A DNA stretch of 60,223 nt from Clostridia bacterium. GTDB lineage: Bacteria; Bacillota; Clostridia; Christensenellales; Aristaeellaceae. This document shows positions 1 through 60,223 of this stretch, one piece after another. The number at the start of each line of letters is the position of its first letter. Position 1 is the first letter of the stretch. Below the pieces are notes generated by a model, which was not told the origin of the DNA, made no database searches, and saw only the letters and a program-made list of their open reading frames with translations. Position numbers and translations under genes: made by a program. The DNA is taken from the NCBI GenBank assembly GCA_017550745.1, contig JAFZOG010000062.1, positions 1 to 60,223 of the forward strand, written 5' to 3'.

Positions 1-138
1 AGCGAGGCTGAGGACGGGCAATCCTTGGATTGCCGCCCGAAACCCGCGCTTCCGCGCAGCGGAGCAGCGCGGGGCGACCAAAGCAACGCCAGGACGGAAA
101 AGACGCCGAAAGATGTTAAGCTTTTAGAAGAAGAATAG
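1..138 (+). CDS. 3' end of an unrecognised gene (partial)
   Basis: Frame 1 is open from the first base to a TAG at 136-138 and ends in a protein-like charged tail (TEKTPKDVKLLEEE). The first 90 bases are rich in short inverted repeats (GGCAATCC/GGATTGCC and an arm pair around CCCGCGCT/AGCGCGGG), so a repeat may have been absorbed into the C-terminus. The start lies outside the window and no family can be named. Confidence 0.4.
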   Translation, partial: SEAEDGQSLDCRPKPALPRSGAARGDQSNARTEKTPKDVKLLEEE

Positions 139-342
139 TATTATTTATCCGGTCCAGGTCGATGGCGTGTCTCTGAGTGTGGACTCCACCGGTGCGTAGA
201 TGTGTTTTCCGCTGAACTGGAGGATCTTATTATTGTCCATACTGAAAAGGCCGCGAAGGTATCGGACTGGCCTCCGCTGGATCCGGATACGATCAGGGAG
301 GTTCGCCGAAAGATCGGCACAGGCTGGAAAAACCATATATGA
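139..342 (+). other. Open frame without a credible start; possible gene remnant
   Basis: After the TAG at 136-138 one frame stays open to a TGA at 340-342 and encodes a protein-like C-terminal stretch (SDWPPLDPDTIREVRRK). There is no ATG and no ribosome binding site. The only internal starter is a GTG at 202, which would give 46 residues. It could be the decayed 3' end of a lost gene. It overlaps the region just upstream of the hydrolase gene. Confidence 0.25.
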
Positions 343-365
343 TGGTGAAAACAACAGAAGGCGGT

Positions 366-2438
366 ATGATCATGAAGAAATGTATAACAAATTGTCTGCT
401 TATTGTTCTATTGACCTGCGTGGCAGTCATGCCCGCGAAGGCCAGCCTGGAAACGGCTTTACCAGATGAAATAACATACGCATACGCGGAGTACCCGCTG
501 GAACGGGCGGGGATTTCCCTGCATCTGGATCGCGTGTGCGTTGAGGGCACGGAGCCGGACAGGAACATCCTGCTCATTCACGGCGTTACTTATTCCTCCC
601 ATGAATTCGACATTGACTATGAGGATTACAGCCTCGTGCGGTTTCTCGCCCGCGGCGGCTATGCGGTTTGGCGGCTGGACATTGCCGGCTTCGGACAGTC
701 GGAAGAGGTAGAGGACGGCTTCCTGCCGGATTCGGATTACGCCGCGGAGGACATCCACGCCGCGGTGGAAACAATCTGCCAGGTGTCGGGGCAGGAGAAA
801 ATCGACCTGCTGGGCTGGAGCTGGGGCACCGTGACGGCCGGCCGATGCGCGTCCAGGTATCCCGAGCATATCGGAAAGCTGGTGCTTTACGCGCCGATCC
901 TGAGCGGCATCGGAGCATACGAAGTGACCGAACCTTTTCACCACAACACATGGGAACACGCCGCGGATGATTTCCAGCGGAAAGAAGACGGTACGTTTGA
1001 TTACGAAATCGTTGATCCTGCCGTTCTCGAAATGCTGTGTTCAAGTTCCTGGCATCATGACCGGGAATCCAGCCCCAATGGAGGCCGGCGGGACATTTGC
1101 GTAGAGAAATCTCAGGCGCTGATTGATTTGGAAAAGATTACTGCCCCCACACTGGTCATCTGCGGGAGCCGGGACCCCTATCTGAATTATGACCGTGTCT
1201 TGACGGTATTGGACAGCCTGCCGGAAGGGTCAGCGCTGGAGGTGATCGACGGCGCGTCGCATGTGGCGTATCTTGAAAAGCCCTGCCACCGGGATTTCCA
1301 GCAGAGGCTGCTCAGCTTCCTGGATGGGAACGCAACAAAGGGTGTCATCACTGCCAAGGGCGCTGACCGCTTCTTTGAGCAAGGGTCGAAAGCGAGCATG
1401 AACGGCGTCTCCGTCGTCAGCCTGCGGGGAACCTGGCGTGAGATGGGGCGCCAATACGGCATGTTAATGAAGGATGAACTGGAGGAGGTTTATCTGTTCG
1501 TAGAAACGATCATTGACTACAGCATCGGCAACGCAAATAAGGCAGAGAGCATCATCGCGACCCAGACGGCCCAGACGCCCTATCGAATCTGCGAGTTTTT
1601 TGAAGGCGCGGCGGAGACCTCCGGCTTGACGGTAAAGCAGCTTCAGGCTGTCAACGCGGTGGAGCGCATCGGCGGACTGCCGAGATGCAGCGCGGCTTTC
1701 TGTTGGGGCGATTACGCCTCGGGGCCGCTGGTCATCGGCAGGAATTACGATTATTCCGAAGCATTCGCCCTGCTCAAGGATGATGTGGCCGTGACGGTTT
1801 ATCATCCCGCCGACGGTTCGCTTGCCACCGCGACGATTGGATATGTGGGAGAAATCTACGCGGTCAATGCGATCAATGAGAAAGGCATTTTTCTGGAGCT
1901 GAATAACGGAAAACCTTCCGCGAATATCAAATCGCCCGATACCAGGATCACAGGCACCACCGCCCTGTTTTCAGAAATGTTTGAGGCGGATGAACTGGAC
2001 GATTGGGAGCTGTTTTTCAATACGACAAACTGCAGCTCATCGTACATTATCAACTTGGCGGACAGCAGCCGGGCACGATCCTATGAATGGTGTCCCATCG
2101 GTGTGATGCAGGGGGGAGCTGATCTGCCGGAAGGGCTGCTTGTTTCCACGAATTATTATGTCAATTCTGACTGGCAGTTCTCTGTGCCTTCTGACGCGGC
2201 GTCCTGGGAAGGAATCACCCGCCGCAAGAACCTCATCGCGTTATGCGAAGCGGCCAAAGGGCAAATCGACGCGCAGACGATGATGGGGATCATTGAAACG
2301 CCGATAGAAGAAGGCGGGGCGCAGAATGCGCTGACCGTTTATCAGATGGTGGCCGTCCCGGAAACGAGAATGGTCTGGCTCCGCGTCATTGGCGGCACGG
2401 ACTGGATTCAGATCAACCTATCCGGTTTTCTGCAATAA
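366..2438 (+). CDS. Secreted alpha/beta-hydrolase fused to C45-like Ntn-hydrolase (acyltransferase/amidase)
   Basis: About 690 residues. It opens with a signal peptide (MKKCITNCLLIVLLTC... ending MPAKA). Residues about 40-325 form an alpha/beta-hydrolase: LIHG oxyanion segment, nucleophile Ser152 in GWSWGT, Asp270 in CGSRDP, His299 in GASHVAY. Residues about 350-690 resemble the C45/acyl-CoA:6-aminopenicillanate acyltransferase and linear-amide hydrolase group, with Cys441 in RCSAAFCWG followed by GRNYDY. In that family the Cys becomes the N-terminal nucleophile after self-cleavage, so this fusion may split into two enzymes. Starts at 366 or 372 fit the AGAAGG at 356-361; an ATG at 339 is possible but less well placed. 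The substrate is unknown; export and the two folds suggest scavenging of ester or amide conjugates (inference). Confidence 0.8.
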   Translation: MIMKKCITNCLLIVLLTCVAVMPAKASLETALPDEITYAYAEYPLERAGISLHLDRVCVEGTEPDRNILLIHGVTYSSHEFDIDYEDYSLVRFLARGGYAVWRLDIAGFGQSEEVEDGFLPDSDYAAEDIHAAVETICQVSGQEKIDLLGWSWGTVTAGRCASRYPEHIGKLVLYAPILSGIGAYEVTEPFHHNTWEHAADDFQRKEDGTFDYEIVDPAVLEMLCSSSWHHDRESSPNGGRRDICVEKSQALIDLEKITAPTLVICGSRDPYLNYDRVLTVLDSLPEGSALEVIDGASHVAYLEKPCHRDFQQRLLSFLDGNATKGVITAKGADRFFEQGSKASMNGVSVVSLRGTWREMGRQYGMLMKDELEEVYLFVETIIDYSIGNANKAESIIATQTAQTPYRICEFFEGAAETSGLTVKQLQAVNAVERIGGLPRCSAAFCWGDYASGPLVIGRNYDYSEAFALLKDDVAVTVYHPADGSLATATIGYVGEIYAVNAINEKGIFLELNNGKPSANIKSPDTRITGTTALFSEMFEADELDDWELFFNTTNCSSSYIINLADSSRARSYEWCPIGVMQGGADLPEGLLVSTNYYVNSDWQFSVPSDAASWEGITRRKNLIALCEAAKGQIDAQTMMGIIETPIEEGGAQNALTVYQMVAVPETRMVWLRVIGGTDWIQINLSGFLQ

Positions 2439-2585
2439 GGCGGATTCTATCAATCTCAACACAATATCTAAGGGATTAACCCGGCAAAGCCGGGCAGCAT
2501 GGAGTTGATTGTTGATAAGGGCAGATAATAAAAGAATCGGAAGTTAATCATGCATTCAATAAAACAAAGAGAGGAGTCAAACACA

Positions 2586-2855
2586 ATGACCATCGAAGAA
2601 AGCATCAAAAAAGACCCCAGCAAGTTCCAGGCAATCGTCGATACCAAGGAGGCCGCGGTAAAAGCTGCGATGCAGGAACTCTCCGTAAGGCTGGACGCAA
2701 TCTTTAACGGCGCGATCAGGGAATACTGTGAAGCAGAAGGCGTGGAAGCGGACATTGCAGACATCCCGACCTACAAAACCATGAACAAGATAATTACCGG
2801 GAAACTGGATAAGATGATCGGCGAGCATGTGAAGGAGAAAAGGAAAGATTTGTAA
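2586..2855 (+). CDS. Small hypothetical protein, 89 residues
   Basis: The start is set by GAGGAG at 2571-2576, nine bases before the ATG. The product is hydrophilic and probably helical, with many Lys and Glu (MTIEESIKKDPSKFQAIVDT at the N-terminus), no signal peptide and no membrane segment. A good terminator follows directly, so it is transcribed as the last gene behind the hydrolase or alone. I do not recognise a family. Confidence 0.75.
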   Translation: MTIEESIKKDPSKFQAIVDTKEAAVKAAMQELSVRLDAIFNGAIREYCEAEGVEADIADIPTYKTMNKIITGKLDKMIGEHVKEKRKDL

Positions 2856-2873
2856 AGGTTCCCATGACAGGTC

Positions 2874-2907
2874 TGAGCCGGGGAATATGATCCTCGGCTC
2901 ATTTTTA
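2874..2907 (+). terminator. Rho-independent terminator
   Basis: TGAGCCG (2874-2880) pairs with CGGCTCA (2895-2901), followed by a T run. It closes the transcript of the 89-residue gene. Confidence 0.85.
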
Positions 2908-3038
2908 CTCTTGTCCGAACTTTGATTCTCTGTATGTAACGGTTCAGTCAAGTTGCCTTATAGTAAACTCAGCCTCGCATTCCGTTCCCTCTATCTGCCG
3001 GCGTTTCATGCTCCGCTTGTTTTCATATGCATCGCGCG

Positions 3039-4430
3039 TTACGTATCATGCTGAGACTCGGATGCTTCATGACCTGCCAAATGAACCGGACCCGCTTCCC
3101 AGGTGATCATCGCCCTGTCATGGAATGGCGAGAGGTTCCAATTGCTTATCAGCCGATCGATGACGACATTGGCTCCCATTTCGTGTGTTTCCGGCAGCAA
3201 AAGGAAGATTTGGGTGTTGCTGACCTCCACCATGACGTCACTGTTCCTCAGCGACTTTTGTATCAACCGCCTGAATTCCGTTGTGATCATGACGTGCTGT
3301 TCGCTGTCGATCATTTTCTCACAAGGCGTAACGGTGAACAAAACCTGATAGGCAGCGCCATGGTATCGCTCCAAATAGCGCATCATATACCGGTAGATGT
3401 TGATGAAGGTTTCTCTGCCTATCCACATGGCGTTTGGGGATATGCATCTCTCTTCGAGAATCTTGGTGACGGTTTCAAGATTCAGCTTATCGGACGGTTT
3501 GAGCGTATCAACCTGCGGGCTGCCGCTCAGGGCGCATCCGCCTTTACCGGTCTGTTTCACGATGCCCAGCGCCTGATCCGCCAGATGAAACAGCTTTCGG
3601 TATGCCCGTCCGTGAATGGGTACCGCGGCAGCGCCGATGGAGACGCCGGTGGGGAATTTAAGGCTGTCCTCAAAAAGCTGCTTCATCATTTTGAGGTAAT
3701 CCCGATTGATTCGCTCGGTAAAATGCCGCAGTTCGTTCTCTGTTCGCATGTTTTTCGCGAACAGCAGGAATTCGTCTCCGCCGATTCGGCCGCATATATC
3801 TTCGCTGCGCATATTGTTTTTCAACAGGTCGGAGAACATGACGATGACACGGTCGCCTATGTCGTGTCCGTATATATCGTTGAAGAGCTTGAAAGAATCA
3901 AGATCCAAAACGCACAGGAATCCCGTCTCCACCTGGCAGATTGCTTCCATGCGGTCTTCGACGGTATCCTTGTTCAGAAGCCCCGTCATCCGGTCGATCA
4001 TGGCGTTTCTTTCAAGCTGCAGCAGCTTCTTCTGCGTTTCGAGGGCGTTTTGAACCCTGCGCGTCAATATGTCGGGATTGAGGGGCTTGTGAATATAATC
4101 GACAGCCCCAAGCCGCAATCCGTCAGTTTCTGACGCTTGCGCCTCATCGGTTGATAAGAAAATAACGGGGATATTGGCGCTGCTGTCTTTCAGACTGCGT
4201 ACGGCTTTCAGGGTTTCAAAGCCATCCATATCCCGCATGAAAATATTGATCAACAGAAGATCGGGAACAGAAGCACTCTGCTGGAGATAATCAAGCAATT
4301 CCCGACCCGTTTTCAGGGCGGTGGTATTGATGCCGATATTCTTAAGCGCGCTTTCGGCAATTTGCAAATCTGTTGCATTGTCATCGACAATGATCATCCA
4401 GTCTGCCACAATCATCCCCCTCTCGTACAT
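3039..4430 (-). CDS. REC-GGDEF diguanylate cyclase with degenerate receiver and second degenerate GGDEF
   Basis: 463 residues, cytosolic. Residues 10-130 are a CheY-like receiver with acidic pair Asp16-Asp17 and Lys115, but the phospho-acceptor position is Asn62 (LLLINIFMRDMDG), so classical phosphorylation is unlikely. Residues 140-300 are a GGDEF domain with intact GGDEF at 217-221 and the inhibitory RxxD (RSED) at 208-211, so c-di-GMP synthesis with product inhibition is predicted. Residues about 325-460 form a third domain, a degenerate GGDEF fold in which the signature is lost (RNSDVMVEVSNTQIFLLLP). The same domain ends the two HD-GYP proteins at 24.9-29.7 kb. The start at 4430 is supported by GAGAGGAG nine bases upstream. 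It is divergent from the XRE-REC/kinase operon. Confidence 0.88.
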   Translation of the reverse strand: MYERGMIVADWMIIVDDNATDLQIAESALKNIGINTTALKTGRELLDYLQQSASVPDLLLINIFMRDMDGFETLKAVRSLKDSSANIPVIFLSTDEAQASETDGLRLGAVDYIHKPLNPDILTRRVQNALETQKKLLQLERNAMIDRMTGLLNKDTVEDRMEAICQVETGFLCVLDLDSFKLFNDIYGHDIGDRVIVMFSDLLKNNMRSEDICGRIGGDEFLLFAKNMRTENELRHFTERINRDYLKMMKQLFEDSLKFPTGVSIGAAAVPIHGRAYRKLFHLADQALGIVKQTGKGGCALSGSPQVDTLKPSDKLNLETVTKILEERCISPNAMWIGRETFINIYRYMMRYLERYHGAAYQVLFTVTPCEKMIDSEQHVMITTEFRRLIQKSLRNSDVMVEVSNTQIFLLLPETHEMGANVVIDRLISNWNLSPFHDRAMITWEAGPVHLAGHEASESQHDT

Positions 4431-4516
4431 GATTGCTTTCTCCTCTCACTTTGCACAAGGAATGGAAACAGTCCCCCGGCTTATGGAAGCCTCTTGGGGC
4501 ATACTGCTTCTTTTGC

Positions 4517-4546
4517 ATTATAGTGAAAACCTGACTGACACATCAA
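4517..4546 (-). promoter_or_regulatory. Promoter of the REC-GGDEF gene
   Basis: On the minus strand, -35 TTGATG and -10 TATAAT are separated by 18 bases, about 90 bases upstream of the start codon. An imperfect palindrome around ATGTG/CACAT (about 4550-4570) lies between this and the divergent promoter and could be a shared operator. Confidence 0.6.
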
Positions 4547-4588
4547 GGGGATGTGGCAGAATGTCACATAGAAATTTGGCCATAGTTC

Positions 4589-4617
4589 TTGCGATTTTGC
4601 CTGACAGTGAGTATGAT
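4589..4617 (+). promoter_or_regulatory. Promoter of the XRE-REC/kinase operon
   Basis: TTGCGA (4589-4594) and TATGAT (4612-4617) are spaced by 17 bases. Transcription would begin near 4624, giving a short 5' leader before the ATG at 4651. Confidence 0.65.
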
Positions 4618-4650
4618 GTATACAGAATATATCATGGGGAGTATTGGTTC

Positions 4651-5247
4651 ATGATGATTCCTTTTTCAGAAGCACTGCGGCGATTGAGGATTGAGAAGGG
4701 CTATTCACAACAGCGGCTTGCCGACACGCTGCACGTCGATCGATCCACCGTTACGAAATGGGAGACGGGCGACCGCGTACCCGACGCGGTCATGATCTCC
4801 CTGCTCTCCGACTGTTTAGGCGTGAATGTTGCCGAACTCCTGCACGCTTCGGAGAAGTCCGCCGCACGGCCCATCGTCATGATGGTAGACGACGAGAACA
4901 TCATTTTGCGTGGCAGCATCCCCATCCTGGAGAAAGCCATTCCTGACGCTGAAATCGCCTCTTTTACGATACCGGCCGAAGCCGTGGCGTACGCGAAGGC
5001 AAACTTCGTTTCGCTCGCGTTCCTGGATATCAAGATGGGGCGGGTCAGCGGCTTGAACGTCTGCCGGGAGCTTTTGGCGGTCAATCCCCGTACCAACGTC
5101 GTCTATCTCACTGCGTACCGGGAGTATTCCTTTGACGCCTGGGCTACCGGCGCCTGCGGCTATCTGCTCAAGCCCATCACAGTGGATGCGGTGCGGAGAA
5201 TACTTGCAGATCTGCGATATCCGATCAGAAGGAGGGACGGCGTATGA
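4651..5247 (+). CDS. XRE-family HTH fused to receiver domain (response regulator)
   Basis: 198 residues. Residues 5-65 are an XRE/Cro helix-turn-helix (EALRRLRIEKGYSQQRLADT, then VDRSTVTKWETG). Residues about 75-190 are a receiver with DDEN, phospho-acceptor Asp126 in FLDIKM, Thr in VYLTAY and Lys in LLKP. The order is reversed from the common REC-then-HTH layout. The start is set by GGGGAG at 4636-4641. The stop overlaps the kinase start as ATGA, so this is its cognate regulator. Upstream in-frame codons back to 4321 run through the divergent gene and are not used. Confidence 0.9.
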   Translation: MMIPFSEALRRLRIEKGYSQQRLADTLHVDRSTVTKWETGDRVPDAVMISLLSDCLGVNVAELLHASEKSAARPIVMMVDDENIILRGSIPILEKAIPDAEIASFTIPAEAVAYAKANFVSLAFLDIKMGRVSGLNVCRELLAVNPRTNVVYLTAYREYSFDAWATGACGYLLKPITVDAVRRILADLRYPIRRRDGV

Positions 5248-6509
5248 TGATAAGCGGCATAAACCTTGCCAATTTTGCCATTGCGGTCAGTGCGTTTATC
5301 ATCTCCGTGTTAGGCTTGCTTTTGGTGATTATCCTTCGCAAGACAGTTTGGGAAGGCCGCGTCTCCTTTCTGACCTTTTTTCTTTTACTGGTGGGATATA
5401 CATCTTCGGCTGTAATCAACGAGTTTGCCGATACGGCGGTCCTATCACAGATCTCACTGTTTTCAAATTCCCTGTTCTCGTCCCTGTTGATCCCGGCTAT
5501 CACCGTATATCTGCTTCGCTGCGCCGGGGAGGACTGGCGGCACAGCCCGCTGTTTGCGGTGGTTGCCATCCTGTGGGCGGTGTACTTCGTGCTGCTGGTT
5601 GTCACGCAGTTTACCACCTGGATATACTATTTCACTCCGGACAACGTCTATCACCGCGGGGCGTGGTATCCGCTGCTCCTTATCCCGCCCGCTCTGCTGA
5701 TGGTAGTGAATCTGATTGGCCTCTGGCGCTTCCGTTCCGCGCTTACACACCGGCAGCGGGCTGCTTTTCTCATTTACTTTGTGGTGCCGCTGGTCTGCAT
5801 GCTGATACAGATGTTTTTCTACGGACTGCTGCTGATCGTTTTCGGCACAGCGCTGGCTGCACTCTTCATGTTCACCTTTCTCCTGTCCGATCAGGTGGAG
5901 CATTCGATTCGGCAGGCCGAGGAAAACGCCAGGCAGCGCGCCAGCATCAATGTGCTCCAGATGCGCCCGCATTTTATTTGCAACACCATGATGAGCATCT
6001 ACTACCTGATCGCGCAGGACGCCGAAAAGGCGCGGCAGGTCACCCTGGATTTCACCACGTATCTTCGGGACAACTTCACCGCAATCGCCAAGGAGGACAC
6101 GATCCCCTTCGCGGAGGAGCTGGAACATACGCGGGCATATCTCGCAGTGGAAAAGGTGCGGCACGAGGACAAGCTGTATATAGAATTGGATACGCCCTGC
6201 ACATCGTTCCGCGTTCCCCCGCTGACCCTGCAGCCCATCGTGGAAAACGCCATCGTGCATGGCGTCAGTCCCGATCTGGAGCCGCTTTATCTCTCCGTAT
6301 TGACCCGGGAGACAAAAGCCGGAAGCGAGATCATCGTAGAGGATACCGGCCCCGGCTTTGCGCCAGTCGATGACCGCGAGCCGCATATTGCGCTGGCAAA
6401 TATCCGGGAGCGCCTGGAAATGATGTGCGGCGGCACCCTGGAGATCGCATCGCGTGAAACGGGCGGGACCCGAGTCACGATTCGGGTGCCGCTCAGGAAT
6501 GTGAAATAA
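5244..6509 (+). CDS. LytS/YpdA-type sensor histidine kinase
   Basis: 421 residues. The N-terminal 215 residues contain about six to seven hydrophobic segments without a large extracellular loop, indicating a membrane-embedded sensor. His_kinase domain: His243 in MRPHFICNTMMS. It is followed by an HATPase domain with the N box (QPIVENAIVHG) and G boxes (EDTGPGFAP). GAAGGAGGG at 5228-5236 serves ATGs at 5244 or 5247. It is translationally coupled to the XRE-REC regulator. The ligand cannot be predicted. Confidence 0.9.
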   Translation: MMISGINLANFAIAVSAFIISVLGLLLVIILRKTVWEGRVSFLTFFLLLVGYTSSAVINEFADTAVLSQISLFSNSLFSSLLIPAITVYLLRCAGEDWRHSPLFAVVAILWAVYFVLLVVTQFTTWIYYFTPDNVYHRGAWYPLLLIPPALLMVVNLIGLWRFRSALTHRQRAAFLIYFVVPLVCMLIQMFFYGLLLIVFGTALAALFMFTFLLSDQVEHSIRQAEENARQRASINVLQMRPHFICNTMMSIYYLIAQDAEKARQVTLDFTTYLRDNFTAIAKEDTIPFAEELEHTRAYLAVEKVRHEDKLYIELDTPCTSFRVPPLTLQPIVENAIVHGVSPDLEPLYLSVLTRETKAGSEIIVEDTGPGFAPVDDREPHIALANIRERLEMMCGGTLEIASRETGGTRVTIRVPLRNVK

Positions 6510-6585
6510 CCCCTCGAATTAACAGAGCTGTACAGCCACAAATGATATATCCATGATCTGCAGGAAAAAGTGAAAAACCAATATT

Positions 6586-6626
6586 GCCGCCCTATGCAGT
6601 GAAAAAGCCTGAGGCGGCTCTTTTTT
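6586..6626 (+). terminator. Terminator of the XRE-REC/kinase operon
   Basis: GCCGCC (6586-6591) pairs with GGCGGC (6613-6618), followed by TCTTTTTTC. Confidence 0.75.
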
Positions 6627-6644
6627 CGTGAACGCATACGGAAG

Positions 6645-6671
6645 AAAAAGGATCGGCTGTTACACCGACCC
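6645..6671 (-). terminator. Terminator of the lacI transcript
   Basis: Read on the minus strand, GGTCGG pairs with CCGATC and is followed by TTTTT (complement of 6645-6649). It lies beyond the small glycine-rich frame, so the lacI transcript would include that frame. Confidence 0.6.
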
Positions 6672-6702
6672 CTTTATCCCCAATATTCGTTTGCAGCTGC
6701 CA

Positions 6703-6873
6703 TCAGAAACGGCCGTGCATGCCACCACGCCCACCCGGGCCACCACCCATGCGGCCATGTCCACCGCCCATCGGGCCAAAGGAGCCGGGGCCAAACCCAT
6801 GATGGAACGGAGGACGACGGCGATACCCGCCACCCATAAAGAAGGGGAAGCCGCCGAAGAGACCTCCGAACAA
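6703..6873 (-). CDS. Possible small Gly/His/Arg-rich protein
   Basis: A 56-codon frame after lacI encodes a low-complexity peptide rich in Gly, Phe, His and Arg (GGFPFFMGGGYRRRPP, later HGRMGGGPGG). There is no ATG with a good ribosome site. TTG at 6873 or the internal ATG (MGGGYRRR) are the only starts, and an in-frame TGA sits just upstream. A terminator follows 30 bases downstream. It may be a real small protein, or the tail of a gene that lost its front. Gly-rich tails of this type occur in several unrelated membrane and secreted proteins. Confidence 0.35.
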   Translation of the reverse strand: MFGGLFGGFPFFMGGGYRRRPPFHHGFGPGSFGPMGGGHGRMGGGPGGRGGMHGRF

Positions 6874-6918
6874 TCACCGTCCCATAAGCAACCCACCGCG
6901 GCGGAACTACTTTCTTTA

Positions 6919-7905
6919 TTATTCTCTTGTCGTGCCGCCGTAAGCGTAACTCACCGGCAGGCAGATCAAAGAAGGAACTGTGGATAAATGTTTGGAAAGC
7001 ACGGTGCTGACGCAGGCTTCGGCAATCTCCTGCACCGGCTGCACGATGGTGGAAACAATGTATTCCAAATCGCCAAACATGCGGATGCCGTCAAAGCCGA
7101 TCACCTGCACGTCCTGAGGCACCCGCTGGCCCATTTTTTTCAGCACCTGGATGATCTGCCACGCCAGCATATCCGTGCCCGCGAACAGGCCGTCAAAGGC
7201 AAACTTTCCATCGTACATGTGTTCCGCAAGGAAACGTTCAAATTCCGAAAAGGGCGTGCCGTCCTCCAAAGCCATCACTTCAAAGGGCAGGCCCATTTCC
7301 ACGCAGGCGGCCACGAAGCCCTCCTTCCGCTTGCTGGGCTCGTTGGTCAGGGCGGAGCCGATGCGCAGGAACGCCACCTTTTTGCAGCCTAAATCCCGCA
7401 GCTTATAAGCTGCCATCCAGCCGCCGCCGAAATTATCCGCCGCCACGCAGGGCACGGAAACGGAGAAGAAGCGGTCGATGGTCACGAAGGGGATGCCCTC
7501 AGGAATGGTCAGATCAGGATTGTAGGTCAGGGCGATGATGCCGTCCACCCGATTTTGACGTACCATCTGAATGTATTCCATTTCCCGGTTCTGGTCGTAC
7601 TCTGTGAAGCACAGGAGCATTTTATAATCCCGCTTTTCCAGCGCCATGTTGATATGATGCACCAACGTGCCAAAATATGGGTTGACGGTATTGGGAATGA
7701 TGAGCGCCACGGTATTCGTTTTATCGGTGCGCAGGGCGCGTCCGCTGCTGTTATATTGGTATCCCAAGCGGGCGATAGCTTCTTCCACCTTGTCCTTGTA
7801 TTCTTTCCCCACGGCCTGGCCGTTCACAACCTTGGATACGGTGCCAAGGGCTACCCCGGCTTCCCTCGCCACATCCGCCATGGTGGGCGCTGTTTTCTCG
7901 TTCAC
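6919..7905 (-). CDS. LacI-family transcriptional repressor
   Basis: 328 residues with a GTG start; AAAGGA lies about eight bases upstream. Residues 8-60 are the LacI helix-turn-helix (TMADVAREAGVALGTVSKVV) with hinge helix. The rest is a periplasmic-binding-protein-like sugar sensor (ALIIPNTVNPYFGTLV, DGIIAL, VQVIGFDG). It is divergent from a sugar ABC/GH32 operon whose promoter carries the palindrome TTCATGAAACGTTTCATGAA, and its own promoter carries TTTTCATGAAAA. It is therefore the likely repressor of that operon and of itself, with a fructo-oligosaccharide or sucrose-type inducer (inference from GH32). Confidence 0.93.
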   Translation of the reverse strand: MNEKTAPTMADVAREAGVALGTVSKVVNGQAVGKEYKDKVEEAIARLGYQYNSSGRALRTDKTNTVALIIPNTVNPYFGTLVHHINMALEKRDYKMLLCFTEYDQNREMEYIQMVRQNRVDGIIALTYNPDLTIPEGIPFVTIDRFFSVSVPCVAADNFGGGWMAAYKLRDLGCKKVAFLRIGSALTNEPSKRKEGFVAACVEMGLPFEVMALEDGTPFSEFERFLAEHMYDGKFAFDGLFAGTDMLAWQIIQVLKKMGQRVPQDVQVIGFDGIRMFGDLEYIVSTIVQPVQEIAEACVSTVLSKHLSTVPSLICLPVSYAYGGTTRE

Positions 7906-7931
7906 GGGTTTTCATCCTTTTCCAATGATAT

Positions 7932-7971
7932 TTTCATGAAATATGATAACATTTTCATGAAAATAAGTCAA
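7932..7971 (-). promoter_or_regulatory. lacI promoter with embedded operators
   Basis: On the minus strand, TTGACT (7966-7971) and TATCAT (7943-7948) have a 17-base spacer. The spacer contains TTTTCATGAAAA (7952-7963). A second site, TTTCATGAAA (7932-7941), lies just downstream of the -10. The two centres are 21 bases apart, two helical turns, which fits autorepression. Confidence 0.75.
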
Positions 7972-8060
7972 GTAAAAAATGAAAAGGCGTTGAAGAAATG
8001 CGATTAAGAAGAAGCAGTCGAAGGTGAATCAAATAGTTTTCATATTTTTGAAAAAAACGG

Positions 8061-8089
8061 TTGACAATCTGCCAAACCTGTGGTATCTT
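8061..8089 (+). promoter_or_regulatory. Promoter of the sugar ABC/GH32 operon
   Basis: TTGACA (8061-8066) and TATCTT (8084-8089) with a 17-base spacer. Confidence 0.8.
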
Positions 8090-8100
8090 GTACTTGAAAG

Positions 8101-8120
8101 TTCATGAAACGTTTCATGAA
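8101..8120 (+). promoter_or_regulatory. LacI-type operator
   Basis: A perfect 20-base palindrome TTCATGAAACGTTTCATGAA starts about 11 bases after the -10, covering or just following the transcription start. Its TTCATGAA unit is shared with the sites in the lacI promoter. A looser repeat (TTTTCA/TGAAAA, about 8037-8054) lies upstream of the -35. Confidence 0.85.
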
Positions 8121-8153
8121 GAAAGAGGCAGCCGAAGCAAAGGAGGAATGCTT

Positions 8154-9083
8154 ATGACTTCAACAGTTGCCCCAAGACGGCGGGTACACCGCAAAAGTCT
8201 GGGGCGCCGCATTGCGGACAACTGGCAGCCGTATGTGCTGTTGCTGATCCCGTTGGTCATCACCATCGTGTACAAGTACGGCCCCATGTACGGCATCCAG
8301 ATCGCTTTCCGCAATTACAATCCCGGCCTGGGTATCACGGGCAGTCCCTGGGTGGGCTGGAAGTGGTTTGAACGTTTCTTCCGGGCTCCTACCTTTGACC
8401 GGATGCTGTGGAACACAATCAAGCTGAGCCTCTATGGCCTGCTGTGGGGGTTCCCGGTTCCCATCATCCTTTCTCTGGCGCTGAACCAGCTGCGGTTCAG
8501 AAGGCTCAAGCGTACCGTCCAAACCGTCATCTACGCGCCGCACTTCATCTCCACCATGGTCATCTGCGGTATGCTGCGCATTTTTCTTTCCCCTTCCGGC
8601 GGCCTAATCAACCTGTTGGCGGGCACCAAGATCGATTTTCTCACCGAAGCAGGCGCGTTCCGCACCATCTATGTGGCCAGCGGCATCTGGCAGGAAGCGG
8701 GCTGGGGCACCATCATTTATCTGGCCACCCTGTCCAGCATTGACGCTTCCCTGTACGAAGCGGCCAAGGTGGACGGCGCTTCCGTCTTCCAGCGCATCCT
8801 GCACATCGACATTCCCTGCCTGCTTCCCATGATCATCCTGCAGCTGATCATGAGCGCGTCCGGCATCATGAACGTCGGCTTTGAGAAGGCTTACCTGCTC
8901 CAGACCGACCTGAACCGCGCCACCAGCGATATTATTGCCATCTACGTGTATGAGCAGGGTATCGTCAGCGCCAGGTATGAGCTGGGCACCGCCGTGGGCC
9001 TGTTCAACACGGCCATCAATATCGTGCTGCTGATCGTCGTCAATCGGATCGCCAAGAAGTTCGGCGATGTCAACTTTGTGTGA
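8154..9083 (+). CDS. Carbohydrate ABC transporter permease, LplB type
   Basis: 309 residues, six predicted membrane segments. The cytoplasmic EAA loop that docks the ATPase reads YEAAKVDGASVFQRILHIDIP. The N-terminus is basic (RRRVHRKSLGRRIADNW). AAAGGAGGA directly precedes, making the ATG at 8154 the likely start. It is the first gene of the operon permease-permease-binding protein-GH32. No ATPase gene is present, so a shared MsmK-like ATPase is probably used, as is common for this subfamily. Confidence 0.93.
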   Translation: MTSTVAPRRRVHRKSLGRRIADNWQPYVLLLIPLVITIVYKYGPMYGIQIAFRNYNPGLGITGSPWVGWKWFERFFRAPTFDRMLWNTIKLSLYGLLWGFPVPIILSLALNQLRFRRLKRTVQTVIYAPHFISTMVICGMLRIFLSPSGGLINLLAGTKIDFLTEAGAFRTIYVASGIWQEAGWGTIIYLATLSSIDASLYEAAKVDGASVFQRILHIDIPCLLPMIILQLIMSASGIMNVGFEKAYLLQTDLNRATSDIIAIYVYEQGIVSARYELGTAVGLFNTAINIVLLIVVNRIAKKFGDVNFV

Positions 9084-9101
9084 GAAGGGAGGAGAAAGAA
9101 A

Positions 9102-10013
9102 ATGTCTGTCCTTTCCAGAAGAAAGCAGGGCGAATTGGGCGGCTTCAGCGACCGCACCAGCGACGTGATCCTGATCGTCTTCTCCCTCATCATCCTGCTC
9201 ATCGTGGCGTATCCGCTGTACTACGTGTTGGTGGCGTCTCTCTCCGATCCCTACGATGTGTACGCGGGCAAAACCTTCCTGCTGCCCAGCCAGTTCACCT
9301 TCGAGGGGTATAAAGCGGTGTTCGCCGAACCCAACATCGTGCGCGGCTATGGCAACAGCATCCTGTACACCGTGCTCGGCACCGTCTACTCCGTGGCGCT
9401 GATTTACCTGGTAGCGTATCCGCTGTCTGTGCCGGATCTGCCCGGTAAAAAGCTGATCAGCATCTTCTTTATCATTACCATGTACTTTGGCGGCGGCCTG
9501 ATCCCCACCTATCTCATCGTGCAGAAAACGGGCATCATGCAGACTGTCTGGGCGATGTTCCTGCCAGGCGGCGTGGCGGTCAGCAACGCCATCATTGCCC
9601 GGAATTACTTTGAAAACAGTATTCCCGGCGCTTTGAAAGAAGCGGCCAGCATCGACGGAGCCAGCCATTTCCGGATCTTCTTCTCCATGATCATCCCGCT
9701 GTCGCTGCCTATCCTGTCCGTTATGGTGATCTTCTCCATGGTGGCTTACTGGAACGAATGGTTCACTGCCCTGATTTACATGACCAACGAGCAGGCTCCC
9801 CTGCCCCTGGTGCTGCGCAACATCCTGATCAAGTCCTCCGCGTCCGCCAACCAGGCCAGCATGATTTCCGGCGGTTACGCGGAGCTGAACAAAATCACCG
9901 AAATGATCAAGTTCGCCTCCATCATCGTAGCAGCTGCCCCCATGCTGATCGCCTATCCCTTCGTACAGAAGTACTTTGAGAAGGGGCTGATGGCGGGAGC
10001 GGTGAAAGGCTAA
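9102..10013 (+). CDS. Carbohydrate ABC transporter permease, YtcP type
   Basis: 303 residues, six membrane segments; EAA loop KEAASIDGASHFRIFFSMIIP. It is the partner of the upstream permease, 18 bases away, with GGGAGG before the ATG. The C-terminus ends KGLMAGAVKG, typical of this subfamily. Confidence 0.93.
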   Translation: MSVLSRRKQGELGGFSDRTSDVILIVFSLIILLIVAYPLYYVLVASLSDPYDVYAGKTFLLPSQFTFEGYKAVFAEPNIVRGYGNSILYTVLGTVYSVALIYLVAYPLSVPDLPGKKLISIFFIITMYFGGGLIPTYLIVQKTGIMQTVWAMFLPGGVAVSNAIIARNYFENSIPGALKEAASIDGASHFRIFFSMIIPLSLPILSVMVIFSMVAYWNEWFTALIYMTNEQAPLPLVLRNILIKSSASANQASMISGGYAELNKITEMIKFASIIVAAAPMLIAYPFVQKYFEKGLMAGAVKG

Positions 10014-10025
10014 GCAACGCCGCTT

Positions 10026-10146
10026 TGTCATCCTGACGACCGCGAAGCGGTCAGGAAGGATCTCCTTCCTTGCTGGCACTCCAGTTAGCCACTTACGGAA
10101 AACGACGGGGGAGATTCTTCCGGCTTTTCAAGCCGTCAGAATGACA
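10026..10146. repeat. Intergenic repeat element with terminal inverted repeats
   Basis: TGTCATCCTGACG (10026-10038) is mirrored by CGTCAGAATGACA (10134-10146), with internal hairpins (GACCGCGAAGCGGTC; GGCTTTTCAAGCC). It has no coding content. It resembles small non-autonomous or REP-like elements and sits within the operon between permease and binding-protein genes, where it may tune relative expression. Confidence 0.6.
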
Positions 10147-10220
10147 TCATTTCGCTTCTTCTTCCATGTTTCCAAGCGCTCTTAGCGCTGAAATATCAAC
10201 TACCAAAAAGGAGGATTCCC

Positions 10221-11837
10221 ATGAAAAAGGTCGTATCTCTGTTTCTGGCTGCCCTCATGCTGATGAGCATCGTCTCCTTCGCCTCCGCAGAGCAGACTGA
10301 ATTCAACGTGCTGAGCGGCATCTCCGCCCTGTCCGGCGGCTATGACAGCAACGAAGTGCTGCTGGCCATGCAGGAGCAGGCGGGTGTGAAGATCACCTGG
10401 GACACCTGGTCTGACAGCTTGAGCGAAGTGGTCGGCACCCGCATCAGCGGCAACGCCGCCAGCAAGAACCCCATCGACGCCTTCCAGGCCTGCGGCTTCA
10501 GCAACTTTGACCTGATGCGCTATGGCGCGGCCGGCACCTTCATCGACCTGACCCCCTATATCACCCCCGAAGTGATGCCTCACCTGGCTGCCATTCTGGA
10601 GGCGCATCCCGAAATCAAGGCCGCCATCACCATGAGCGACGGCAAGATCTACGGCCTGCCCGCCGGTGAGCAGATGGGCACCGCCGGTATCGGCCGGGAA
10701 AAGGATTATTCCATCTTCTCCGTGCCTCAGTTCGCCATGATCAACAAGGTCTGGCTGGACGATCTGGGACTGGCTGTGCCCACCACCCTGGATGAACTGC
10801 ACGACGTGCTGGTCGCTTTCAAAGAAAACGACATGTCCGCGAAAATTTACGGCAATGACGCCGGTTCCACCATCCCCATGAGCACCGGTTTCGACGAGTG
10901 GTGCTGGGGCCAGAACGTGTTCTATGCGGGCTTCGGCTTCACCAACTGGATCAACGACGTGTGCATGGACCTGACCGTGAACCAGGACGGCGTGGTGAAC
11001 TTCGTTTCCGACGATGATAACTATCGCGCTGCCGTGACCTACTTCCATGATTGGTATGCCGATGGCCTGATGGACCTGGAAATGTTCTCTCAGGACACCA
11101 ACCAGCTGATCGCCAAGTGCACCGGCGGCCGCGTGGGCGTTGCCACCTGGTGGGAAATCAATGAAATCATGGGGCCGCACGCCGCTGACTATGTGTACCT
11201 GCCCATCCTGAACGGCCCCGACGGCACCAGCAACGTGACCCTGCGCACCGGCGGCGCCATCAATGCCGGCCAGCTTTCCATCACCGCCCAGTGCAAAGAT
11301 CCCGCCAAGCTGCTTTCCTTCTATGACCTGTGGTACATCGGTGAAAACGTGATGCAGCTGCAGTACGGCCCCATCGGCGTGTTCTTCACCGAGAAGAACG
11401 AAAAAGGCCAGTGGCAGTCCATCACTGACGAAGAAGCCCGCGCCAGGTTCAACAAGTCCTCCGGCGAACTCAAGAGCCAGAGTGAAGTGGCCGGGCCGAA
11501 GCTGATCCTGTCCCAATACTACAACGACGTGTGGGAAATGGAAGCCCGCGCTCAGGAACGTCTGGCCGATACTTATGACTACTGGTTCACCTTCGTGAAA
11601 GACTTCTCCTTCTATCCCCAGGACTGCGTGTTCACCGAAGCCGAGCTGGACGACATCGACTTCTACCGCGCAGACTTTGAGAGCGCTGTCAAAGAACAGG
11701 AAGCCCTGTGGATCAAGAACGGCGGCCCCACCGACGCGGAATGGGAAGCCTATAAGGCCACCCTGGAGCGCTGCGGCATGAGCACGCTGCTGGACATCTA
11801 TCAGACGGTTTATGACCGCTATGTCGCCGCCAAGTAA
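10221..11837 (+). CDS. Extracellular sugar-binding protein of ABC transporter
   Basis: 538 residues, size and layout of the LplA/YtcQ group. Signal peptide MKKVVSLFLAALMLMSIVSF then ASA/EQ. There is no lipobox cysteine, so signal peptidase I cleavage is predicted and the anchor is unclear. Hallmarks include SDGKIYGLP and repeated aromatic residues in the C-lobe. AAGGAGG precedes the start. It captures the oligosaccharide for the two upstream permeases and feeds the GH32 enzyme encoded next. Confidence 0.9.
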   Translation: MKKVVSLFLAALMLMSIVSFASAEQTEFNVLSGISALSGGYDSNEVLLAMQEQAGVKITWDTWSDSLSEVVGTRISGNAASKNPIDAFQACGFSNFDLMRYGAAGTFIDLTPYITPEVMPHLAAILEAHPEIKAAITMSDGKIYGLPAGEQMGTAGIGREKDYSIFSVPQFAMINKVWLDDLGLAVPTTLDELHDVLVAFKENDMSAKIYGNDAGSTIPMSTGFDEWCWGQNVFYAGFGFTNWINDVCMDLTVNQDGVVNFVSDDDNYRAAVTYFHDWYADGLMDLEMFSQDTNQLIAKCTGGRVGVATWWEINEIMGPHAADYVYLPILNGPDGTSNVTLRTGGAINAGQLSITAQCKDPAKLLSFYDLWYIGENVMQLQYGPIGVFFTEKNEKGQWQSITDEEARARFNKSSGELKSQSEVAGPKLILSQYYNDVWEMEARAQERLADTYDYWFTFVKDFSFYPQDCVFTEAELDDIDFYRADFESAVKEQEALWIKNGGPTDAEWEAYKATLERCGMSTLLDIYQTVYDRYVAAK

Positions 11838-11906
11838 TGAACCGATAACACTTTGCCGGGGGCCGGATTTCCGGCTCCCGGTTTCCGAATATCACAGGAG
11901 GTTCCC

Positions 11907-13385
11907 ATGAGCAAGAATCCCACGCCTCTGGAAAGGGTAAGAGAATTTGAACGGGAGCAGGCGCTGAAGCTGTCCGCCGATGAGCGGCCGCTTTTCCATC
12001 TGACGCCGCTGGTGGGCTGGATGAACGATCCCAACGGCTTCTGTTATTACAAAGGCCAGTATCATCTGTTCTACCAGTATCATCCCTTCTCCCGGCAGTG
12101 GGGGCCCATGCACTGGGGCCACGCGGTCAGCGGCGATTTGCTCCACTGGACATACATGCCCTGTGCTTTGGCTCCCGATACAGCGGCAGACGCGGGGGGC
12201 TGTTTTTCCGGCAGCGCCGTGGAAACGCCGGACGGACGGCTGATGCTGGTCTACACCGGCGTTCAGCCCGCGGGTACCTTCCGTCGGGAAACCCAGGCCC
12301 AGTGCATCGCCATTGGAGATGGCAAGGATTTTGAAAAATCACTGCTGAACCCCGTGATCCGCCACTGCCATCTGCCGGAAGGATACAGCGAATTCGATTT
12401 CCGCGATCCAAAGGTGTGGCGTGAGGCAAACGGCATGTATCGCATGGCAGTGGGCAACCGGCACGAAGAAAGGTCGGGAACCGTGCTGCTCATGGAAAGC
12501 AAAGACGGCCTGGAATGGAATTACATTACAGAGATAGATGCTTGCCGCAAAGAATACGGGCGGATGTGGGAATGCCCGGACTTTTTCCCGCTGGACGGAA
12601 CCCAAGTACTGCTGGTCAGCCCCCAGGAAATGCATGCCCGGGAGGAATTTCACGCAGGCTTCGGCACGGTCTGCATCTTAGGCGACTGGAACGAAAAAGA
12701 CTGCCGGTTTGAGCGGAAGCATATTCAGCCGGTGGATCACGGTTTAAATTTCTATGCACCCCAAACGGTGCTTGCCCCCGATGGGCGGCGCATCATGATC
12801 GGCTGGATGGACAACTGGGAAACCTGCAAAGAAGCCCCCCGCCGCCATCCCTGGTATGCCCAGATGAGCGCGCCCCGGGAACTGCGCGTTGAAAAAGGCC
12901 GCCTGATGCAGCGGCCCGTGCGGGAAATCGAAACTCTATGGCAGGACACTGTTCTCCACGACAGCGTGACAGTCAAAGAAGAAACGACCCTCCCCGGCGT
13001 TCAGGGCCGCTTGATGGATATGACCGTGAACCTGCTGCCTTCCACTGGCTCCGCCTGCCGTCGGTTTACCTTGCATGTTGCGAAGGACGCCAGCCATTAT
13101 GTGGAAATCCGCTGTGACCTCGCCCGTGGCGAATTGGTGTTCGACCGCAGCCATGGCGGTTCCCATCGGGATATTGCCCATACCCGGCATGTAAAAGCAG
13201 AAGTGCGGGATGGCAAGCTCACGCTGCGGCTGCTTCTTGACAAAGAAAGCGTTGAATTGTTTATCAATGATGGAGAGCGCGTCGTTACATCTCTGATCCC
13301 AACACCCCTTGCGGCGGAGGAAATCACCTTTGCCGCCGATGCGCCGCTTCTCCTTTCAGCAGAAGCGCATCATTTGAAAGCATAA
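11907..13385 (+). CDS. GH32 beta-fructofuranosidase (sucrose/fructan hydrolase)
   Basis: 492 residues, a standard GH32 length. The N-terminal five-bladed propeller shows nucleophile Asp41 in WMNDPNG, the transition-state RDP motif (FDFRDPKV) and acid/base Glu in WECPDFF. A C-terminal beta-sandwich follows (KESVELFINDGERVVTS). There is no signal peptide, so it acts in the cytosol on imported fructosides, phosphorylated or not. The start is set by CAGGAGG before the ATG at 11907. It is the last gene of the LacI-regulated operon. Confidence 0.95.
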   Translation: MSKNPTPLERVREFEREQALKLSADERPLFHLTPLVGWMNDPNGFCYYKGQYHLFYQYHPFSRQWGPMHWGHAVSGDLLHWTYMPCALAPDTAADAGGCFSGSAVETPDGRLMLVYTGVQPAGTFRRETQAQCIAIGDGKDFEKSLLNPVIRHCHLPEGYSEFDFRDPKVWREANGMYRMAVGNRHEERSGTVLLMESKDGLEWNYITEIDACRKEYGRMWECPDFFPLDGTQVLLVSPQEMHAREEFHAGFGTVCILGDWNEKDCRFERKHIQPVDHGLNFYAPQTVLAPDGRRIMIGWMDNWETCKEAPRRHPWYAQMSAPRELRVEKGRLMQRPVREIETLWQDTVLHDSVTVKEETTLPGVQGRLMDMTVNLLPSTGSACRRFTLHVAKDASHYVEIRCDLARGELVFDRSHGGSHRDIAHTRHVKAEVRDGKLTLRLLLDKESVELFINDGERVVTSLIPTPLAAEEITFAADAPLLLSAEAHHLKA

Positions 13386-13392
13386 TATGCCG

Positions 13393-13438
13393 TGTCATTC
13401 TAATGCTTGCTGATTTCTGCAAGGATGATTAGGTGACA
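13393..13438. repeat. Imperfect inverted repeat after GH32
   Basis: TGTCATTCTAATGCTTG pairs, with a bulge, with CAAGGATGATTAGGTGACA across a short loop. It may act as a 3' hairpin of the operon, or be a short dispersed repeat. Confidence 0.5.
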
Positions 13439-13545
13439 TCTTAGATTTCCCTTCATAGCCTAACAGTTATAATAAACGCACTTAATCTGAACGTTTTCGT
13501 CAAGATTATCAATCTTCTGTATATCATGAAAATATGATAGGTAAT

Positions 13546-13577
13546 GCAAAAGGCACCGGTTTCCCGATGCCCTTTGC
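13546..13577. repeat. Strong hairpin
   Basis: GCAAAAGGCACCGG pairs with CCGATGCCCTTTGC (two mismatches, four-base loop). No T run follows on the plus strand, so it is a stem-loop rather than a clear terminator. Confidence 0.5.
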
Positions 13578-13616
13578 CTGGCTGTTGGATATTTGCGGCG
13601 TATTTGTCTTTCCACC

Positions 13617-13877
13617 TTATTGATCCCCCAATTTAATCCTGAATTTGTATTAACGAAACCAACTCCATCTGTCATCTTGAGCCGCGCCGATACGGATGGC
13701 GTGTGCGAAGGACCTCCCTCGTTCGAGCTTGTTGATTTCACGAAGGAGGTCCTTCGCTACCGCTTCGCGGTGCTCAGAGCCTGCCCTGAGCGTAGTCGAA
13801 GGGATGACAGCAGTACTACACTCTTTTTCCAGCTTTCCTTCGCCCGATAGTTCAAGAATGAATTGGTGTAGCAATAA
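13617..13877 (+). repeat. Dispersed intergenic repeat, copy A
   Basis: It matches the reverse complement of 41888-42047 over its first 125 bases (from TTATTGATCCCCCAATTT through GACCTCCCTCGTTCGA and GTTGATTTCACGAA) and again at its end (TTCAAGAAT.AATTGGT..AGCAATAA). Copy A carries about 105 extra bases (roughly 13744-13850). These include GGAGGTCCTTCGC, which pairs with GCGAAGGACCTCC, and a palindromic segment CCCTGAGCGTAGTCGAAGGG. Confidence 0.8.
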
Positions 13878-13973
13878 TTATGATCGAATTCGTAAAAATA
13901 TGAAAAAAGCCTGACATGGCGAAAGCGAAAAACATGACAGAACCTCTTCCTTTTTCAGGAGAGATGATGTATA

Positions 13974-14173
13974 ATGATAAACGAGAACACACGTTTTTTA
14001 GTGACGACGAAGAATGGATTTGAAAAAAAGCGGCATCTCTCTTAAACCCGACAGCATCATCAACAGAACGTTCCAATTCCGCCTTTACAGAAGAAGAGCC
14101 TCAAGTAGCGAAAGAAATCATCGGTGAATTTTCGAAGGAGGACTCCTCAGATGCGTTTCCTTCACCTGGCTGA
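13974..14173 (+). CDS. Small 66-residue ORF interrupted at a slippery A AAA AAG heptamer
   Basis: An ATG at 13974 with AGGAGAG ten bases upstream gives MINENTRFLVTTKNGFEKK and, without shifting, stops at 14045. At 14024-14030 the zero-frame codons read (GA)A AAA AAG. A -1 shift there continues into an open, acidic, protein-like frame (AASLLNPTASSTERSNSAFT...) ending at TGA 14173, 23 bases inside sbcD. Either this is programmed -1 frameshifting, a real frameshift mutation, or a homopolymer error in the assembly. The function is unknown; the overlap suggests coupling to sbcD. Confidence 0.4.
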
Positions 14174-15272
14174 CCTTCATCTGGGTAAGCAAATGAATGA
14201 CTGGTCTTTGCTTACGGATCAGGAAGCAGCTCTACAGCAGATCGTATCCATCGCGGTCAGCGAAAAGGCGGACGCCGTGCTGATTGCTGGGGACGTGTAT
14301 CAGCGGTCATCGCCCCAGGCGGAGGCCATGGCGCTGTTTGATTCGTTTGTGTCGCAGCTGGCGGGGCTGGGCAAAAAGGTGTTCATCATCAGCGGCAATC
14401 ACGATTCCGCTCTGCGGATCTCGTACTTTTCTTCGCTGATCAAGTCCTCCGGCGTGTATGTGTCGAAAGCGTTTGAGGGGAAAATGCAAAGCGTCACCTT
14501 GCAGGACCGGGACGGGGAGATCGTGGTTTGGATGCTGCCTTTCCTGCGCCCGTCCCAGGTGAAGCGTAAACTGCCGGAAGAGAAGATCGCCACCTATCAG
14601 GACGCGGTGGAAGCGGTGCTGCGGCAGACGCCCGTCGATCCGAAAAAGCGGAATATCCTCCTGTGCCACCAGTTCATCACCGGCAGCGAAACCTCCGATT
14701 CCGAGGAGCGGGCCGTGGGCGGGCTGGACAACATCGACGCGGCTGTGTTCGACGCCTTTGATTATGTGGCCCTGGGGCATATCCACAAGCCGCAGAAGGT
14801 GCTGCGTGACACCCTGCGCTACGCCGGGTCGCCGCTGAAATACTCCTTCTCCGAAGCCAGCCACAAAAAGAGTGTGGCCATTATGGACATACGGGCAAAA
14901 GGGGACATAGCGGTGCACACCGTACCGCTGTATCCCCTTCATGACGTGCGGCTCATCGAAGGAAAGCTGGATGATCTGACGCAGATGGATTATTCCGAGG
15001 ACTACGTCTGGGTCACGATCCACGACGAATTGCCGCCGCCCGACGCCCGGGTGACGCTGACCGTCAACTTCCCCAACATGATGAAGTTCTCCATCGTCAA
15101 TTCCCGGACCAAATACGACGTGGACGTGCTGGCGATGCAGCGCATGGAAAACAAGACCGTGCCCGAGCTGTTCAGCGATTTCTACCGGCTGCAGAACAAC
15201 GACCAGGAACCGAGCGACGCGCATTTGAAGGTGCTGGACAAGGTGCTCCGGGAATTGGAGGAAACGCCATGA
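14151..15272 (+). CDS. sbcD: Exonuclease subunit SbcD (Mre11 family)
   Basis: 373 residues. Metallophosphoesterase motifs in order: HLADLHLG (Asp and His), AGDVYQRS (GDxx), SGNHDSA (GNHD), HQFITG and GHIHKPQ. It is the Mn-dependent nuclease partner of SbcC, which opens DNA hairpins and processes blocked ends. The ATG at 14151 follows GAAGGAGGA. The stop overlaps sbcC as ATGA, giving coupled translation. Confidence 0.96.
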   Translation: MRFLHLADLHLGKQMNDWSLLTDQEAALQQIVSIAVSEKADAVLIAGDVYQRSSPQAEAMALFDSFVSQLAGLGKKVFIISGNHDSALRISYFSSLIKSSGVYVSKAFEGKMQSVTLQDRDGEIVVWMLPFLRPSQVKRKLPEEKIATYQDAVEAVLRQTPVDPKKRNILLCHQFITGSETSDSEERAVGGLDNIDAAVFDAFDYVALGHIHKPQKVLRDTLRYAGSPLKYSFSEASHKKSVAIMDIRAKGDIAVHTVPLYPLHDVRLIEGKLDDLTQMDYSEDYVWVTIHDELPPPDARVTLTVNFPNMMKFSIVNSRTKYDVDVLAMQRMENKTVPELFSDFYRLQNNDQEPSDAHLKVLDKVLRELEETP

Positions 15273-17899
15273 AGCCGATCAAGCTGGTCATGTCCGCTTT
15301 CGGGCCTTACGCCGGGGAAACCACGGTGGATTTTTCCATGTTCGGCGAGACGGGGATTTTTCTCATTGCCGGGGACACCGGCGCGGGCAAAACCACCATT
15401 TTCGACGCCATCAGCTTCGCCCTGTATGGCGAGGCGTCCGGCGGCAAGGAGCGCCGGAAAAGCAAATCCTTCCGTTCGGATTACGCGGCGGCAAAAACGG
15501 AAACCTACGTCGAACTGACCTTCCGGCACAAGGACGAAGCCTGGTGCATCCGGCGCAATCCCGAATACGAGCGGCCCAAAATCGGCAGGGAAGGCACCAC
15601 CACGCAAACCGCCAATGCTTTTCTCACCAACCTGGATACCGGCGAAGTGATCGAAGGGCTTCGGGATGTAAACGATAGAGTCTATGAACTGCTTGGTCTT
15701 ACTCAGGATCAGTTTACCCAGACGGTGATGATCGCCCAGGGGGATTTCCTGAAAATCCTCAACGCCTCCTCCGATGATCGGAAGGCGCTGTTTCAGAAGC
15801 TGTTCAATACCTCGCTGTACGCTTCTTTGCAGCGGAAGCTGCAGGAAATGAACAGCGGCAACACCAAAGAAAAAGAGCAGCTGGATCAGCGCATCAAAAT
15901 CGCCGCGGGCAAGATCGATCCCGAGCCAGACTTCCCGGAACGGGACAGCATCGTTTTGTATTGCCAGGAGCCCAAGTATGCCGACCTGCTGGCGGAATGT
16001 CTGGAACATCTTCTGGACAGTGAAAAGAAAGCCCGGGATGCTGCCAAACAGGAAAAAGAAACCGCAGCGGAGCAGGGGACACGTCTGGTTGCCGCCATCG
16101 AACAGGGAAAGGCGATCAACGACGATTATGATGCCCTGGAAAAAGCGCAAACCGCGCTGCAAACGCTGCTGGATGACCATATCCATATGGACGGGCAGGC
16201 GGAAAAGCTGAGCACCGCCCGGAAAGCCCAAGGCTTGGCTGCCGACGAAGCGCTGCTGGCCGGAAACACCAAAGAAATAGAAAGCCTCGAGAAAGAACTG
16301 GATCAGGCGAAGCATGCCCTGCAAACCGCTGAAGATGCCCTGCCGGAAGCGGAAAAACAGCTGAAAACGGCGGAATCGCACACGGAGGAAGCGGACGCCC
16401 TGCTGGCTTCCGCAAAGAAGCTGGAAGACTGCATCCCGGTATGCAAGGATCTCGAAAAGCAGCAAAAGAAGCTGAAAACACAGCAGAACAAGATCGCGGG
16501 TTTGCTGGACGACAGCAAACAAGCCGATGAAGCCTATACCGCGGCCAAGGAAGGCTATTACCGCAGCCAGGCGGGCTTGCTGGCAGCAGAATTGACGGAA
16601 GGGCAGCCCTGTCCCGTGTGCGGCTCCACGGCCCATCCTCATCCCGCAGAGCTGTCCGCGGAAGCCGTCACTAAAGAGGCCATGGAGGCTGCGGAGCGGC
16701 TTCATCAAAAGGCTGCCGACGCGCTGCATGCCGCCGATACGGAACTGACCGCCCTCAAATCCGGCATCGCTGCCTGCCAGGCTCGGTTACAGGAAGCGGG
16801 CATCCGGGAAGACGAAACGGAAACCGATCTGGAAAAGCGAATCCGGGAGATGAAGCAGCAGGCCCAACAGTACCGCGACGCGGTCGAAGCTTCCCGGAAA
16901 GCGCTGAGCGATCTGCATATCCTGATCGAGAAAAACCGCACCGCTCTGGATCAGGGCACTCAGCGGATGGATGCCTTACGCAAAGCAGCGAATGAATTGC
17001 ATATTCGGTTTGAGGAAAAGCTGGCTGCCGCTGGATTCGAAGACGATCGTGCCTATCAGCTGGCCAAGCTGCCGGATGCAGAAACGGAAGCGTTGGACAA
17101 GCAGATCCGGGTATACGGTGAGCAAAGGAAATCGCTGACCGATCAGGTAGCCTCCTTAGAAGAAAAACTGTCCGGTAAAGAAAAAACGGACGTTGCCGCA
17201 TTGGAACAGCAGCGTCTGGATCAGGATACAATCCGGGCTAATGCTGAGAATGCAGAAAAAGCAGTTTCCAAGAAGCTGACGATCCACGAGGATGCGCTGA
17301 AAGAAATCAAAGACGCCCGCAGGCAGCAGAAGCGCCGGGAAGAAAACTGGGCCATCGTCCGGGACCTGTACAACTGCTGTGCAGGCATTGCTGGCGGAAA
17401 CCGCCGGGCGAAGATGACCTTTGAAGCCTACGTGCAGCAGTACTATTTCAAGCAGGTGGTGGCCGCCGCCAACAAGCGCCTGACGGTGCTGACGGACGGT
17501 CTGTTCACGCTGCGCTGCAAGGAAGAAGCCAGGGATCGAGTGCACCAAAGCGGCCTGGATCTGGACGTGCTGGATCGCGCCACCGGCCAGTGGCGAGACG
17601 TCAGCACCCTCTCTGGTGGTGAATCCTTCCTGGCCAGCCTGGCCCTGGCCTTGGGCCTTTCCGACGTGGTGCAGGCCCAGAGCGGAGCCATCCGCATGGA
17701 CGCCATGTTTATCGACGAGGGCTTCGGCACCCTGGATGAAAATGCCCTGCGCAATTCTCTGCAGGTACTGTCCTCCCTGGCCGATGGCAAACGGCTCATT
17801 GGTATCATCTCCCACGTCCATGATCTGGAAGAAAGGATCGAAAAACAAATTTTCGTATCAAAAACATTGACTGGATCCAGAATTGATATATTCACTTAG
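15269..17899 (+). CDS. sbcC: Exonuclease subunit SbcC (Rad50-like ATPase)
   Basis: 876 residues, shorter than the E. coli protein, mainly in the coiled coil. Walker A is GDTGAGKTTIFDA near residue 35. Long coiled coils flank the zinc-hook CPVC at Cys448/Cys451. The ABC signature LSGGESFLASLALALG, Walker B MFIDEGFGTLDE and the switch His (ISHV) close the head. It forms the SbcCD complex with the preceding gene. Confidence 0.96.
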   Translation: MKPIKLVMSAFGPYAGETTVDFSMFGETGIFLIAGDTGAGKTTIFDAISFALYGEASGGKERRKSKSFRSDYAAAKTETYVELTFRHKDEAWCIRRNPEYERPKIGREGTTTQTANAFLTNLDTGEVIEGLRDVNDRVYELLGLTQDQFTQTVMIAQGDFLKILNASSDDRKALFQKLFNTSLYASLQRKLQEMNSGNTKEKEQLDQRIKIAAGKIDPEPDFPERDSIVLYCQEPKYADLLAECLEHLLDSEKKARDAAKQEKETAAEQGTRLVAAIEQGKAINDDYDALEKAQTALQTLLDDHIHMDGQAEKLSTARKAQGLAADEALLAGNTKEIESLEKELDQAKHALQTAEDALPEAEKQLKTAESHTEEADALLASAKKLEDCIPVCKDLEKQQKKLKTQQNKIAGLLDDSKQADEAYTAAKEGYYRSQAGLLAAELTEGQPCPVCGSTAHPHPAELSAEAVTKEAMEAAERLHQKAADALHAADTELTALKSGIAACQARLQEAGIREDETETDLEKRIREMKQQAQQYRDAVEASRKALSDLHILIEKNRTALDQGTQRMDALRKAANELHIRFEEKLAAAGFEDDRAYQLAKLPDAETEALDKQIRVYGEQRKSLTDQVASLEEKLSGKEKTDVAALEQQRLDQDTIRANAENAEKAVSKKLTIHEDALKEIKDARRQQKRREENWAIVRDLYNCCAGIAGGNRRAKMTFEAYVQQYYFKQVVAAANKRLTVLTDGLFTLRCKEEARDRVHQSGLDLDVLDRATGQWRDVSTLSGGESFLASLALALGLSDVVQAQSGAIRMDAMFIDEGFGTLDENALRNSLQVLSSLADGKRLIGIISHVHDLEERIEKQIFVSKTLTGSRIDIFT

Positions 17900-17936
17900 A
17901 ATTCATAAGACCTTAAATAATTACATAGAGGTGATA

Positions 17937-18038
17937 GTGGTGGATATAAACGGAAAACAAATCGAGCAGGGAAATGTGTGCATTGCAGCATATACGTACA
18001 ATAATATCAGGAAGGAAGATTTCTTGTGTATTCCGTAA
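17937..18038 (+). CDS. Short ORF, 33 residues, possible truncated gene
   Basis: GTG start with GAGGTGAT just upstream; encodes VVDINGKQIEQGNVCIAAYT and stops after CIP. The 'D.NGK.I..G' opening resembles small YopX-like or hypothetical proteins, but the length suggests a truncated remnant or chance. From here to the promoter at 18313 I see only AT-rich sequence with one hairpin. Confidence 0.25.
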   Translation: MVDINGKQIEQGNVCIAAYTYNNIRKEDFLCIP

Positions 18039-18142
18039 AAAGAAAACAAGTCCTCGGCCTATTTTTACTGTAAAATGTAGGTTTTCGTAATAATCAAAAC
18101 AGTTCGTTTTTGCGAACGACCACCAATCACTATGTTAAACTG

Positions 18143-18181
18143 AAAAAGGCATAGGAATCGCGTCAGACTCCCTTGCCTTTT
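18143..18181. repeat. Hairpin in the sbcC-radical SAM gap
   Basis: AAAAGGCA pairs with TGCCTTTT across a 22-base loop. It could be the 3' end of the sbcDC transcript, although the U tract is part of the stem. Confidence 0.4.
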
Positions 18182-18312
18182 GCACATACTATATCACATA
18201 CGCAAATGATTGTAAAATAGACCAGCGCTTGATGGCTATTTTTTTAAACTCATATTTGCCATTCAGGTAGCAACTTGCAATTCGCAATGCCCGCCTAAAG
18301 CCGGACTAATCC

Positions 18313-18341
18313 TTGTCATTCCTCCGATGTTCAGATATAAT
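18313..18341 (+). promoter_or_regulatory. Promoter of the radical SAM/Cys-tail operon
   Basis: TTGTCA (18313-18318) and TATAAT (18336-18341) with a 17-base spacer. It implies a leader of about 248 bases before the radical SAM gene. That leader contains a GC-rich stem-loop (GCCGCGCC 18537-18544 with GGCGCGGC 18552-18559) just before the ribosome site. Confidence 0.75.
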
Positions 18342-18596
18342 GGAGGGGTGTACAGGTACTGCCGAAAAGCCGGGAAGGAACGGGGCGCGGAAACGGTGGA
18401 CAGGCATACCCATACAAGCGCGTATCCGATGACAATTTGACCGCCCCTGCCGACATTCTGACCGGTATCCCTTGTACCAGCGGCCTTTTCCTGTTATGCT
18501 CACCCTGCGGAAGGAAAGAACGGGCTGCATGCTCCCGCCGCGCCGTCCGCAGGCGCGGCATCAGCGCGCTTGAAAAAGCATCTAAAGGAGGACACG

Positions 18597-19958
18597 ATGA
18601 ATTTTCGGGAATGGAAATACATGAAAACCAGCTTCACCGGCGTATCCCATACGACATTGAATCCGCGGGGGCCGGGCGTGGTGCGCATCCATCTGGTTCC
18701 TCCAAAGCATCCCATGAAAGAGCCGTCCGTAGCCATCCTGAACGGACAGGATATCATCCCGGTAAATCCCAGCTGGACGGTGCTGCTGAATCAGTTTATC
18801 GCCCGGATAAACCAGTACCCGGACCGGCCGCTGGTTCAGGAGGATTTAGACAGGATCGTGGAACAGACGGTAAACGATACTTGCCGTATCTTTCCCAAAA
18901 CGCCCCGCGAAACCATCCACAGCGACCTGGGCACCATGCTTCGGGCGCTGATGGACGTTGCTTACGGGCGCAAGCCGGAAACGGAAATCGGCTTTTTGAG
19001 CCTGGGAGAATACGCGCCTTTCATGACCGCTCCTCATCGGATGGATCTCATGGTATCCGCCATGACGAAGGACGGGCATTGGCACTGCAACCAGAAATGC
19101 CTGCATTGCTACGCCGCGGGCCAGCCCGAAGCGGAAGTAAAGGAACTGACCACGGCGGAATGGAAGCGGGTAATCGACGAATGCCGGAAAGCCAATATCC
19201 CCCAATTGACCTTTACCGGCGGGGAACCCACCATGCGCGCGGATCTGGTGGAGCTGGTGGAATACGCCAAATGGTTCGTGACCCGGCTCAACACCAACGG
19301 CGTGAACCTAACGGAAGATTTGGCCCATGCCCTGTACGACGCCAGTTTGGACAGCGCCCAGGTCACCTTCTATTCCTCCGTTGAAGCCACCCACAATACT
19401 TTGGTCGGGGCTTCCAATTATTTAAGGACCCTGGCCGGGCTGGAAAACGTGCTGAAGGCAGGCATCAGCGTGAGCGTGAACACCCCCCTGTGCAGCCTGA
19501 ACGCCGGAGAATACGCGGACACGCTGAAATTCCTGCGGGATCTGGGCGTTGGCTATGTGTCCTGCTCCAGCCTCATCCTGACCGGAAACGCGCGGGAAAA
19601 GGACAGCCAGGCCACACAGCTGACCGAAGCGCAGCTGGTGGAAACCCTGTCCGCCGCCGCCGCGTTCTGCGCCGAAAACGAAATGGAGCTTTCCTTCACC
19701 TCCCCCGGCTGGGTGAAGGAAGAAACCTTGCGGGAACTGGGCCTCATGGTGCCCTCCTGCGGCGCCTGCCTTTCCAATATGGCGGTAGCGCCCAACGGCG
19801 ACGTGGTCCCCTGCCAGAGCTGGCTGTCGGACAAGCCCCTGGGCAACCTGCTCACCGACGCATGGAAGCAGATCTGGAATCGGCCCGAAACTGTAATCAT
19901 ACGTGACTTTGCCGCGAAAATGACCCACGAATGCCCGCTGAAAAAGGAGGGCTGCTGA
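18597..19958 (+). CDS. Radical SAM/SPASM-like enzyme, putative peptide maturase
   Basis: 453 residues. The N-terminal 150 residues include a PqqD-like stretch (AILNGQDIIPVNPSWTVLLN), as found in peptide-recognition domains of maturases. The radical SAM core has Cys164-x3-Cys168-x2-Cys171 (CNQKCLHCY) and the glycine motif LTFTGGEPTM. The C-terminal region carries Cys388, Cys391, Cys406, Cys446 and Cys453, arranged like the auxiliary-cluster SPASM/twitch domain. The last cysteine is also the last residue. AAAGGAGG before 18597 sets the start. Its stop overlaps the next gene by one base (TGATG). The likely substrate is that neighbour's cysteine-rich tail (inference). Confidence 0.88.
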   Translation: MNFREWKYMKTSFTGVSHTTLNPRGPGVVRIHLVPPKHPMKEPSVAILNGQDIIPVNPSWTVLLNQFIARINQYPDRPLVQEDLDRIVEQTVNDTCRIFPKTPRETIHSDLGTMLRALMDVAYGRKPETEIGFLSLGEYAPFMTAPHRMDLMVSAMTKDGHWHCNQKCLHCYAAGQPEAEVKELTTAEWKRVIDECRKANIPQLTFTGGEPTMRADLVELVEYAKWFVTRLNTNGVNLTEDLAHALYDASLDSAQVTFYSSVEATHNTLVGASNYLRTLAGLENVLKAGISVSVNTPLCSLNAGEYADTLKFLRDLGVGYVSCSSLILTGNAREKDSQATQLTEAQLVETLSAAAAFCAENEMELSFTSPGWVKEETLRELGLMVPSCGACLSNMAVAPNGDVVPCQSWLSDKPLGNLLTDAWKQIWNRPETVIIRDFAAKMTHECPLKKEGC

Positions 19959-20917
19959 TGAAAAAAATATTCGTGCTGTTTGCTGTGTTCCTCTGCCTGC
20001 TGCCTGCCTGCGCCTTTGCAAAGGATCTGGACGAGATCCAGAATTACGGCGTCAGCGTGCAATTGCGGGAGGACGGTACGGCTGACCTGACTTACCATGT
20101 GGACTGGCTGGTGCTGGACGACAAGGCCGAGGGCCCCCTGGAATGGGTGAAGATCGGCATTCCCAATCAGCACGCCGACAGCTTCACAGCGATTTCCCAA
20201 AATATCAGGAAAATCGGTTACCTGTCCGACGGCGGCTCCTTTGTAAAAATCACCTTTGACCGCAAGTATTACGCGGGTGAAACCGTATCTTTCGATTTTT
20301 CCCTGCACCAGGCTTATCTGTACGCGCTGGAGGACGGCGCCGTGCGCTTCTCCCTCACGCCCGGCTGGTTCGATAAGATCGAAGTGAAAAACGCCGTGAT
20401 CCGCTGGAAAGCGGCGGGTGTGCAGTCCTCCAACGCGGAATTGGAGGAAAACGGCTATCTGTTCTGGAAAACCGCGCTGCGCAAGGGCGAACGGCTGCGG
20501 GCGGAGGTCGTTTATCCCCGCAGCTATTTCATGCAGCTGGATGAAGCAAAGCAATCCACCAACGCAAAAGCCGATGAAGAGGATATCTATTTGATCCTCG
20601 TCGGGCTGCTGGTCACCATCGTGATCATCTTTTTAATCGTGCGGGCTTTGGGGAACGACAATTACCGCGGCGGCTCCGGCTTTGGCGGCGGGCATCCCGT
20701 GATCGTCCATACCCATACCCGGTCCGGCGGCTGTGTCCGTTCCTCCTGCGCCTGCGCTTCCTGCGCCTGCGCGTGCGCCTGTGCCTGCGCCGGCGGCGGA
20801 CGGGCGGGCTGCTCGAAAAAGGACTTCTACAATGGTCCCGGGGAAAACGCCCCCGCCCATACCGACGATGTGTTCCCCATGCTGTTTCAAGCGCTGGAAA
20901 ACACACAAAGGCAATGA
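19958..20917 (+). CDS. Membrane protein with cytosolic Cys-Ala repeat tail; candidate radical SAM substrate
   Basis: 319 residues. Signal peptide MKKIFVLFAVFLCLLPACAFA, then an extracellular beta-rich domain of about 185 residues reminiscent of DUF2207. One membrane helix follows (about 208-232, LVGLLVTIVIIFLIVRAL), then a Gly/His linker. Nine cysteines sit at 259, 264, 266, 269, 271, 273, 275, 277 and 285 (core CACASCACACACACAGGG), followed by AGCSKKDFYNGPGE. With a cleaved signal peptide the N-domain is outside and the Cys tail is inside, where a radical SAM enzyme could reach it. The Cys-Ala run is coded by near-perfect TGCGCC repeats (20747-20791). AAAGGAGG is seven bases upstream, inside the radical SAM gene. 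Confidence 0.85.
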   Translation: MKKIFVLFAVFLCLLPACAFAKDLDEIQNYGVSVQLREDGTADLTYHVDWLVLDDKAEGPLEWVKIGIPNQHADSFTAISQNIRKIGYLSDGGSFVKITFDRKYYAGETVSFDFSLHQAYLYALEDGAVRFSLTPGWFDKIEVKNAVIRWKAAGVQSSNAELEENGYLFWKTALRKGERLRAEVVYPRSYFMQLDEAKQSTNAKADEEDIYLILVGLLVTIVIIFLIVRALGNDNYRGGSGFGGGHPVIVHTHTRSGGCVRSSCACASCACACACACAGGGRAGCSKKDFYNGPGENAPAHTDDVFPMLFQALENTQRQ

Positions 20918-20929
20918 CACTGCCTTTTT
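20907..20929 (+). terminator. Terminator overlapping the Cys-tail gene stop
   Basis: AAAGGCA (20907-20913) pairs with TGCCTTT (20921-20927) and runs into T residues. The stop codon lies in the loop. The stem also suits the convergent MFS gene. Confidence 0.8.
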
Positions 20930-20950
20930 CACCGGCCGCAGGGCTCGGGT

Positions 20951-22345
20951 TTATCCGTCAAGCCTTCTGAAAAGATTGAAATGCATCAGCCCATGAAACA
21001 CTGACCGAAGGAGCTGCCGGGGTGTGCCCTCGCGGTCGTTCTGCAGCGGCGGCACCAGGAATACCGCCACGCACACCCGCAGGATCACCGCTGTCAGGAT
21101 CAGGGCCTTGAAGCGGTCAAAGCTGCCTGTAAACCAGCCCGCGCTCTGCCAGCCTTCCAGCAGCAGGCCGCCGGTCAGGGAGCCAAGGGTGGTGCCCGCA
21201 AGAGACGTGACGCAGGCAAAGACGGCGATGCAGGAGGGGCGGATCTCATCGGGTGAGGTGGAAAGCTGCATGCTGTTGGCTGCCAGGTTGGTGCCGCTCC
21301 AGAACATGGCTCCCGCGAAATTCCTTAGCAGCACGGGGATCACATTGCCCGGGGTGGAAAAGAGATAAAAGGCGTCGGTCAGCGCAGCCACCCCGCCTGC
21401 CACCAGCATCACGCTGCGGCAGCCGAAATGATCCAGCGCCTTGCCCCAGCGGGAAATCACCAAAATGGTGGCGACAGAGGCCGCCGCCGTGCCGAACACC
21501 ATCATCTGGGTAAAGGTCAGCCCCATTTCGTTCACGGAATAACGGGCCAGGTAGGGGCCGCACATATTGGAGCAAAAGCACCAGGCCGTCCACATGATGA
21601 TCAGCCGCAGGAAAGGCCGGTTGCGCAGGATATCCTTCACGATGCCGCCGAAATGCAGCCGTTGGGGAGGCGCGGAATAGACTTCTTTGCAGAAGCCGAA
21701 GCATATCATATCCAGCACACCCACCGTGCCGCCGATGATAAAGATGACGATGTACCGGCTTTCGATAGGCAGCGTGTCCAACAGCCGCGCCACCAGCAGG
21801 CCAAACAGCAGGTTGCACGCCGCCACCACGGAATCCCGGATGGAGAACCACCGGCCCCGGATGCTGATGGGCGCCAGGTCGCTCAGCCAGGGAAACCAGC
21901 ACACGTTGATCGCGGAGGAACAGCAGGAAGAAATGCCCAGCAGGAAAATCAGCGTCCACAGCGCCAGGCCCGCGGGCTCCTGCGGCACCACCAGCGGAAT
22001 GAACCCAAACAGCAGCCACAGCATCCGGGAAAACAGGCCGTAGGTCAGCAGATATTTTTTTCGTTTGTGCGTGCGGTTCACCAACAGCGAAAACGGGATC
22101 TGCAGCAGCGCCGCCGCCTGGGGAATGCTGTTGAGAAGCCCGAAGGCGAAGTCCCCCGCCTGCAGCTGGTTCGCCAGGCCGATCATGGCCGTGGTGCCGC
22201 CGCCGCAGATAATGCCGTGCATGTTGCCAAACAGATTGCCCAACAGGATCAGGCTCAGGCTGCGCCGGATCTCCTGCGGCAGATTTGCTTCCTCATAGAG
22301 CCTGCTTAAGGGATTGCTCCCATACGGCTTACGGACAGTGCTCAC
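20951..22345 (-). CDS. MFS transporter
   Basis: 464 residues, about 12 hydrophobic segments, GTG start with GGGAGGAAA upstream. The cytoplasmic loop between helices 2 and 3 reads LLVNRTHKRKKYLL, typical of the superfamily. The fold and length suggest a drug or sugar-like MFS exporter or importer; the substrate is not predictable. A promoter and hairpin leader precede it. Confidence 0.88.
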   Translation of the reverse strand: MSTVRKPYGSNPLSRLYEEANLPQEIRRSLSLILLGNLFGNMHGIICGGGTTAMIGLANQLQAGDFAFGLLNSIPQAAALLQIPFSLLVNRTHKRKKYLLTYGLFSRMLWLLFGFIPLVVPQEPAGLALWTLIFLLGISSCCSSAINVCWFPWLSDLAPISIRGRWFSIRDSVVAACNLLFGLLVARLLDTLPIESRYIVIFIIGGTVGVLDMICFGFCKEVYSAPPQRLHFGGIVKDILRNRPFLRLIIMWTAWCFCSNMCGPYLARYSVNEMGLTFTQMMVFGTAAASVATILVISRWGKALDHFGCRSVMLVAGGVAALTDAFYLFSTPGNVIPVLLRNFAGAMFWSGTNLAANSMQLSTSPDEIRPSCIAVFACVTSLAGTTLGSLTGGLLLEGWQSAGWFTGSFDRFKALILTAVILRVCVAVFLVPPLQNDREGTPRQLLRSVFHGLMHFNLFRRLDG

Positions 22346-22409
22346 GTGTTCTTTCCTCCCGGCGGATCGCCGCTTGACTCAGCGTTTCCATCAAGAAAAC
22401 TGCCAAGGG

Positions 22410-22434
22410 CTCTTTTCTTCATGTATGAAAAGAG
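22410..22434 (-). promoter_or_regulatory. Stem-loop in the MFS 5' leader
   Basis: CTCTTTTC (22410-22417) pairs with GAAAAGAG (22427-22434), extended by CCAA/TTGG further out. It lies in the about 120-base leader between promoter and GTG and could be an attenuator-like element. Confidence 0.35.
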
Positions 22435-22470
22435 TGCCTCCGCTTTGGCTTCTTCCCCAAAGCGCACATC

Positions 22471-22499
22471 ATTATACAGGATAAACCTGCCCCGGGCAA
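22471..22499 (-). promoter_or_regulatory. Promoter of the MFS gene
   Basis: On the minus strand TTGCCC (22494-22499) and TATAAT (22471-22476), spacer 17. Confidence 0.65.
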
Positions 22500-22530
22500 G
22501 AGGAAACCGCAAAAAGAGCAATCCTTTTTT

Positions 22531-22590
22531 GCCCAAAGGAAAACCAAGCTGCGGCATCGGAACGCACAGTCCGGATGCCGCAGCTTGGTT
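22531..22590 (-). terminator. Terminator after the DUF4003-like gene
   Basis: AACCAAGCTGCGGCATC (from 22542) pairs almost perfectly with its complement ending at 22590. On the minus strand it is followed by a T-rich stretch (TTTTCCTTT). It separates the signalling island from the MFS gene. Confidence 0.8.
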
Positions 22591-22623
22591 CATACTCCTT
22601 GTTCCGTCCGCCGCCGGGCAGCC

Positions 22624-23610
22624 TTAGTGGCTGCTTGCCGCGGCGCTGGAGGCAGCGACAGAAGCTGTAATTGCGCACATGGCCATTTCCTGGGCGATGA
22701 TTTGAACCAGGGTACTGGTCATGGCGGCGGTGTTGGCCTGCTCCTGATTGGCGTAAAGGTCTGAAACCAGCAGCGCGGCGTGCATGGCGCGGGTTCTGCT
22801 GTCCAGGCCGAACAACCCGCCGTAGCCCTTCTGGCCTTTCAGGAATTCATATACCTGCTGAATATCTTCCACCAGGCCGGGGATGCTTTCTCCGGTGACG
22901 GACAGGGCGGCCAGGGTGCTCAGCTCATAATACCGGCCGTATTTGACGCCGGCTTCTCTCAGGGCATTATACAGGTCAATGACCCTGCCCGCCTTTTCTT
23001 CCGGAACGCCGTCGCTTAAGGCCAGGATGTGGGACACGGTCTGCACCTCGTTCCCGATGGAGAATCGGGCTTTCAGCGCCTGGTAGCAGGCCTCCATGTC
23101 CGCGATCAGAGCGTCGTCCGTTTTGTCCGAAAACGCCATCAGCACCGCAAACACGCTGTCTTCGGAGGAGGTAAGGAAGGGATGCTCCTTTTGCATCCGT
23201 TTATAGATCACTTTCCCACGGGCAGCCTTTTCCTCCACCTGATTCCTGTCCGCCAGGCCCGTCAGCAAAAAGGATACCAGGGCCAGATATTCCGACCCCC
23301 AGAATTCCTGTTTCAGCATTTGGTAATAATCGAGGGCCTGGCTCATCCGCTCTTCGGGATGCTCGCTGAGCGCCAGCATGGACGCCAGGGCAGGGCGGAT
23401 ATTTCCCCTGAAATTGGAGAAAATGCCCGTTTGTCCCTCGATGATCTTTTTACAGGCTTTCAGCTGCTCCGGATCCGCCGCCTTTCCCTGAACGCAGAAG
23501 AGATTGGCGCACACGGGGTGAATGTAATCGCTGTCCCACTTGAATGTGTCATGAACTGCCTGCCGGTTGGAAACATAGCGGTCGCAAAGAGCCTGAAGCT
23601 CGGCTTTCAT
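22624..23610 (-). CDS. DUF4003-like protein
   Basis: 328 residues, cytosolic, helical. It resembles the DUF4003 family found in Firmicutes (N-terminus MKAELQALCDRYVSNRQAVH, with FKWDSDYIHPVCANLF). The C-terminus is Ala/Ser rich (ITASVAASSAAASSH). The ATG at 23610 follows AAGGAG. It is the last gene of the c-di-GMP island, 79 bases after the GGDEF gene; co-transcription is likely but a role in signalling is only inferred. Confidence 0.7.
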   Translation of the reverse strand: MKAELQALCDRYVSNRQAVHDTFKWDSDYIHPVCANLFCVQGKAADPEQLKACKKIIEGQTGIFSNFRGNIRPALASMLALSEHPEERMSQALDYYQMLKQEFWGSEYLALVSFLLTGLADRNQVEEKAARGKVIYKRMQKEHPFLTSSEDSVFAVLMAFSDKTDDALIADMEACYQALKARFSIGNEVQTVSHILALSDGVPEEKAGRVIDLYNALREAGVKYGRYYELSTLAALSVTGESIPGLVEDIQQVYEFLKGQKGYGGLFGLDSRTRAMHAALLVSDLYANQEQANTAAMTSTLVQIIAQEMAMCAITASVAASSAAASSH

Positions 23611-23689
23611 TTTCGTTTTGCTCCTTTCGCCATCAGAAGGTCCTTCTTCGTTTGTCAGCATAAAAAAGGCATACACTGCCGGGGCCATG

Positions 23690-24844
23690 TCATTTTGAAT
23701 AGCGCTTTCGCCGGTCAATTCCCGGAGCGCTGTAATACCGCTCCTTTTCCCGATACATCATCTGGTCGGCCAACACTTCCAGGTCATGTATATCCGCTTC
23801 CGGGTGCTCTCTGCGCGACGCATAGCCTACTGACAGCGACAGCCTATCTCCATACGCCCCGTGCCAGGAAGCCGAGCGGCGCTTGATCTGTTCCAGGAAA
23901 TCCGCGGGGGAAGCGGTCACCGCGGTGGCAATGAATTCGTCCCCGCCGGTTCGATAGACTTTTCCGCAAGAGCCGATCACCTTTGTCAGGCATTCAGCCG
24001 TGGCTGTGAGCAGCTCGTCTCCGGCAACATGGCCTTTGGTGTCGTTCGCTTCTTTCAAGCCGTTGACGTCGATGGAAAAAACGACAAAATCCTTCTCCAG
24101 CTCTTTTTCTTTGTAAAGCCCGCTATCCGTGTCATAGCTCCTTCTGTTATTGAGCTCCGTAAGCTCATCCGTCATGGAAATACGGATCAGCTGCTCCTCT
24201 TTTTTCTTTTGTTTGGCAATATCCCGTATCGTATAAATCAGTTCCTGGTAATGCCGCGTAGAAACCTTGCAAAGGCCGTAGCCTGCCACCACCATGATCA
24301 CCGTCTCTATGGAAAAGCCGCCCATTCTTCCCATAAAGTATTGAAACGCGTTTTCATAGTCCACCCGGAGGCCCGCGTAATAAGGCGAAACGATCCAAAC
24401 TGACAGCGTCATCATGAGATAGTTGAGCACAACAGCCACCGCGTAGATCTTAAAGTCGCAGAACAGCAGGCTGATCAGCGGCACAACAAACCAGGTGATA
24501 TAGATGCCAATGTGCGCGCTGTTCATCAGGATCAGCAGCAGATCGACCGCCAGAAACGCAATGATCGCCGCGCGCAGGGTGTTTCCTTCCCGTTTGATCA
24601 GCGCATAGTGGATACAGGAAAGCAAAAGGACCAGAACCGACACGGCAAGGCATGACGTATACGTGACGCTGTGAAAGATGCCCGCCCGTATAGCCAGCAT
24701 CAGCAAGGGGCCGATCAGGATGGAGAACCTGAGGAACTTATTCATCAGCAGGTTTGTTTTTCTCTGGTTTTCCTTCAAAAAGGTCTTATAATCCGATACT
24801 TCTGACCGGATGACCGCCTCATCCTGTTTTTCATCTCTTTTCAT
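23690..24844 (-). CDS. Membrane GGDEF diguanylate cyclase
   Basis: 384 residues. About six membrane helices (residues 45-200) form a compact sensor. A short coiled linker (AKQKKKEEQLIRISMTDELT) then leads to a GGDEF domain with intact signature (YRTGGDEFIA) and no RxxD inhibitory site. It would make c-di-GMP in response to a membrane or small-ligand signal. Start at 24844 with AAAGGA ten bases upstream. Confidence 0.88.
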   Translation of the reverse strand: MKRDEKQDEAVIRSEVSDYKTFLKENQRKTNLLMNKFLRFSILIGPLLMLAIRAGIFHSVTYTSCLAVSVLVLLLSCIHYALIKREGNTLRAAIIAFLAVDLLLILMNSAHIGIYITWFVVPLISLLFCDFKIYAVAVVLNYLMMTLSVWIVSPYYAGLRVDYENAFQYFMGRMGGFSIETVIMVVAGYGLCKVSTRHYQELIYTIRDIAKQKKKEEQLIRISMTDELTELNNRRSYDTDSGLYKEKELEKDFVVFSIDVNGLKEANDTKGHVAGDELLTATAECLTKVIGSCGKVYRTGGDEFIATAVTASPADFLEQIKRRSASWHGAYGDRLSLSVGYASRREHPEADIHDLEVLADQMMYREKERYYSAPGIDRRKRYSK

Positions 24845-24892
24845 AATGCTTGGTCCTTTCCTCCGATGATGAACCACTTTGTGAGACAGCTT

Positions 24893-27109
24893 TTAACTTG
24901 GGATGATCAAATAACGCGGCGAGAAGATCCCGCTGCCGCTCATTTTGTAATATCCCCTGAATACCCTGTCGATGACGATGGATACCCCTTCATTGTCCGT
25001 TCCTACCAGGATGATCAGGTATTGCCTTCGGCTGTACCGGGTCACCACATCCACATTCCGAATCGTCTGCCGGATGGATTGATCCATAAAGAACATTGCT
25101 TTTTCCAGCTCCTCGGTCTGCGGCGCAGCGCCGACAGGCGCTTCAAGCTCAATCAGAATCAGCTTAAAGGGATGGGCGAACCGGTGCTCCAGGTTGGAGA
25201 TGTATTCATACAGCCTCGCGAACTGCCTGTATTCCACATCCAGGGCGCCGTCATAGCTTCCGCTGGTTCTGATGCTGCACACGAGCTTGTCCGCGTCCAC
25301 CTTGCCCTCGGATTCAGTTTCGATGCTGTAGAAGTAATATCCGCCTTTGCCATTTTGCTTGACATGGTAGAGCGCTTTGTCCGCTTTGTTGAATATGATC
25401 GTGTAGGTCTCGGAGGGCGTGCTCATCGCTGCGCCGGCCGAGAGGGACGCCACGGAAATCTCCACATCCGCGTTCTTTTTCTGTGCAAACTCGCTGATTA
25501 CCTTTTGTATTCTGGCCTCCGCTTCTTCCCTGGACGCGTCTTTCACGAAGAGGATGAATTCATCCCCGCCGAGCCGGCAGCACAGGCCGTCATCGCTGTT
25601 ATCGGCAAGCATCTCCCCCGTCAGCTTCAGCGCCCTGTCCCCGGCGGAATGGCCGCTTGTATCGTTGATTTTCTTGAGATTGTCCATATCAAACAATACA
25701 AACCAGCCGTTATTCTCCTGCATGGCCTTGGCAATGGCCGTCTCCCCCGCGGTCCGCCCCATAATTCCCGTGATGAGGTCGATATCATCCGCGGCGTTTT
25801 GGGACATGAAGCTCTCCATCACTTGCTGCAGGAGCGCCGTGGACGCCTCCAGGTCGTCGTATGGCGCTTCAGGCTCTTCTTTGCTTCCCTGGTTCAGAAG
25901 CCCCTGATCCCACAGCCCGATGAATATATCCACAAACCGCGGGTCAAACTGCTTTCCCTTTCCTTCGATCAGCTCCCGCCGGATGTGTTCGGCATCGCAG
26001 GCCTTTCTGTATATGCGGTTGGAATTCATGGCGTCAAAGGCGTCCGCAATCGCGACGATCCTGGCCTCTTCCGATATCTCCTCTCCCTTCAGCCCGCGCG
26101 GGTAGCCATCGCCGTCATATCGTTCATGGTGGCTCCGGGCCACGTCTTCCGCCGCCTTGATGGCTATACGGTCCTTCAATATATCCCCGCCCATGGTGGT
26201 GTGGGACTTGACGATGCCATATTCCACATCCGTAAGCCGCGTAGGCTTATTCAAAATCGAATCAGGCACGCCGATCTTCCCGATATCGTGCAAAAGCGCC
26301 GCGTATCTGAGTTCATTGATCCGCTCCTCATCCCAGCCCAAGGCCTCCGCGACCAGCACTGCGTGTTGGCTCACACGGGTTGAATGGCCCTTGGTATAGG
26401 GATCCTTGGCGTCGATGGCATGCGCCAGCGTTTGGATCGTTTGGAAGGACATCTGCTCGATTTTGCGGCTGCGTTCCTCGGCCACGGCCGTCTGCCTGGC
26501 AACTTCCTCATTCAGCCTCCGGGCGTAGTCGATCTCCAGCAGCGCGTTCCGGTGATACTGAACCATGGCCAGGCCGGTAAAGACGGACAGCGTGATATAT
26601 ACGATGGCGAAGCGTTCCATGAATTCTTCCGTATAATATGCGGTAAACATATTTCTAAGCGGGGTAAAGAAAAGGACCGCGTAAAGAATACTGTAGTAAG
26701 CGGAGAAGATGATCCCGTATTTGACGCTTACGAAATAGCACAGCCCGATGGGAACCAGAAGAGAATACAGCATAGCCAAGCCGTTTGCTGCGCCGGTCAG
26801 CGCGTAAATCGTGAACGCGACTCCGCAGAAGATGGTGGGAATCAGGCTTGCAATATCGTCTCTCTTCAGCACGCGCGCGCAATATGCGCAGCCTATGCCC
26901 AAAAAAGCCACGACGATGGACGCGAACATCATGACATATTCATGCGAGACCGCGTTCAAGATAATCAGCACCACGCACAGCATGGTCGTGACGATGCTGA
27001 CAAAGAAAAGCATCTTCAAGTGGGTTTCCCGGCGTTCGCCCACATAGATCGATTGGTTCAATAGCCGCCACGTTTCCTTGACGATATTTTTCTTTTCCCG
27101 GCTTTTCAT
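24893..27109 (-). CDS. HD-GYP phosphodiesterase + GGDEF protein with degenerate third domain (7TM-like sensor)
   Basis: 738 residues. Hydrophobic N-terminus (about six helices, residues 30-190). HD-GYP domain residues about 220-400: YTKGHSTRVSQ, LLHDIGKIG, ARSHHERYDGDGYPRG, all consensus for c-di-GMP hydrolysis. GGDEF domain about 440-600 with CRLGGDEFILF, no RxxD. Residues about 610-738 are a degenerate GGDEF-like fold (TIRNVDVVTRYSRRQYLIIL) also found in the REC-GGDEF protein and in the next HD-GYP protein. Opposing activities in one chain suggest ligand-dependent switching. Confidence 0.9.
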   Translation of the reverse strand: MKSREKKNIVKETWRLLNQSIYVGERRETHLKMLFFVSIVTTMLCVVLIILNAVSHEYVMMFASIVVAFLGIGCAYCARVLKRDDIASLIPTIFCGVAFTIYALTGAANGLAMLYSLLVPIGLCYFVSVKYGIIFSAYYSILYAVLFFTPLRNMFTAYYTEEFMERFAIVYITLSVFTGLAMVQYHRNALLEIDYARRLNEEVARQTAVAEERSRKIEQMSFQTIQTLAHAIDAKDPYTKGHSTRVSQHAVLVAEALGWDEERINELRYAALLHDIGKIGVPDSILNKPTRLTDVEYGIVKSHTTMGGDILKDRIAIKAAEDVARSHHERYDGDGYPRGLKGEEISEEARIVAIADAFDAMNSNRIYRKACDAEHIRRELIEGKGKQFDPRFVDIFIGLWDQGLLNQGSKEEPEAPYDDLEASTALLQQVMESFMSQNAADDIDLITGIMGRTAGETAIAKAMQENNGWFVLFDMDNLKKINDTSGHSAGDRALKLTGEMLADNSDDGLCCRLGGDEFILFVKDASREEAEARIQKVISEFAQKKNADVEISVASLSAGAAMSTPSETYTIIFNKADKALYHVKQNGKGGYYFYSIETESEGKVDADKLVCSIRTSGSYDGALDVEYRQFARLYEYISNLEHRFAHPFKLILIELEAPVGAAPQTEELEKAMFFMDQSIRQTIRNVDVVTRYSRRQYLIILVGTDNEGVSIVIDRVFRGYYKMSGSGIFSPRYLIIPS

Positions 27110-27370
27110 CTTCGTTTTTCCCCGCCTTCCTGGACAAACCGTGATGCCTTCTGCGTGCGCTGCGCGTCCTGCTCCCGGTTGGAGGAATGCCTTCTAAACG
27201 CATGGCCGTGTCGGATTCCGCCTGCCGGTATTTGCTGGTAATGCCCGAGATAACATATCTGAAACAAGCAGCGCAATGGCCCGTTTGTCAGTGAACTGGC
27301 AGACAGCAAACGGCTGCTGCAGGCTCTCCAGAACCGCCCTCGCCCCGTCCGGGAAGGCGTATCGCCTCAT
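27110..27370 (-). pseudogene. Remnant of a PAS-type signalling gene
   Basis: An ATG at 27370 preceded by AAAGGAG opens MRRYAFPDGARAVLESLQQP, then FAVCQFTDKRAIALLVSD, which resembles the N-terminal PAS start of clostridial GGDEF/EAL proteins. The frame then breaks, and another frame continues with a short fragment (YVISGITSKYRQAESDTAMR) resembling the end of a PAS domain. Most of the gene, including any output domain, is missing. It lies between two HD-GYP-GGDEF genes. Confidence 0.55.
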
Positions 27371-27421
27371 GGTGCCAAGCTCCTTTTATCTTTGCATCGG
27401 GGACTCAATTGTTTTCGTTTG

Positions 27422-29719
27422 TTATACATCCACCTCGGCGACAGCGTAAACCGGGGAAAACCCGCCGTCTCCGTTCATCTTGTAATAGCCCCTGATAATA
27501 CGGTCTACGGCAATCTGCACGCCTTCCATGTTTGAACCCAGCAGAATGATCAGGAATTGATGGCGGCTGTACCGCGTGATCACGTCCACGTTTCTGATCG
27601 TCTGCTGAATCGCCTGCTCCATATAATACATGGCTTTTTCCAGTTCTTCCACGTGATAGCTGTCTCCCTCGTCCGCTTCAAGCGTGATCATGATCAGTTT
27701 AAAGGGATGGGAGAAGCGTTCTTTAATATTCTCTATGAATTCGTACAGGGTGGCAAAATGCCTGTACTCCACATCCATCGCGCCTTTATAACTCCCGCTG
27801 GTTCGGATGCTGCTGACGATCCTGTTGACATCTACCGTTTCCGTCCTGAACGATTCGGAATCCTGGCTGTAAAACTGATAGCTGTTCTTGCCGTTCTGTT
27901 TCACACAGTACAGCGTCTGATCCGCCCGGTTATATACCTTCATGTAGTTATCGGCGGGGGTGCACATCGCCATCCCGGCGGATATCGTCGCCATGGAGGT
28001 TTCGGCGTCCGCGTTTTTCTTCCCGTAGAAATCGCTGATGATCTGTTGAATCCTGTGCTCTGCCTCTTCCTGCGAAGCGCCTTCCAGAAAGCAGAGGAAT
28101 TCATCTCCGCCCAGCCTGCAGCAGATGGTGTTTTCGCTGTTGTCCATGAGCGTTTCGCCCATCATCCGCAGCACCCTGTCCCCCGCCTCATGGCCGTAGG
28201 TATCGTTGATTTTTTTCAGATTATCCACGTCAAGAAACGCAAGGCATCCGGCATTGTTTTTCATCGCCTCCGCAATGGCGACTTCCCCGGCGCTCCTGCT
28301 CTTGATCCCTGTGATGATGTCGATCTCCTCTACCATCCCCTGGGCGACAAATTTCCCTACGACCTCCTGCAGCAGCGCGGAAGAGGCGCCCAGATTCCCC
28401 AGGTCCTCTTCCGGATTATACCCGCCGATGTCGTCCAGCAGGCCCTTGTCCCACAAATCAATGAATATATCCGTAAAGCGGGGGTCAAACTGCTTCCCTT
28501 TTCCCTCCGTCAGTTCTTTGCGGATGTACTGGGGATCACACGCTTTTCTGTAAGCGCGGCTGGAGCACATGGCGTCAAAAGCGTCCGCCAGCGAAACGAT
28601 CCTGGCCGCCTCCGATATTTCCTCTCCCTTCAGCCCGCGGGGATAGCCTGTGCCGTCATATCTTTCGTGATGGCTTCTTGCCACGTCTTCCGCCATTTGA
28701 AGGATGGTCTTGCTCTTGAGGATATCCCCGCCGATATCGGTGTGCGACTTGACGATGTCATACTCCACCTCCGTCAGCTTCCTGGGATTGCTCAGGATCG
28801 CGTCAGGCACGCCGATCTTGCCGATGTCGTGCAGCAAAGCGGCGTTTCTCAGATCATCGATCCGATCTTGCCCCCATCCCAAAGCCTCCGCGACCTTCAC
28901 CGCGTACTGGCTGACCCGGGAAGAATGGTTTTTGGTATAGATGTCCTTGGCGTCGATGGCGTCCGCCAAAGAGCGGACGATCTGCAAGGAGAGATGCTTG
29001 TTTTCATTGGCTCTTTTCTCTAACTCGTTGGACAGTTGCTCCTGCCTTTGAATATAGGGCCGCACGATGATCATCGATAAAGCCGCCGATGTCATAATCA
29101 TCACCAGCAGGATGACGGAATAGCTGATGATGGTATCCCGGGTCCGCGCGGACAGCTGCGCTTCAAACCATGTTTCTGAAAAATCAGCGGCGATGATGCC
29201 CGCCACTTTCCCGGACGAATTAAAAACGGGACTGTAAGCGCTGTAAAACGTGCCCCACGCATCCGTATAGGGAACCGCGTCCACTGCCGCCGTTCCCTTG
29301 CTTGCGGTCGCAAGCGCTTCGGTGGCTTTCACTTCCGTGCCGAAAGGGCCGGGATCCTCCAGGGCGGGATCCACGGTGAAGGTAAACCTGCCGCCGCCCT
29401 CATCCCTGATCCCATATACATATTCCAGCTCCACATTGTCCCGGAAGACCGCAAGCGTATTATATATCTCCCGGTATTCCGGCGTATCCTCGTCTTCCGC
29501 CGTCAGTTTTTCCAGGATATCGCCTTTCACCGAGCCGGAAGCGCAGTTTGCGATATCCAGCATCCGCTGCTGGATGGATTGCCTGATGGCGTATCTGCTG
29601 TTGATAATGGAAACCGCGCAAAAAACGCTGCTTGAAAGGAGCAGAACAACCTCTATCAGCAGGATGATCTTTGTGGACAGCGAGGCTGCTTTCAGGTTTT
29701 TTATCAGATTATTACGCAT
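27422..29719 (-). CDS. HD-GYP + GGDEF protein with extracellular sensor
   Basis: 765 residues. Membrane helices near 20-40 and 200-225 bracket an extracellular domain of about 160 residues (LEYVYGIRDEGGGRFTFTVD) closely related to that of the protein at 29929-31236. HD-GYP about 245-420 (LLHDIGKIG, HHERYDGTGYPRG). GGDEF about 465-625 (CCRLGGDEFLCF). A degenerate GGDEF-like domain ends the chain (TIRNVDVITRYSRHQFLIIL). It is paralogous to the preceding HD-GYP-GGDEF gene but with a different sensor. It has its own promoter upstream. Confidence 0.9.
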   Translation of the reverse strand: MRNNLIKNLKAASLSTKIILLIEVVLLLSSSVFCAVSIINSRYAIRQSIQQRMLDIANCASGSVKGDILEKLTAEDEDTPEYREIYNTLAVFRDNVELEYVYGIRDEGGGRFTFTVDPALEDPGPFGTEVKATEALATASKGTAAVDAVPYTDAWGTFYSAYSPVFNSSGKVAGIIAADFSETWFEAQLSARTRDTIISYSVILLVMIMTSAALSMIIVRPYIQRQEQLSNELEKRANENKHLSLQIVRSLADAIDAKDIYTKNHSSRVSQYAVKVAEALGWGQDRIDDLRNAALLHDIGKIGVPDAILSNPRKLTEVEYDIVKSHTDIGGDILKSKTILQMAEDVARSHHERYDGTGYPRGLKGEEISEAARIVSLADAFDAMCSSRAYRKACDPQYIRKELTEGKGKQFDPRFTDIFIDLWDKGLLDDIGGYNPEEDLGNLGASSALLQEVVGKFVAQGMVEEIDIITGIKSRSAGEVAIAEAMKNNAGCLAFLDVDNLKKINDTYGHEAGDRVLRMMGETLMDNSENTICCRLGGDEFLCFLEGASQEEAEHRIQQIISDFYGKKNADAETSMATISAGMAMCTPADNYMKVYNRADQTLYCVKQNGKNSYQFYSQDSESFRTETVDVNRIVSSIRTSGSYKGAMDVEYRHFATLYEFIENIKERFSHPFKLIMITLEADEGDSYHVEELEKAMYYMEQAIQQTIRNVDVITRYSRHQFLIILLGSNMEGVQIAVDRIIRGYYKMNGDGGFSPVYAVAEVDV

Positions 29720-29805
29720 ATGCCCTTACCTTTCCCGTGAAACAAGCTTCCATCTGTATTCATGTATGCTTTTATGGCCTCCGCGTCTGGGTTTTCACCA
29801 TTTCC

Positions 29806-29834
29806 ATTATATAGGAAAATACAATTTCAGACAA
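29806..29834 (-). promoter_or_regulatory. Internal promoter of the signalling island
   Basis: On the minus strand TTGTCT (29829-29834) and TATAAT (29806-29811), spacer 17, about 90 bases before the HD-GYP-GGDEF start at 29719. The island can therefore be transcribed in at least two parts. Confidence 0.7.
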
Positions 29835-29928
29835 GAGAAAAGTATTTCCCGGATAGCGGTGCCGGCCCGCGGACAGCATCGCTTTATGCCCCGATCTGTT
29901 TTTCCCGCTGCGATCAGCCTGCCAAGGG

Positions 29929-31236
29929 TCAGTATCTTCTCCTGTCCTCATGCGTCAGGTAATACGCCCGTTTGTCAGCGTACATCGCGCTGTCAGCCCG
30001 ATTGAAAACCGTTATGTATTCCGTGTCCTGATCCGGGTCATACACCGCGTATCCCTTCGACATGGAGATCCTGCTCTGCTCTCCCGTCAGGTCCGCTGTC
30101 TTTGAAAACAGATCCGCATCGGATCCTTCGACAATCGCTATGAATTCATCTCCGCCAATTCTGTAGACCTTTCCGTTTTCAAAAGCCCGGCTCAGATTGC
30201 AAGCCGCCTCGGTGATGATCATGTCGCCCTTGGAATGCCCGTATCCGTCGTTGATCTCCTTCAGGCCGTTAATGTCAAAGACAGCCACGGCAAAATTGGC
30301 CTTGCCGCCTTTGATTGCTTCATCAAGCTGTTTGACGTGTTTATCATACGCAGCCCTGTTTCCGAGCCCGGTCAGGGCATCCACATAAGCCATGGAACGG
30401 ACATAGGAGATTTGCCTGGTCAGCTGGCTTTGAAGCGCATGGATTTTTTGTCCCAGCACTGTCATTTCATCGTTTGACTGCGGCGCCCCCTCATCTTTCC
30501 CAGAAGCGATCGCTGTCCCCGGAGACGTCTCGCGAACCAGGATTTCAATTTCGTCAGATACCACATTCATCTCATTGAAAAGCGCCGCGAACCGTTTCCT
30601 GAACCGCGCCGCCATCATGAAGATGATGGCAGCGGCAAACAAAAGCGAGACGATGCTGATCACCAGCGTCGTTGTCACCTGGCTGGAAATCTGCCGTTCA
30701 TACCAATCCGCGCTGAAATCAACGGCGATGATGCCGGCAACCTTCCGCTGGGTATCGAAAACCGGGGAATAAGCGCTGTAAAACCTTCCCCACTCGTCCA
30801 CATACGGCTCTTTATCCACGGACGGTATACCAAGGCTTGCCTGATAAAGCGCGTCCGTGTAAGGGATGTGGTCGCCGAATTCTCCGGGCGCTTCCGCATC
30901 CGGATCGATCATGAACACAAAGCTGCCGTCGCCCATATCCCGCACGCAATAAATATATTCAAGCTCGATATTTTCTTCAAAGCAGCTCAGCATTTTGTAA
31001 ACAGCCTGATACTCAGGCGTTCCTTTGTCCTCGGCTTCGAGCGTTTCGAGAATATCCCCGTCCAGCAGCGCCGCGGCTGTGTTGGATACGTCCAGCATTC
31101 TGTCCTCAATCAGCGATCTGATGGCCTTGCTGGACTGCATGATCAGCCCGTAGCCGAGAGACACATTCACAATGAGCAGAAATACGCTGAATAGTATAAT
31201 AACCATGCCTGTCCGGCTCAGCCTGCTCCGTTTCAC
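29929..31236 (-). CDS. GGDEF diguanylate cyclase with extracellular sensor
   Basis: 435 residues from a GTG at 31236; a longer frame back to 31344 would overlap the upstream gene. Helices near 12-32 and 195-220 bracket an extracellular domain with ILETLEAEDKGTPEYQAVYK and LEYIYCVRDMGDGSFVFMID. A HAMP-like linker and GGDEF domain follow with intact YRIGGDEFIAIV and no RxxD. The sensor is paralogous to that of the next gene, so one ligand may drive both synthesis and degradation. Confidence 0.88.
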   Translation of the reverse strand: MKRSRLSRTGMVIILFSVFLLIVNVSLGYGLIMQSSKAIRSLIEDRMLDVSNTAAALLDGDILETLEAEDKGTPEYQAVYKMLSCFEENIELEYIYCVRDMGDGSFVFMIDPDAEAPGEFGDHIPYTDALYQASLGIPSVDKEPYVDEWGRFYSAYSPVFDTQRKVAGIIAVDFSADWYERQISSQVTTTLVISIVSLLFAAAIIFMMAARFRKRFAALFNEMNVVSDEIEILVRETSPGTAIASGKDEGAPQSNDEMTVLGQKIHALQSQLTRQISYVRSMAYVDALTGLGNRAAYDKHVKQLDEAIKGGKANFAVAVFDINGLKEINDGYGHSKGDMIITEAACNLSRAFENGKVYRIGGDEFIAIVEGSDADLFSKTADLTGEQSRISMSKGYAVYDPDQDTEYITVFNRADSAMYADKRAYYLTHEDRRRY

Positions 31237-31340
31237 AATTCCATCCCCACTTTGCTGTCTTATTTTGCAAAAAATAGTTTCAGCATTTGAATTCCGGCAC
31301 GTCATCCGCGTCCATAAAAAACCGATCGGGCAAAGCGCAG

Positions 31341-32537
31341 TCACTGATTATCGATGGTGATGATGTCCGAAAGGATATAATGGAACAAAGGATAGGATGT
31401 GTTCTCGTTTTCTGTGTATCCGGCGGATAAATCACAGGTATCCGTTGGATCGTTGGGATTGATTCCGGTATAATCGCCCCGGAACACAAACCCGGTGTTT
31501 CCGCGCCGGAACTGTTCAATCGTGCTGTCCATGGCCTCCTGGGTTCCGGGAGCCGCAGCCTGCTGGTTCAGATCGATCATCTCCACCCATCCCTTTTCGA
31601 ATCCGGCGGATACGTCCGTTCCGTGAATGCGCCCGGATACCACCGATTCAATTTTTTTGTTTGACATCAGCGCATCCACGGCGGCAAGCACATAGGGCTC
31701 CCAGCAGATTCTGGAGGTGACCAGCGATGTGCCGGGGGCAACCTCCGACATGCTTTGATTGTATCCAACGAAATACACCGGCTGTTTCTGGGAAGCTTCC
31801 TCGCAGGCGATTGCCGGGCCGATGGTGTCCGTATGCTGGGAAATGATCACGCACCCGCCGCCAATCAGCCGCTGCGCCGCGTTCTTTTCCTCGGCGTAGC
31901 TGCTCCAGGTTTCCGTATAGCATACCCGCATCACAGCCTGGGGCACCACGGAGCGGACGCCCAGCAGAAAAGCGGTGTAGCCGGAGATGACCTCGGAAGT
32001 CGGGAAGGCCGCCACAAAGCCAACGATGGCCTGGTCCTCCGAGATGACCCCTTCTTCGACCAGCTGCCTAATTTTCATGCCCGCAGCGATGCCGCTGACG
32101 TAACGCCCCTGATACGCTTCACCCTTAAAGGTGTGGTAATTGTCGGGCACAGCCTGGCCGTTCATATCCATATAGGATGTCTGGCAGAACGCGATATCCG
32201 GGAACTCCGGCGCAAGCTGCCTGACCAACTCGCTGTAGCCGTTGAAAAAGATAATATCGCAGCCTTTTGCCGCCAGCTCCCGAACGGGGTCTTCCATTTG
32301 GTCGTCCAGCACGTTGCTGCACGTCAGGATCGTCACCTTATCCCCATATTTCTTTTCCACCGCGTCTTTTGCCAGAGAGAAGTTATAGGTATAAGGCGTG
32401 CATTCATCGTTGTCGTATACGAAGCCCACCGTCAGGCTGTCCCGGCTGCTGGAAAGGTTCAAAAGCCTGAAGCATTCGATGGTAGCGAACAGGATCACAA
32501 TGCAGGTCAGCGCAGCTGTGATATATACACGCTTCAT
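31341..32537 (-). CDS. BMP/Med-family extracellular solute-binding protein
   Basis: 398 residues. The N-terminus is a single hydrophobic helix (VYITAALTCIVILFATIECF) with no clear lipobox, so it may stay membrane-anchored. The rest matches the PnrA/Bmp/Med binding-protein fold (SLTVGFVYDNDE, IVGFVAAFPTSEVISGY, GCVIISQHTDT, YFVGYN, GFEKGWVEMID). Bmp proteins normally bind nucleosides for an ABC importer, but none is encoded nearby. It starts three bases after the beta-propeller/HD-GYP gene, AAAGGAG upstream. A sensory role is inferred. Confidence 0.85.
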   Translation of the reverse strand: MKRVYITAALTCIVILFATIECFRLLNLSSSRDSLTVGFVYDNDECTPYTYNFSLAKDAVEKKYGDKVTILTCSNVLDDQMEDPVRELAAKGCDIIFFNGYSELVRQLAPEFPDIAFCQTSYMDMNGQAVPDNYHTFKGEAYQGRYVSGIAAGMKIRQLVEEGVISEDQAIVGFVAAFPTSEVISGYTAFLLGVRSVVPQAVMRVCYTETWSSYAEEKNAAQRLIGGGCVIISQHTDTIGPAIACEEASQKQPVYFVGYNQSMSEVAPGTSLVTSRICWEPYVLAAVDALMSNKKIESVVSGRIHGTDVSAGFEKGWVEMIDLNQQAAAPGTQEAMDSTIEQFRRGNTGFVFRGDYTGINPNDPTDTCDLSAGYTENENTSYPLFHYILSDIITIDNQ

Positions 32538-32540
32538 ACC

Positions 32541-35500
32541 TTACGCTCCTTTCTCATCCGCGGAGGCAGTGTTTCCGTCATTTTTCTCTTCGTTTTTCAT
32601 TTCTTCAGCCTGGATCTTTTTATCCTCCTCCACCCGGCGTCTCAGTTCTTCCTGGGCTTTCTGGTCGCTGTTCTGGATATCCGCCTGCTTCTGGGAGTAA
32701 ATCTTGTTCAAATCGATGGCGCCTTTTTCGACCAGGCGCATGAAGGCGTCCAGCGCTTCGGGGTCAAACTGGGTACCCCGGCCCCGGGCCATTTCCGTCA
32801 TGACGTAATCCGTGTCCATATGGTTGCGGTAAACGCGGTTGGAGGTCATGGCGTCGAAAGCGTCGGCCACGCCGATGATCCTGGCAAAGAGGGGAATCTC
32901 CTCTCCCTTCAATCCGTTTGGGTAGCCGCGTCCGTCGTACCGCTCATGATGATAGCGCGTTCCCTCCAGCACGTGGTCGACCAGCGTAAAGTCCTTTAAG
33001 ATATCCGCGCCTCTGGTCACGTGGGATTTCATCTCCGCGTATTCTTCATCCGTCAGCCGCCCAACCTTGTTCAGCACGCTGTCCCGGATGCCGATCTTGC
33101 CAATGTCGTGCATCTGGGCCGCCTTCCGAAGGCTGGAGAGCATTTTGCGCCTCTGCCACCATTTGAAGCAGTTCATCTCCTGCGCGATCAGCACCGAGTA
33201 TTCCGCCACGCGCATGGAATGCTGGTGGGTGCGCACGTCCTTGGCGTCGACGGCGTTCGCGATGGCCATGACCGTTTCATTGGCCATGTTCAGCTTGATC
33301 TGCTGTTTGTTCAGCTGACGCTGCACCACGAACCAGGTGAACCAGATGATAAACAGGGACAGCAGCGCCAGCATGTAGACGCTGAAGCCGCGCTGCTCAT
33401 AAATCTCGCCCTCTTTGATCAGCTCAAACTTGCGCTCCTCCAGCACCCGTTCGCCCGCGCTGTCGAAAATTGCCAGATGGAAGGTGTAATCGCCCGCGGG
33501 CAGATTGGTGTAGATGATGTTGTTCAGGCTGCTCTGGGGCACAATCGTCCATTGCGTGTCATGCTCCTCCAGGTAGTAGCCTGCGTTCGGCTCCTGAATG
33601 GTATAATTTAAAATCTCCGGGCTAAGCTCCACGCGGCTGACGCCCTGCCCCACCGTGATAGCCCCCGCGCGGGCAAGCGGCTGCACAATGCCGTCCAATT
33701 TGACGGAAGCCAGCTGCATCCGGTAAGAGCGGACGTCGCTGTTGTATTTTTCCACGTCGATGATGTATACGCCTGTGTCGCAGGGCAGGAAGAGCTCGCC
33801 GTTTCCATTGTAGTAGTTCCAGGAATTGGCGGTCAGGGAAGTGCCCAAGCCCCGCCGCGCATCCAGAAGCTCCCACGCCATGTCGCCGCCTTCCACCAGT
33901 TCGTCGCGTTCCACGACGTAGATCCCGGCGCTGGACATGACAAAAAGCGTGTCCTCATCCTTGACCCAGATATCATAGTTGTTAAAATAAGGAAAATTTT
34001 CCAGCACGCGGATGGGCCCGTCCGGATCCATATAGCACAGGCTGTTGCTGGTGACGATGAACACGCCCTCGGACTTCGGGTCTTTGATGGTGCGCAGGAT
34101 CACACCGGAGCTGAGGCCGTCCTCCCGGGTGAGCATCTGCATCACTTTTCCGTCCTTCAGCACCGCGATGCCGTCGCCGTCCGTACCGGCCAGGATCGTG
34201 CCGTCGCTTCTCTCCGTGATGGTCAGGATCATGGAATTGATCAGGCCGTCCTCGTTGCGGATGGTCCGCTGGATCTTATGCTCCCGGATGTAGCTGATCC
34301 CGGTATCGCCCGCCGCCAGGATCGTGCCGTCCGAAAGCCCCGTCACGATCCGGGCGCGGTTGCCAAAGCTGCCGTTATCCGCATTATACACCCAGGTTTC
34401 GCCCGTTGGTGAAAACTCCATCAGGCCGCTGCCGTAGGTACATACCCATAAGTGATCCTGATCATCCACATACATGCAGCGGATACGCTTGCCGTCCAGC
34501 GCGGCGGTCAAGTCGTTGTTGATTTGGTTGCGGCAGGATTTGTCCACCACGTCCAGCCCTTTGTCCGTTCCGATGTAGTAGCTGCCCTGCCATTTGACAA
34601 TGGCGTTGACCACCCGGCGGTTCATGCCGATGGTGCCGTACACATCCTTAAAAGCGGATTTCGCAAGCCTCAGCAGGCCCAGGCGGGAGGAGGTAAACCA
34701 CAGATTGCCCTGGTAGTCGTAGAGCATATTGTCGATGGAGTTATTGAAATCGTTGGTGTTGACCCGGTGATAGCCGTTCACGTCCACATAGGACACACCG
34801 CTGTCGGTGGAGATGAACAGCGTGCCGTCGCTCAGATAGTTCAGGTTGTTGATGCTGGCCACATTCTCGCATGTCATGACGTCGAGCAGCGTAAGGTCGC
34901 CTCCGGTAACGTCATAGCGGTAAATGTGGTTGGTGGACGAACCCACCATCAGCGTGCCGTCGGGGGCGAAGGCGCAGCAGTTGAACAGCTCCTGGCCTTC
35001 CGTCAGCCGAAGTGAGCACTGGATCTGTGCCTCATTCAGCAGGAAAAGCCGCCCGTTGGAAGCGATGGCCGCAACGTTTCCGCGGCTGTCGGCAGTGATG
35101 CTGTCGGCATAATTGACTTCCGGCAGGGTGGTGGCCACCTTCAGGCCGTTATTCATGACCAGCATCTGCATGCTGCCGGTGGTGCCGACATAATAATACC
35201 CGTCCGACGCGCGGATGATGCAGCGCACGGAATTGGACGGAAGGCCGTTGGACTGGTCGAGCACATTCACGACTTTTTCACGGATCACGATGGTCAGCCC
35301 GTTGTCGTTGGTGCCGATCCACAGCCGCCCTTCCTCGTCCACATACAGGCAGTTCACGTTTCGGACGGATTCATAATTATCCACCCAGCGGAATTCCCGG
35401 CCGTTATAGCGGTACAGGCCCGCGTATGTGCCGATCCAGAGCACGCCGTCATTGGTCTGGGCAATGTCGTTGGCTTCGCCGCAGGGCAGGCCGTTGTTGC

Positions 35501-36191
35501 TGCTGTACACGGTCTGGACGTAATCGTTATAGTCTTTCGTTTCGATATCGGCGTTTTCTTCCGCCCTGCCCGGCGCGCCAACCAACAGGCACAGCAGAAG
35601 AACAGCCGCCGCCACGCTGCCCTGCCTTAGTTTATCGGCATGTTTATGGCCGCGCCGCCAGCTCCGGATCAGGGTCACCAGATACAGGGCGGCGATGGTC
35701 AGCACCTTATCGGCAAATTCAATCGCCAGCTGTCCAATGATACAGCAGGGGATCGTGGGCCAGTCTTTTTCCATCAGATAGCCGATCACGCCGTCTCCCC
35801 AGAGATTGCCGGTATAGCCATTGGCAAACACCAGGTTCAGCGGCACGGATACAATCAGCGCCGTGAACACGGCCAGGGAAGCCGCTTTCATGAAGCCGTA
35901 GAACTGATCGAACCACTTTTTGCGGGCCGCGACGCCTACGATAACGCCCAGGGCGATACTGGTCAATGAATACGCCGCGGAAAGGCGGTTGATGGCGGCA
36001 TACGCCAGATTCCCGGTCAAGCCCGCCATCGCGCCGCATACAGGCCCGGCGATATAGGCGCACAGGGCCGTGCCGAAGGAATCGGCCCACAAGGGAAGCT
36101 TCAGCCATACGGACAGGAGCCTGCCGCCCACGTTCAGCAGCACGCACAGCGCAGTAAACAAAACGATCTTCCAGGTTTTCCAATGTTTCAT
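32541..36191 (-). CDS. S-component-like membrane domain + Reg_prop beta-propeller + HD-GYP phosphodiesterase
   Basis: 1216 residues. Residues about 8-180: hydrophobic, about six helices, with CAYIAGPVCGAMAGLTGNLA, resembling ECF-transporter S components or related integral sensors. A helix near 190-210 ends GAPGRAEE. Residues about 225-835: Reg_prop blades (DGVLWIGTYAGLYRYNG, EGRLWIGTNDNG, QGNLWFTSSRLGLLR). Then a Y_Y_Y domain (about 860-935, NLPAGDYTFHLAIFD) and a helix (about 950-970). HD-GYP about 985-1160 (MHDIGKIGIRD, HHERYDGRGYPNG), and a charged coiled tail. GGAGGAGG sets the ATG at 36191; an in-frame TTG at 36200 is less likely. The whole reads as an extracellular-ligand-controlled c-di-GMP hydrolase. 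Confidence 0.88.
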   Translation of the reverse strand: MKHWKTWKIVLFTALCVLLNVGGRLLSVWLKLPLWADSFGTALCAYIAGPVCGAMAGLTGNLAYAAINRLSAAYSLTSIALGVIVGVAARKKWFDQFYGFMKAASLAVFTALIVSVPLNLVFANGYTGNLWGDGVIGYLMEKDWPTIPCCIIGQLAIEFADKVLTIAALYLVTLIRSWRRGHKHADKLRQGSVAAAVLLLCLLVGAPGRAEENADIETKDYNDYVQTVYSSNNGLPCGEANDIAQTNDGVLWIGTYAGLYRYNGREFRWVDNYESVRNVNCLYVDEEGRLWIGTNDNGLTIVIREKVVNVLDQSNGLPSNSVRCIIRASDGYYYVGTTGSMQMLVMNNGLKVATTLPEVNYADSITADSRGNVAAIASNGRLFLLNEAQIQCSLRLTEGQELFNCCAFAPDGTLMVGSSTNHIYRYDVTGGDLTLLDVMTCENVASINNLNYLSDGTLFISTDSGVSYVDVNGYHRVNTNDFNNSIDNMLYDYQGNLWFTSSRLGLLRLAKSAFKDVYGTIGMNRRVVNAIVKWQGSYYIGTDKGLDVVDKSCRNQINNDLTAALDGKRIRCMYVDDQDHLWVCTYGSGLMEFSPTGETWVYNADNGSFGNRARIVTGLSDGTILAAGDTGISYIREHKIQRTIRNEDGLINSMILTITERSDGTILAGTDGDGIAVLKDGKVMQMLTREDGLSSGVILRTIKDPKSEGVFIVTSNSLCYMDPDGPIRVLENFPYFNNYDIWVKDEDTLFVMSSAGIYVVERDELVEGGDMAWELLDARRGLGTSLTANSWNYYNGNGELFLPCDTGVYIIDVEKYNSDVRSYRMQLASVKLDGIVQPLARAGAITVGQGVSRVELSPEILNYTIQEPNAGYYLEEHDTQWTIVPQSSLNNIIYTNLPAGDYTFHLAIFDSAGERVLEERKFELIKEGEIYEQRGFSVYMLALLSLFIIWFTWFVVQRQLNKQQIKLNMANETVMAIANAVDAKDVRTHQHSMRVAEYSVLIAQEMNCFKWWQRRKMLSSLRKAAQMHDIGKIGIRDSVLNKVGRLTDEEYAEMKSHVTRGADILKDFTLVDHVLEGTRYHHERYDGRGYPNGLKGEEIPLFARIIGVADAFDAMTSNRVYRNHMDTDYVMTEMARGRGTQFDPEALDAFMRLVEKGAIDLNKIYSQKQADIQNSDQKAQEELRRRVEEDKKIQAEEMKNEEKNDGNTASADEKGA

Positions 36192-36229
36192 CCTATCCAA
36201 CCTCCTCCCGCGTCCCGCAGGGCTTTGGC

Positions 36230-37240
36230 TCAGTTCAGCGAGGAGCTTTCATGGGCATAGTAATCGAACCAGGCTTCATACTGCCCGGACGCAATGACTT
36301 CGTCGATCACACCGTTCACAAAGTAGATCAGCTCGATTTCCCCCTTCTTTGCCGCGATCCGGTCGCCCGTGTACTGCTGCTGCAAAGCGAAGCTCACGTC
36401 CGGAACGATGAGCAGGCCGCAGTCTGGATGGTTCTCGATGTACACCCGGGCGATCCCGATATCCACAACACCGGCGTCGGCCTTCCCTTCCTCCACAGCC
36501 TCATACACGTCTCCGGCGGATAGGAGCCTGCGAAATTTACGGTATAAAGCGATATTTTCAGCGGCCATGGTTTCCTGCAAAGAACCCCTTTGCGCCACGA
36601 TATCGCGTTGGGCCAGGTCTTCCACCGACCGGATGCTTTCGGCGTTTTCCGCCCGGATGATCAGGCCGCTGGACGCCAGCTCGTTGGAGAAATAATACCC
36701 CTTGGACATTTCCAGCACCGTGGCGCGGCCTGAAGTGAATGAAATCGCGGATACCGCCAGATCGTAAGTTCCGTCGGCGACGGAGGACAGCACGTCTGTA
36801 AACTCCAGGGGGATGATTTCAAGCGTTACCCCCATGCGCTCCGCAATCAGCCGGGCCAGCTCCATATCCGCGCCCAAGAAGCGTTCCGTGCCGGTTTTGG
36901 ATTCATCCATATATTCCTGCGGCGGATAATAGGGGGAGGTGGCAACGGTCAGTTTTCCAAGGCTCCGGATCCGCGCAAGCCTGCCGGACGCGGTTTCCGG
37001 GATGCCGCCCGACACATCCATGGCGCCGTCCACATAATTCCATTCGTTTTCCTTATACTGGATCGGCTCCGCCGCGGCCGAACAAAACGGGAAAAGCGCA
37101 GAGACGAGGATTGCCAAGATGAAAAGCGATGAAAAAAACCTTCTCGGGAATGGAATATAAAACCATAACGCCCGGCGCGCGCTCCTCCGGGGCCCGCCAA
37201 GACGGAAAGCTTCGCTTTCCGCGTTATTATACCGATGCAT
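36230..37240 (-). CDS. Family 3 (amino-acid type) solute-binding protein, no cognate transporter
   Basis: 336 residues. An Arg-rich N-terminus precedes a hydrophobic signal segment (SSLFILAILVSALFPFCSAA). The mature part is SBP_bac_3: KLTVATSPYYPPQEYM, FLGADMELARLIAERMG, DGTYDLAVSAISFTSGR, KADAGVVD. It is the first gene of the signalling island, 38 bases before the beta-propeller/HD-GYP gene, with AAGGAGG upstream. No permease or ATPase is present, so it probably presents a ligand to the neighbouring sensor, as in other orphan binding proteins (inference). Confidence 0.88.
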   Translation of the reverse strand: MHRYNNAESEAFRLGGPRRSARRALWFYIPFPRRFFSSLFILAILVSALFPFCSAAAEPIQYKENEWNYVDGAMDVSGGIPETASGRLARIRSLGKLTVATSPYYPPQEYMDESKTGTERFLGADMELARLIAERMGVTLEIIPLEFTDVLSSVADGTYDLAVSAISFTSGRATVLEMSKGYYFSNELASSGLIIRAENAESIRSVEDLAQRDIVAQRGSLQETMAAENIALYRKFRRLLSAGDVYEAVEEGKADAGVVDIGIARVYIENHPDCGLLIVPDVSFALQQQYTGDRIAAKKGEIELIYFVNGVIDEVIASGQYEAWFDYYAHESSSLN

Positions 37241-37294
37241 TTTTATTCCTTCCTCCTTGCATATAAAACCATCCTGCCAAAACTGACCACTTTA

Positions 37295-37324
37295 ATTATA
37301 CGACCTTGAAAGGGGAAATATCAA
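37295..37324 (-). promoter_or_regulatory. Promoter of the signalling island
   Basis: On the minus strand TTGATA (37319-37324) and TATAAT (37295-37300), spacer 18, about 55 bases before the SBP start. Confidence 0.65.
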
Positions 37325-37361
37325 GTCATTTTATGCAGAAATTCCGGAAAAATAGACAAAA

Positions 37362-37408
37362 AAACGGCTCAGAACGCCAACCGAATGGGTCGGATCCCGC
37401 GCCGTTTT
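37362..37408 (-). terminator. Terminator of the pxp operon
   Basis: AAAACGGC (complement of 37401-37408) pairs with GCCGTTTT, followed on the minus strand by a long T run. It lies just upstream of the island promoter. Confidence 0.75.
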
Positions 37409-37529
37409 GTATTATAAAGAATAAATCGAGGCAGCCCATCATCGGATGATGGAAAACGTATGGCACAAAAGCCGGTTTTCAACCCTTCGGCGGCAGGCAG
37501 CTTCGCCGCGGCGAAGCCGCAGGATGCCG

Positions 37530-38288
37530 CTATTTCATCGGCGCCACCAGAACGTTTTCCGCTTCCATCGCCGCGCGGATCCGCTGAGCGAACAGCAGGG
37601 CTTTTTCCCCGTCGCCATGGACGCAGATGCTTTCGGCGCGGATGGGGATGTCCCGCCCGGTAATGGCGGCGACCCTGCCTTCCTTCACCATCCTGACGAC
37701 GCGGCGGATCGCCTCGTCCTCATCCGTGATCACAGCGCCGGATTTTTTCCGGTTTACCAAGGTGCCGTCTTCTTCATAGGCCCGGTCGGCGAACACTTCG
37801 GAAACGGCTTTCAGGCCCACGTCTTCCGCCGCGCGGATATGCTGGCTGCCGCTGAGGCCCAGCAGCACGAGGTTTGGATCAAAGTCCTTCACGGCCTGGC
37901 AGATGGCTTTTGCCAGATCGTAATCCTTGGCCGCCATGTTGTAAAACGCGCCGTGGGGCTTCACATGCTGCATTTCCATGCCCAGGGGTTTGAGAAACGC
38001 GTACAGCGCGCCCAGCTGGTAGAGGGTGTAGGCTCTGGCTTCGTCGGGAGAAATGGCCATGTTTCTCCGGCCGAAACCCATTAAATCCGGAAAACCGGGA
38101 TGCGCGCCGACCGCTACGCCGGAAGCCTTTGCCAGCTTCACTGTCTTTTCCATCACCGCAGGATCGGAGGCATGAAAACCGCAGGCAACATTGGCGGAGG
38201 AAATGACCTTGAGAACCTGCTCATCCATGCCCAGGGTATAGCGTCCAAAGCTCTCCCCCAGGTCGCTGTTCAGATCCACCTTCAGCAT
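37530..38288 (-). CDS. pxpA: 5-oxoprolinase subunit PxpA (LamB/YcsF)
   Basis: 252 residues, normal for the family. Motifs: [56 protein letters not shown]. It acts with PxpB and PxpC in ATP-dependent opening of 5-oxoproline to glutamate in the cytosol. The ATG at 38288 lies one base after the accC stop, with GGAGGGGG upstream. Last gene of the operon. Confidence 0.95.
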
Positions 38289-38289
38289 G

Positions 38290-39639
38290 TCATTTTCCCC
38301 CTCCGACATATTTTTCAATAAACCCCGTGTCCGCCTTTCCGTCGCAGAACACCTGATTGTGCATGATCCGGAACTGGAAATCCAGGTTGGTTTCCACGCC
38401 GATGATCAGCGTTTCGTTCAGCGCGGCCCGCATCTTGCGGATGGCCGCCTCCCGGCTGGGGGCGTACACCAGGATCTTGGCGATCATGGAGTCGTAATTG
38501 GACGGAACGATATAGCCGGTGTACAGCGCCGTATCCACCCGCACGCCGTTGCCGCCGGGCAGATGCAGCACGGTGATCTTTCCGGGGGAAGGCATGAAGT
38601 TCTTTTCGGGGATTTCCGCGTTGATGCGGCATTCAATGGCGTGGCCGCGCAGCTTCACGTCCTCCTGGGTGAAGCTTAAGGGCAGGCCGGAGGCCACGCG
38701 AATCTGTTCCGCCACCAGGTCGGTGTCCGTAACCAGCTCGGTGACGCCGTGCTCCACCTGGATGCGGGTGTTCATTTCCATGAAATAGAAATTCCCCTGC
38801 GGATCGACGATGAACTCAACGGTGCCCGCGTTGGTGTAGCCCACGGTTTTCGCGGCGAGGATGGCGGCGTCGTACATCTTTTGCCGGGTTTCGTCGTTCA
38901 CGGCGGGGCTGGGGGATTCCTCAATCAGCTTTTGATGGTTCCGCTGCACCGAGCAATCGCGTTCGCCCAGGGCCACCACATGGCCCTCCGCGTCCGCCAT
39001 GATCTGCACCTCCACGTGCCGCGGAGACAGGATCAGCTTTTCCAGGTACATGGCGTCGTCCCCGAAAGCGTTGGCGGATTCCCGCTGGGCGATTTCGAAC
39101 TGAAAATCGAACTCTTCCTCCGTCATGGCCTGGCGCATCCCGCGCCCGCCGCCGCCGGAGGAAGCCTTGATCATCACGGGAAAACCGATCTCCTTTGCCT
39201 GCCGCCTCGCCGTTTCCGTGTCGAATACGGGCTCCCGCGAGCCGGGAATCACCGGCACGCCCGCGTCCATCATGGTTTTCCGGGCCGCCGATTTATTGCC
39301 CATGCGGGCGATCACCTCAGGCTCCGGGCCCACGAAGGTCAACCCGAATTCCTTGCATTTCCGGGCAAAGTCCGCGTTTTCGGACAGGAAGCCATAGCCC
39401 GGATGAATGGCGTCGGCCCCCATGTTCAGCGCAGCGGAGATGATCCTGTCCGGCTTCAGGTAGCTGTCCCGGGCAGGCCCGGAGCCGATGCACACCCGCT
39501 CGTCAGCCAATTGCACGGGCAGGCTCATGCGATCCTCCTGAGAATATACCGCCACGCTGCCGATCCCCATGTCCCGGCAGGCGCGGATGATCCGCACGGC
39601 GATCTCGCCCCGGTTGGCAATCAATACTTTTTTCAGCAC
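38290..39639 (-). CDS. accC: Biotin carboxylase (AccC-type)
   Basis: 449 residues, typical length, GTG start with AAGGAG nine bases before. Biotin-carboxylase N-domain ([18 protein letters not shown]), ATP-grasp with glycine loop ([12 protein letters not shown]), [25 protein letters not shown] and C-domain [11 protein letters not shown]. The usual EHPVTE is EHGVTE here. It carboxylates the biotin on the BCCP encoded 16 bases upstream. No carboxyltransferase subunits AccA/AccD are in the window. Its place between pxpC and pxpA suggests service to the 5-oxoproline pathway rather than fatty acid synthesis (inference). Confidence 0.94.
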
Positions 39640-39655
39640 CGCTCCTCGCTCCTTA

Positions 39656-40093
39656 TCACACTTTCCGCACGCGGAACAGGGGCTGGCCGTATTCCACCTT
39701 CTGTTCATTGCTGACGAGGATCGAGTCGATTTCGCAATCGTAATCCACGTCGATTTCGTTCATCAGCTTCATGGCCTCGATGATGCACACCGTCTGCCCT
39801 TTCTTGACATGGTCGCCCACATACACATAAGCGCGGGCGTCCGGCGCGGGAGAGGAATAGAAGGTGCCCACGATCGGCGCGGTGATGAGCAGCGTGTCGT
39901 CTTCCTCCTCTGCGGGAGACGCAGGTTCCGCGGGAGCGGAAGGCGCCGGGGCGGCTGCTGCCGGAACCGCCGCCGCTGGGGCGGGAGCGGCCTTGCTCAG
40001 GCAGATTTCCATTTCGCTGTCCTTGAGGGTCAGCTCGGTCAGGCTGGAACCCTCCATCATTTTTACCAGTTCACGGATTTTCTTGATGTCCAT
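39656..40093 (-). CDS. accB: Biotin carboxyl carrier protein (AccB-type)
   Basis: 145 residues. N-terminal helix (MDIKKIRELVKMMEGSSLTE), an Ala/Pro-rich flexible linker (about 35-60), and a C-terminal biotinyl domain with the biotinylation site EAMKLMNE and thumb-like loop before it. Fourteen bases after pxpC and 16 before accC. Confidence 0.95.
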   Translation of the reverse strand: MDIKKIRELVKMMEGSSLTELTLKDSEMEICLSKAAPAPAAAVPAAAAPAPSAPAEPASPAEEEDDTLLITAPIVGTFYSSPAPDARAYVYVGDHVKKGQTVCIIEAMKLMNEIDVDYDCEIDSILVSNEQKVEYGQPLFRVRKV

Positions 40094-40107
40094 TTGCTGT
40101 GTCTCCT

Positions 40108-41136
40108 TTAAAAGTACCGCTGGGTTTCTGCGTCGGCGTAAAGCCGCTCCAGGCGCTTGGCCACCTGGCGGCAGTCCAATACTTCCTTGCAGGGCGTGTG
40201 GATTTCCTTGCGCATGCGTTCCAGCTCCTTGACCTCCTGCAGGTAGAGGCGCTGGGCTTCCTGTACGGTCACGGCCTCAAAGCGGATTTTTTCGCCGGTT
40301 TTTTTCTGCACCAGCCGCGGAATATCCACCGTGATCAAATTGGCGATTTTCGCATAGCCGCCCGTGGTCTGCCGGTCCGCAAGCAGGATGATGGGTTTTC
40401 CCGCGGAAGGCACCTGAATCGCCCCCAGGGCAATGCCGTCAGATATGATATCGGAAGTCTTTTTCGGCGCGATGATGGGCCCGTCCAGGCGGCAGCCCAT
40501 GCGGTCAAATTCCCCGGTGACGGTGTACTCGGAATGCAGGAAGGTTTCGATTCCCTGCTTGCTGATCAGCCCGTCCTGGGGCCCCATGACCACCCGCAGC
40601 ACGCCGTTGTCGTTCACGTAGTCCGGTGGCTGGAGCTTCCGGGAGAGGAAGAACGGCAGGTAGCGCCGCTTGATCCGCTCGCCGATATAATCCCCGGCCT
40701 CCAGCTTGCGGCCCTTGAAGCCGCCGATCTTGCTTTTCAGGCTGGTGCACCGGCTGCCCATCACCATGGGGATCTGCAAATAGCCAGAAAAAGCCATGTA
40801 GCACCGGGTGCCTGTGCGGGCGCTGCCGAATTTCACGATGTCGCCCTTGCGCACATATACGGCTGAGTACATGTCCATGGGTTCGCCATTGAGCTTGGGC
40901 GAAAAATCGCCGCCGGTGACGGCGATGATGGTATCGGAGGTGAACTCCAGCTCCGGCCCGATGAGGGTGATTTCCAGCACCGCTTCATTTTCAGGATTGT
41001 CCACCAGCATGTTGGCCAGATGGAAGCTGCGTATATCCATCGCGCCGCCCACGCTGAACCCCTGGCTTTGGTATCCGTTCCGGCCCAGATCCTGCACCGT
41101 GGTGAGCATGCCGCCCTTGAGTACGCGAAAGCCCAT
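40108..41136 (-). CDS. pxpC: 5-oxoprolinase subunit PxpC
   Basis: 342 residues of the KipA/urea-carboxylase carboxyltransferase-like fold: MLTTVQDLGRNGYQSQGFSV near the start, GRCYMAF-like strand (GTRCYMAFSGYLQIP), MGPQDGL, and DGIALGAIQVPSAGKPIILL. Start at 41136 after GGAGGGG, two bases after pxpB. The family is related to the carboxyltransferase part of urea amidolyase, which makes the adjacent biotin genes suggestive. Confidence 0.94.
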   Translation of the reverse strand: MGFRVLKGGMLTTVQDLGRNGYQSQGFSVGGAMDIRSFHLANMLVDNPENEAVLEITLIGPELEFTSDTIIAVTGGDFSPKLNGEPMDMYSAVYVRKGDIVKFGSARTGTRCYMAFSGYLQIPMVMGSRCTSLKSKIGGFKGRKLEAGDYIGERIKRRYLPFFLSRKLQPPDYVNDNGVLRVVMGPQDGLISKQGIETFLHSEYTVTGEFDRMGCRLDGPIIAPKKTSDIISDGIALGAIQVPSAGKPIILLADRQTTGGYAKIANLITVDIPRLVQKKTGEKIRFEAVTVQEAQRLYLQEVKELERMRKEIHTPCKEVLDCRQVAKRLERLYADAETQRYF

Positions 41137-41137
41137 C

Positions 41138-41866
41138 TCACGCCCCTCCTTCCCTGACCGTGACCTGGTATTCGTTCTTCTCCACCAGGCCGGCGATGCG
41201 CTTGAATTCTGCTTCGCCGATCTCCACAAAGCGGATATATTCGCCCGCTTGCACCAGGATGGCGGGATCACGCTCAGGATCATAGGTTTTGACCGGGGTT
41301 TTCCCCATCAGCTGCCAGCCCCCGGGGGAATCCATGGGGTATATGCCCGTCTGCTTCCCGCCGATCCCCACGCTGCCCGCGGGGATTTTCAGGCGGGGCG
41401 TTTCCAGGCGGGGGGTGTGGATACGCTCGTCCAGGCCGCCCAGATAGCAGAAACCGGGCAGGAAGCCCAGCATATAAATCAGGTAATCACAGGAAGTGTG
41501 GATGTCGATCACTTCCCGCTCGGAAAGCCCGGCATGGGCCGCGATGTTTTTCAGGTCGGGGCCGTATTCACCGCCGTAACATACCGGGATCTCAAACACC
41601 CGCTTCACGGTTTCGGAGGCTTTGGTTTCCAGCTGCAAAATCTTTTCCAGGCGCTTTTTCAGCGCGTCATAGGAAATGACCAGCGGATTGTAATTGATCA
41701 GCAGGGAAACAAAAGCAGGGATCATGTCCACGATCCCCTCGATCCGCTGCGCGCGGATGAGCTGCACGGTGGATGAGATCCGCTGATTGATCTCAGCGCT
41801 GATCGTATCGCCAAACACGATCAGCACTGAGGAATCTCCTTCAATGAAAATTCGATAATCCTTCAT
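41138..41866 (-). CDS. pxpB: 5-oxoprolinase subunit PxpB
   Basis: 242 residues, KipI/allophanate-hydrolase-like: SSVLIVFGDTISAEINQRI, EIPVCYGGEYGPDL, GFLPGFCYLGGLDERI, PAGSVGIGGKQTGIYPMDSP. It binds PxpC to form the second half of 5-oxoprolinase. First gene of the compact pxpB-pxpC-accB-accC-pxpA run. A dispersed repeat ends about 20 bases upstream of its start. Confidence 0.95.
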   Translation of the reverse strand: MKDYRIFIEGDSSVLIVFGDTISAEINQRISSTVQLIRAQRIEGIVDMIPAFVSLLINYNPLVISYDALKKRLEKILQLETKASETVKRVFEIPVCYGGEYGPDLKNIAAHAGLSEREVIDIHTSCDYLIYMLGFLPGFCYLGGLDERIHTPRLETPRLKIPAGSVGIGGKQTGIYPMDSPGGWQLMGKTPVKTYDPERDPAILVQAGEYIRFVEIGEAEFKRIAGLVEKNEYQVTVREGGA

Positions 41867-41887
41867 ACTGCTTCCTTACAAATCGTT

Positions 41888-42047
41888 TTATTGCTGTACC
41901 AATTAATTCTTGAATTATTTCGTGAAATCAACATGTTCGAACGAGGGAGGTCCTTCGCACGCGCCATCCGTATCGGCGCGGCGAAGTCATGACAGATGGA
42001 GTTGGTTTCGTTCATTCAAATTCAGGATTAAATTGGGGGATCAATAA
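41888..42047 (-). repeat. Dispersed intergenic repeat, copy B
   Basis: Reverse-complement match of 13617-13877, lacking the middle of that copy (about 105 bases). It lies between the NRAMP-like gene and pxpB and would be transcribed if the two are co-transcribed. Confidence 0.8.
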
Positions 42048-42108
42048 AACGGGGAAAGGCAGAGAGCAGGCCCATATCATATGCCGTGCCCTCTGCATGC
42101 CTTCCCCC
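42044..42108 (-). terminator. Terminator after the NRAMP-like gene
   Basis: On the minus strand, GGAAGGCATGCAGAGG pairs with CTCTCTGCCTTTCC around an AT-rich loop, followed by CCCCGTTTTATT. It is imperfect, so partial read-through into pxpB is possible. Confidence 0.55.
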
Positions 42109-42114
42109 GAATCG

Positions 42115-43377
42115 TCAGAACAGGTTGGCCAGGTTGCCCAGAGAGGTGACGCCCACGTAGGCGGACACCAGCACCACGATAATGCCCAGCACCAGCAGCC
42201 AGGTGGGATGCTTATAATCCTCGCCCATGATCTTCTTGTTCTTGGAAGCAACCAGGCAAACGCCCAGCGAGATGGGCAGGATCAGGCCGTTTACCGCGCC
42301 TGCCAGCACCAGCAGCTTGGCGGCGCCGCCCAGGATGGTCATGATCAGGGTGGAAACAGCGATGAAGCCGATGATCCACCAGTTCTCATTCTTGGCAATG
42401 GAAGGATGGAAGGTCTTGAGGAAGGATACGGAGGTGTATGCCGCGCCGATGATGGAGGTAATGGCGGCGGCCAGGATCACCAGGCCCGCGAAGCGGTAGG
42501 CGATATCGCCCGCGCCGGCCTTGAAGGCGTAAGCGGCGGGGTTGCTGATGCCGTTGTATTCGGTCAGGCCTTCAATGCCTTCGTTCAGGGCGGGATTGGA
42601 CAGGTTGATGCCCGCGAACTTGGTCACCACGCCCAGCACAGCCAGGAACAGCAGCACGCGCACAACGGCGGCAATGCCGATGCCCATGACGGAGCTGCGG
42701 TTCACTTCCTTCAGCTTATCCTTGCCCACCACGCCCGCGTCGATCAGGCGGTGCGCCCCGGCAAAGGTAATGTATCCGCCCACGGTGCCGCCCAGCAGGG
42801 TCAGGATGGCGGGGAACAGATTGCCCATTTCGGCGGAGGGGATAAAGGTGTTTTTCAGCGCGGAGCCTACCGGCGGCTGGGTGAGGAACATGACCACCAG
42901 GATGACCACGATCATCACAGCGCCCAGGTACTTCACCACCTGGTCCACGATGGATTTCGCCTTTTTGAACAGGAAAATCACGATGGCCAGCAGGCCCGCC
43001 AGGATGCAGCCCAGGGTCTGGTCGAGGCCCAGCAGGGCGTTAAAGCCCAGCGCGCCGCCGCCCACATTGCCGATATTGAACGCCAGGCCCCCCAAGGCGA
43101 TCAACGCCGCCAGGAAGTAACCCAAGCCCATGACCAGCTTATTCGCCACATCCTGCCCCCGCAGGCCGGAAGAGCACAGCACCCGCCAAATGTTCAGCTG
43201 GGCGATGGCGGACATGATCAGGGAAATCAGGATAACAAAGCCGAAGCTGTCTTTCAGGCTGCCGGTAAAAGTAGCGGTCTGCGTCAAAAATCCAGGCCCG
43301 ATGGCTGAAGTTGCCATCAGGAACGCGGCGCCGATCAGCGCTCCCCGGTTTGACTTTTTCTTTTCTGTAGCTTGCAT
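42115..43377 (-). CDS. NRAMP-related transporter (YcsG-like), probably not a metal carrier
   Basis: 420 residues, about 11 helices. It has the overall NRAMP fold, but helix 1 reads SAIGPGFLTQ rather than the metal-binding DPGN. The helix-6 region (VGGYITFAGAHRLIDAG) lacks the usual MPH. B. subtilis YcsG, encoded with the same pxp genes, is a similar case. Import of 5-oxoproline or a related acid is inferred. AAAGGAGG precedes the ATG. Confidence 0.85.
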   Translation of the reverse strand: MQATEKKKSNRGALIGAAFLMATSAIGPGFLTQTATFTGSLKDSFGFVILISLIMSAIAQLNIWRVLCSSGLRGQDVANKLVMGLGYFLAALIALGGLAFNIGNVGGGALGFNALLGLDQTLGCILAGLLAIVIFLFKKAKSIVDQVVKYLGAVMIVVILVVMFLTQPPVGSALKNTFIPSAEMGNLFPAILTLLGGTVGGYITFAGAHRLIDAGVVGKDKLKEVNRSSVMGIGIAAVVRVLLFLAVLGVVTKFAGINLSNPALNEGIEGLTEYNGISNPAAYAFKAGAGDIAYRFAGLVILAAAITSIIGAAYTSVSFLKTFHPSIAKNENWWIIGFIAVSTLIMTILGGAAKLLVLAGAVNGLILPISLGVCLVASKNKKIMGEDYKHPTWLLVLGIIVVLVSAYVGVTSLGNLANLF

Positions 43378-43398
43378 AGGTGCGCCTCCTTTAGATTC

Positions 43399-43418
43399 CG
43401 CTTTAAATCATTAAAGCG
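43399..43418. promoter_or_regulatory. Palindrome in the NRAMP-like gene leader
   Basis: CGCTTTAA, four-base centre, TTAAAGCG: two perfect 8-base arms at the predicted transcript start. It could be an operator or a 5' stem-loop. Confidence 0.55.
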
Positions 43419-43426
43419 TTTTGTGC

Positions 43427-43456
43427 ATTATATCAGCACCTTCCTCCGTTTGTCAA
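43427..43456 (-). promoter_or_regulatory. Promoter of the NRAMP-like gene
   Basis: On the minus strand TTGACA (43451-43456) and TATAAT (43427-43432), spacer 18. Confidence 0.8.
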
Positions 43457-43470
43457 ACCTGCTGGGACGT

Positions 43471-43489
43471 TTGTACAGGATTTGTACAA
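43471..43489. promoter_or_regulatory. Upstream palindrome
   Basis: TTGTACA and TGTACAA separated by five bases, just upstream of the -35 box. The position suits an activator or a GntR/TetR-like regulator. From here to 43701 I see no gene or clear element. Confidence 0.45.
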
Positions 43490-43701
43490 TGAAGGCATTT
43501 GAGGAAATTCCAAAAGTAAGTTCCATGGCGGAATGTATTTTGGGCATTTCCTGTGGAAAATCGGGCTTTTTGCAAGCGATTGCCCTGTGCGCACAGTTCT
43601 TTGCAATTCCCCGCAATCATGGTTTTTAAAGCATCACCCGAGGTGCTTCAAGAATGAATATACCCCAAGCTGCTGCCTTTCGCCAGAAGCGGGCAAAGCG
43701 A

Positions 43702-44787
43702 TTACCATTCCCACACTTCGTTATCCCGTTTCTTTAGTGCCGGACAAATATGGCTGTGTCCGGGCCCCCAGCTGCATCTTTTGCAGCTGAAGCATTTCAC
43801 ATAGGGTGTCCCGTTCAAAATCGCTTCCGTAAACGCCGGATCAGCAAGCAGGCCGCAGGCAAGATCCACCGTGTCCGCCAGTTCATTTTCCAGCAGGTAT
43901 CGCGCCAGTTCCGCCGTCCTGATCCCGTTCACGCAGGAGACAGGCACGGTCCCCCTGAAATGCTCATGGAATGAAACGCCGAGGCCGGCAACCCGATTAT
44001 AGGGCAGCCCTTCATCATGCGGCAGCGCGCTCACATCCTGGATCCCGTTTGACACCTGCAAATAGTCGCAGCCGGCCTTTACATAGTATTCCGCTGTTGC
44101 GATGCTTTCCTCCACAGTCGGGTCGCAGCCGGAAACGCGCATAGAGATGAGGAATTCTTCGCCGCAGGCTTCGCGGATTCCCTGAATGATCCCGCATCCG
44201 AACCGCGCGCGGTTTTCCGTGCTTCCGCCGTATTCGTCGGTGCGCTGATTCACCGCCGAAGCAAAATCATTGATCAGGTAGCTGTGGCAACCGTGGAGCT
44301 GGACGCCGTCGTATCCGGCCTTCTTTGCCCGGAGGGCGGCATCAATAAAGCACTGCCGGATTCTGTGGATTTCAGGAATTGTAAGCTCCCTCGCCGGAAG
44401 CTCCTGCTCTCCTCTTTTCCATAAAATAGGAGAGGGCGAAACCAATGGCCCGCAGGCGGGATGCGTCCCGAGCCCGCCATAATGAAGCTGGGGGATCACG
44501 AGCGCTCCATAACGGTGGCAGGCTTCGACGATTTTCGCGTGCCCTTCGATCTGCTCGTCGCTCCACAGTCCAATCTGTGTAGGGGCCAAGCGTCCCTCCG
44601 GGGAAACCGCCGTCGCCTCCACGCAGATCAATCCGCAGCCGTGCTGCGCGCGAAGCCCGTAGTGTTTCACAAAGAAATCCGTCACCTTGCCGTCCTCGCC
44701 CGCGGTGAATTTCACAGTGGGCGCCATGGTGATCCTGTTTTTGCATGTTTTCTTTCCGATCCTGATCGGCATGTCTGGCGCAGCCAT
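43702..44787 (-). CDS. OYE-family flavin oxidoreductase with C-terminal FeS motif
   Basis: 361 residues. Old-yellow-enzyme barrel: KNRITMAPTVKF, VIPQLHYGG, DGVQLHGCHSYLINDF, NQRTDEYGGSTENRARFG, SMRVSGCDP. It ends with cysteines CFSCKRCSWGPGHSHICP, matching the [4Fe-4S] binding region of the 2,4-dienoyl-CoA reductase/BaiCD group. The second half of those about 650-residue enzymes (FAD/NADPH domains) is absent, so electrons must come from another protein. ATAGGAGG sets the start. Confidence 0.9.
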   Translation of the reverse strand: MAAPDMPIRIGKKTCKNRITMAPTVKFTAGEDGKVTDFFVKHYGLRAQHGCGLICVEATAVSPEGRLAPTQIGLWSDEQIEGHAKIVEACHRYGALVIPQLHYGGLGTHPACGPLVSPSPILWKRGEQELPARELTIPEIHRIRQCFIDAALRAKKAGYDGVQLHGCHSYLINDFASAVNQRTDEYGGSTENRARFGCGIIQGIREACGEEFLISMRVSGCDPTVEESIATAEYYVKAGCDYLQVSNGIQDVSALPHDEGLPYNRVAGLGVSFHEHFRGTVPVSCVNGIRTAELARYLLENELADTVDLACGLLADPAFTEAILNGTPYVKCFSCKRCSWGPGHSHICPALKKRDNEVWEW

Positions 44788-44817
44788 TTTGTCCTCCTAT
44801 ATATACATTTCTCTGTT

Positions 44818-44837
44818 CCCAGGAATTCATACCTGGG
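44818..44837. repeat. Hairpin upstream of the OYE gene
   Basis: CCCAGG and CCTGGG pair around an eight-base loop, in the 77-base gap between the YgjV-like and OYE genes. Confidence 0.4.
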
Positions 44838-44864
44838 ATGTGTGAAAAGCTCGACCCTTTTGGG

Positions 44865-45410
44865 TCAAACAGCCTCCCTGGCGCTATGAGATCCGGCGTC
44901 AAGATTTCTCCACCCATATCGGATAATTGATACGATCATGGAAACCTCGCTGACAGCCTCGTCCAGGATGCCCGCCCAAGAGCCGACAAGAATGTTGTAT
45001 ACCATCCAAAGCGGGGAATTGACGAGCATCCCAACAAGCCTCACCTTGCGGGCGCTGTGCGTATAGCCCGCGATTGTCGCGGCGATATTGGCCGCGACAG
45101 GCAGAACAGATAACCAGCCTGACCAGGTAAAAAACAGCGCGGCCATCTGCATCAGGCAAATGACAGCGCACATCGTTTTTGAGTGGGCAAGCTTCCAGCT
45201 GCTGCCGAGGCAGAAGGAGCGGACGGTATTGATCATATAACTGATCCCGCCTGTGACAGCGCCAAGAAGAATCAGATGGACGGTATAAAAGAGATAGGAA
45301 AGAAACTGTACCCGAAAGAGGTTCCTGTTGTCACGGCACTGGAAAGAAATGAAGTATAATGCCGTTCCAACGAAACCGATGCCCTGAATAAACAGAGGAT
45401 GATCCAACAT
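44865..45410 (-). CDS. YgjV-like inner membrane protein
   Basis: 181 residues with about five to six hydrophobic segments. It matches the bacterial YgjV family (FVGTALYFISFQCRDNRNLF, LSYLFYTVHLILLGA, NSPLWMVYNILVGSWAGI). The molecular role of the family is not established. Start at 45410 after GGAGGG. It precedes the OYE gene on the same strand. Confidence 0.8.
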   Translation of the reverse strand: MLDHPLFIQGIGFVGTALYFISFQCRDNRNLFRVQFLSYLFYTVHLILLGAVTGGISYMINTVRSFCLGSSWKLAHSKTMCAVICLMQMAALFFTWSGWLSVLPVAANIAATIAGYTHSARKVRLVGMLVNSPLWMVYNILVGSWAGILDEAVSEVSMIVSIIRYGWRNLDAGSHSAREAV

Positions 45411-45640
45411 GCTTTTCCCTCCGGTTTCCCTGCGGCACACATTCCCAATGCGAATCGATCATCTCCCCTATGCCGCAGGAAAACACGCTCGTTTCAATAG
45501 GGTATAGTTTTTCCTTCGGCGCGGCCGCATTCCGTGTGCATTCAGGCACGCGCGCGCCGGAATGGTTCAGTGCCATGCTGTCGCGGCCCGCTGCCGGATA
45601 CCTGTCCGTTTACGGCCTTTGGGATCATTGCGCTTCCTTC

Positions 45641-46789
45641 TTATGCTTTGATCCCCATGCCGATTTTCACAGCGCGGAATAGCCTGTCCGCCGCGCTTTC
45701 ATACAGCGCCGGGGCGTTTTCCATGGCTTCTTTTAGGCTCATGGGGCCGGATACGGCGGCCTGGATGGTGCTCTCGCACAGGTCAAACAGCCCTTCCGCG
45801 CCGTCTCCGATGCCGCCCACGACGGCGAGGACAGGGATACCCTTGGCGGCGCAGCGCTTCGCCACGCCCACGGGCACCTTGCCGAAGCGCACGCTCTGGC
45901 CGTCCATGCGGCCTTCGCCGGTGACCGCCAGGGTAACGCCTTTTAGCTTTTCTTCAAAATGCACCGCGTCCAGCACCGCGTCGATGCCGCTTTTCAGCTT
46001 CGCGCCCAGCACGCCGCCCAGGGCCGCGCCCAGACCGCCCGCCGCCCCCGCGCCGGAGAAATTCGCAATGTCCTTGCCGCAGGCACCGCTGACGATCTCC
46101 GCAAAGTGGGCCATGCCCGCTTCCAGTTCATCTCTGATTTCCGGGGTCGCCCCCTTCTGCGGGCCGTAAATATACGTAGCGCCGTTCTCACCCAAGAGCG
46201 GGTTGGTCACGTCGCAGATCACGGTGATTTCCGTTTTTTTCAATTCGGGCAGAAGGCCGGTGAGATCCGCCCGGACAACGCGCTTCATTTCACCGCCGAT
46301 GGGTTTGACGGGTTTCCCGTCCGCGTCGGTAAACTTCGCGCCCAGGGCGGTCAGCATGCCGATGCCCCCGTCGTTGGTGGCGCTGCCGCCGATGCCGATG
46401 AAAATATTCCGCACGCCTCGTTTCAGCGCGTCGGCGATCATTTCACCCGTGCCGAGAGAAGTCGCCTTCCGGGGATCTTTCTTGTCCGCGGGCACATAGG
46501 GCAGGCCGCTGGCCTGGGCCATTTCCATCACGGCGGTTTTGCCGTCCGGCAGCAGGCCCCATTCCGCTGTTTCTTCTTCAAACAAAGGGCCGGTGACCTT
46601 CACCTGCATCCGTTTTCCGCCCATGGCCCGCAGCAGGGCGTCCACGGTACCCTCGCCGCCGTCCGCCACAGGCAAGGACACGGTTTCCGCGCCGGGGAAA
46701 TGGCGCCGGGCCACCTTTTCCAGAATATTACAAATCTCCACAGCCGCCAGGGAACCCTTGAAGGAATCCGAAGCGAAAAGCAGTTTCAT
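45641..46789 (-). CDS. Glycerate kinase (GarK/GlxK family)
   Basis: 382 residues. Family hallmarks: FASDSFKGSLAA at the N-terminus, VADGGEGTVDAL, GIGGSATNDGGIGML, CDVTNPLLGENGA, VTGEGRMDGQS. It phosphorylates D-glycerate (to 2-phosphoglycerate in this family). AAGGAGG precedes the ATG at 46789. It sits alone behind its own promoter. Confidence 0.94.
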   Translation of the reverse strand: MKLLFASDSFKGSLAAVEICNILEKVARRHFPGAETVSLPVADGGEGTVDALLRAMGGKRMQVKVTGPLFEEETAEWGLLPDGKTAVMEMAQASGLPYVPADKKDPRKATSLGTGEMIADALKRGVRNIFIGIGGSATNDGGIGMLTALGAKFTDADGKPVKPIGGEMKRVVRADLTGLLPELKKTEITVICDVTNPLLGENGATYIYGPQKGATPEIRDELEAGMAHFAEIVSGACGKDIANFSGAGAAGGLGAALGGVLGAKLKSGIDAVLDAVHFEEKLKGVTLAVTGEGRMDGQSVRFGKVPVGVAKRCAAKGIPVLAVVGGIGDGAEGLFDLCESTIQAAVSGPMSLKEAMENAPALYESAADRLFRAVKIGMGIKA

Positions 46790-46956
46790 GGAACGTGCCT
46801 CCTTGGCAGGCGAAACCCGGAGAACCCTTTCGCCGGGCTTCGTTTTCTTTTCATGATGCAGCACTTATCGTACGATGGCTGGAATGAGGGCAGGCGGTTT
46901 TTCCACGTTTCCGCAACCTCTCTTTTGAATTTGTTCACGGCTGCCTTTCGATCATG

Positions 46957-46985
46957 ATACTATCACAATTTGTGTGAGAGTACAA
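46957..46985 (-). promoter_or_regulatory. Promoter of glycerate kinase with operator in the spacer
   Basis: On the minus strand TTGTAC (46980-46985) and TAGTAT (46957-46962), spacer 17. The palindrome CACAAATTGTG fills the spacer (46964-46974), a position typical of a repressor site. The transcript would have a leader of about 160 bases. Confidence 0.5.
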
Positions 46986-47091
46986 TACTATTTCAGCTGA
47001 ACCGAAAAATGAAATGAATAAACCATGCTGAAACACAATTGCAGCATTGCGGCATGATAGAATTTCCATTCTCGGCGCAGTATCCATTCGT

Positions 47092-47105
47092 TTGTAAATT
47101 TACAA
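47092..47105. promoter_or_regulatory. Perfect palindrome TTGTAAATTTACAA
   Basis: A 14-base perfect palindrome just upstream of the -35 of the secreted-protein gene; likely a regulator binding site. Confidence 0.55.
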
Positions 47106-47113
47106 TCCGTAAG

Positions 47114-47142
47114 TTGTGGAAGAAAAAAATTCATGGTATAAT
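47114..47142 (+). promoter_or_regulatory. Promoter of the secreted protein gene
   Basis: TTGTGG (47114-47119) and TATAAT (47137-47142), spacer 17. The leader (about 47149-47232) is GC rich and foldable. Confidence 0.65.
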
Positions 47143-47232
47143 AAACCGAGCGCACGGGCGAAGCCTTGGCGCGCGTCGGCGGTTCCCGTAAAGGAAAGGC
47201 GCCGGCCATCATGGTGATAGGAGGACGTTATT

Positions 47233-48711
47233 ATGCACTGTGTAAAAAAATTCTGTATCTTTGTACTGGCGGTTTTTCTTTGCTGCGCTGCCGCTTTCGC
47301 TGAAACGCAAAGCCCTGCAGCTGATTTATGGAACAGCGGATGTGATCTGCTCTTCCATACGAGCAACGTGACAGTGTCCGGGGAAGCCTCCTTTTCCCTG
47401 GAAGGAAAGCTTTTCAAAACCGCGAAGCTCCATTACATTCAGGACGGTTTCCGCTCCTTCTATGATCTGACGCTCCTGACGCCCCGCATAAACGGTGATA
47501 TCCAGGAAACCGGATGGACGATCATTGCCGACGAGGAAGGATACCGCTACATCATGGAGGCGTATACGCCCGGTGTTTATCACATCGGCACCGGCAGGAA
47601 CAACGATGCGCTGCTGCGCCGGACGGTCCGCTTGGACGCGCTGACGGATCTTGGCGGACTGCTGGTCGCCCAGGCGGATACGTTTCTTCCGGATGAGGCG
47701 GTCACTGTGGCGGAAGAAAACGGCCTTCGCACCGTCCACCTCGCCGTCAAGGCAGACCAGCTTCCGGATATCGCGCTCAGCGCCCTGAATCTTGCGGCTG
47801 GTTACCTGTCGGACCGGTGGTTTTCTTTCGGATACGACCGCACCCGGCAGGAGGGTGACAGCCCCGCTTTCGATAACTATGTCACCGTAACCGAGGCCCT
47901 GACGGATGGAACCGTGTGCTGGACGCTTCGTGACGCGGATGTGGTCTTTACACTTGATTCACAGAACCGCCTGACCTCGGCGAAGGGGACGGTCCGGGCG
48001 GACTCCGTCTTCTGGGATCAAAGCGTGCGGCAAGTTGAGATGCACTTTGAGCTGGCCATGAGCGATTATGGCGCAAGCCAGGTAAAAACCTTCGATCCCG
48101 CCGACTACAATGTAGTATTGGCTGACGAAGCGGGCATCTTTGGCAAAACGATCTCGCCCATCACGGTTGTGCCTTCCGCTGAGGATTTCTCACTGTGCGC
48201 CTCCTATGCCCGCCTTCACGATTATGACCCGGATACAAACATGCTGGAGATCGAACTGATCGCGCCGGAGGTGTTCGAGCGAAAGGATGTGGAAAGCCTG
48301 TCGGTGGGAGACAGCATCGTCACCGGCGGACAGACGGTCCTGATTTCCTCCATTTCTCAGGAATACGGTTATATCATTCTCAACCAAGGCGATTTTGAAT
48401 TCTCCGATGAGTCTGTGTGGCTGACGGAGGATACAGACGGAAACTACAGGCCCGTCATCTACGAAGATTTCGTCTGGACGGAAGTCGCCAGGATCGAGCT
48501 GCCAATCACTGACAAGCTGCTTTTCCTCGATTTGATCGTGCCGGAAAGCGGCGAGATGTTGGAAACGCCCACAGTGCATCCTGCGTCCGAGTTCAAACAG
48601 TTTTTGGCGAAGGAAGACGATCCGGGGTTTACCGCAAATAACACAATGGTTGCGTTTGATCAGGATGGAGCATTGGCGATCGTTGAGCGGTTCTATGTTC
48701 CATGGCAATGA
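47233..48711 (+). CDS. Secreted protein of unknown function
   Basis: 492 residues. Signal peptide MHCVKKFCIFVLAVFLCCAA ending AFA/ET. The mature part is beta-rich and acidic with no membrane helix. It contains repeated short strands (EASFSLEGKLFKTAKLHYIQ, WTIIADEEGYRYIMEAY) reminiscent of lipoprotein-localisation or outer-surface beta folds, but no family is recognised. GATAGGAGG precedes the ATG. Monocistronic: its own promoter lies upstream and hairpins follow. Confidence 0.8.
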   Translation: MHCVKKFCIFVLAVFLCCAAAFAETQSPAADLWNSGCDLLFHTSNVTVSGEASFSLEGKLFKTAKLHYIQDGFRSFYDLTLLTPRINGDIQETGWTIIADEEGYRYIMEAYTPGVYHIGTGRNNDALLRRTVRLDALTDLGGLLVAQADTFLPDEAVTVAEENGLRTVHLAVKADQLPDIALSALNLAAGYLSDRWFSFGYDRTRQEGDSPAFDNYVTVTEALTDGTVCWTLRDADVVFTLDSQNRLTSAKGTVRADSVFWDQSVRQVEMHFELAMSDYGASQVKTFDPADYNVVLADEAGIFGKTISPITVVPSAEDFSLCASYARLHDYDPDTNMLEIELIAPEVFERKDVESLSVGDSIVTGGQTVLISSISQEYGYIILNQGDFEFSDESVWLTEDTDGNYRPVIYEDFVWTEVARIELPITDKLLFLDLIVPESGEMLETPTVHPASEFKQFLAKEDDPGFTANNTMVAFDQDGALAIVERFYVPWQ

Positions 48712-48735
48712 GGACGCGGAATAATACGATGTTAC

Positions 48736-48946
48736 GACAGCCTTCAGGCTGTCAAAAACCTCTGGGATGCATCGAAGGGCGGCAGCCCAAGGCGGTCGCC
48801 GAAGGAGCAGCAGAATGTTGCTTCCTATATCCATTTCCGGCCGCAAAAATGGGGGTTTTGGGCCTCCTTTTGGAGGTCAAAAAACCAATTTTTGCAGGAA
48901 ATGGATGCGCAGGCTGGCGAAGATGCTTTTTCGCCAGCCTGCTTTT
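48736..48946 (+). ncRNA. Block of stacked hairpins ending in a terminator (possible structured RNA or 3' region)
   Basis: Four stem-loops in 210 bases: GACAGCC/GGCTGTC (48736-48753); an AGGAGCA/TGCTTCCT pair (about 48803-48826); a 76-base hairpin (48830-48905) with arms beginning TCCATTTCC and ending GGAAATGGA and an inner GCCTCC/GGAGG pair; and a terminator, GCAGGCTGGCGA with TCGCCAGCCTGC then TTTT (48909-48946). It could be the structured 3' end of the upstream mRNA, a small RNA, or a palindromic repeat insertion. Confidence 0.4.
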
Positions 48947-48973
48947 GTTATGCGGCAAAAGGATTTTTATAAG
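48945..48973 (+). promoter_or_regulatory. Promoter of the two-component operon
   Basis: TTGTTA (48945-48950) and TATAAG (48968-48973), spacer 17; the start codon is at 49006. Confidence 0.6.
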
Positions 48974-49005
48974 CCCGTGAAGAATTAAAAAAAACGGGTG
49001 ATTCG

Positions 49006-50757
49006 ATGAGGACGGAAAAGAAGGATTCACGGAGCCTGCACAGACGTATCCAGGCGATCAATCTGGCCTGTTTTTTGATCTGCGCGGCGATCTGCTTTTT
49101 GGCAGGGGTATCCACCTATTCGGTATACAGCAACGAGCTGATGCAGCGGCAGAAAAACGCGTCGGAGCTGCTGTTTTCCCTGATGCGGATGAGCATGAAC
49201 GACGTGGTCAAGTTTTCCCGCCAGGCCATCTCCAGCGAAGCGCTGCAGAACGCTTTATCGCAGATTGCGGCAACGGAGGGAGAACAGCAGGCAAAAGCCC
49301 GGGCGTCCCTGCAAAACGCCGTCACTTTTTCCATCGGCGTACTGCCCGCCCACGTCCGTTCTGTGATGGTGCGGGATGTATACGGAAGCGACGTGTATTA
49401 CAGCGGCTTGACGTACGACCGTTCGATCACCGAAGCGGTCAACCGGATGATCACGGAAACAGACGCCAGCGGCGATCCCTTCTGGCACGGATGGACGCAG
49501 AACGGAAACAGCTATCTGATCATGACCAGGACGGTTCGGGAAGCGAAGAATCTGAGCCTGAGGACCATCGGCCATATCGCGGTGGTGATCGATATCCGCT
49601 CCATGGTGCGCAGCATCAATTCCGAGGTTCAGCAGGAAGCGGACGACATGGCATTTTGGCTGGATAACCAGTGCCTGTACCGGGGCGCGCTGTGTCCGGA
49701 CGATCCCGGCGCCGACGATCTTACGCAGGAAAACTGGCAGGTGGTCGGGCGCGAAGGAAAAAAATACTTTGTGACCTATGTTCCCTTCCTGCAAGGGAGG
49801 ATCCGCGTGATCAAATATATTGATTACGGCATGATCTATCAAACCCTCTGGCGGTCAGCGGGGGCCATTTTTGCCGGAATGTCCGCGGCCTTTATTCTTG
49901 CCGCGCTGCTGAGCAGAAAGCTGATCAACATCGTATTCAACCGCCTGGACAAGCTGACGGAAGCCGTGAAAGACGCGGAAAAGGGAAATTACCGCGTACA
50001 GGTGGACAGCGGCCTGCTGGCGGTGAACGATGAAGCAGGGGTGCTGGCCCGGCATTTCCAGAGCCTGATGGAACAGATGGATGAACTGATCAATCAAAAG
50101 CTGAGGCGCCAATTGTCCGAAGTGCAGGCGCAGAATCAGATGCTTCAGGCGCAGATCCGGCCGCATTTTCTCTACAACACGCTGGAAACGGTACACGCGA
50201 TGGCTGTGCGCAGCGGGAACGATCCCATCGCCCGCATCGTCGTCAGCCTGTCCCGCCTGGTACGCGCTTCCTACAGGGGAGACGCCCTGGTATCCCTCCA
50301 GGAAGAGGCAGGGTTTGTGCGGGAATACCTGACGATCTACCGGATCCGCTTTGGCAGCAGGCTGGACGCGCAAATCAGCTACGATCCGGAGGACGATCGT
50401 ATTTTCCTTCCGCGCATGACGCTCCAGCCTTTGATTGAAAACTCCGTTCAGTACGGTGTCATGAAAAAGACGGAAAAGGGATTGATCCGGTTGGGCGTAT
50501 ACCGGCGGAAAAACAGGGTCGTGATCAGTCTGTTTGACAACGGGATCGGGTTTTCCAAAGAACAGATCGATTATTATGAGCACCTTTCCACGGAAAACGT
50601 GCGGGAGATCCACGGGCTTGCCAATGTGCTGCTGAGGCTCAGGTTCGCTTTCGGTCAGAACGTGGATGTGCGTATTCGCAGCCATCCGGGACAATGGAGC
50701 AATATCAGCATAGCCTTTAACGGAATTGCGGAAAGCGAGGGCGGGCAGCATGCATAG
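49006..50757 (+). CDS. YesM-type sensor histidine kinase
   Basis: 583 residues. Helix about 18-42, extracellular sensor (about 43-280), second helix about 283-305, HAMP, coiled coil (EVQAQNQMLQAQ), His_kinase with His387 in IRPHFLYNTLE, then HATPase (QPLIENSVQYG, FDNGIGFS). The pairing with a YesN regulator and a following sugar ABC operon points to oligosaccharide sensing. The ribosome site is weak (GGGTGA). Confidence 0.93.
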   Translation: MRTEKKDSRSLHRRIQAINLACFLICAAICFLAGVSTYSVYSNELMQRQKNASELLFSLMRMSMNDVVKFSRQAISSEALQNALSQIAATEGEQQAKARASLQNAVTFSIGVLPAHVRSVMVRDVYGSDVYYSGLTYDRSITEAVNRMITETDASGDPFWHGWTQNGNSYLIMTRTVREAKNLSLRTIGHIAVVIDIRSMVRSINSEVQQEADDMAFWLDNQCLYRGALCPDDPGADDLTQENWQVVGREGKKYFVTYVPFLQGRIRVIKYIDYGMIYQTLWRSAGAIFAGMSAAFILAALLSRKLINIVFNRLDKLTEAVKDAEKGNYRVQVDSGLLAVNDEAGVLARHFQSLMEQMDELINQKLRRQLSEVQAQNQMLQAQIRPHFLYNTLETVHAMAVRSGNDPIARIVVSLSRLVRASYRGDALVSLQEEAGFVREYLTIYRIRFGSRLDAQISYDPEDDRIFLPRMTLQPLIENSVQYGVMKKTEKGLIRLGVYRRKNRVVISLFDNGIGFSKEQIDYYEHLSTENVREIHGLANVLLRLRFAFGQNVDVRIRSHPGQWSNISIAFNGIAESEGGQHA

Positions 50758-51478
50758 AATCCTGCTGGTGGATGATGAACCGATGATCCTGGAGCATACG
50801 AAAGGGCTGCTGGACTGGAAATCCCTGGGCTGCGCCATCATCGGGCAGGCGCACAACGGAGAAGAGGGCCTGCATCTGATCCGTTCGCTGCATCCGGACA
50901 TTGTGATCACGGACGTGGTCATGCCCGGCCTCACCGGCCTGGAAATGATGGACAGGGCCGCGGACCTGAACGATATCAGCTATCTCTTCCTTTCTGGATA
51001 CCAGGAATTTGAATACGTGCGCCATGCCCTGCGGGCCGGGGCGGTGGATTACCTGCTCAAGCCGGTGGAGGCCGCCGACCTGAAAGGCGCGATTTTGCGG
51101 ATGATGCGCCGCGGCCTGTCCGTGGAGGAGGACTATACGGCGCGGTACGGAGAAATCGTGGCCAAAGTGCTTTGCATGATCGACGAGCATTTTGCCGATC
51201 CGGATTTCTCGCTGAGCAGCATCTGCGAAAACGATCTGTTTATGAATGAAACGTATGTGGGCAGGCTGTTCCAGAAAAGGACAGGGCAGAAATTTACAGC
51301 CCGGCTTACGGAAAAAAGGATCGCGGAAGCAAAGAAGATGCTTCTGGCCAATCAGGACGCCTCCGTTACGGATATCGCGGAGCGGGTAGGCTTCAGCACC
51401 GCCAAGTACTTTATCGAATTATTCAAAAAAAGCGAAGGGGTCTCCCCCAGCCAATACCGCCAGCAGCAGATGCAATAA
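50750..51478 (+). CDS. YesN-type AraC response regulator
   Basis: 242 residues, shorter than the usual 500 because the central region is missing. Receiver 1-120 (LLVDDEPMILEH, DIVITDVVMPGLTG, LSGYQEF, YLLKPVEA). AraC helix-turn-helix about 140-240 (YVGRLFQKRTGQKFTARLTE, DIAERVGFSTAKYFIELFKK). It overlaps the kinase by eight bases. It is the likely activator of the ABC operon that begins at 51608. Confidence 0.94.
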   Translation: MHRILLVDDEPMILEHTKGLLDWKSLGCAIIGQAHNGEEGLHLIRSLHPDIVITDVVMPGLTGLEMMDRAADLNDISYLFLSGYQEFEYVRHALRAGAVDYLLKPVEAADLKGAILRMMRRGLSVEEDYTARYGEIVAKVLCMIDEHFADPDFSLSSICENDLFMNETYVGRLFQKRTGQKFTARLTEKRIAEAKKMLLANQDASVTDIAERVGFSTAKYFIELFKKSEGVSPSQYRQQQMQ

Positions 51479-51538
51479 GTCATATTTGTGGGTATCCCAG
51501 GTTGGATTTGTGGCCTGTCGGAAATGATAAAAAGCTGG

Positions 51539-51544
51539 TACAAT
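51539..51544 (+). promoter_or_regulatory. -10 element of the ABC operon
   Basis: TACAAT at 51539-51544. The best -35 at 17-base spacing is a weak TGTCGG, consistent with a promoter that needs the YesN-type activator. Confidence 0.4.
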
Positions 51545-51607
51545 ACAGACAGCTTGAGCAACAAAGGTTTTGCTCGAAAACACAGATCGAACAGGAGGTT
51601 TTATCCC

Positions 51608-52864
51608 ATGAAAAAACTGCTTGCCGTATTGCTGGCCATGCTGATGCTGGCGGCGTGTGTTCCCGCTCTGGCGGAAGAGCCCGTCCGCGTTGCCTGGTGG
51701 GGTTCCGAAAGCAGCAACAAGGTCTATCTGACCTTCTCCGACATGTTTACCGAAGCCACCGGCATTGAATATGATGCCGAATACCTGTCCTGGGGCGACT
51801 ATTGGACCAAGATCAACACCCTGGCCGCCGCCAACGACATGCCCGACATGGTGCGTATGGACTACGCCTACATCAAGAGCTATGTGGACAAGGGCCTGCT
51901 GCTGGACCTGACCCAGCTTGTGGCGGACGGCAAGATCGACCTGAGCGACGTGCCGGACAGCGCCATCAGCGGCGGACGCTTCGGCAACGGCCTGTACGGC
52001 ATCAACGCCGGTTCCAACGGCCTGGTGCTGGCGGTCAACGCCAAGCTGGTTGCCGACGCGGGCATGGAGGTTCCCACCAATGAAATGACCTGGGCGGAAT
52101 TTGTGGACTGGGCCATTGCATTCCATGAAAAGACCGGGCTGTACGGCACCGACCTGTTCAACCTGAAGGACTTCAACGTATACCGCATCTTTGCGCGGCA
52201 GCACAAGGAAGAGCTCTACAACGAGGCCCAGGACGCCGTGGGCTACTCCCTGGAGACCCTGACCGCCTATTTCACCGATCTTAAGAAGCTGCACGACGCC
52301 GGCGCGATCCAGAACGTGGCGGATGTGACCGTGGACATCGGCAAGGAAAACTATCCCTTCGCCAAGGGCGAAGCTGCCACCACCATGACCGTGACCGACA
52401 GCTACACCACCTACGCTAAGCTGCTGCGCGAGCAGTATGGCCTGCTGGAGCTGCGCATCATGCCCGGTTCCGCCGAAAACAAGGCCATGTTCGTCAAGCC
52501 CTCCCAGTTCCTGAGCATCTCCGCCAACTCCGAGCAGGTGGACAAGGCCGCTGCCTACATCAACCACTGGACCAACGATGAAGCCGCCAACCTCTTCATC
52601 AACGGCACCCGCGGCATCCCGATTTCCGCCAAGATCTCCAAGCTGGTGGCGTCCAACCTGGATGATATCTCCGCCCTGGCTTTCGATTACATGCAGGTGA
52701 TGGCCGAGTATTCTTCCGACCTGTACGCGCCCGATCCCGCCGCCCATACCGAAATCAGCGACGAGTTCGTCAGCCAGATGACCAGCGTGCTGTTTGGCAA
52801 CGCGACCCCTGAAGAAGCCGCCCAGAAGCTGATTGATTTCTCCAACAAGGCGCTGAACAACTGA
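51608..52864 (+). CDS. Extracellular sugar-binding protein of ABC transporter
   Basis: 418 residues, family 1 binding protein (CUT1). Signal peptide MKKLLAVLLAMLMLAACVPA then LAEE. LAAC could serve as a lipobox, but ALA/EE fits signal peptidase I. Mature hallmarks: VRVAWWGSESS, INTLAAANDMPDMVRMD, YGINAGSNGLVLAVNAKL. ACAGGAGG sets the start. Cognate permeases follow. Confidence 0.92.
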   Translation: MKKLLAVLLAMLMLAACVPALAEEPVRVAWWGSESSNKVYLTFSDMFTEATGIEYDAEYLSWGDYWTKINTLAAANDMPDMVRMDYAYIKSYVDKGLLLDLTQLVADGKIDLSDVPDSAISGGRFGNGLYGINAGSNGLVLAVNAKLVADAGMEVPTNEMTWAEFVDWAIAFHEKTGLYGTDLFNLKDFNVYRIFARQHKEELYNEAQDAVGYSLETLTAYFTDLKKLHDAGAIQNVADVTVDIGKENYPFAKGEAATTMTVTDSYTTYAKLLREQYGLLELRIMPGSAENKAMFVKPSQFLSISANSEQVDKAAAYINHWTNDEAANLFINGTRGIPISAKISKLVASNLDDISALAFDYMQVMAEYSSDLYAPDPAAHTEISDEFVSQMTSVLFGNATPEEAAQKLIDFSNKALNN

Positions 52865-52877
52865 TGAACATTGCTGC

Positions 52878-52912
52878 AGGAGCCAGCGGAGGGTCATCCT
52901 TCGCTGGCTCCT
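52878..52912 (+). terminator. Intercistronic hairpin (partial terminator)
   Basis: AGGAGCCAGCGGAGG pairs with CCTTCGCTGGCTCCT around a four- to five-base loop, followed by only GTTT. Typical of binding-protein/permease junctions, where it stabilises the upstream mRNA and lowers permease expression. Confidence 0.65.
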
Positions 52913-52941
52913 GTTTGTCAGCAGGCAGGAGGGTTTTTTAC

Positions 52942-53865
52942 ATGACAACGGCTGTCAAGCGTTTGCCGGCGTCGCAGGCCGCGCGGATGCGGAAAAGGAA
53001 CACCAACCTGGCAGGGTATGCGTTTATCCTGCCCTGGCTGATCGGGCTGGTCGTGTTCACTTCGATCCCGATGTTTTATTCCCTGTATCTGTCCTTCACC
53101 AAATACGACGCGCTGAGCGCGCCCAAGTGGATCGGCGTTGCGAACTACGTGAACATGGTGCAGGACGACACCTTCTGGAAGGCGCTGGGCGTAACGTTCA
53201 AATACGTGTTCCTGCTGGTGCCGCTGCGCCTGGCTTCCGCGCTGGCGGTGGCGCTGATTCTGACCACGAATCATAAAGGGGTCAGCCTGTACCGCACGGC
53301 GTACTATGTACCGTCCCTGCTGGGCGGTTCGGTGGCCATCGCCATCATCTGGGCCAGGATCTTCGGGTCCAACGGCGCGTTCAACGGCATCATTTCCGCC
53401 CTGTCCGGCACGGTGTTTTCCTTTAACTGGGTGGGCGAAATCTCCACCGCGCTCTATTCCCTGATCCTGCTGGGCTGCTGGCATTTCGGCTCGTCCATGC
53501 TGATTTTCGTATCGGGCATCAAGCAGATCCCCGCCTCCTATTACGAAGCCGCGCTGCTGGACGGGGCCAATTCCTGGCAGAAATTCCGGTACATCACGCT
53601 TCCCGCCCTTTCGCCCGTGATCTTCTTCAATCTGGTGCAGGGCATTATCAACGCGTTCAAAGCGTTTTCAGAGGCCCTGATCATTACGGACGGCGGCCCG
53701 CTGAACAGCACGATGCTGTTTGCGCTCTATATATACAAGCAGGGATTCTCCTACTTTAAGATGGGTTACGCCTGCGCCATGAGCTGGGTTCTGCTTGTGA
53801 TCATATCCATCTTTTCCATCTTTGTTTTCAAGAGCTCAGACAGCTGGGTCCATTATGAATCATAA
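52942..53865 (+). CDS. Carbohydrate ABC permease (MalF/UgpA type)
   Basis: 307 residues, six helices (first: GYAFILPWLIGLVVFTSIPM). EAA loop YYEAALLDGANSWQKFRYITLPAL. Start at 52942 after GGAGGG. Partner of the next gene. No ATPase in the operon. Confidence 0.93.
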   Translation: MTTAVKRLPASQAARMRKRNTNLAGYAFILPWLIGLVVFTSIPMFYSLYLSFTKYDALSAPKWIGVANYVNMVQDDTFWKALGVTFKYVFLLVPLRLASALAVALILTTNHKGVSLYRTAYYVPSLLGGSVAIAIIWARIFGSNGAFNGIISALSGTVFSFNWVGEISTALYSLILLGCWHFGSSMLIFVSGIKQIPASYYEAALLDGANSWQKFRYITLPALSPVIFFNLVQGIINAFKAFSEALIITDGGPLNSTMLFALYIYKQGFSYFKMGYACAMSWVLLVIISIFSIFVFKSSDSWVHYES

Positions 53866-53879
53866 GGGAGGCGGATGAC

Positions 53880-54749
53880 ATGCAGATCACGGCAAAATCA
53901 AATCCCATGGCGACCCGGAAAACTTTGCGTTCCATCCGCTTCCACGCGCTTGCCGCGCTCTTTGGCATCGTGATGCTGTATCCGCTGCTGTGGATGTTCG
54001 CAAGCTCCCTTAAGCCCAATGAAGAAGTGTTCACCACCGTCGCTTCGCTGATCCCCTCCAAAGTCACCTGGGAGAATTACAGGATCGGCTGGGAATCCTC
54101 CGGGCGCTATACCTACGGCACCTATTTCGGCAATTCCCTGATCATTGCCGTCTTTTCCACCGTCGGCGGCGTCGTTTCCTCTTCCCTGGTGGCCTTTGGC
54201 TTTGCCCGTATCCCCTTCAGGGGATCGAAAGCCTTCTTTGCCGTCATGATGGCCACCATGCTGCTGCCGCAGCAGGTGCTTCTGATTCCCCAATACATCA
54301 TGTTCAAAAGGTTCGGCTGGATCAATACGTACCTTCCGATCATCGTTCCGCAGTTCTGCGGCGTACCGTTTTTCATTTTCCTGAACATGCAGTTTATGCG
54401 CGGCGTTCCCAGAGAACTGGATGAAGCCGCGGAAATCGACGGCTGCGGCTGGTTCAATAAATACTTCAGGATCATGCTGCCCCTCTCCGTTCCCTCCCTG
54501 ATCACATCGGCCGTTTTTGCGTTCTACTGGTCCTGGCAGGAGTTCCTGGGCCCCCTGATCTATATCAGCAAGCCCAAGCTCTATCCCGCCTCCATTGCGC
54601 TGAAAATGTTTTCCGATCCCGCCACGCAGACCAACTGGTCCGGCCTTTTTGCCATGACCACGCTGTCGATTATTCCAGTTTTGCTGGTGTTTCTCTTCCT
54701 GCAAAAATACCTGGTGGAGGGTGTCGCGACAACCGGCTTGAAAGGATGA
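53880..54749 (+). CDS. Carbohydrate ABC permease (MalG type)
   Basis: 289 residues, six helices. EAA loop LDEAAEIDGCGWFNKYFRIMLP. It ends VEGVATTGLKG, the usual MalG-type C-terminus. AAGGGAGG upstream. Confidence 0.93.
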   Translation: MQITAKSNPMATRKTLRSIRFHALAALFGIVMLYPLLWMFASSLKPNEEVFTTVASLIPSKVTWENYRIGWESSGRYTYGTYFGNSLIIAVFSTVGGVVSSSLVAFGFARIPFRGSKAFFAVMMATMLLPQQVLLIPQYIMFKRFGWINTYLPIIVPQFCGVPFFIFLNMQFMRGVPRELDEAAEIDGCGWFNKYFRIMLPLSVPSLITSAVFAFYWSWQEFLGPLIYISKPKLYPASIALKMFSDPATQTNWSGLFAMTTLSIIPVLLVFLFLQKYLVEGVATTGLKG

Positions 54750-54782
54750 CCGCTGTTCCGGAGGAACGAAAGCAGGAACAAT

Positions 54783-54848
54783 ATAAAACAGCCCGCCAGA
54801 CCGGTTCCGATGATGCTCGGCCCATGTCTGGCGGGCTTGCTGTTTTAT
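54783..54848. terminator. Bidirectional terminator
   Basis: ATAAAACAGCCCGCCAGAC pairs with GTCTGGCGGGCTTGCTGTTTTAT. A-rich and T-rich flanks make it work for both converging operons. Confidence 0.85.
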
Positions 54849-54853
54849 CAGGA

Positions 54854-56269
54854 TCAGTCCAGGTCTTCTCCGTTGCTGGCGATCACCTTTTGATACCAAT
54901 AGAAGGAATCCTTGCGGACGCGCTTCATATCCTTGAGATCAAACTCGTCGCGGTTGACGAAGATAAAGCCGTAGCGCTTGACCATCCCCTCATGGGTGGA
55001 GATCAGGTCGATGGCGGACCAGGGGCTGTACCCCATCACCTGGCAGCCGTCGGTCACAGCCAGCCGCATCTGGCGGATGTGGTCGCGGAGGTAATCGATG
55101 CGATACGGGTCGTGGACGCTGCCGTCCGCCTCCAGCTTGTCATAGGCGCCCAGGCCGTTTTCGGTGATCATCATGGGCAGGTGGTAGCGGGAATAAACCT
55201 CGCGCAGCGTGGCGCGGAAACCTTCCGGATCGATCTCCCAGCCGAACTGCGTGGTGGGCAGGCTGCCGTTGCGGGCCATCGCGTATACGCCTGGCACGCC
55301 TACGCGCTCATCCTTCTTGGCTCTGTCACCCCCATCCTTTTCCGTGCCGTCGGAAGCCTCCACGGTGGAGGTGCTGTAATAGTTGAAGGCAATGAAATCC
55401 GGGCGCGCCTGGCGCATGATCTCCATATCGCCGGGCTGGATGACCGGCAGGGCGCCGTTTTCCTCCAGCCAGGCCCAGACGATGGGATTGTAATAGCCCC
55501 ACACGGCCATATCCAGATACAGCCAGTTGCGGATGGCGTTGAAGTTCTGGGCGGCCAGCACGTCGGCGGGCTTGCAGGTCTTGGGATAGACCAGGCTGAT
55601 ATTCGGCGCGGGGCCGATCTTCGCGCCGGGCACCATTTCGTGGAGCAGCTTCATGGCCTTTGCCTGGGCCAGCAGCATGTGGTGATTGTGCTGGTAAAGC
55701 TGCTTGATGACGCTTTCTTCCTTGTTCAGATTGGCGGTGCCGATGGCCTCCCCCACCAGGGTCAGCATGTTCTGCTCGTTGATCGTCAGCCAGTATTTGA
55801 CGCGGTCGCCGAAGTTTTCAAACAGGATACGGCAGTAATCCACGAATTCGTCCACCGATTCCCGCCGGCTCCAGCCGCCTTTTTCGCTCAGCGCGGCGGG
55901 CAGGTCAAAGTGGAAGATGGTCACAAAAGGCTCAATGCCGTATTTCAGGCAGGTGTCGATCAGGTCGCTGTAATAAGCGACGCCCTTGGGATTTACCTCG
56001 CCCGTTCCCTGGGGCAGGATGCGGGTCCAGGCGATGGAAAAGCGGTACTCCTTGAAGCCCATCTCCGCCATCAGCGCAATGTCCTCCCGATAGCGGTGGT
56101 AGTGGTCCGCGCACACATCCAGCTCTGACGTGCCCGGCGGCACCCGCTTGATGTCCTGCACAGAGGGGCCCTTGCCATCCTCCCGGTTCGCGCCTTCCAC
56201 CTGATAGGCCGAGGTGGACGCGCCCCACAGAAATCCCGCGGGGAAAGGCTTCAGGGTTTTATAGTTCAT
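54854..56269 (-). CDS. GH1 beta-glucosidase / 6-phospho-beta-glucosidase
   Basis: 471 residues, full GH1 length. N-terminal GFLWGASTSAYQVEG, acid/base Glu in LTINEQN, nucleophile Glu in MITENGLGAYD, C-terminal KRYGFIFVNRDE and YWYQKVIASNGED. The ISTHEGMVKRYGF segment matches the phosphate-binding signature of 6-phospho-beta-glucosidases, yet the operon carries an ABC rather than a PTS importer, so the true substrate is unsettled. AAAGGAG before the ATG. Confidence 0.93.
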   Translation of the reverse strand: MNYKTLKPFPAGFLWGASTSAYQVEGANREDGKGPSVQDIKRVPPGTSELDVCADHYHRYREDIALMAEMGFKEYRFSIAWTRILPQGTGEVNPKGVAYYSDLIDTCLKYGIEPFVTIFHFDLPAALSEKGGWSRRESVDEFVDYCRILFENFGDRVKYWLTINEQNMLTLVGEAIGTANLNKEESVIKQLYQHNHHMLLAQAKAMKLLHEMVPGAKIGPAPNISLVYPKTCKPADVLAAQNFNAIRNWLYLDMAVWGYYNPIVWAWLEENGALPVIQPGDMEIMRQARPDFIAFNYYSTSTVEASDGTEKDGGDRAKKDERVGVPGVYAMARNGSLPTTQFGWEIDPEGFRATLREVYSRYHLPMMITENGLGAYDKLEADGSVHDPYRIDYLRDHIRQMRLAVTDGCQVMGYSPWSAIDLISTHEGMVKRYGFIFVNRDEFDLKDMKRVRKDSFYWYQKVIASNGEDLD

Positions 56270-56310
56270 GGAAACAGCTCCTTTCGTTCATCGGGGCTTT
56301 CAGCCGGCAG

Positions 56311-56402
56311 AAAAAGGCAGAAAGCAGGAGGCTCTATCATGCGTTCACTTCACATAAATACCGCGTGAAGCTGATGATTCGATATAACCTCCGCTTCCTG
56401 CC
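56311..56402 (-). terminator. Intercistronic hairpin with T run
   Basis: On the minus strand, GGCAGGAAGCGGAGG pairs with CCTCCTGCTTTCTGCC and is followed by TTTTT. It lies between the YtcP-type permease and the GH1 gene and may attenuate GH1 expression. Confidence 0.6.
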
Positions 56403-56425
56403 TCCTGCCTGATGTAAGCCTCCGG

Positions 56426-57310
56426 TCAGCCCTTCACCGCGCCGATCATCACGCCGCTGACAAAATAACGCTGCACGAAGGGGTACAGGATCATCATGGG
56501 GATGACGGAAACCATGATGGTGGCGTATTTGATCAGGGGACGGTAGATCATCACGTCCTGGCCGTCGGCGTCCGCCACGATGCTGTTTTCAGAGGATTGC
56601 AGCACGATCTCCCGCAGCACCAGCTGCAGCGGATACTTGGGGCGGGCCTTGGGCAGGTAGATGGAGGCGTTGAACCACTCGTTCCAGTGCATCACGCCGT
56701 AGAAGAGCACGATGACCATGATAATGGCCTTGCTGACGGGGAGGATGATTTGCAGCAGGATGCGGAAGTGGCCCGCGCCGTCGATGCGCGCAGCCTCCAG
56801 CAGCTCCTCGGGAATCCCGGCGAAGGAGGTGCGCATGATGATGATGTTGTACGCGTTGACAGCGCTGGTGAGGATCACGGCCCATACGCTGTTCAGCAGT
56901 CCCAGATTGCGAACCAGGATGAAGGTGGGCACCAGGCCGCCGTTGAACATCATCGTGAACAGGACGATGGCGGAAAACAGCGGGCCCCAGTACAGTTTTT
57001 TCCTGGACATGACGTAGGCGGCCAAAATATTGAGCACCAGGCCGATGGCCGTGGAGGAAACCACATACAGGATGGTGTAGCCGTAGGAACGCACGATGGA
57101 GGAATTGCTGAACACCAGCTTGTAGCCGCCCAGCGTGACTTCTCCCAGCGGGTGCAGGATCAGCCCGGAAAAGGCGCTGATCTTCAGCGGATCGCTGATG
57201 GAGCCCATCAGCACGTGCCAGATGGGCAGGATAAAGATCAGGCTCAGCAGCACCAGGCCGATGGTGTTGAAAACCGCGAAGATCTTTTCGCCACGTGTTC
57301 TTTTCAGCAT
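56426..57310 (-). CDS. Carbohydrate ABC permease, YtcP type
   Basis: 294 residues, six helices. EAA loop LEAARIDGAGHFRILLQIILP; C-terminus VSGVMIGAVKG. AAGGGGGG upstream. Fifteen bases after the LplB-type partner. Confidence 0.93.
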   Translation of the reverse strand: MLKRTRGEKIFAVFNTIGLVLLSLIFILPIWHVLMGSISDPLKISAFSGLILHPLGEVTLGGYKLVFSNSSIVRSYGYTILYVVSSTAIGLVLNILAAYVMSRKKLYWGPLFSAIVLFTMMFNGGLVPTFILVRNLGLLNSVWAVILTSAVNAYNIIIMRTSFAGIPEELLEAARIDGAGHFRILLQIILPVSKAIIMVIVLFYGVMHWNEWFNASIYLPKARPKYPLQLVLREIVLQSSENSIVADADGQDVMIYRPLIKYATIMVSVIPMMILYPFVQRYFVSGVMIGAVKG

Positions 57311-57325
57311 ATTTCTTCGCCCCCC

Positions 57326-58285
57326 TTACCACAGGCTGGTGTCGCCGATCCTGCGGCTGATCTGGTTGGCCAGGAACAGCACCAGCAGGTTGATCAGCGA
57401 ATTGAACAGGTTGATGGCGGTGGAGTAGGAATAGTCCGCATCCACCAGGCCCACGCGGTACACATAGCTGGCGATGATGTCGCCCGTCTCGTAGGTGGCG
57501 GGGGAATACATCAGGATGGTCTTTTCATAGCCGACGCCCATGATCTGGCCCAGGCGCAGGATCAGCAGCACCACGATGGTGGTGGCGATGCCCGGGATGG
57601 TAACATGGACGGTCTGCTGCCAGCGGTTCGCGCCGTCGATGGTGGCGGCCTCATACAGCTGCGGGTCGATGGCGGCCAGGGCGCTGATGAAGATGATGCT
57701 GTTGTAGCCCAAATGCTGCCACAGGTTGGACCCCACGTAAAGCGTACGGAACCATTGGGGCGAGGAAATCAGCGCGCCCCCTGACCAGCCGAAGACCTCC
57801 GCCAGCTTTGTCAGCGCGCCGTTGGATTTGCAGAAGTCGAACAGGATGGACACCACGACCACGACGGAGATGAAGTAGGGCAGGTAGGAGATGGTCTGGG
57901 TGACCTTCTTGAACTTCGAGTTGCGCACCTCATTCAGGCAGAGGGCAAAGACGATGGGCAGCGGGAAGGAGAAGATCAGGCCGTACACACTGATCAGCAG
58001 GGTGTTGCGAATCAGCCGCCAGGCATACGGGGAATTGAAGAAGCGGATAAAGTTATCCAGGCCGATGAACTTGCTGCCCCAAATGCCCTTTTTGATCTGG
58101 AACTTCTGGAAGGCCATCACAATGCCGCCCATGGGAATATAGTTGAAGATGATGAAATAAGCCAACACAGGCAGCGCCATCAGGTACACGGCCCAGTTGG
58201 CCCGAAAATCCCGGGCCACGATGGCGCCCCAGCTCAGCTTTTTTACGGCTGGCTTATAGGCTGCTTTCGCAGGTGTGTTTGCCAC
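57326..58285 (-). CDS. Carbohydrate ABC permease, LplB type
   Basis: 319 residues from a GTG at 58285 with GGGGGTG upstream; a TTG at 58300 is possible. Six helices. EAA loop YEAATIDGANRWQQTVHVTIP. Works with the YtcP-type permease and the binding protein encoded upstream. Confidence 0.92.
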   Translation of the reverse strand: MANTPAKAAYKPAVKKLSWGAIVARDFRANWAVYLMALPVLAYFIIFNYIPMGGIVMAFQKFQIKKGIWGSKFIGLDNFIRFFNSPYAWRLIRNTLLISVYGLIFSFPLPIVFALCLNEVRNSKFKKVTQTISYLPYFISVVVVVSILFDFCKSNGALTKLAEVFGWSGGALISSPQWFRTLYVGSNLWQHLGYNSIIFISALAAIDPQLYEAATIDGANRWQQTVHVTIPGIATTIVVLLILRLGQIMGVGYEKTILMYSPATYETGDIIASYVYRVGLVDADYSYSTAINLFNSLINLLVLFLANQISRRIGDTSLW

Positions 58286-58359
58286 AGTGAGCACCCCCAA
58301 GTCGATTTGAAAAGGGAGCGGCTATGAGGAACCGCTCCCCGATTGGACGCGTGAAGGAA

Positions 58360-59967
58360 TCAGCGGGCGTAGTAACGATCCAGGGCAGCCTGCTGCAGCT
58401 CGATGCAGCGTTCGATGCCCATGCTCTTTAAGGTGTCGCGATAGGCGTCGTATTCATCCAGGCTCATGTCGCCTTTGATGAACTTCACGTTGCATTCCTG
58501 CACATAGGTCTCGATGTCGGTGTACAGGGAGGAGTACTCCGCGCCTTCATCCACGGTCTTTGTCAGGTTGGTGGGAATAAAGTTCTTGGCTTCGTAGGTG
58601 GTCCAGATCTTGTGGGCCACGGAGCGCTCGCCGGGCATCTGCTCGATCTGGGCGGCTTCCACGCGGATGGGCGGGTTCTTGCTCCAGTACTTCACCAGGA
58701 CGGTGGCGGAGTCCATGCCGTCGGGGTTGGCGTAGCGGAAGTTATAGTCGCCGATGCGGTGGCCGTCCTCCGCCTTGTACCACACGCGACCTTCTTCAGA
58801 GGGCACGCCGTAGTTGGCATTCCAGAAGTTGTCGGCGGCATAGAAGGTGTCCAGCCAGCGGACAGCCAGCTCGGCGTATTCGCTGTCGGCGCTCACGTTG
58901 TGGCAGTAGCCGGTCATGGAATGATAGTTGTTGGTGGCCACGCGGAAGGCGGGATCGGGATCGTCCGCGTTCTTCTTGGGCTGCTTGGCGGCAACCGCCC
59001 AGAAGTCGGGGTTGCTGGCGCCGCGGGTGATGTAAGCGTCGGTCATGCGGGTGCCCCAGTCGATCAGGGCGCCGATCTTGTCGTTGAGGATCATATCGTT
59101 GTCCGCGGCGACGCCGGTAGACTTGCGGGTGGAGAAGTCGGGATCCAGGATGCCCAGCTCATACCAGCGGTGCATCATTTCCAGGTATTCTTTGTAGGCG
59201 TCCTGCATGGGGCCGTACTTGATCGTGCCGTCTTCCATGTACCAGTAAGGCGCGATGCCGAAGCCGGCCATGAACTCGCCGTAGTCGATGCCGTATTTGC
59301 TGGTATAGAAGGGAGCTTCGATGCCAAGCTCATTTTTGAAGGCCAGCAGCACATCTTCCCACTCGGCATAGGTGGTGGGAACTTCCTTGCCCACCTTGTC
59401 CAGGAAGTCCTTGCGGATGGACAGGCCCTGGTCGGCATAACCGGTTTCCATGTTCTTCCAGAAGCCCCACAGGCCGTACATCTTGCCTGTGTCGGTGAAG
59501 CAGTCCTTGCGGCCGTATTCCAGATTGTCCATCCAGCTCACATAGTTGGGGCACCAATCCAGATGCTCGGCGATATCCAGGAAGTAGCCGTCCTCAATGG
59601 CGGCGTCCATGCCGTCGCGGTACATGTAGGAAGCCGGCTGGGCCACTACGATGTCGGGCATATCCTCCTGCGCGAACAGCAGGTTGAAGGATTCACGCTC
59701 GTTGCCGCTGGGGGGCACGATGAAGTCGATATGCACGTTGGTCTTTTCTTCCAGCCACTGCCAGAATTCACCGTCGTTGAAATCCGCCAGGCTGCCCATG
59801 GAGCCTGCGTTGGGATACCACATGGTCAGGGTGACCTTTTCCTGGGTCAGCGGATAGGTCTGCTGATCTACCTCGCCGAAGGCGGTTTCGTCGGCCAGCG
59901 CGGCGGCGCACATGGCGAACACCATGATGGCGGCCAGCACGAGTGAAAGGAACTTGCGCATCTTCAT
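58360..59967 (-). CDS. Extracellular sugar-binding protein (LplA/YtcQ type)
   Basis: 535 residues. Signal peptide MKMRKFLSLVLAAIMVFAMC then AAALADE; signal peptidase I site likely, the Cys is a weak lipobox alternative. Mature hallmarks: KVTLTMWYPNAGS, KMYGLWGFWKNMETGY, SADSEYAELAVRWLDTFYA. GAGGAGG before the ATG at 59967. First gene of the operon ending in GH1, under a consensus promoter. Confidence 0.93.
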   Translation of the reverse strand: MKMRKFLSLVLAAIMVFAMCAAALADETAFGEVDQQTYPLTQEKVTLTMWYPNAGSMGSLADFNDGEFWQWLEEKTNVHIDFIVPPSGNERESFNLLFAQEDMPDIVVAQPASYMYRDGMDAAIEDGYFLDIAEHLDWCPNYVSWMDNLEYGRKDCFTDTGKMYGLWGFWKNMETGYADQGLSIRKDFLDKVGKEVPTTYAEWEDVLLAFKNELGIEAPFYTSKYGIDYGEFMAGFGIAPYWYMEDGTIKYGPMQDAYKEYLEMMHRWYELGILDPDFSTRKSTGVAADNDMILNDKIGALIDWGTRMTDAYITRGASNPDFWAVAAKQPKKNADDPDPAFRVATNNYHSMTGYCHNVSADSEYAELAVRWLDTFYAADNFWNANYGVPSEEGRVWYKAEDGHRIGDYNFRYANPDGMDSATVLVKYWSKNPPIRVEAAQIEQMPGERSVAHKIWTTYEAKNFIPTNLTKTVDEGAEYSSLYTDIETYVQECNVKFIKGDMSLDEYDAYRDTLKSMGIERCIELQQAALDRYYAR

Positions 59968-60000
59968 ACAGGGTATCCTCCTCTTATAAATGAACGTTTT

Positions 60001-60015
60001 GGTGGATATGCCACC
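60001..60015. promoter_or_regulatory. Inverted repeat in the leader
   Basis: GGTGG and CCACC flank five bases, about 10-25 bases downstream of the -10. A candidate operator. Confidence 0.4.
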
Positions 60016-60024
60016 TTTTTTGCT

Positions 60025-60053
60025 ATTATACCAGAGGGAACACGGCATGTCAA
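60025..60053 (-). promoter_or_regulatory. Consensus promoter of the GH1/ABC operon
   Basis: On the minus strand TTGACA (60048-60053) and TATAAT (60025-60030), spacer 17: a perfect consensus. Confidence 0.9.
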
Positions 60054-60138
60054 TGTATGGATTGAGAAACAGCAAAATTCTTGTTACTGCTCAGCCACCC
60101 CTGGAGAACCAACGAAGAAACGGAACAAGAGGGGGATT

Positions 60139-60160
60139 GTCAAGGGGTTCTCCCTTTGAC
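60139..60160. repeat. Hairpin at the window end
   Basis: GTCAAGGGG pairs with CCCTTTGAC around TTCT. A second pair, GGAGAACC (60103-60110) with GGTTCTCC (60146-60153), competes with it. The remaining sequence to 60223 holds nothing else I can identify. Confidence 0.45.
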
Positions 60161-60223
60161 TGAAATCCGCAGCGGCGGCGTGTACGGCGCGAGGACGGAA
60201 AATTTCTGTAAGGAGCGTAGACG

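Follow-up and report, generated by a model that had tools for sequence, protein, structure and literature searches.

The window, a stretch of 60,223 nucleotides from a Clostridia bacterium (contig JAFZOG010000062.1), carries a gene for a radical SAM/SPASM-type enzyme followed by a gene for a membrane protein with a cysteine-rich tail. The features of the locus are listed below.

18313..18341, plus strand: promoter-like TTGTCA-17-TATAAT, 5′ of both genes (consensus scan, 11/12 matches).
18584..18591, plus strand: ribosome-binding site AAAGGAGG, read in the sequence ahead of the enzyme ATG.
18597..19958, plus strand: radical SAM/SPASM-type enzyme gene, 453 aa, ATG start (translation).
18753..18956, plus strand: approximate RRE (PqqD)-like region, N-terminal domain of the enzyme (profile comparison).
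19086..19535, plus strand: radical SAM domain, C164/C168/C171, CX3CX2C (Pfam, alignment).
19758..19934, plus strand: SPASM/Twitch region, C388/C391/C406/C446, without the three further cysteines of clades 3-5 (Pfam, cysteine columns).
19958..20917, plus strand: membrane protein gene, candidate substrate, 319 aa (translation and 25-row alignment).
19958..20020, plus strand: signal peptide, about residues 1-21 (hydropathy; model helix 2-14).
20021..20575, plus strand: outside beta domain, DUF2207-like, plus linker, residues 22-206 (model; weak Pfam DUF2207).
20576..20650, plus strand: membrane helix, residues 207-231 (model and hydropathy).
20732..20830, plus strand: Cys-Ala tail and following motif, residues 259-291, nine cysteines (translation).
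20792..20827, plus strand: GGGRAGCSKKDF, with GRAGC and KDF invariant in 25/25 (alignment).
20907..20927, strand given as '.': terminator-like inverted repeat, called on the minus strand only.

The final base of the enzyme TGA is the A of the membrane-protein ATG, and position 19958, common to both translated frames, bears out the one-base overlap reported in an earlier note on this DNA. The promoter and terminator which that note assigned to both genes fared unequally. The promoter-like site is present but is no proof of a promoter, because the region gives 6 such sites versus 1.8 expected; support for a shared terminator is weaker than for this site, the repeat being a minus-strand call with five T read at its plus-strand end.

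The proposed layout of the membrane protein, namely signal peptide, outside domain, single helix and tail, agrees with hydropathy (signal peptide and a single later helix in 25/25 relatives) and with the AlphaFold2 model, in which beta strands lie within residues 25-187, a helix spans 207-231 and residues 233-304 have pLDDT under 50. Charge places the tail inside in 20/24 relatives and leaves it outside or undecided in 4/24; L024, whose tail had been mistaken for the helix, is left out of the count. The tail is thus predicted to be probably cytosolic, with the beta domain outside. A lipoprotein motif is not conserved in the 25-row alignment, and the tail protein has no match in plasmids. Pfam YxzE matches (5/25 relatives) look like Gly/His low complexity and were set aside.

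The link to DUF2207-like proteins drawn in the earlier note is broadly right as to the outside domain. The membrane protein scores 12.2 bits against Pfam DUF2207 (PF09972), where the gathering score is 24.4, and weak matches occur in 14/25 relatives (best E 6.2e-5); by these scores it appears related to DUF2207 without being a member by the Pfam gathering score. Orthodox DUF2207 loci show a Cys tail or a radical SAM motif within reach in 0/30, and identification of the Cys tail as an orthodox DUF2207 tail was rejected. These 30 are the loci returned for the best matches, each read with flanks of 1.5 kb; 27 of the frames were complete, and at a few loci the DUF2207 gene is perhaps not the longest frame. 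The DUF2207 protein SMU.243 of Streptococcus mutans resembles the window protein in outside domain and layout; its loss weakens stress tolerance and biofilm, according to PMC10457818.

All nine tail cysteines that the earlier note placed at 259-285 are read in the translation (259, 264, 266, 269, 271, 273, 275, 277 and 285), and five of them form an unbroken Cys-Ala run at 269-278. No other part of the membrane protein is as constrained as the tail, whose mean column identity is 92.6% against 55.9% for the outside domain and 34.6% for the helix. C/S-x-A/P-x-R is the target motif of anaerobic sulfatase maturases, and none lies in the tail, CVRSSCACASCACACACACAGGGRAGCSKKDFY. Short repeated codons can expand by slippage, a point in favour of reading the Cys-Ala run as a DNA repeat artefact and its neighbourhood as coincidence. 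However, codon-pair differences in the tail among the seven closest sequences amount to 292 synonymous and 0 nonsynonymous, which contradicts a chance or slippage repeat; the tail is more than chance because the protein sequence stays fixed while the codons drift. The same tail moreover accompanies the same enzyme in 11/11 class genomes from 8 families, on which ground coincidence of neighbourhood was rejected. The artefact reading is left with a practically negligible probability.

As far as sampled, the enzyme and the tail protein form a strict pair. In a class survey of 391 genomes, the 11 with the tail are exactly the 11 with the enzyme, and the check for tails lacking the enzyme, proposed beforehand, found none; among the 11 enzyme genes, a stop codon interrupts the match in that of G293, and that of G418 is cut by the contig. 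The neighbourhood survey proposed with it gave a concordant answer. At 28 loci found by the enzyme alone, a membrane-protein neighbour occurs in 27 and a Cys-repeat tail is seen in 25, the contigs of the other 3 ending too early to show a tail, and because of these 25/28 loci the neighbourhood is more than chance. Twenty genomes reached via the enzyme have exactly one tail in 18 cases, and in the other 2 the contig ends inside the tail gene. The enzyme and membrane-protein genes mostly overlap among relatives, the frames at L034 included. The outside domain and the enzyme diverge in step (r 0.92 for 23 pairs; r 0.80 for 17 pairs without near copies; 0/2000 permutations as high), a correlation that shared descent of neighbours could also yield. 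Rows L014, L016, L026 and L030 were left out of A1; L016 and L035, both cut, and L029, whose frame is whole, were left out of A2. The earlier proposal, that the enzyme likely acts on a membrane protein's inner tail and not on a small leader-core peptide, is supported: comparison of the loci strongly implies that the tail is the substrate of the enzyme.

The neighbours of the pair bear on two other roles for the tail. In 43 sequences, no peptidase, exporter or metal-handling gene recurs beside the pair, and the best third gene recurs in 5/43 sequences, that is, 4 genomes. The tail might be the core of a released peptide (RiPP) with the membrane protein as its carrier, and the enzyme type and the Cys-rich core do resemble sactipeptide and ranthipeptide systems; the missing peptidase and exporter, together with the conservation of the outside domain, speak against release, which we hold to be very unlikely. 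Alternatively, enzyme and membrane protein might act jointly on a third molecule, the tail only docking the enzyme at the membrane. Docking and modification are indistinguishable from physical pairing alone, but no third gene recurs widely, and docking as such does not call for a Cys repeat that varies in length; this reading is improbable to a like degree.

The enzyme exceeds the curated Pfam cut-offs for Radical_SAM (64.6 versus 29.5 bits) and SPASM (35.4 versus 21.5 bits), and C164, C168 and C171 are invariant in 26/26 enzyme sequences. All five extra C-terminal cysteines of the original description are present (388, 391, 406, 446 and 453), with conservation restricted to the first four, C453 not being conserved. 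Three alignment columns occupied by Cys in clades 3-5 have no residue in subtypes 1 and 2, and comparison of columns with these clades did not find the cysteines for two auxiliary clusters in the enzyme; by cysteine count it would be Twitch-like with a single auxiliary site. In the best 25 of 68 NCBIfam families shown, no curated cut-off of a known maturase is reached, scores against known thioether maturases lie far under the cut-off, and identification of the pair with a known NCBIfam system was rejected on these scores. A PADLOC match to prokaryotic viperins, 53 bits over residues 163-305, goes no further than the similarity that radical SAM enzymes share in general. Viral contigs contain 20 relatives of the enzyme, with 28-37% identity over parts of it.

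The PqqD-like N-terminal stretch noticed at the outset does not score by itself and is reached only through intermediate families. In profile comparison with PqqD, the N-terminal domain alone gives 9-14% and reaches 61-79% once sister clades 3 and 4 are added, with clade 4 alone at 75-87%, clade 3 alone at 4.7% and shuffled sequences at 0.1-0.2%; comparison of the core with clade 5 gave no match (0.3%). By this indirect route the domain may be RRE-like.

Next-nearest enzymes adjoin membrane proteins with other Cys tails: CACVSCACAC...GAGC, CACACACASSGGCT or (CHSA)n. Across the phylum, 76 genomes matched the enzyme with an E of at most 1e-28, and 30 of their loci were read. The tail label follows the enzyme tree with the fewest possible changes, and the sequences point to five or more tail grammars, every one of them tied to a separate enzyme group; the scope first given to the pairing is accordingly too narrow. 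Tail profile A3 reported no clade 3 or clade 5 tails, which were located via the enzyme. Eight of the 10 clade 3 loci show the tail; at one other the contig cuts it off, and at the last it is unreadable. Of 12 loci counted as tail-less, three have short Cys-rich frames that overlap other readings and are taken as spurious. CxC-rich stretches bind soft metals, and one branch of relatives has a zinc-ribbon-like segment ahead of the tail; both suit a tail that is a metal or redox ladder (copper, zinc or iron-sulfur) serving the enzyme or the cell with no covalent change. A metal site alone, however, does not require every tail grammar to have a matching clade of SPASM-type enzymes, and no metal-handling gene recurs beside the pair, leaving the ladder quite unlikely.

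We slightly favour a unit of enzyme and substrate in which an RRE-like hold and repeated thioethers would yield a modified tail retained at the membrane; the cross-linking chemistry and the role of the tail are inferred. Recurrence of the pairing in distantly related bacteria makes it probable that the enzyme cross-links the tail. Once in the membrane, the protein would expose its DUF2207-like beta domain to the outside and keep its Cys-Ala tail on the inside, alongside the iron-sulfur enzyme. An RRE-like N-terminal domain of the enzyme would hold the tail; the probable point of contact is the invariant GRAGC[ST]xKDF, acting as a follower sequence. A 5′-deoxyadenosyl radical would then remove a hydrogen from the residue between cysteines (here Ala), and the adjacent Cys thiol, perhaps at the single auxiliary iron-sulfur site, would close a sulfur-to-carbon thioether; closure would be repeated along the tail at -2 Da per link. 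The product would never be released; it would remain as the inner end of an envelope protein, stiff from its cross-links and possibly able to bind metal, and would serve as an anchor or signalling element. Ala can accept a thioether in ruminococcin C1 (PMC6779426). CHSA tails would need acceptors beyond a pure Cys-Ala scheme, which counts against the proposal, as do the poor PqqD match of the N-terminal domain by itself, the low NCBIfam scores to thioether maturases and the 4/24 relatives in which charge does not place the tail inside.

The tail may instead be a substrate for different chemistry, such as epimerisation, carbon-carbon links, cyclopropane-type -2 Da changes or sulfur loss. Radical SAM/SPASM enzymes cover all kinds of peptide chemistry (PMC8326336), TvgB repeatedly introduces carbon-carbon links of -2 Da into a repeat motif (PMC9062424), and the NCBIfam similarity of the enzyme is spread over many SPASM families among the best 25 of 68 shown. 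Nevertheless, Cys is the most constant element in all five tail grammars, and the solved enzyme closest in sequence, SkfB of the sporulation killing factor (E 3.6e-17 over residues 165-428), is a sactionine synthase. Other chemistry is on balance unlikely.

Known maturation systems each share part of this arrangement. SkfB and the sactipeptide maturases have, like the window enzyme, a radical SAM domain and a Twitch-like C-terminus with one auxiliary site, the Cys-rich target being inferred here; PMC6231123 describes SkfB as thioether-forming, with an RRE and a Twitch domain, and as acting on a small leader-core peptide. The partner of the window enzyme, in contrast, is a 319-aa membrane protein whose Cys repeat is C-terminal, not a small precursor peptide with a leader. 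SCIFF/ranthipeptide maturases of the CteB type are likewise SPASM-type enzymes with a Cys-repeat target, and PDB 5wgg, which we take to be CteB, matches residues 89 to 423; their precursors are small, however, and the window enzyme lacks the cysteines of the second auxiliary cluster. The ACGX system (NCBIfam TIGR04340) also has a SPASM enzyme and, going by its family name, presumably a Cys-containing repeat as target, but the window enzyme scores 54.2 bits versus a cut-off of 400. The enzyme of the rSAM/lipoprotein system (TIGR04133) is presumably, again by name, paired with a larger cell-envelope protein; here the score is 79.7 bits versus 425, and no lipoprotein motif is conserved. TvgB resembles the proposal in being a single radical SAM enzyme that acts many times over on a repeat motif (PMC9062424), and differs in that the TVGG motif has no cysteine and the target is a peptide, not a membrane-protein tail.

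Radical SAM/SPASM maturation has been described chiefly on short peptides destined for excision and export. The enzyme-tail pair has no model in Pfam or NCBIfam, a search of the open-access literature found no description of the pairing, and the use of radical chemistry on the inner tail of a membrane protein seems undescribed. More broadly, an enzyme superfamily may cross-link the cytosolic Cys-repeat tails of DUF2207-type envelope proteins, at least five groups being matched to their own grammar and producing membrane-anchored RiPP-like tails that are never released and act as inner structural, metal or signalling elements; we regard this generalization as evenly poised. If true, it would carry radical SAM/SPASM chemistry into the lasting structure of membrane proteins, open a first route to the mechanism of one branch of the DUF2207-like proteins, which are widespread, and make matched enzyme-tail pairs usable for stiffened or metal-binding protein ends.

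The pair in the window comprises two genes:

18597-19958, plus strand, radical SAM/SPASM enzyme, 453 aa by translation
19958-20917, plus strand, membrane protein, 319 aa by translation

The one-base overlap reported in the earlier note is borne out by both translations, and the nine tail cysteines are indeed present at residues 259-285 of the membrane protein. Of the promoter and terminator that the genes were said to share, the former stands as a near-consensus site ahead of the pair (18313-18341) and the latter holds in part, being less clear. The membrane protein was modelled as a signal peptide, a beta domain (high model confidence), a single membrane helix and an unstructured tail. By eye, the upstream flank (14124-17899) carries SbcD- and SbcC-like genes; on the minus strand lie, downstream, an MFS-type transporter-like gene (20951-22345) and two adjoining genes resembling GGDEF and HD-GYP/GGDEF signalling proteins (23690-27109).

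The substrate of the enzyme is quite probably this Cys-repeat tail. A 36-residue tail profile matches 11 of 391 class genomes, in eight families, and the enzyme profile, at 193 bits or more, matches the same 11; tails without the enzyme, which the earlier note held to speak against its reading, were searched for and none was found among the 391. Tail and enzyme genes are adjacent on a single contig in seven of the 11 and lie on separate contigs, at or near contig ends, in three (G254, G293 and G435). In genome G376 (locus L063, 4660-8950; single contig), a transposase-like gene separates the enzyme gene from a tail gene without its start, and the pair has probably been disrupted.

With only the enzyme as query, a search across genomes returned 28 loci (46-90% identity), 25 with a neighbour ending in a Cys-repeat tail; in two others the membrane gene is present and the contig stops short of the tail, and in one the contig stops within the enzyme gene. 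Gene order differs between loci: five (L023, L028, L029, L032 and L036) have the tail gene upstream of the enzyme and the rest have it downstream, and the pairing therefore outlasts rearrangement. In 22 of the 23 measured pairs, the spacing between the two genes runs from -20 to +16 bases (the 23rd value is a measurement error). Across 43 neighbourhood sequences, pair-overlapping frames being left out, the best recurring gene occurs in five (four genomes) and other clusters in at most three. Exactly one tail was found in 18 of the 20 genomes reached via the enzyme, the other two having cut contigs. Among genomes close to that of the window, the tail protein has a patchy distribution (7/60 genomes including the window's own, all within its genus). 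Genome G299 (L071, 3782-7078) has two tandem tail genes ahead of one enzyme gene, one tail with Tyr replacing one Cys of the run.

Mean column identity over 25 sequences is 92.6% in the tail, 55.9% in the outside domain, 34.6% in the helix and 37.1% at the extreme C-terminus. Among the seven closest sequences, synonymous versus nonsynonymous codon-pair differences number 292 versus 0 in the tail, 1011 versus 587 in the outside domain and 174 versus 151 at the extreme C-terminus. The common grammar is (CA)n, two small residues, GRAGC[ST]xKDF and then mostly Y or F, with a variable repeat count and a nearly constant motif behind the repeat. Enzyme and outside-domain divergence are correlated (r 0.92 for 23 pairs; 0.80 for 17, near copies removed), a value reached in 0 of 2000 permutations, and one that common descent alone could also explain.

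Other tail grammars accompany related enzymes. Tails of subtype 2 (G293, G367 and G376) end in (CA)n[GV]GGRVGCSERGYQVLHWL. In clade 3 (316-344 bits, 10 genomes) the partner membrane protein ends in ...C[AHY]CVSCACACVSCACACACAGG[GR]GAGC (visible in eight, cut in one, unreadable in one); in clade 4 (200-210 bits) all four genomes show CACACACACA followed by SSGGCT, or GGGGCT in one; and in clade 5 (140-163 bits) all six show a (CHSA)n tail with terminal CVSGGAR, three of the proteins, read whole, being ~560-600 aa long. A Cys-tail partner is absent at all 12 opened enzyme matches of 120-133 bits. In a tree of 61 enzymes, the 49 members of tail-linked groups, a few lacking a readable tail at contig ends, lie together beyond one branch (100/100), and five changes, as few as possible, account for the six tail labels (against a mean of 32.1 after shuffling). 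Subtypes 1 (window-type) and 2 share a fork without resolution. The 12 outsiders are all of one kind, and further families may therefore still fall inside the tail-linked group. In three clade 5 loci a third gene (~330 aa) lies behind the enzyme gene (L152, 3748-4737; L153, 2574-3596; L154, 65-1045); its product has no Pfam or NCBIfam match.

The Radical_SAM and SPASM domains of the window enzyme score above Pfam cut-offs; it falls below cut-off in all of the best 25 of 68 NCBIfam families, and, among the members scanned, neither the tail nor this group of enzymes is covered by a model of either database. The closest solved structure by sequence is SkfB (E 3.6e-17), followed by an archaeal tetraether-lipid synthase, PqqE and 5v1q. 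The enzyme C-terminus retains C388, C391, C406 and C446 and lacks three cysteines kept in clades 3-5; it is therefore regarded as Twitch-like, as SkfB is too (PMC6231123). The PqqD-like N-terminus described previously is weak when taken alone, at 9-14% against 92% for the positive control and 0.1-0.2% after shuffling, and clearer via sister clades: in profile comparisons of N-terminal domains, window-type (core) enzymes match clade 3 at 99.6%, core plus clade 3 match clade 4 at 93%, clade 4 matches PqqD at 87%, and core plus clades 3 and 4 match the recognition-domain (RRE) set at 79%. Counting against an RRE are clade 3 versus PqqD (only 4.7%) and core versus clade 5 (only 0.3%). On sequence grounds, an RRE at the N-terminus is likely.

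A hydrophobic segment at the N-terminus, with a helix further along, is present in all 25 tail proteins; of 24 judged by charge, 20 have the tail inside and four disagree. A zinc-ribbon-like CxxC pair, more typical of the cytosol, lies between helix and tail in five of 25 (Pfam zinc-ribbon in two). In one branch of the alignment (L018, L020, L024, L025 and L035), helix and Cys tail are separated by a Ser-rich linker as well as a zinc-ribbon-like segment. In the proposed mechanism, the enzyme would meet the tail on the cytosolic face and grip it by means of the enzyme's N-terminal domain and the motif that follows the repeat; radical chemistry would form repeated sulfur-to-carbon links along it. 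Precedents are ruminococcin C1 for Ala as acceptor (PMC6779426) and TvgB for repeat-wise modification (PMC9062424). We lean slightly towards this thioether model.

Among the matches listed, judged by titles and abstract openings, the enzyme-tail pair is undescribed in the open-access literature, a provisional result because subscription papers lie mostly outside that scope. DUF2207 matches occur in 58 of 196 class genomes; of the 30 loci returned as a negative control, none has at least four Cys within the last 60 residues, none has a radical SAM motif within reach, and ~22 end, by eye, in a Gly-rich tail. As for the finished tail, there are hints that it may act in envelope stress, because a DUF2207 protein of Streptococcus mutans influences acid, peroxide and biofilm phenotypes (PMC10457818).
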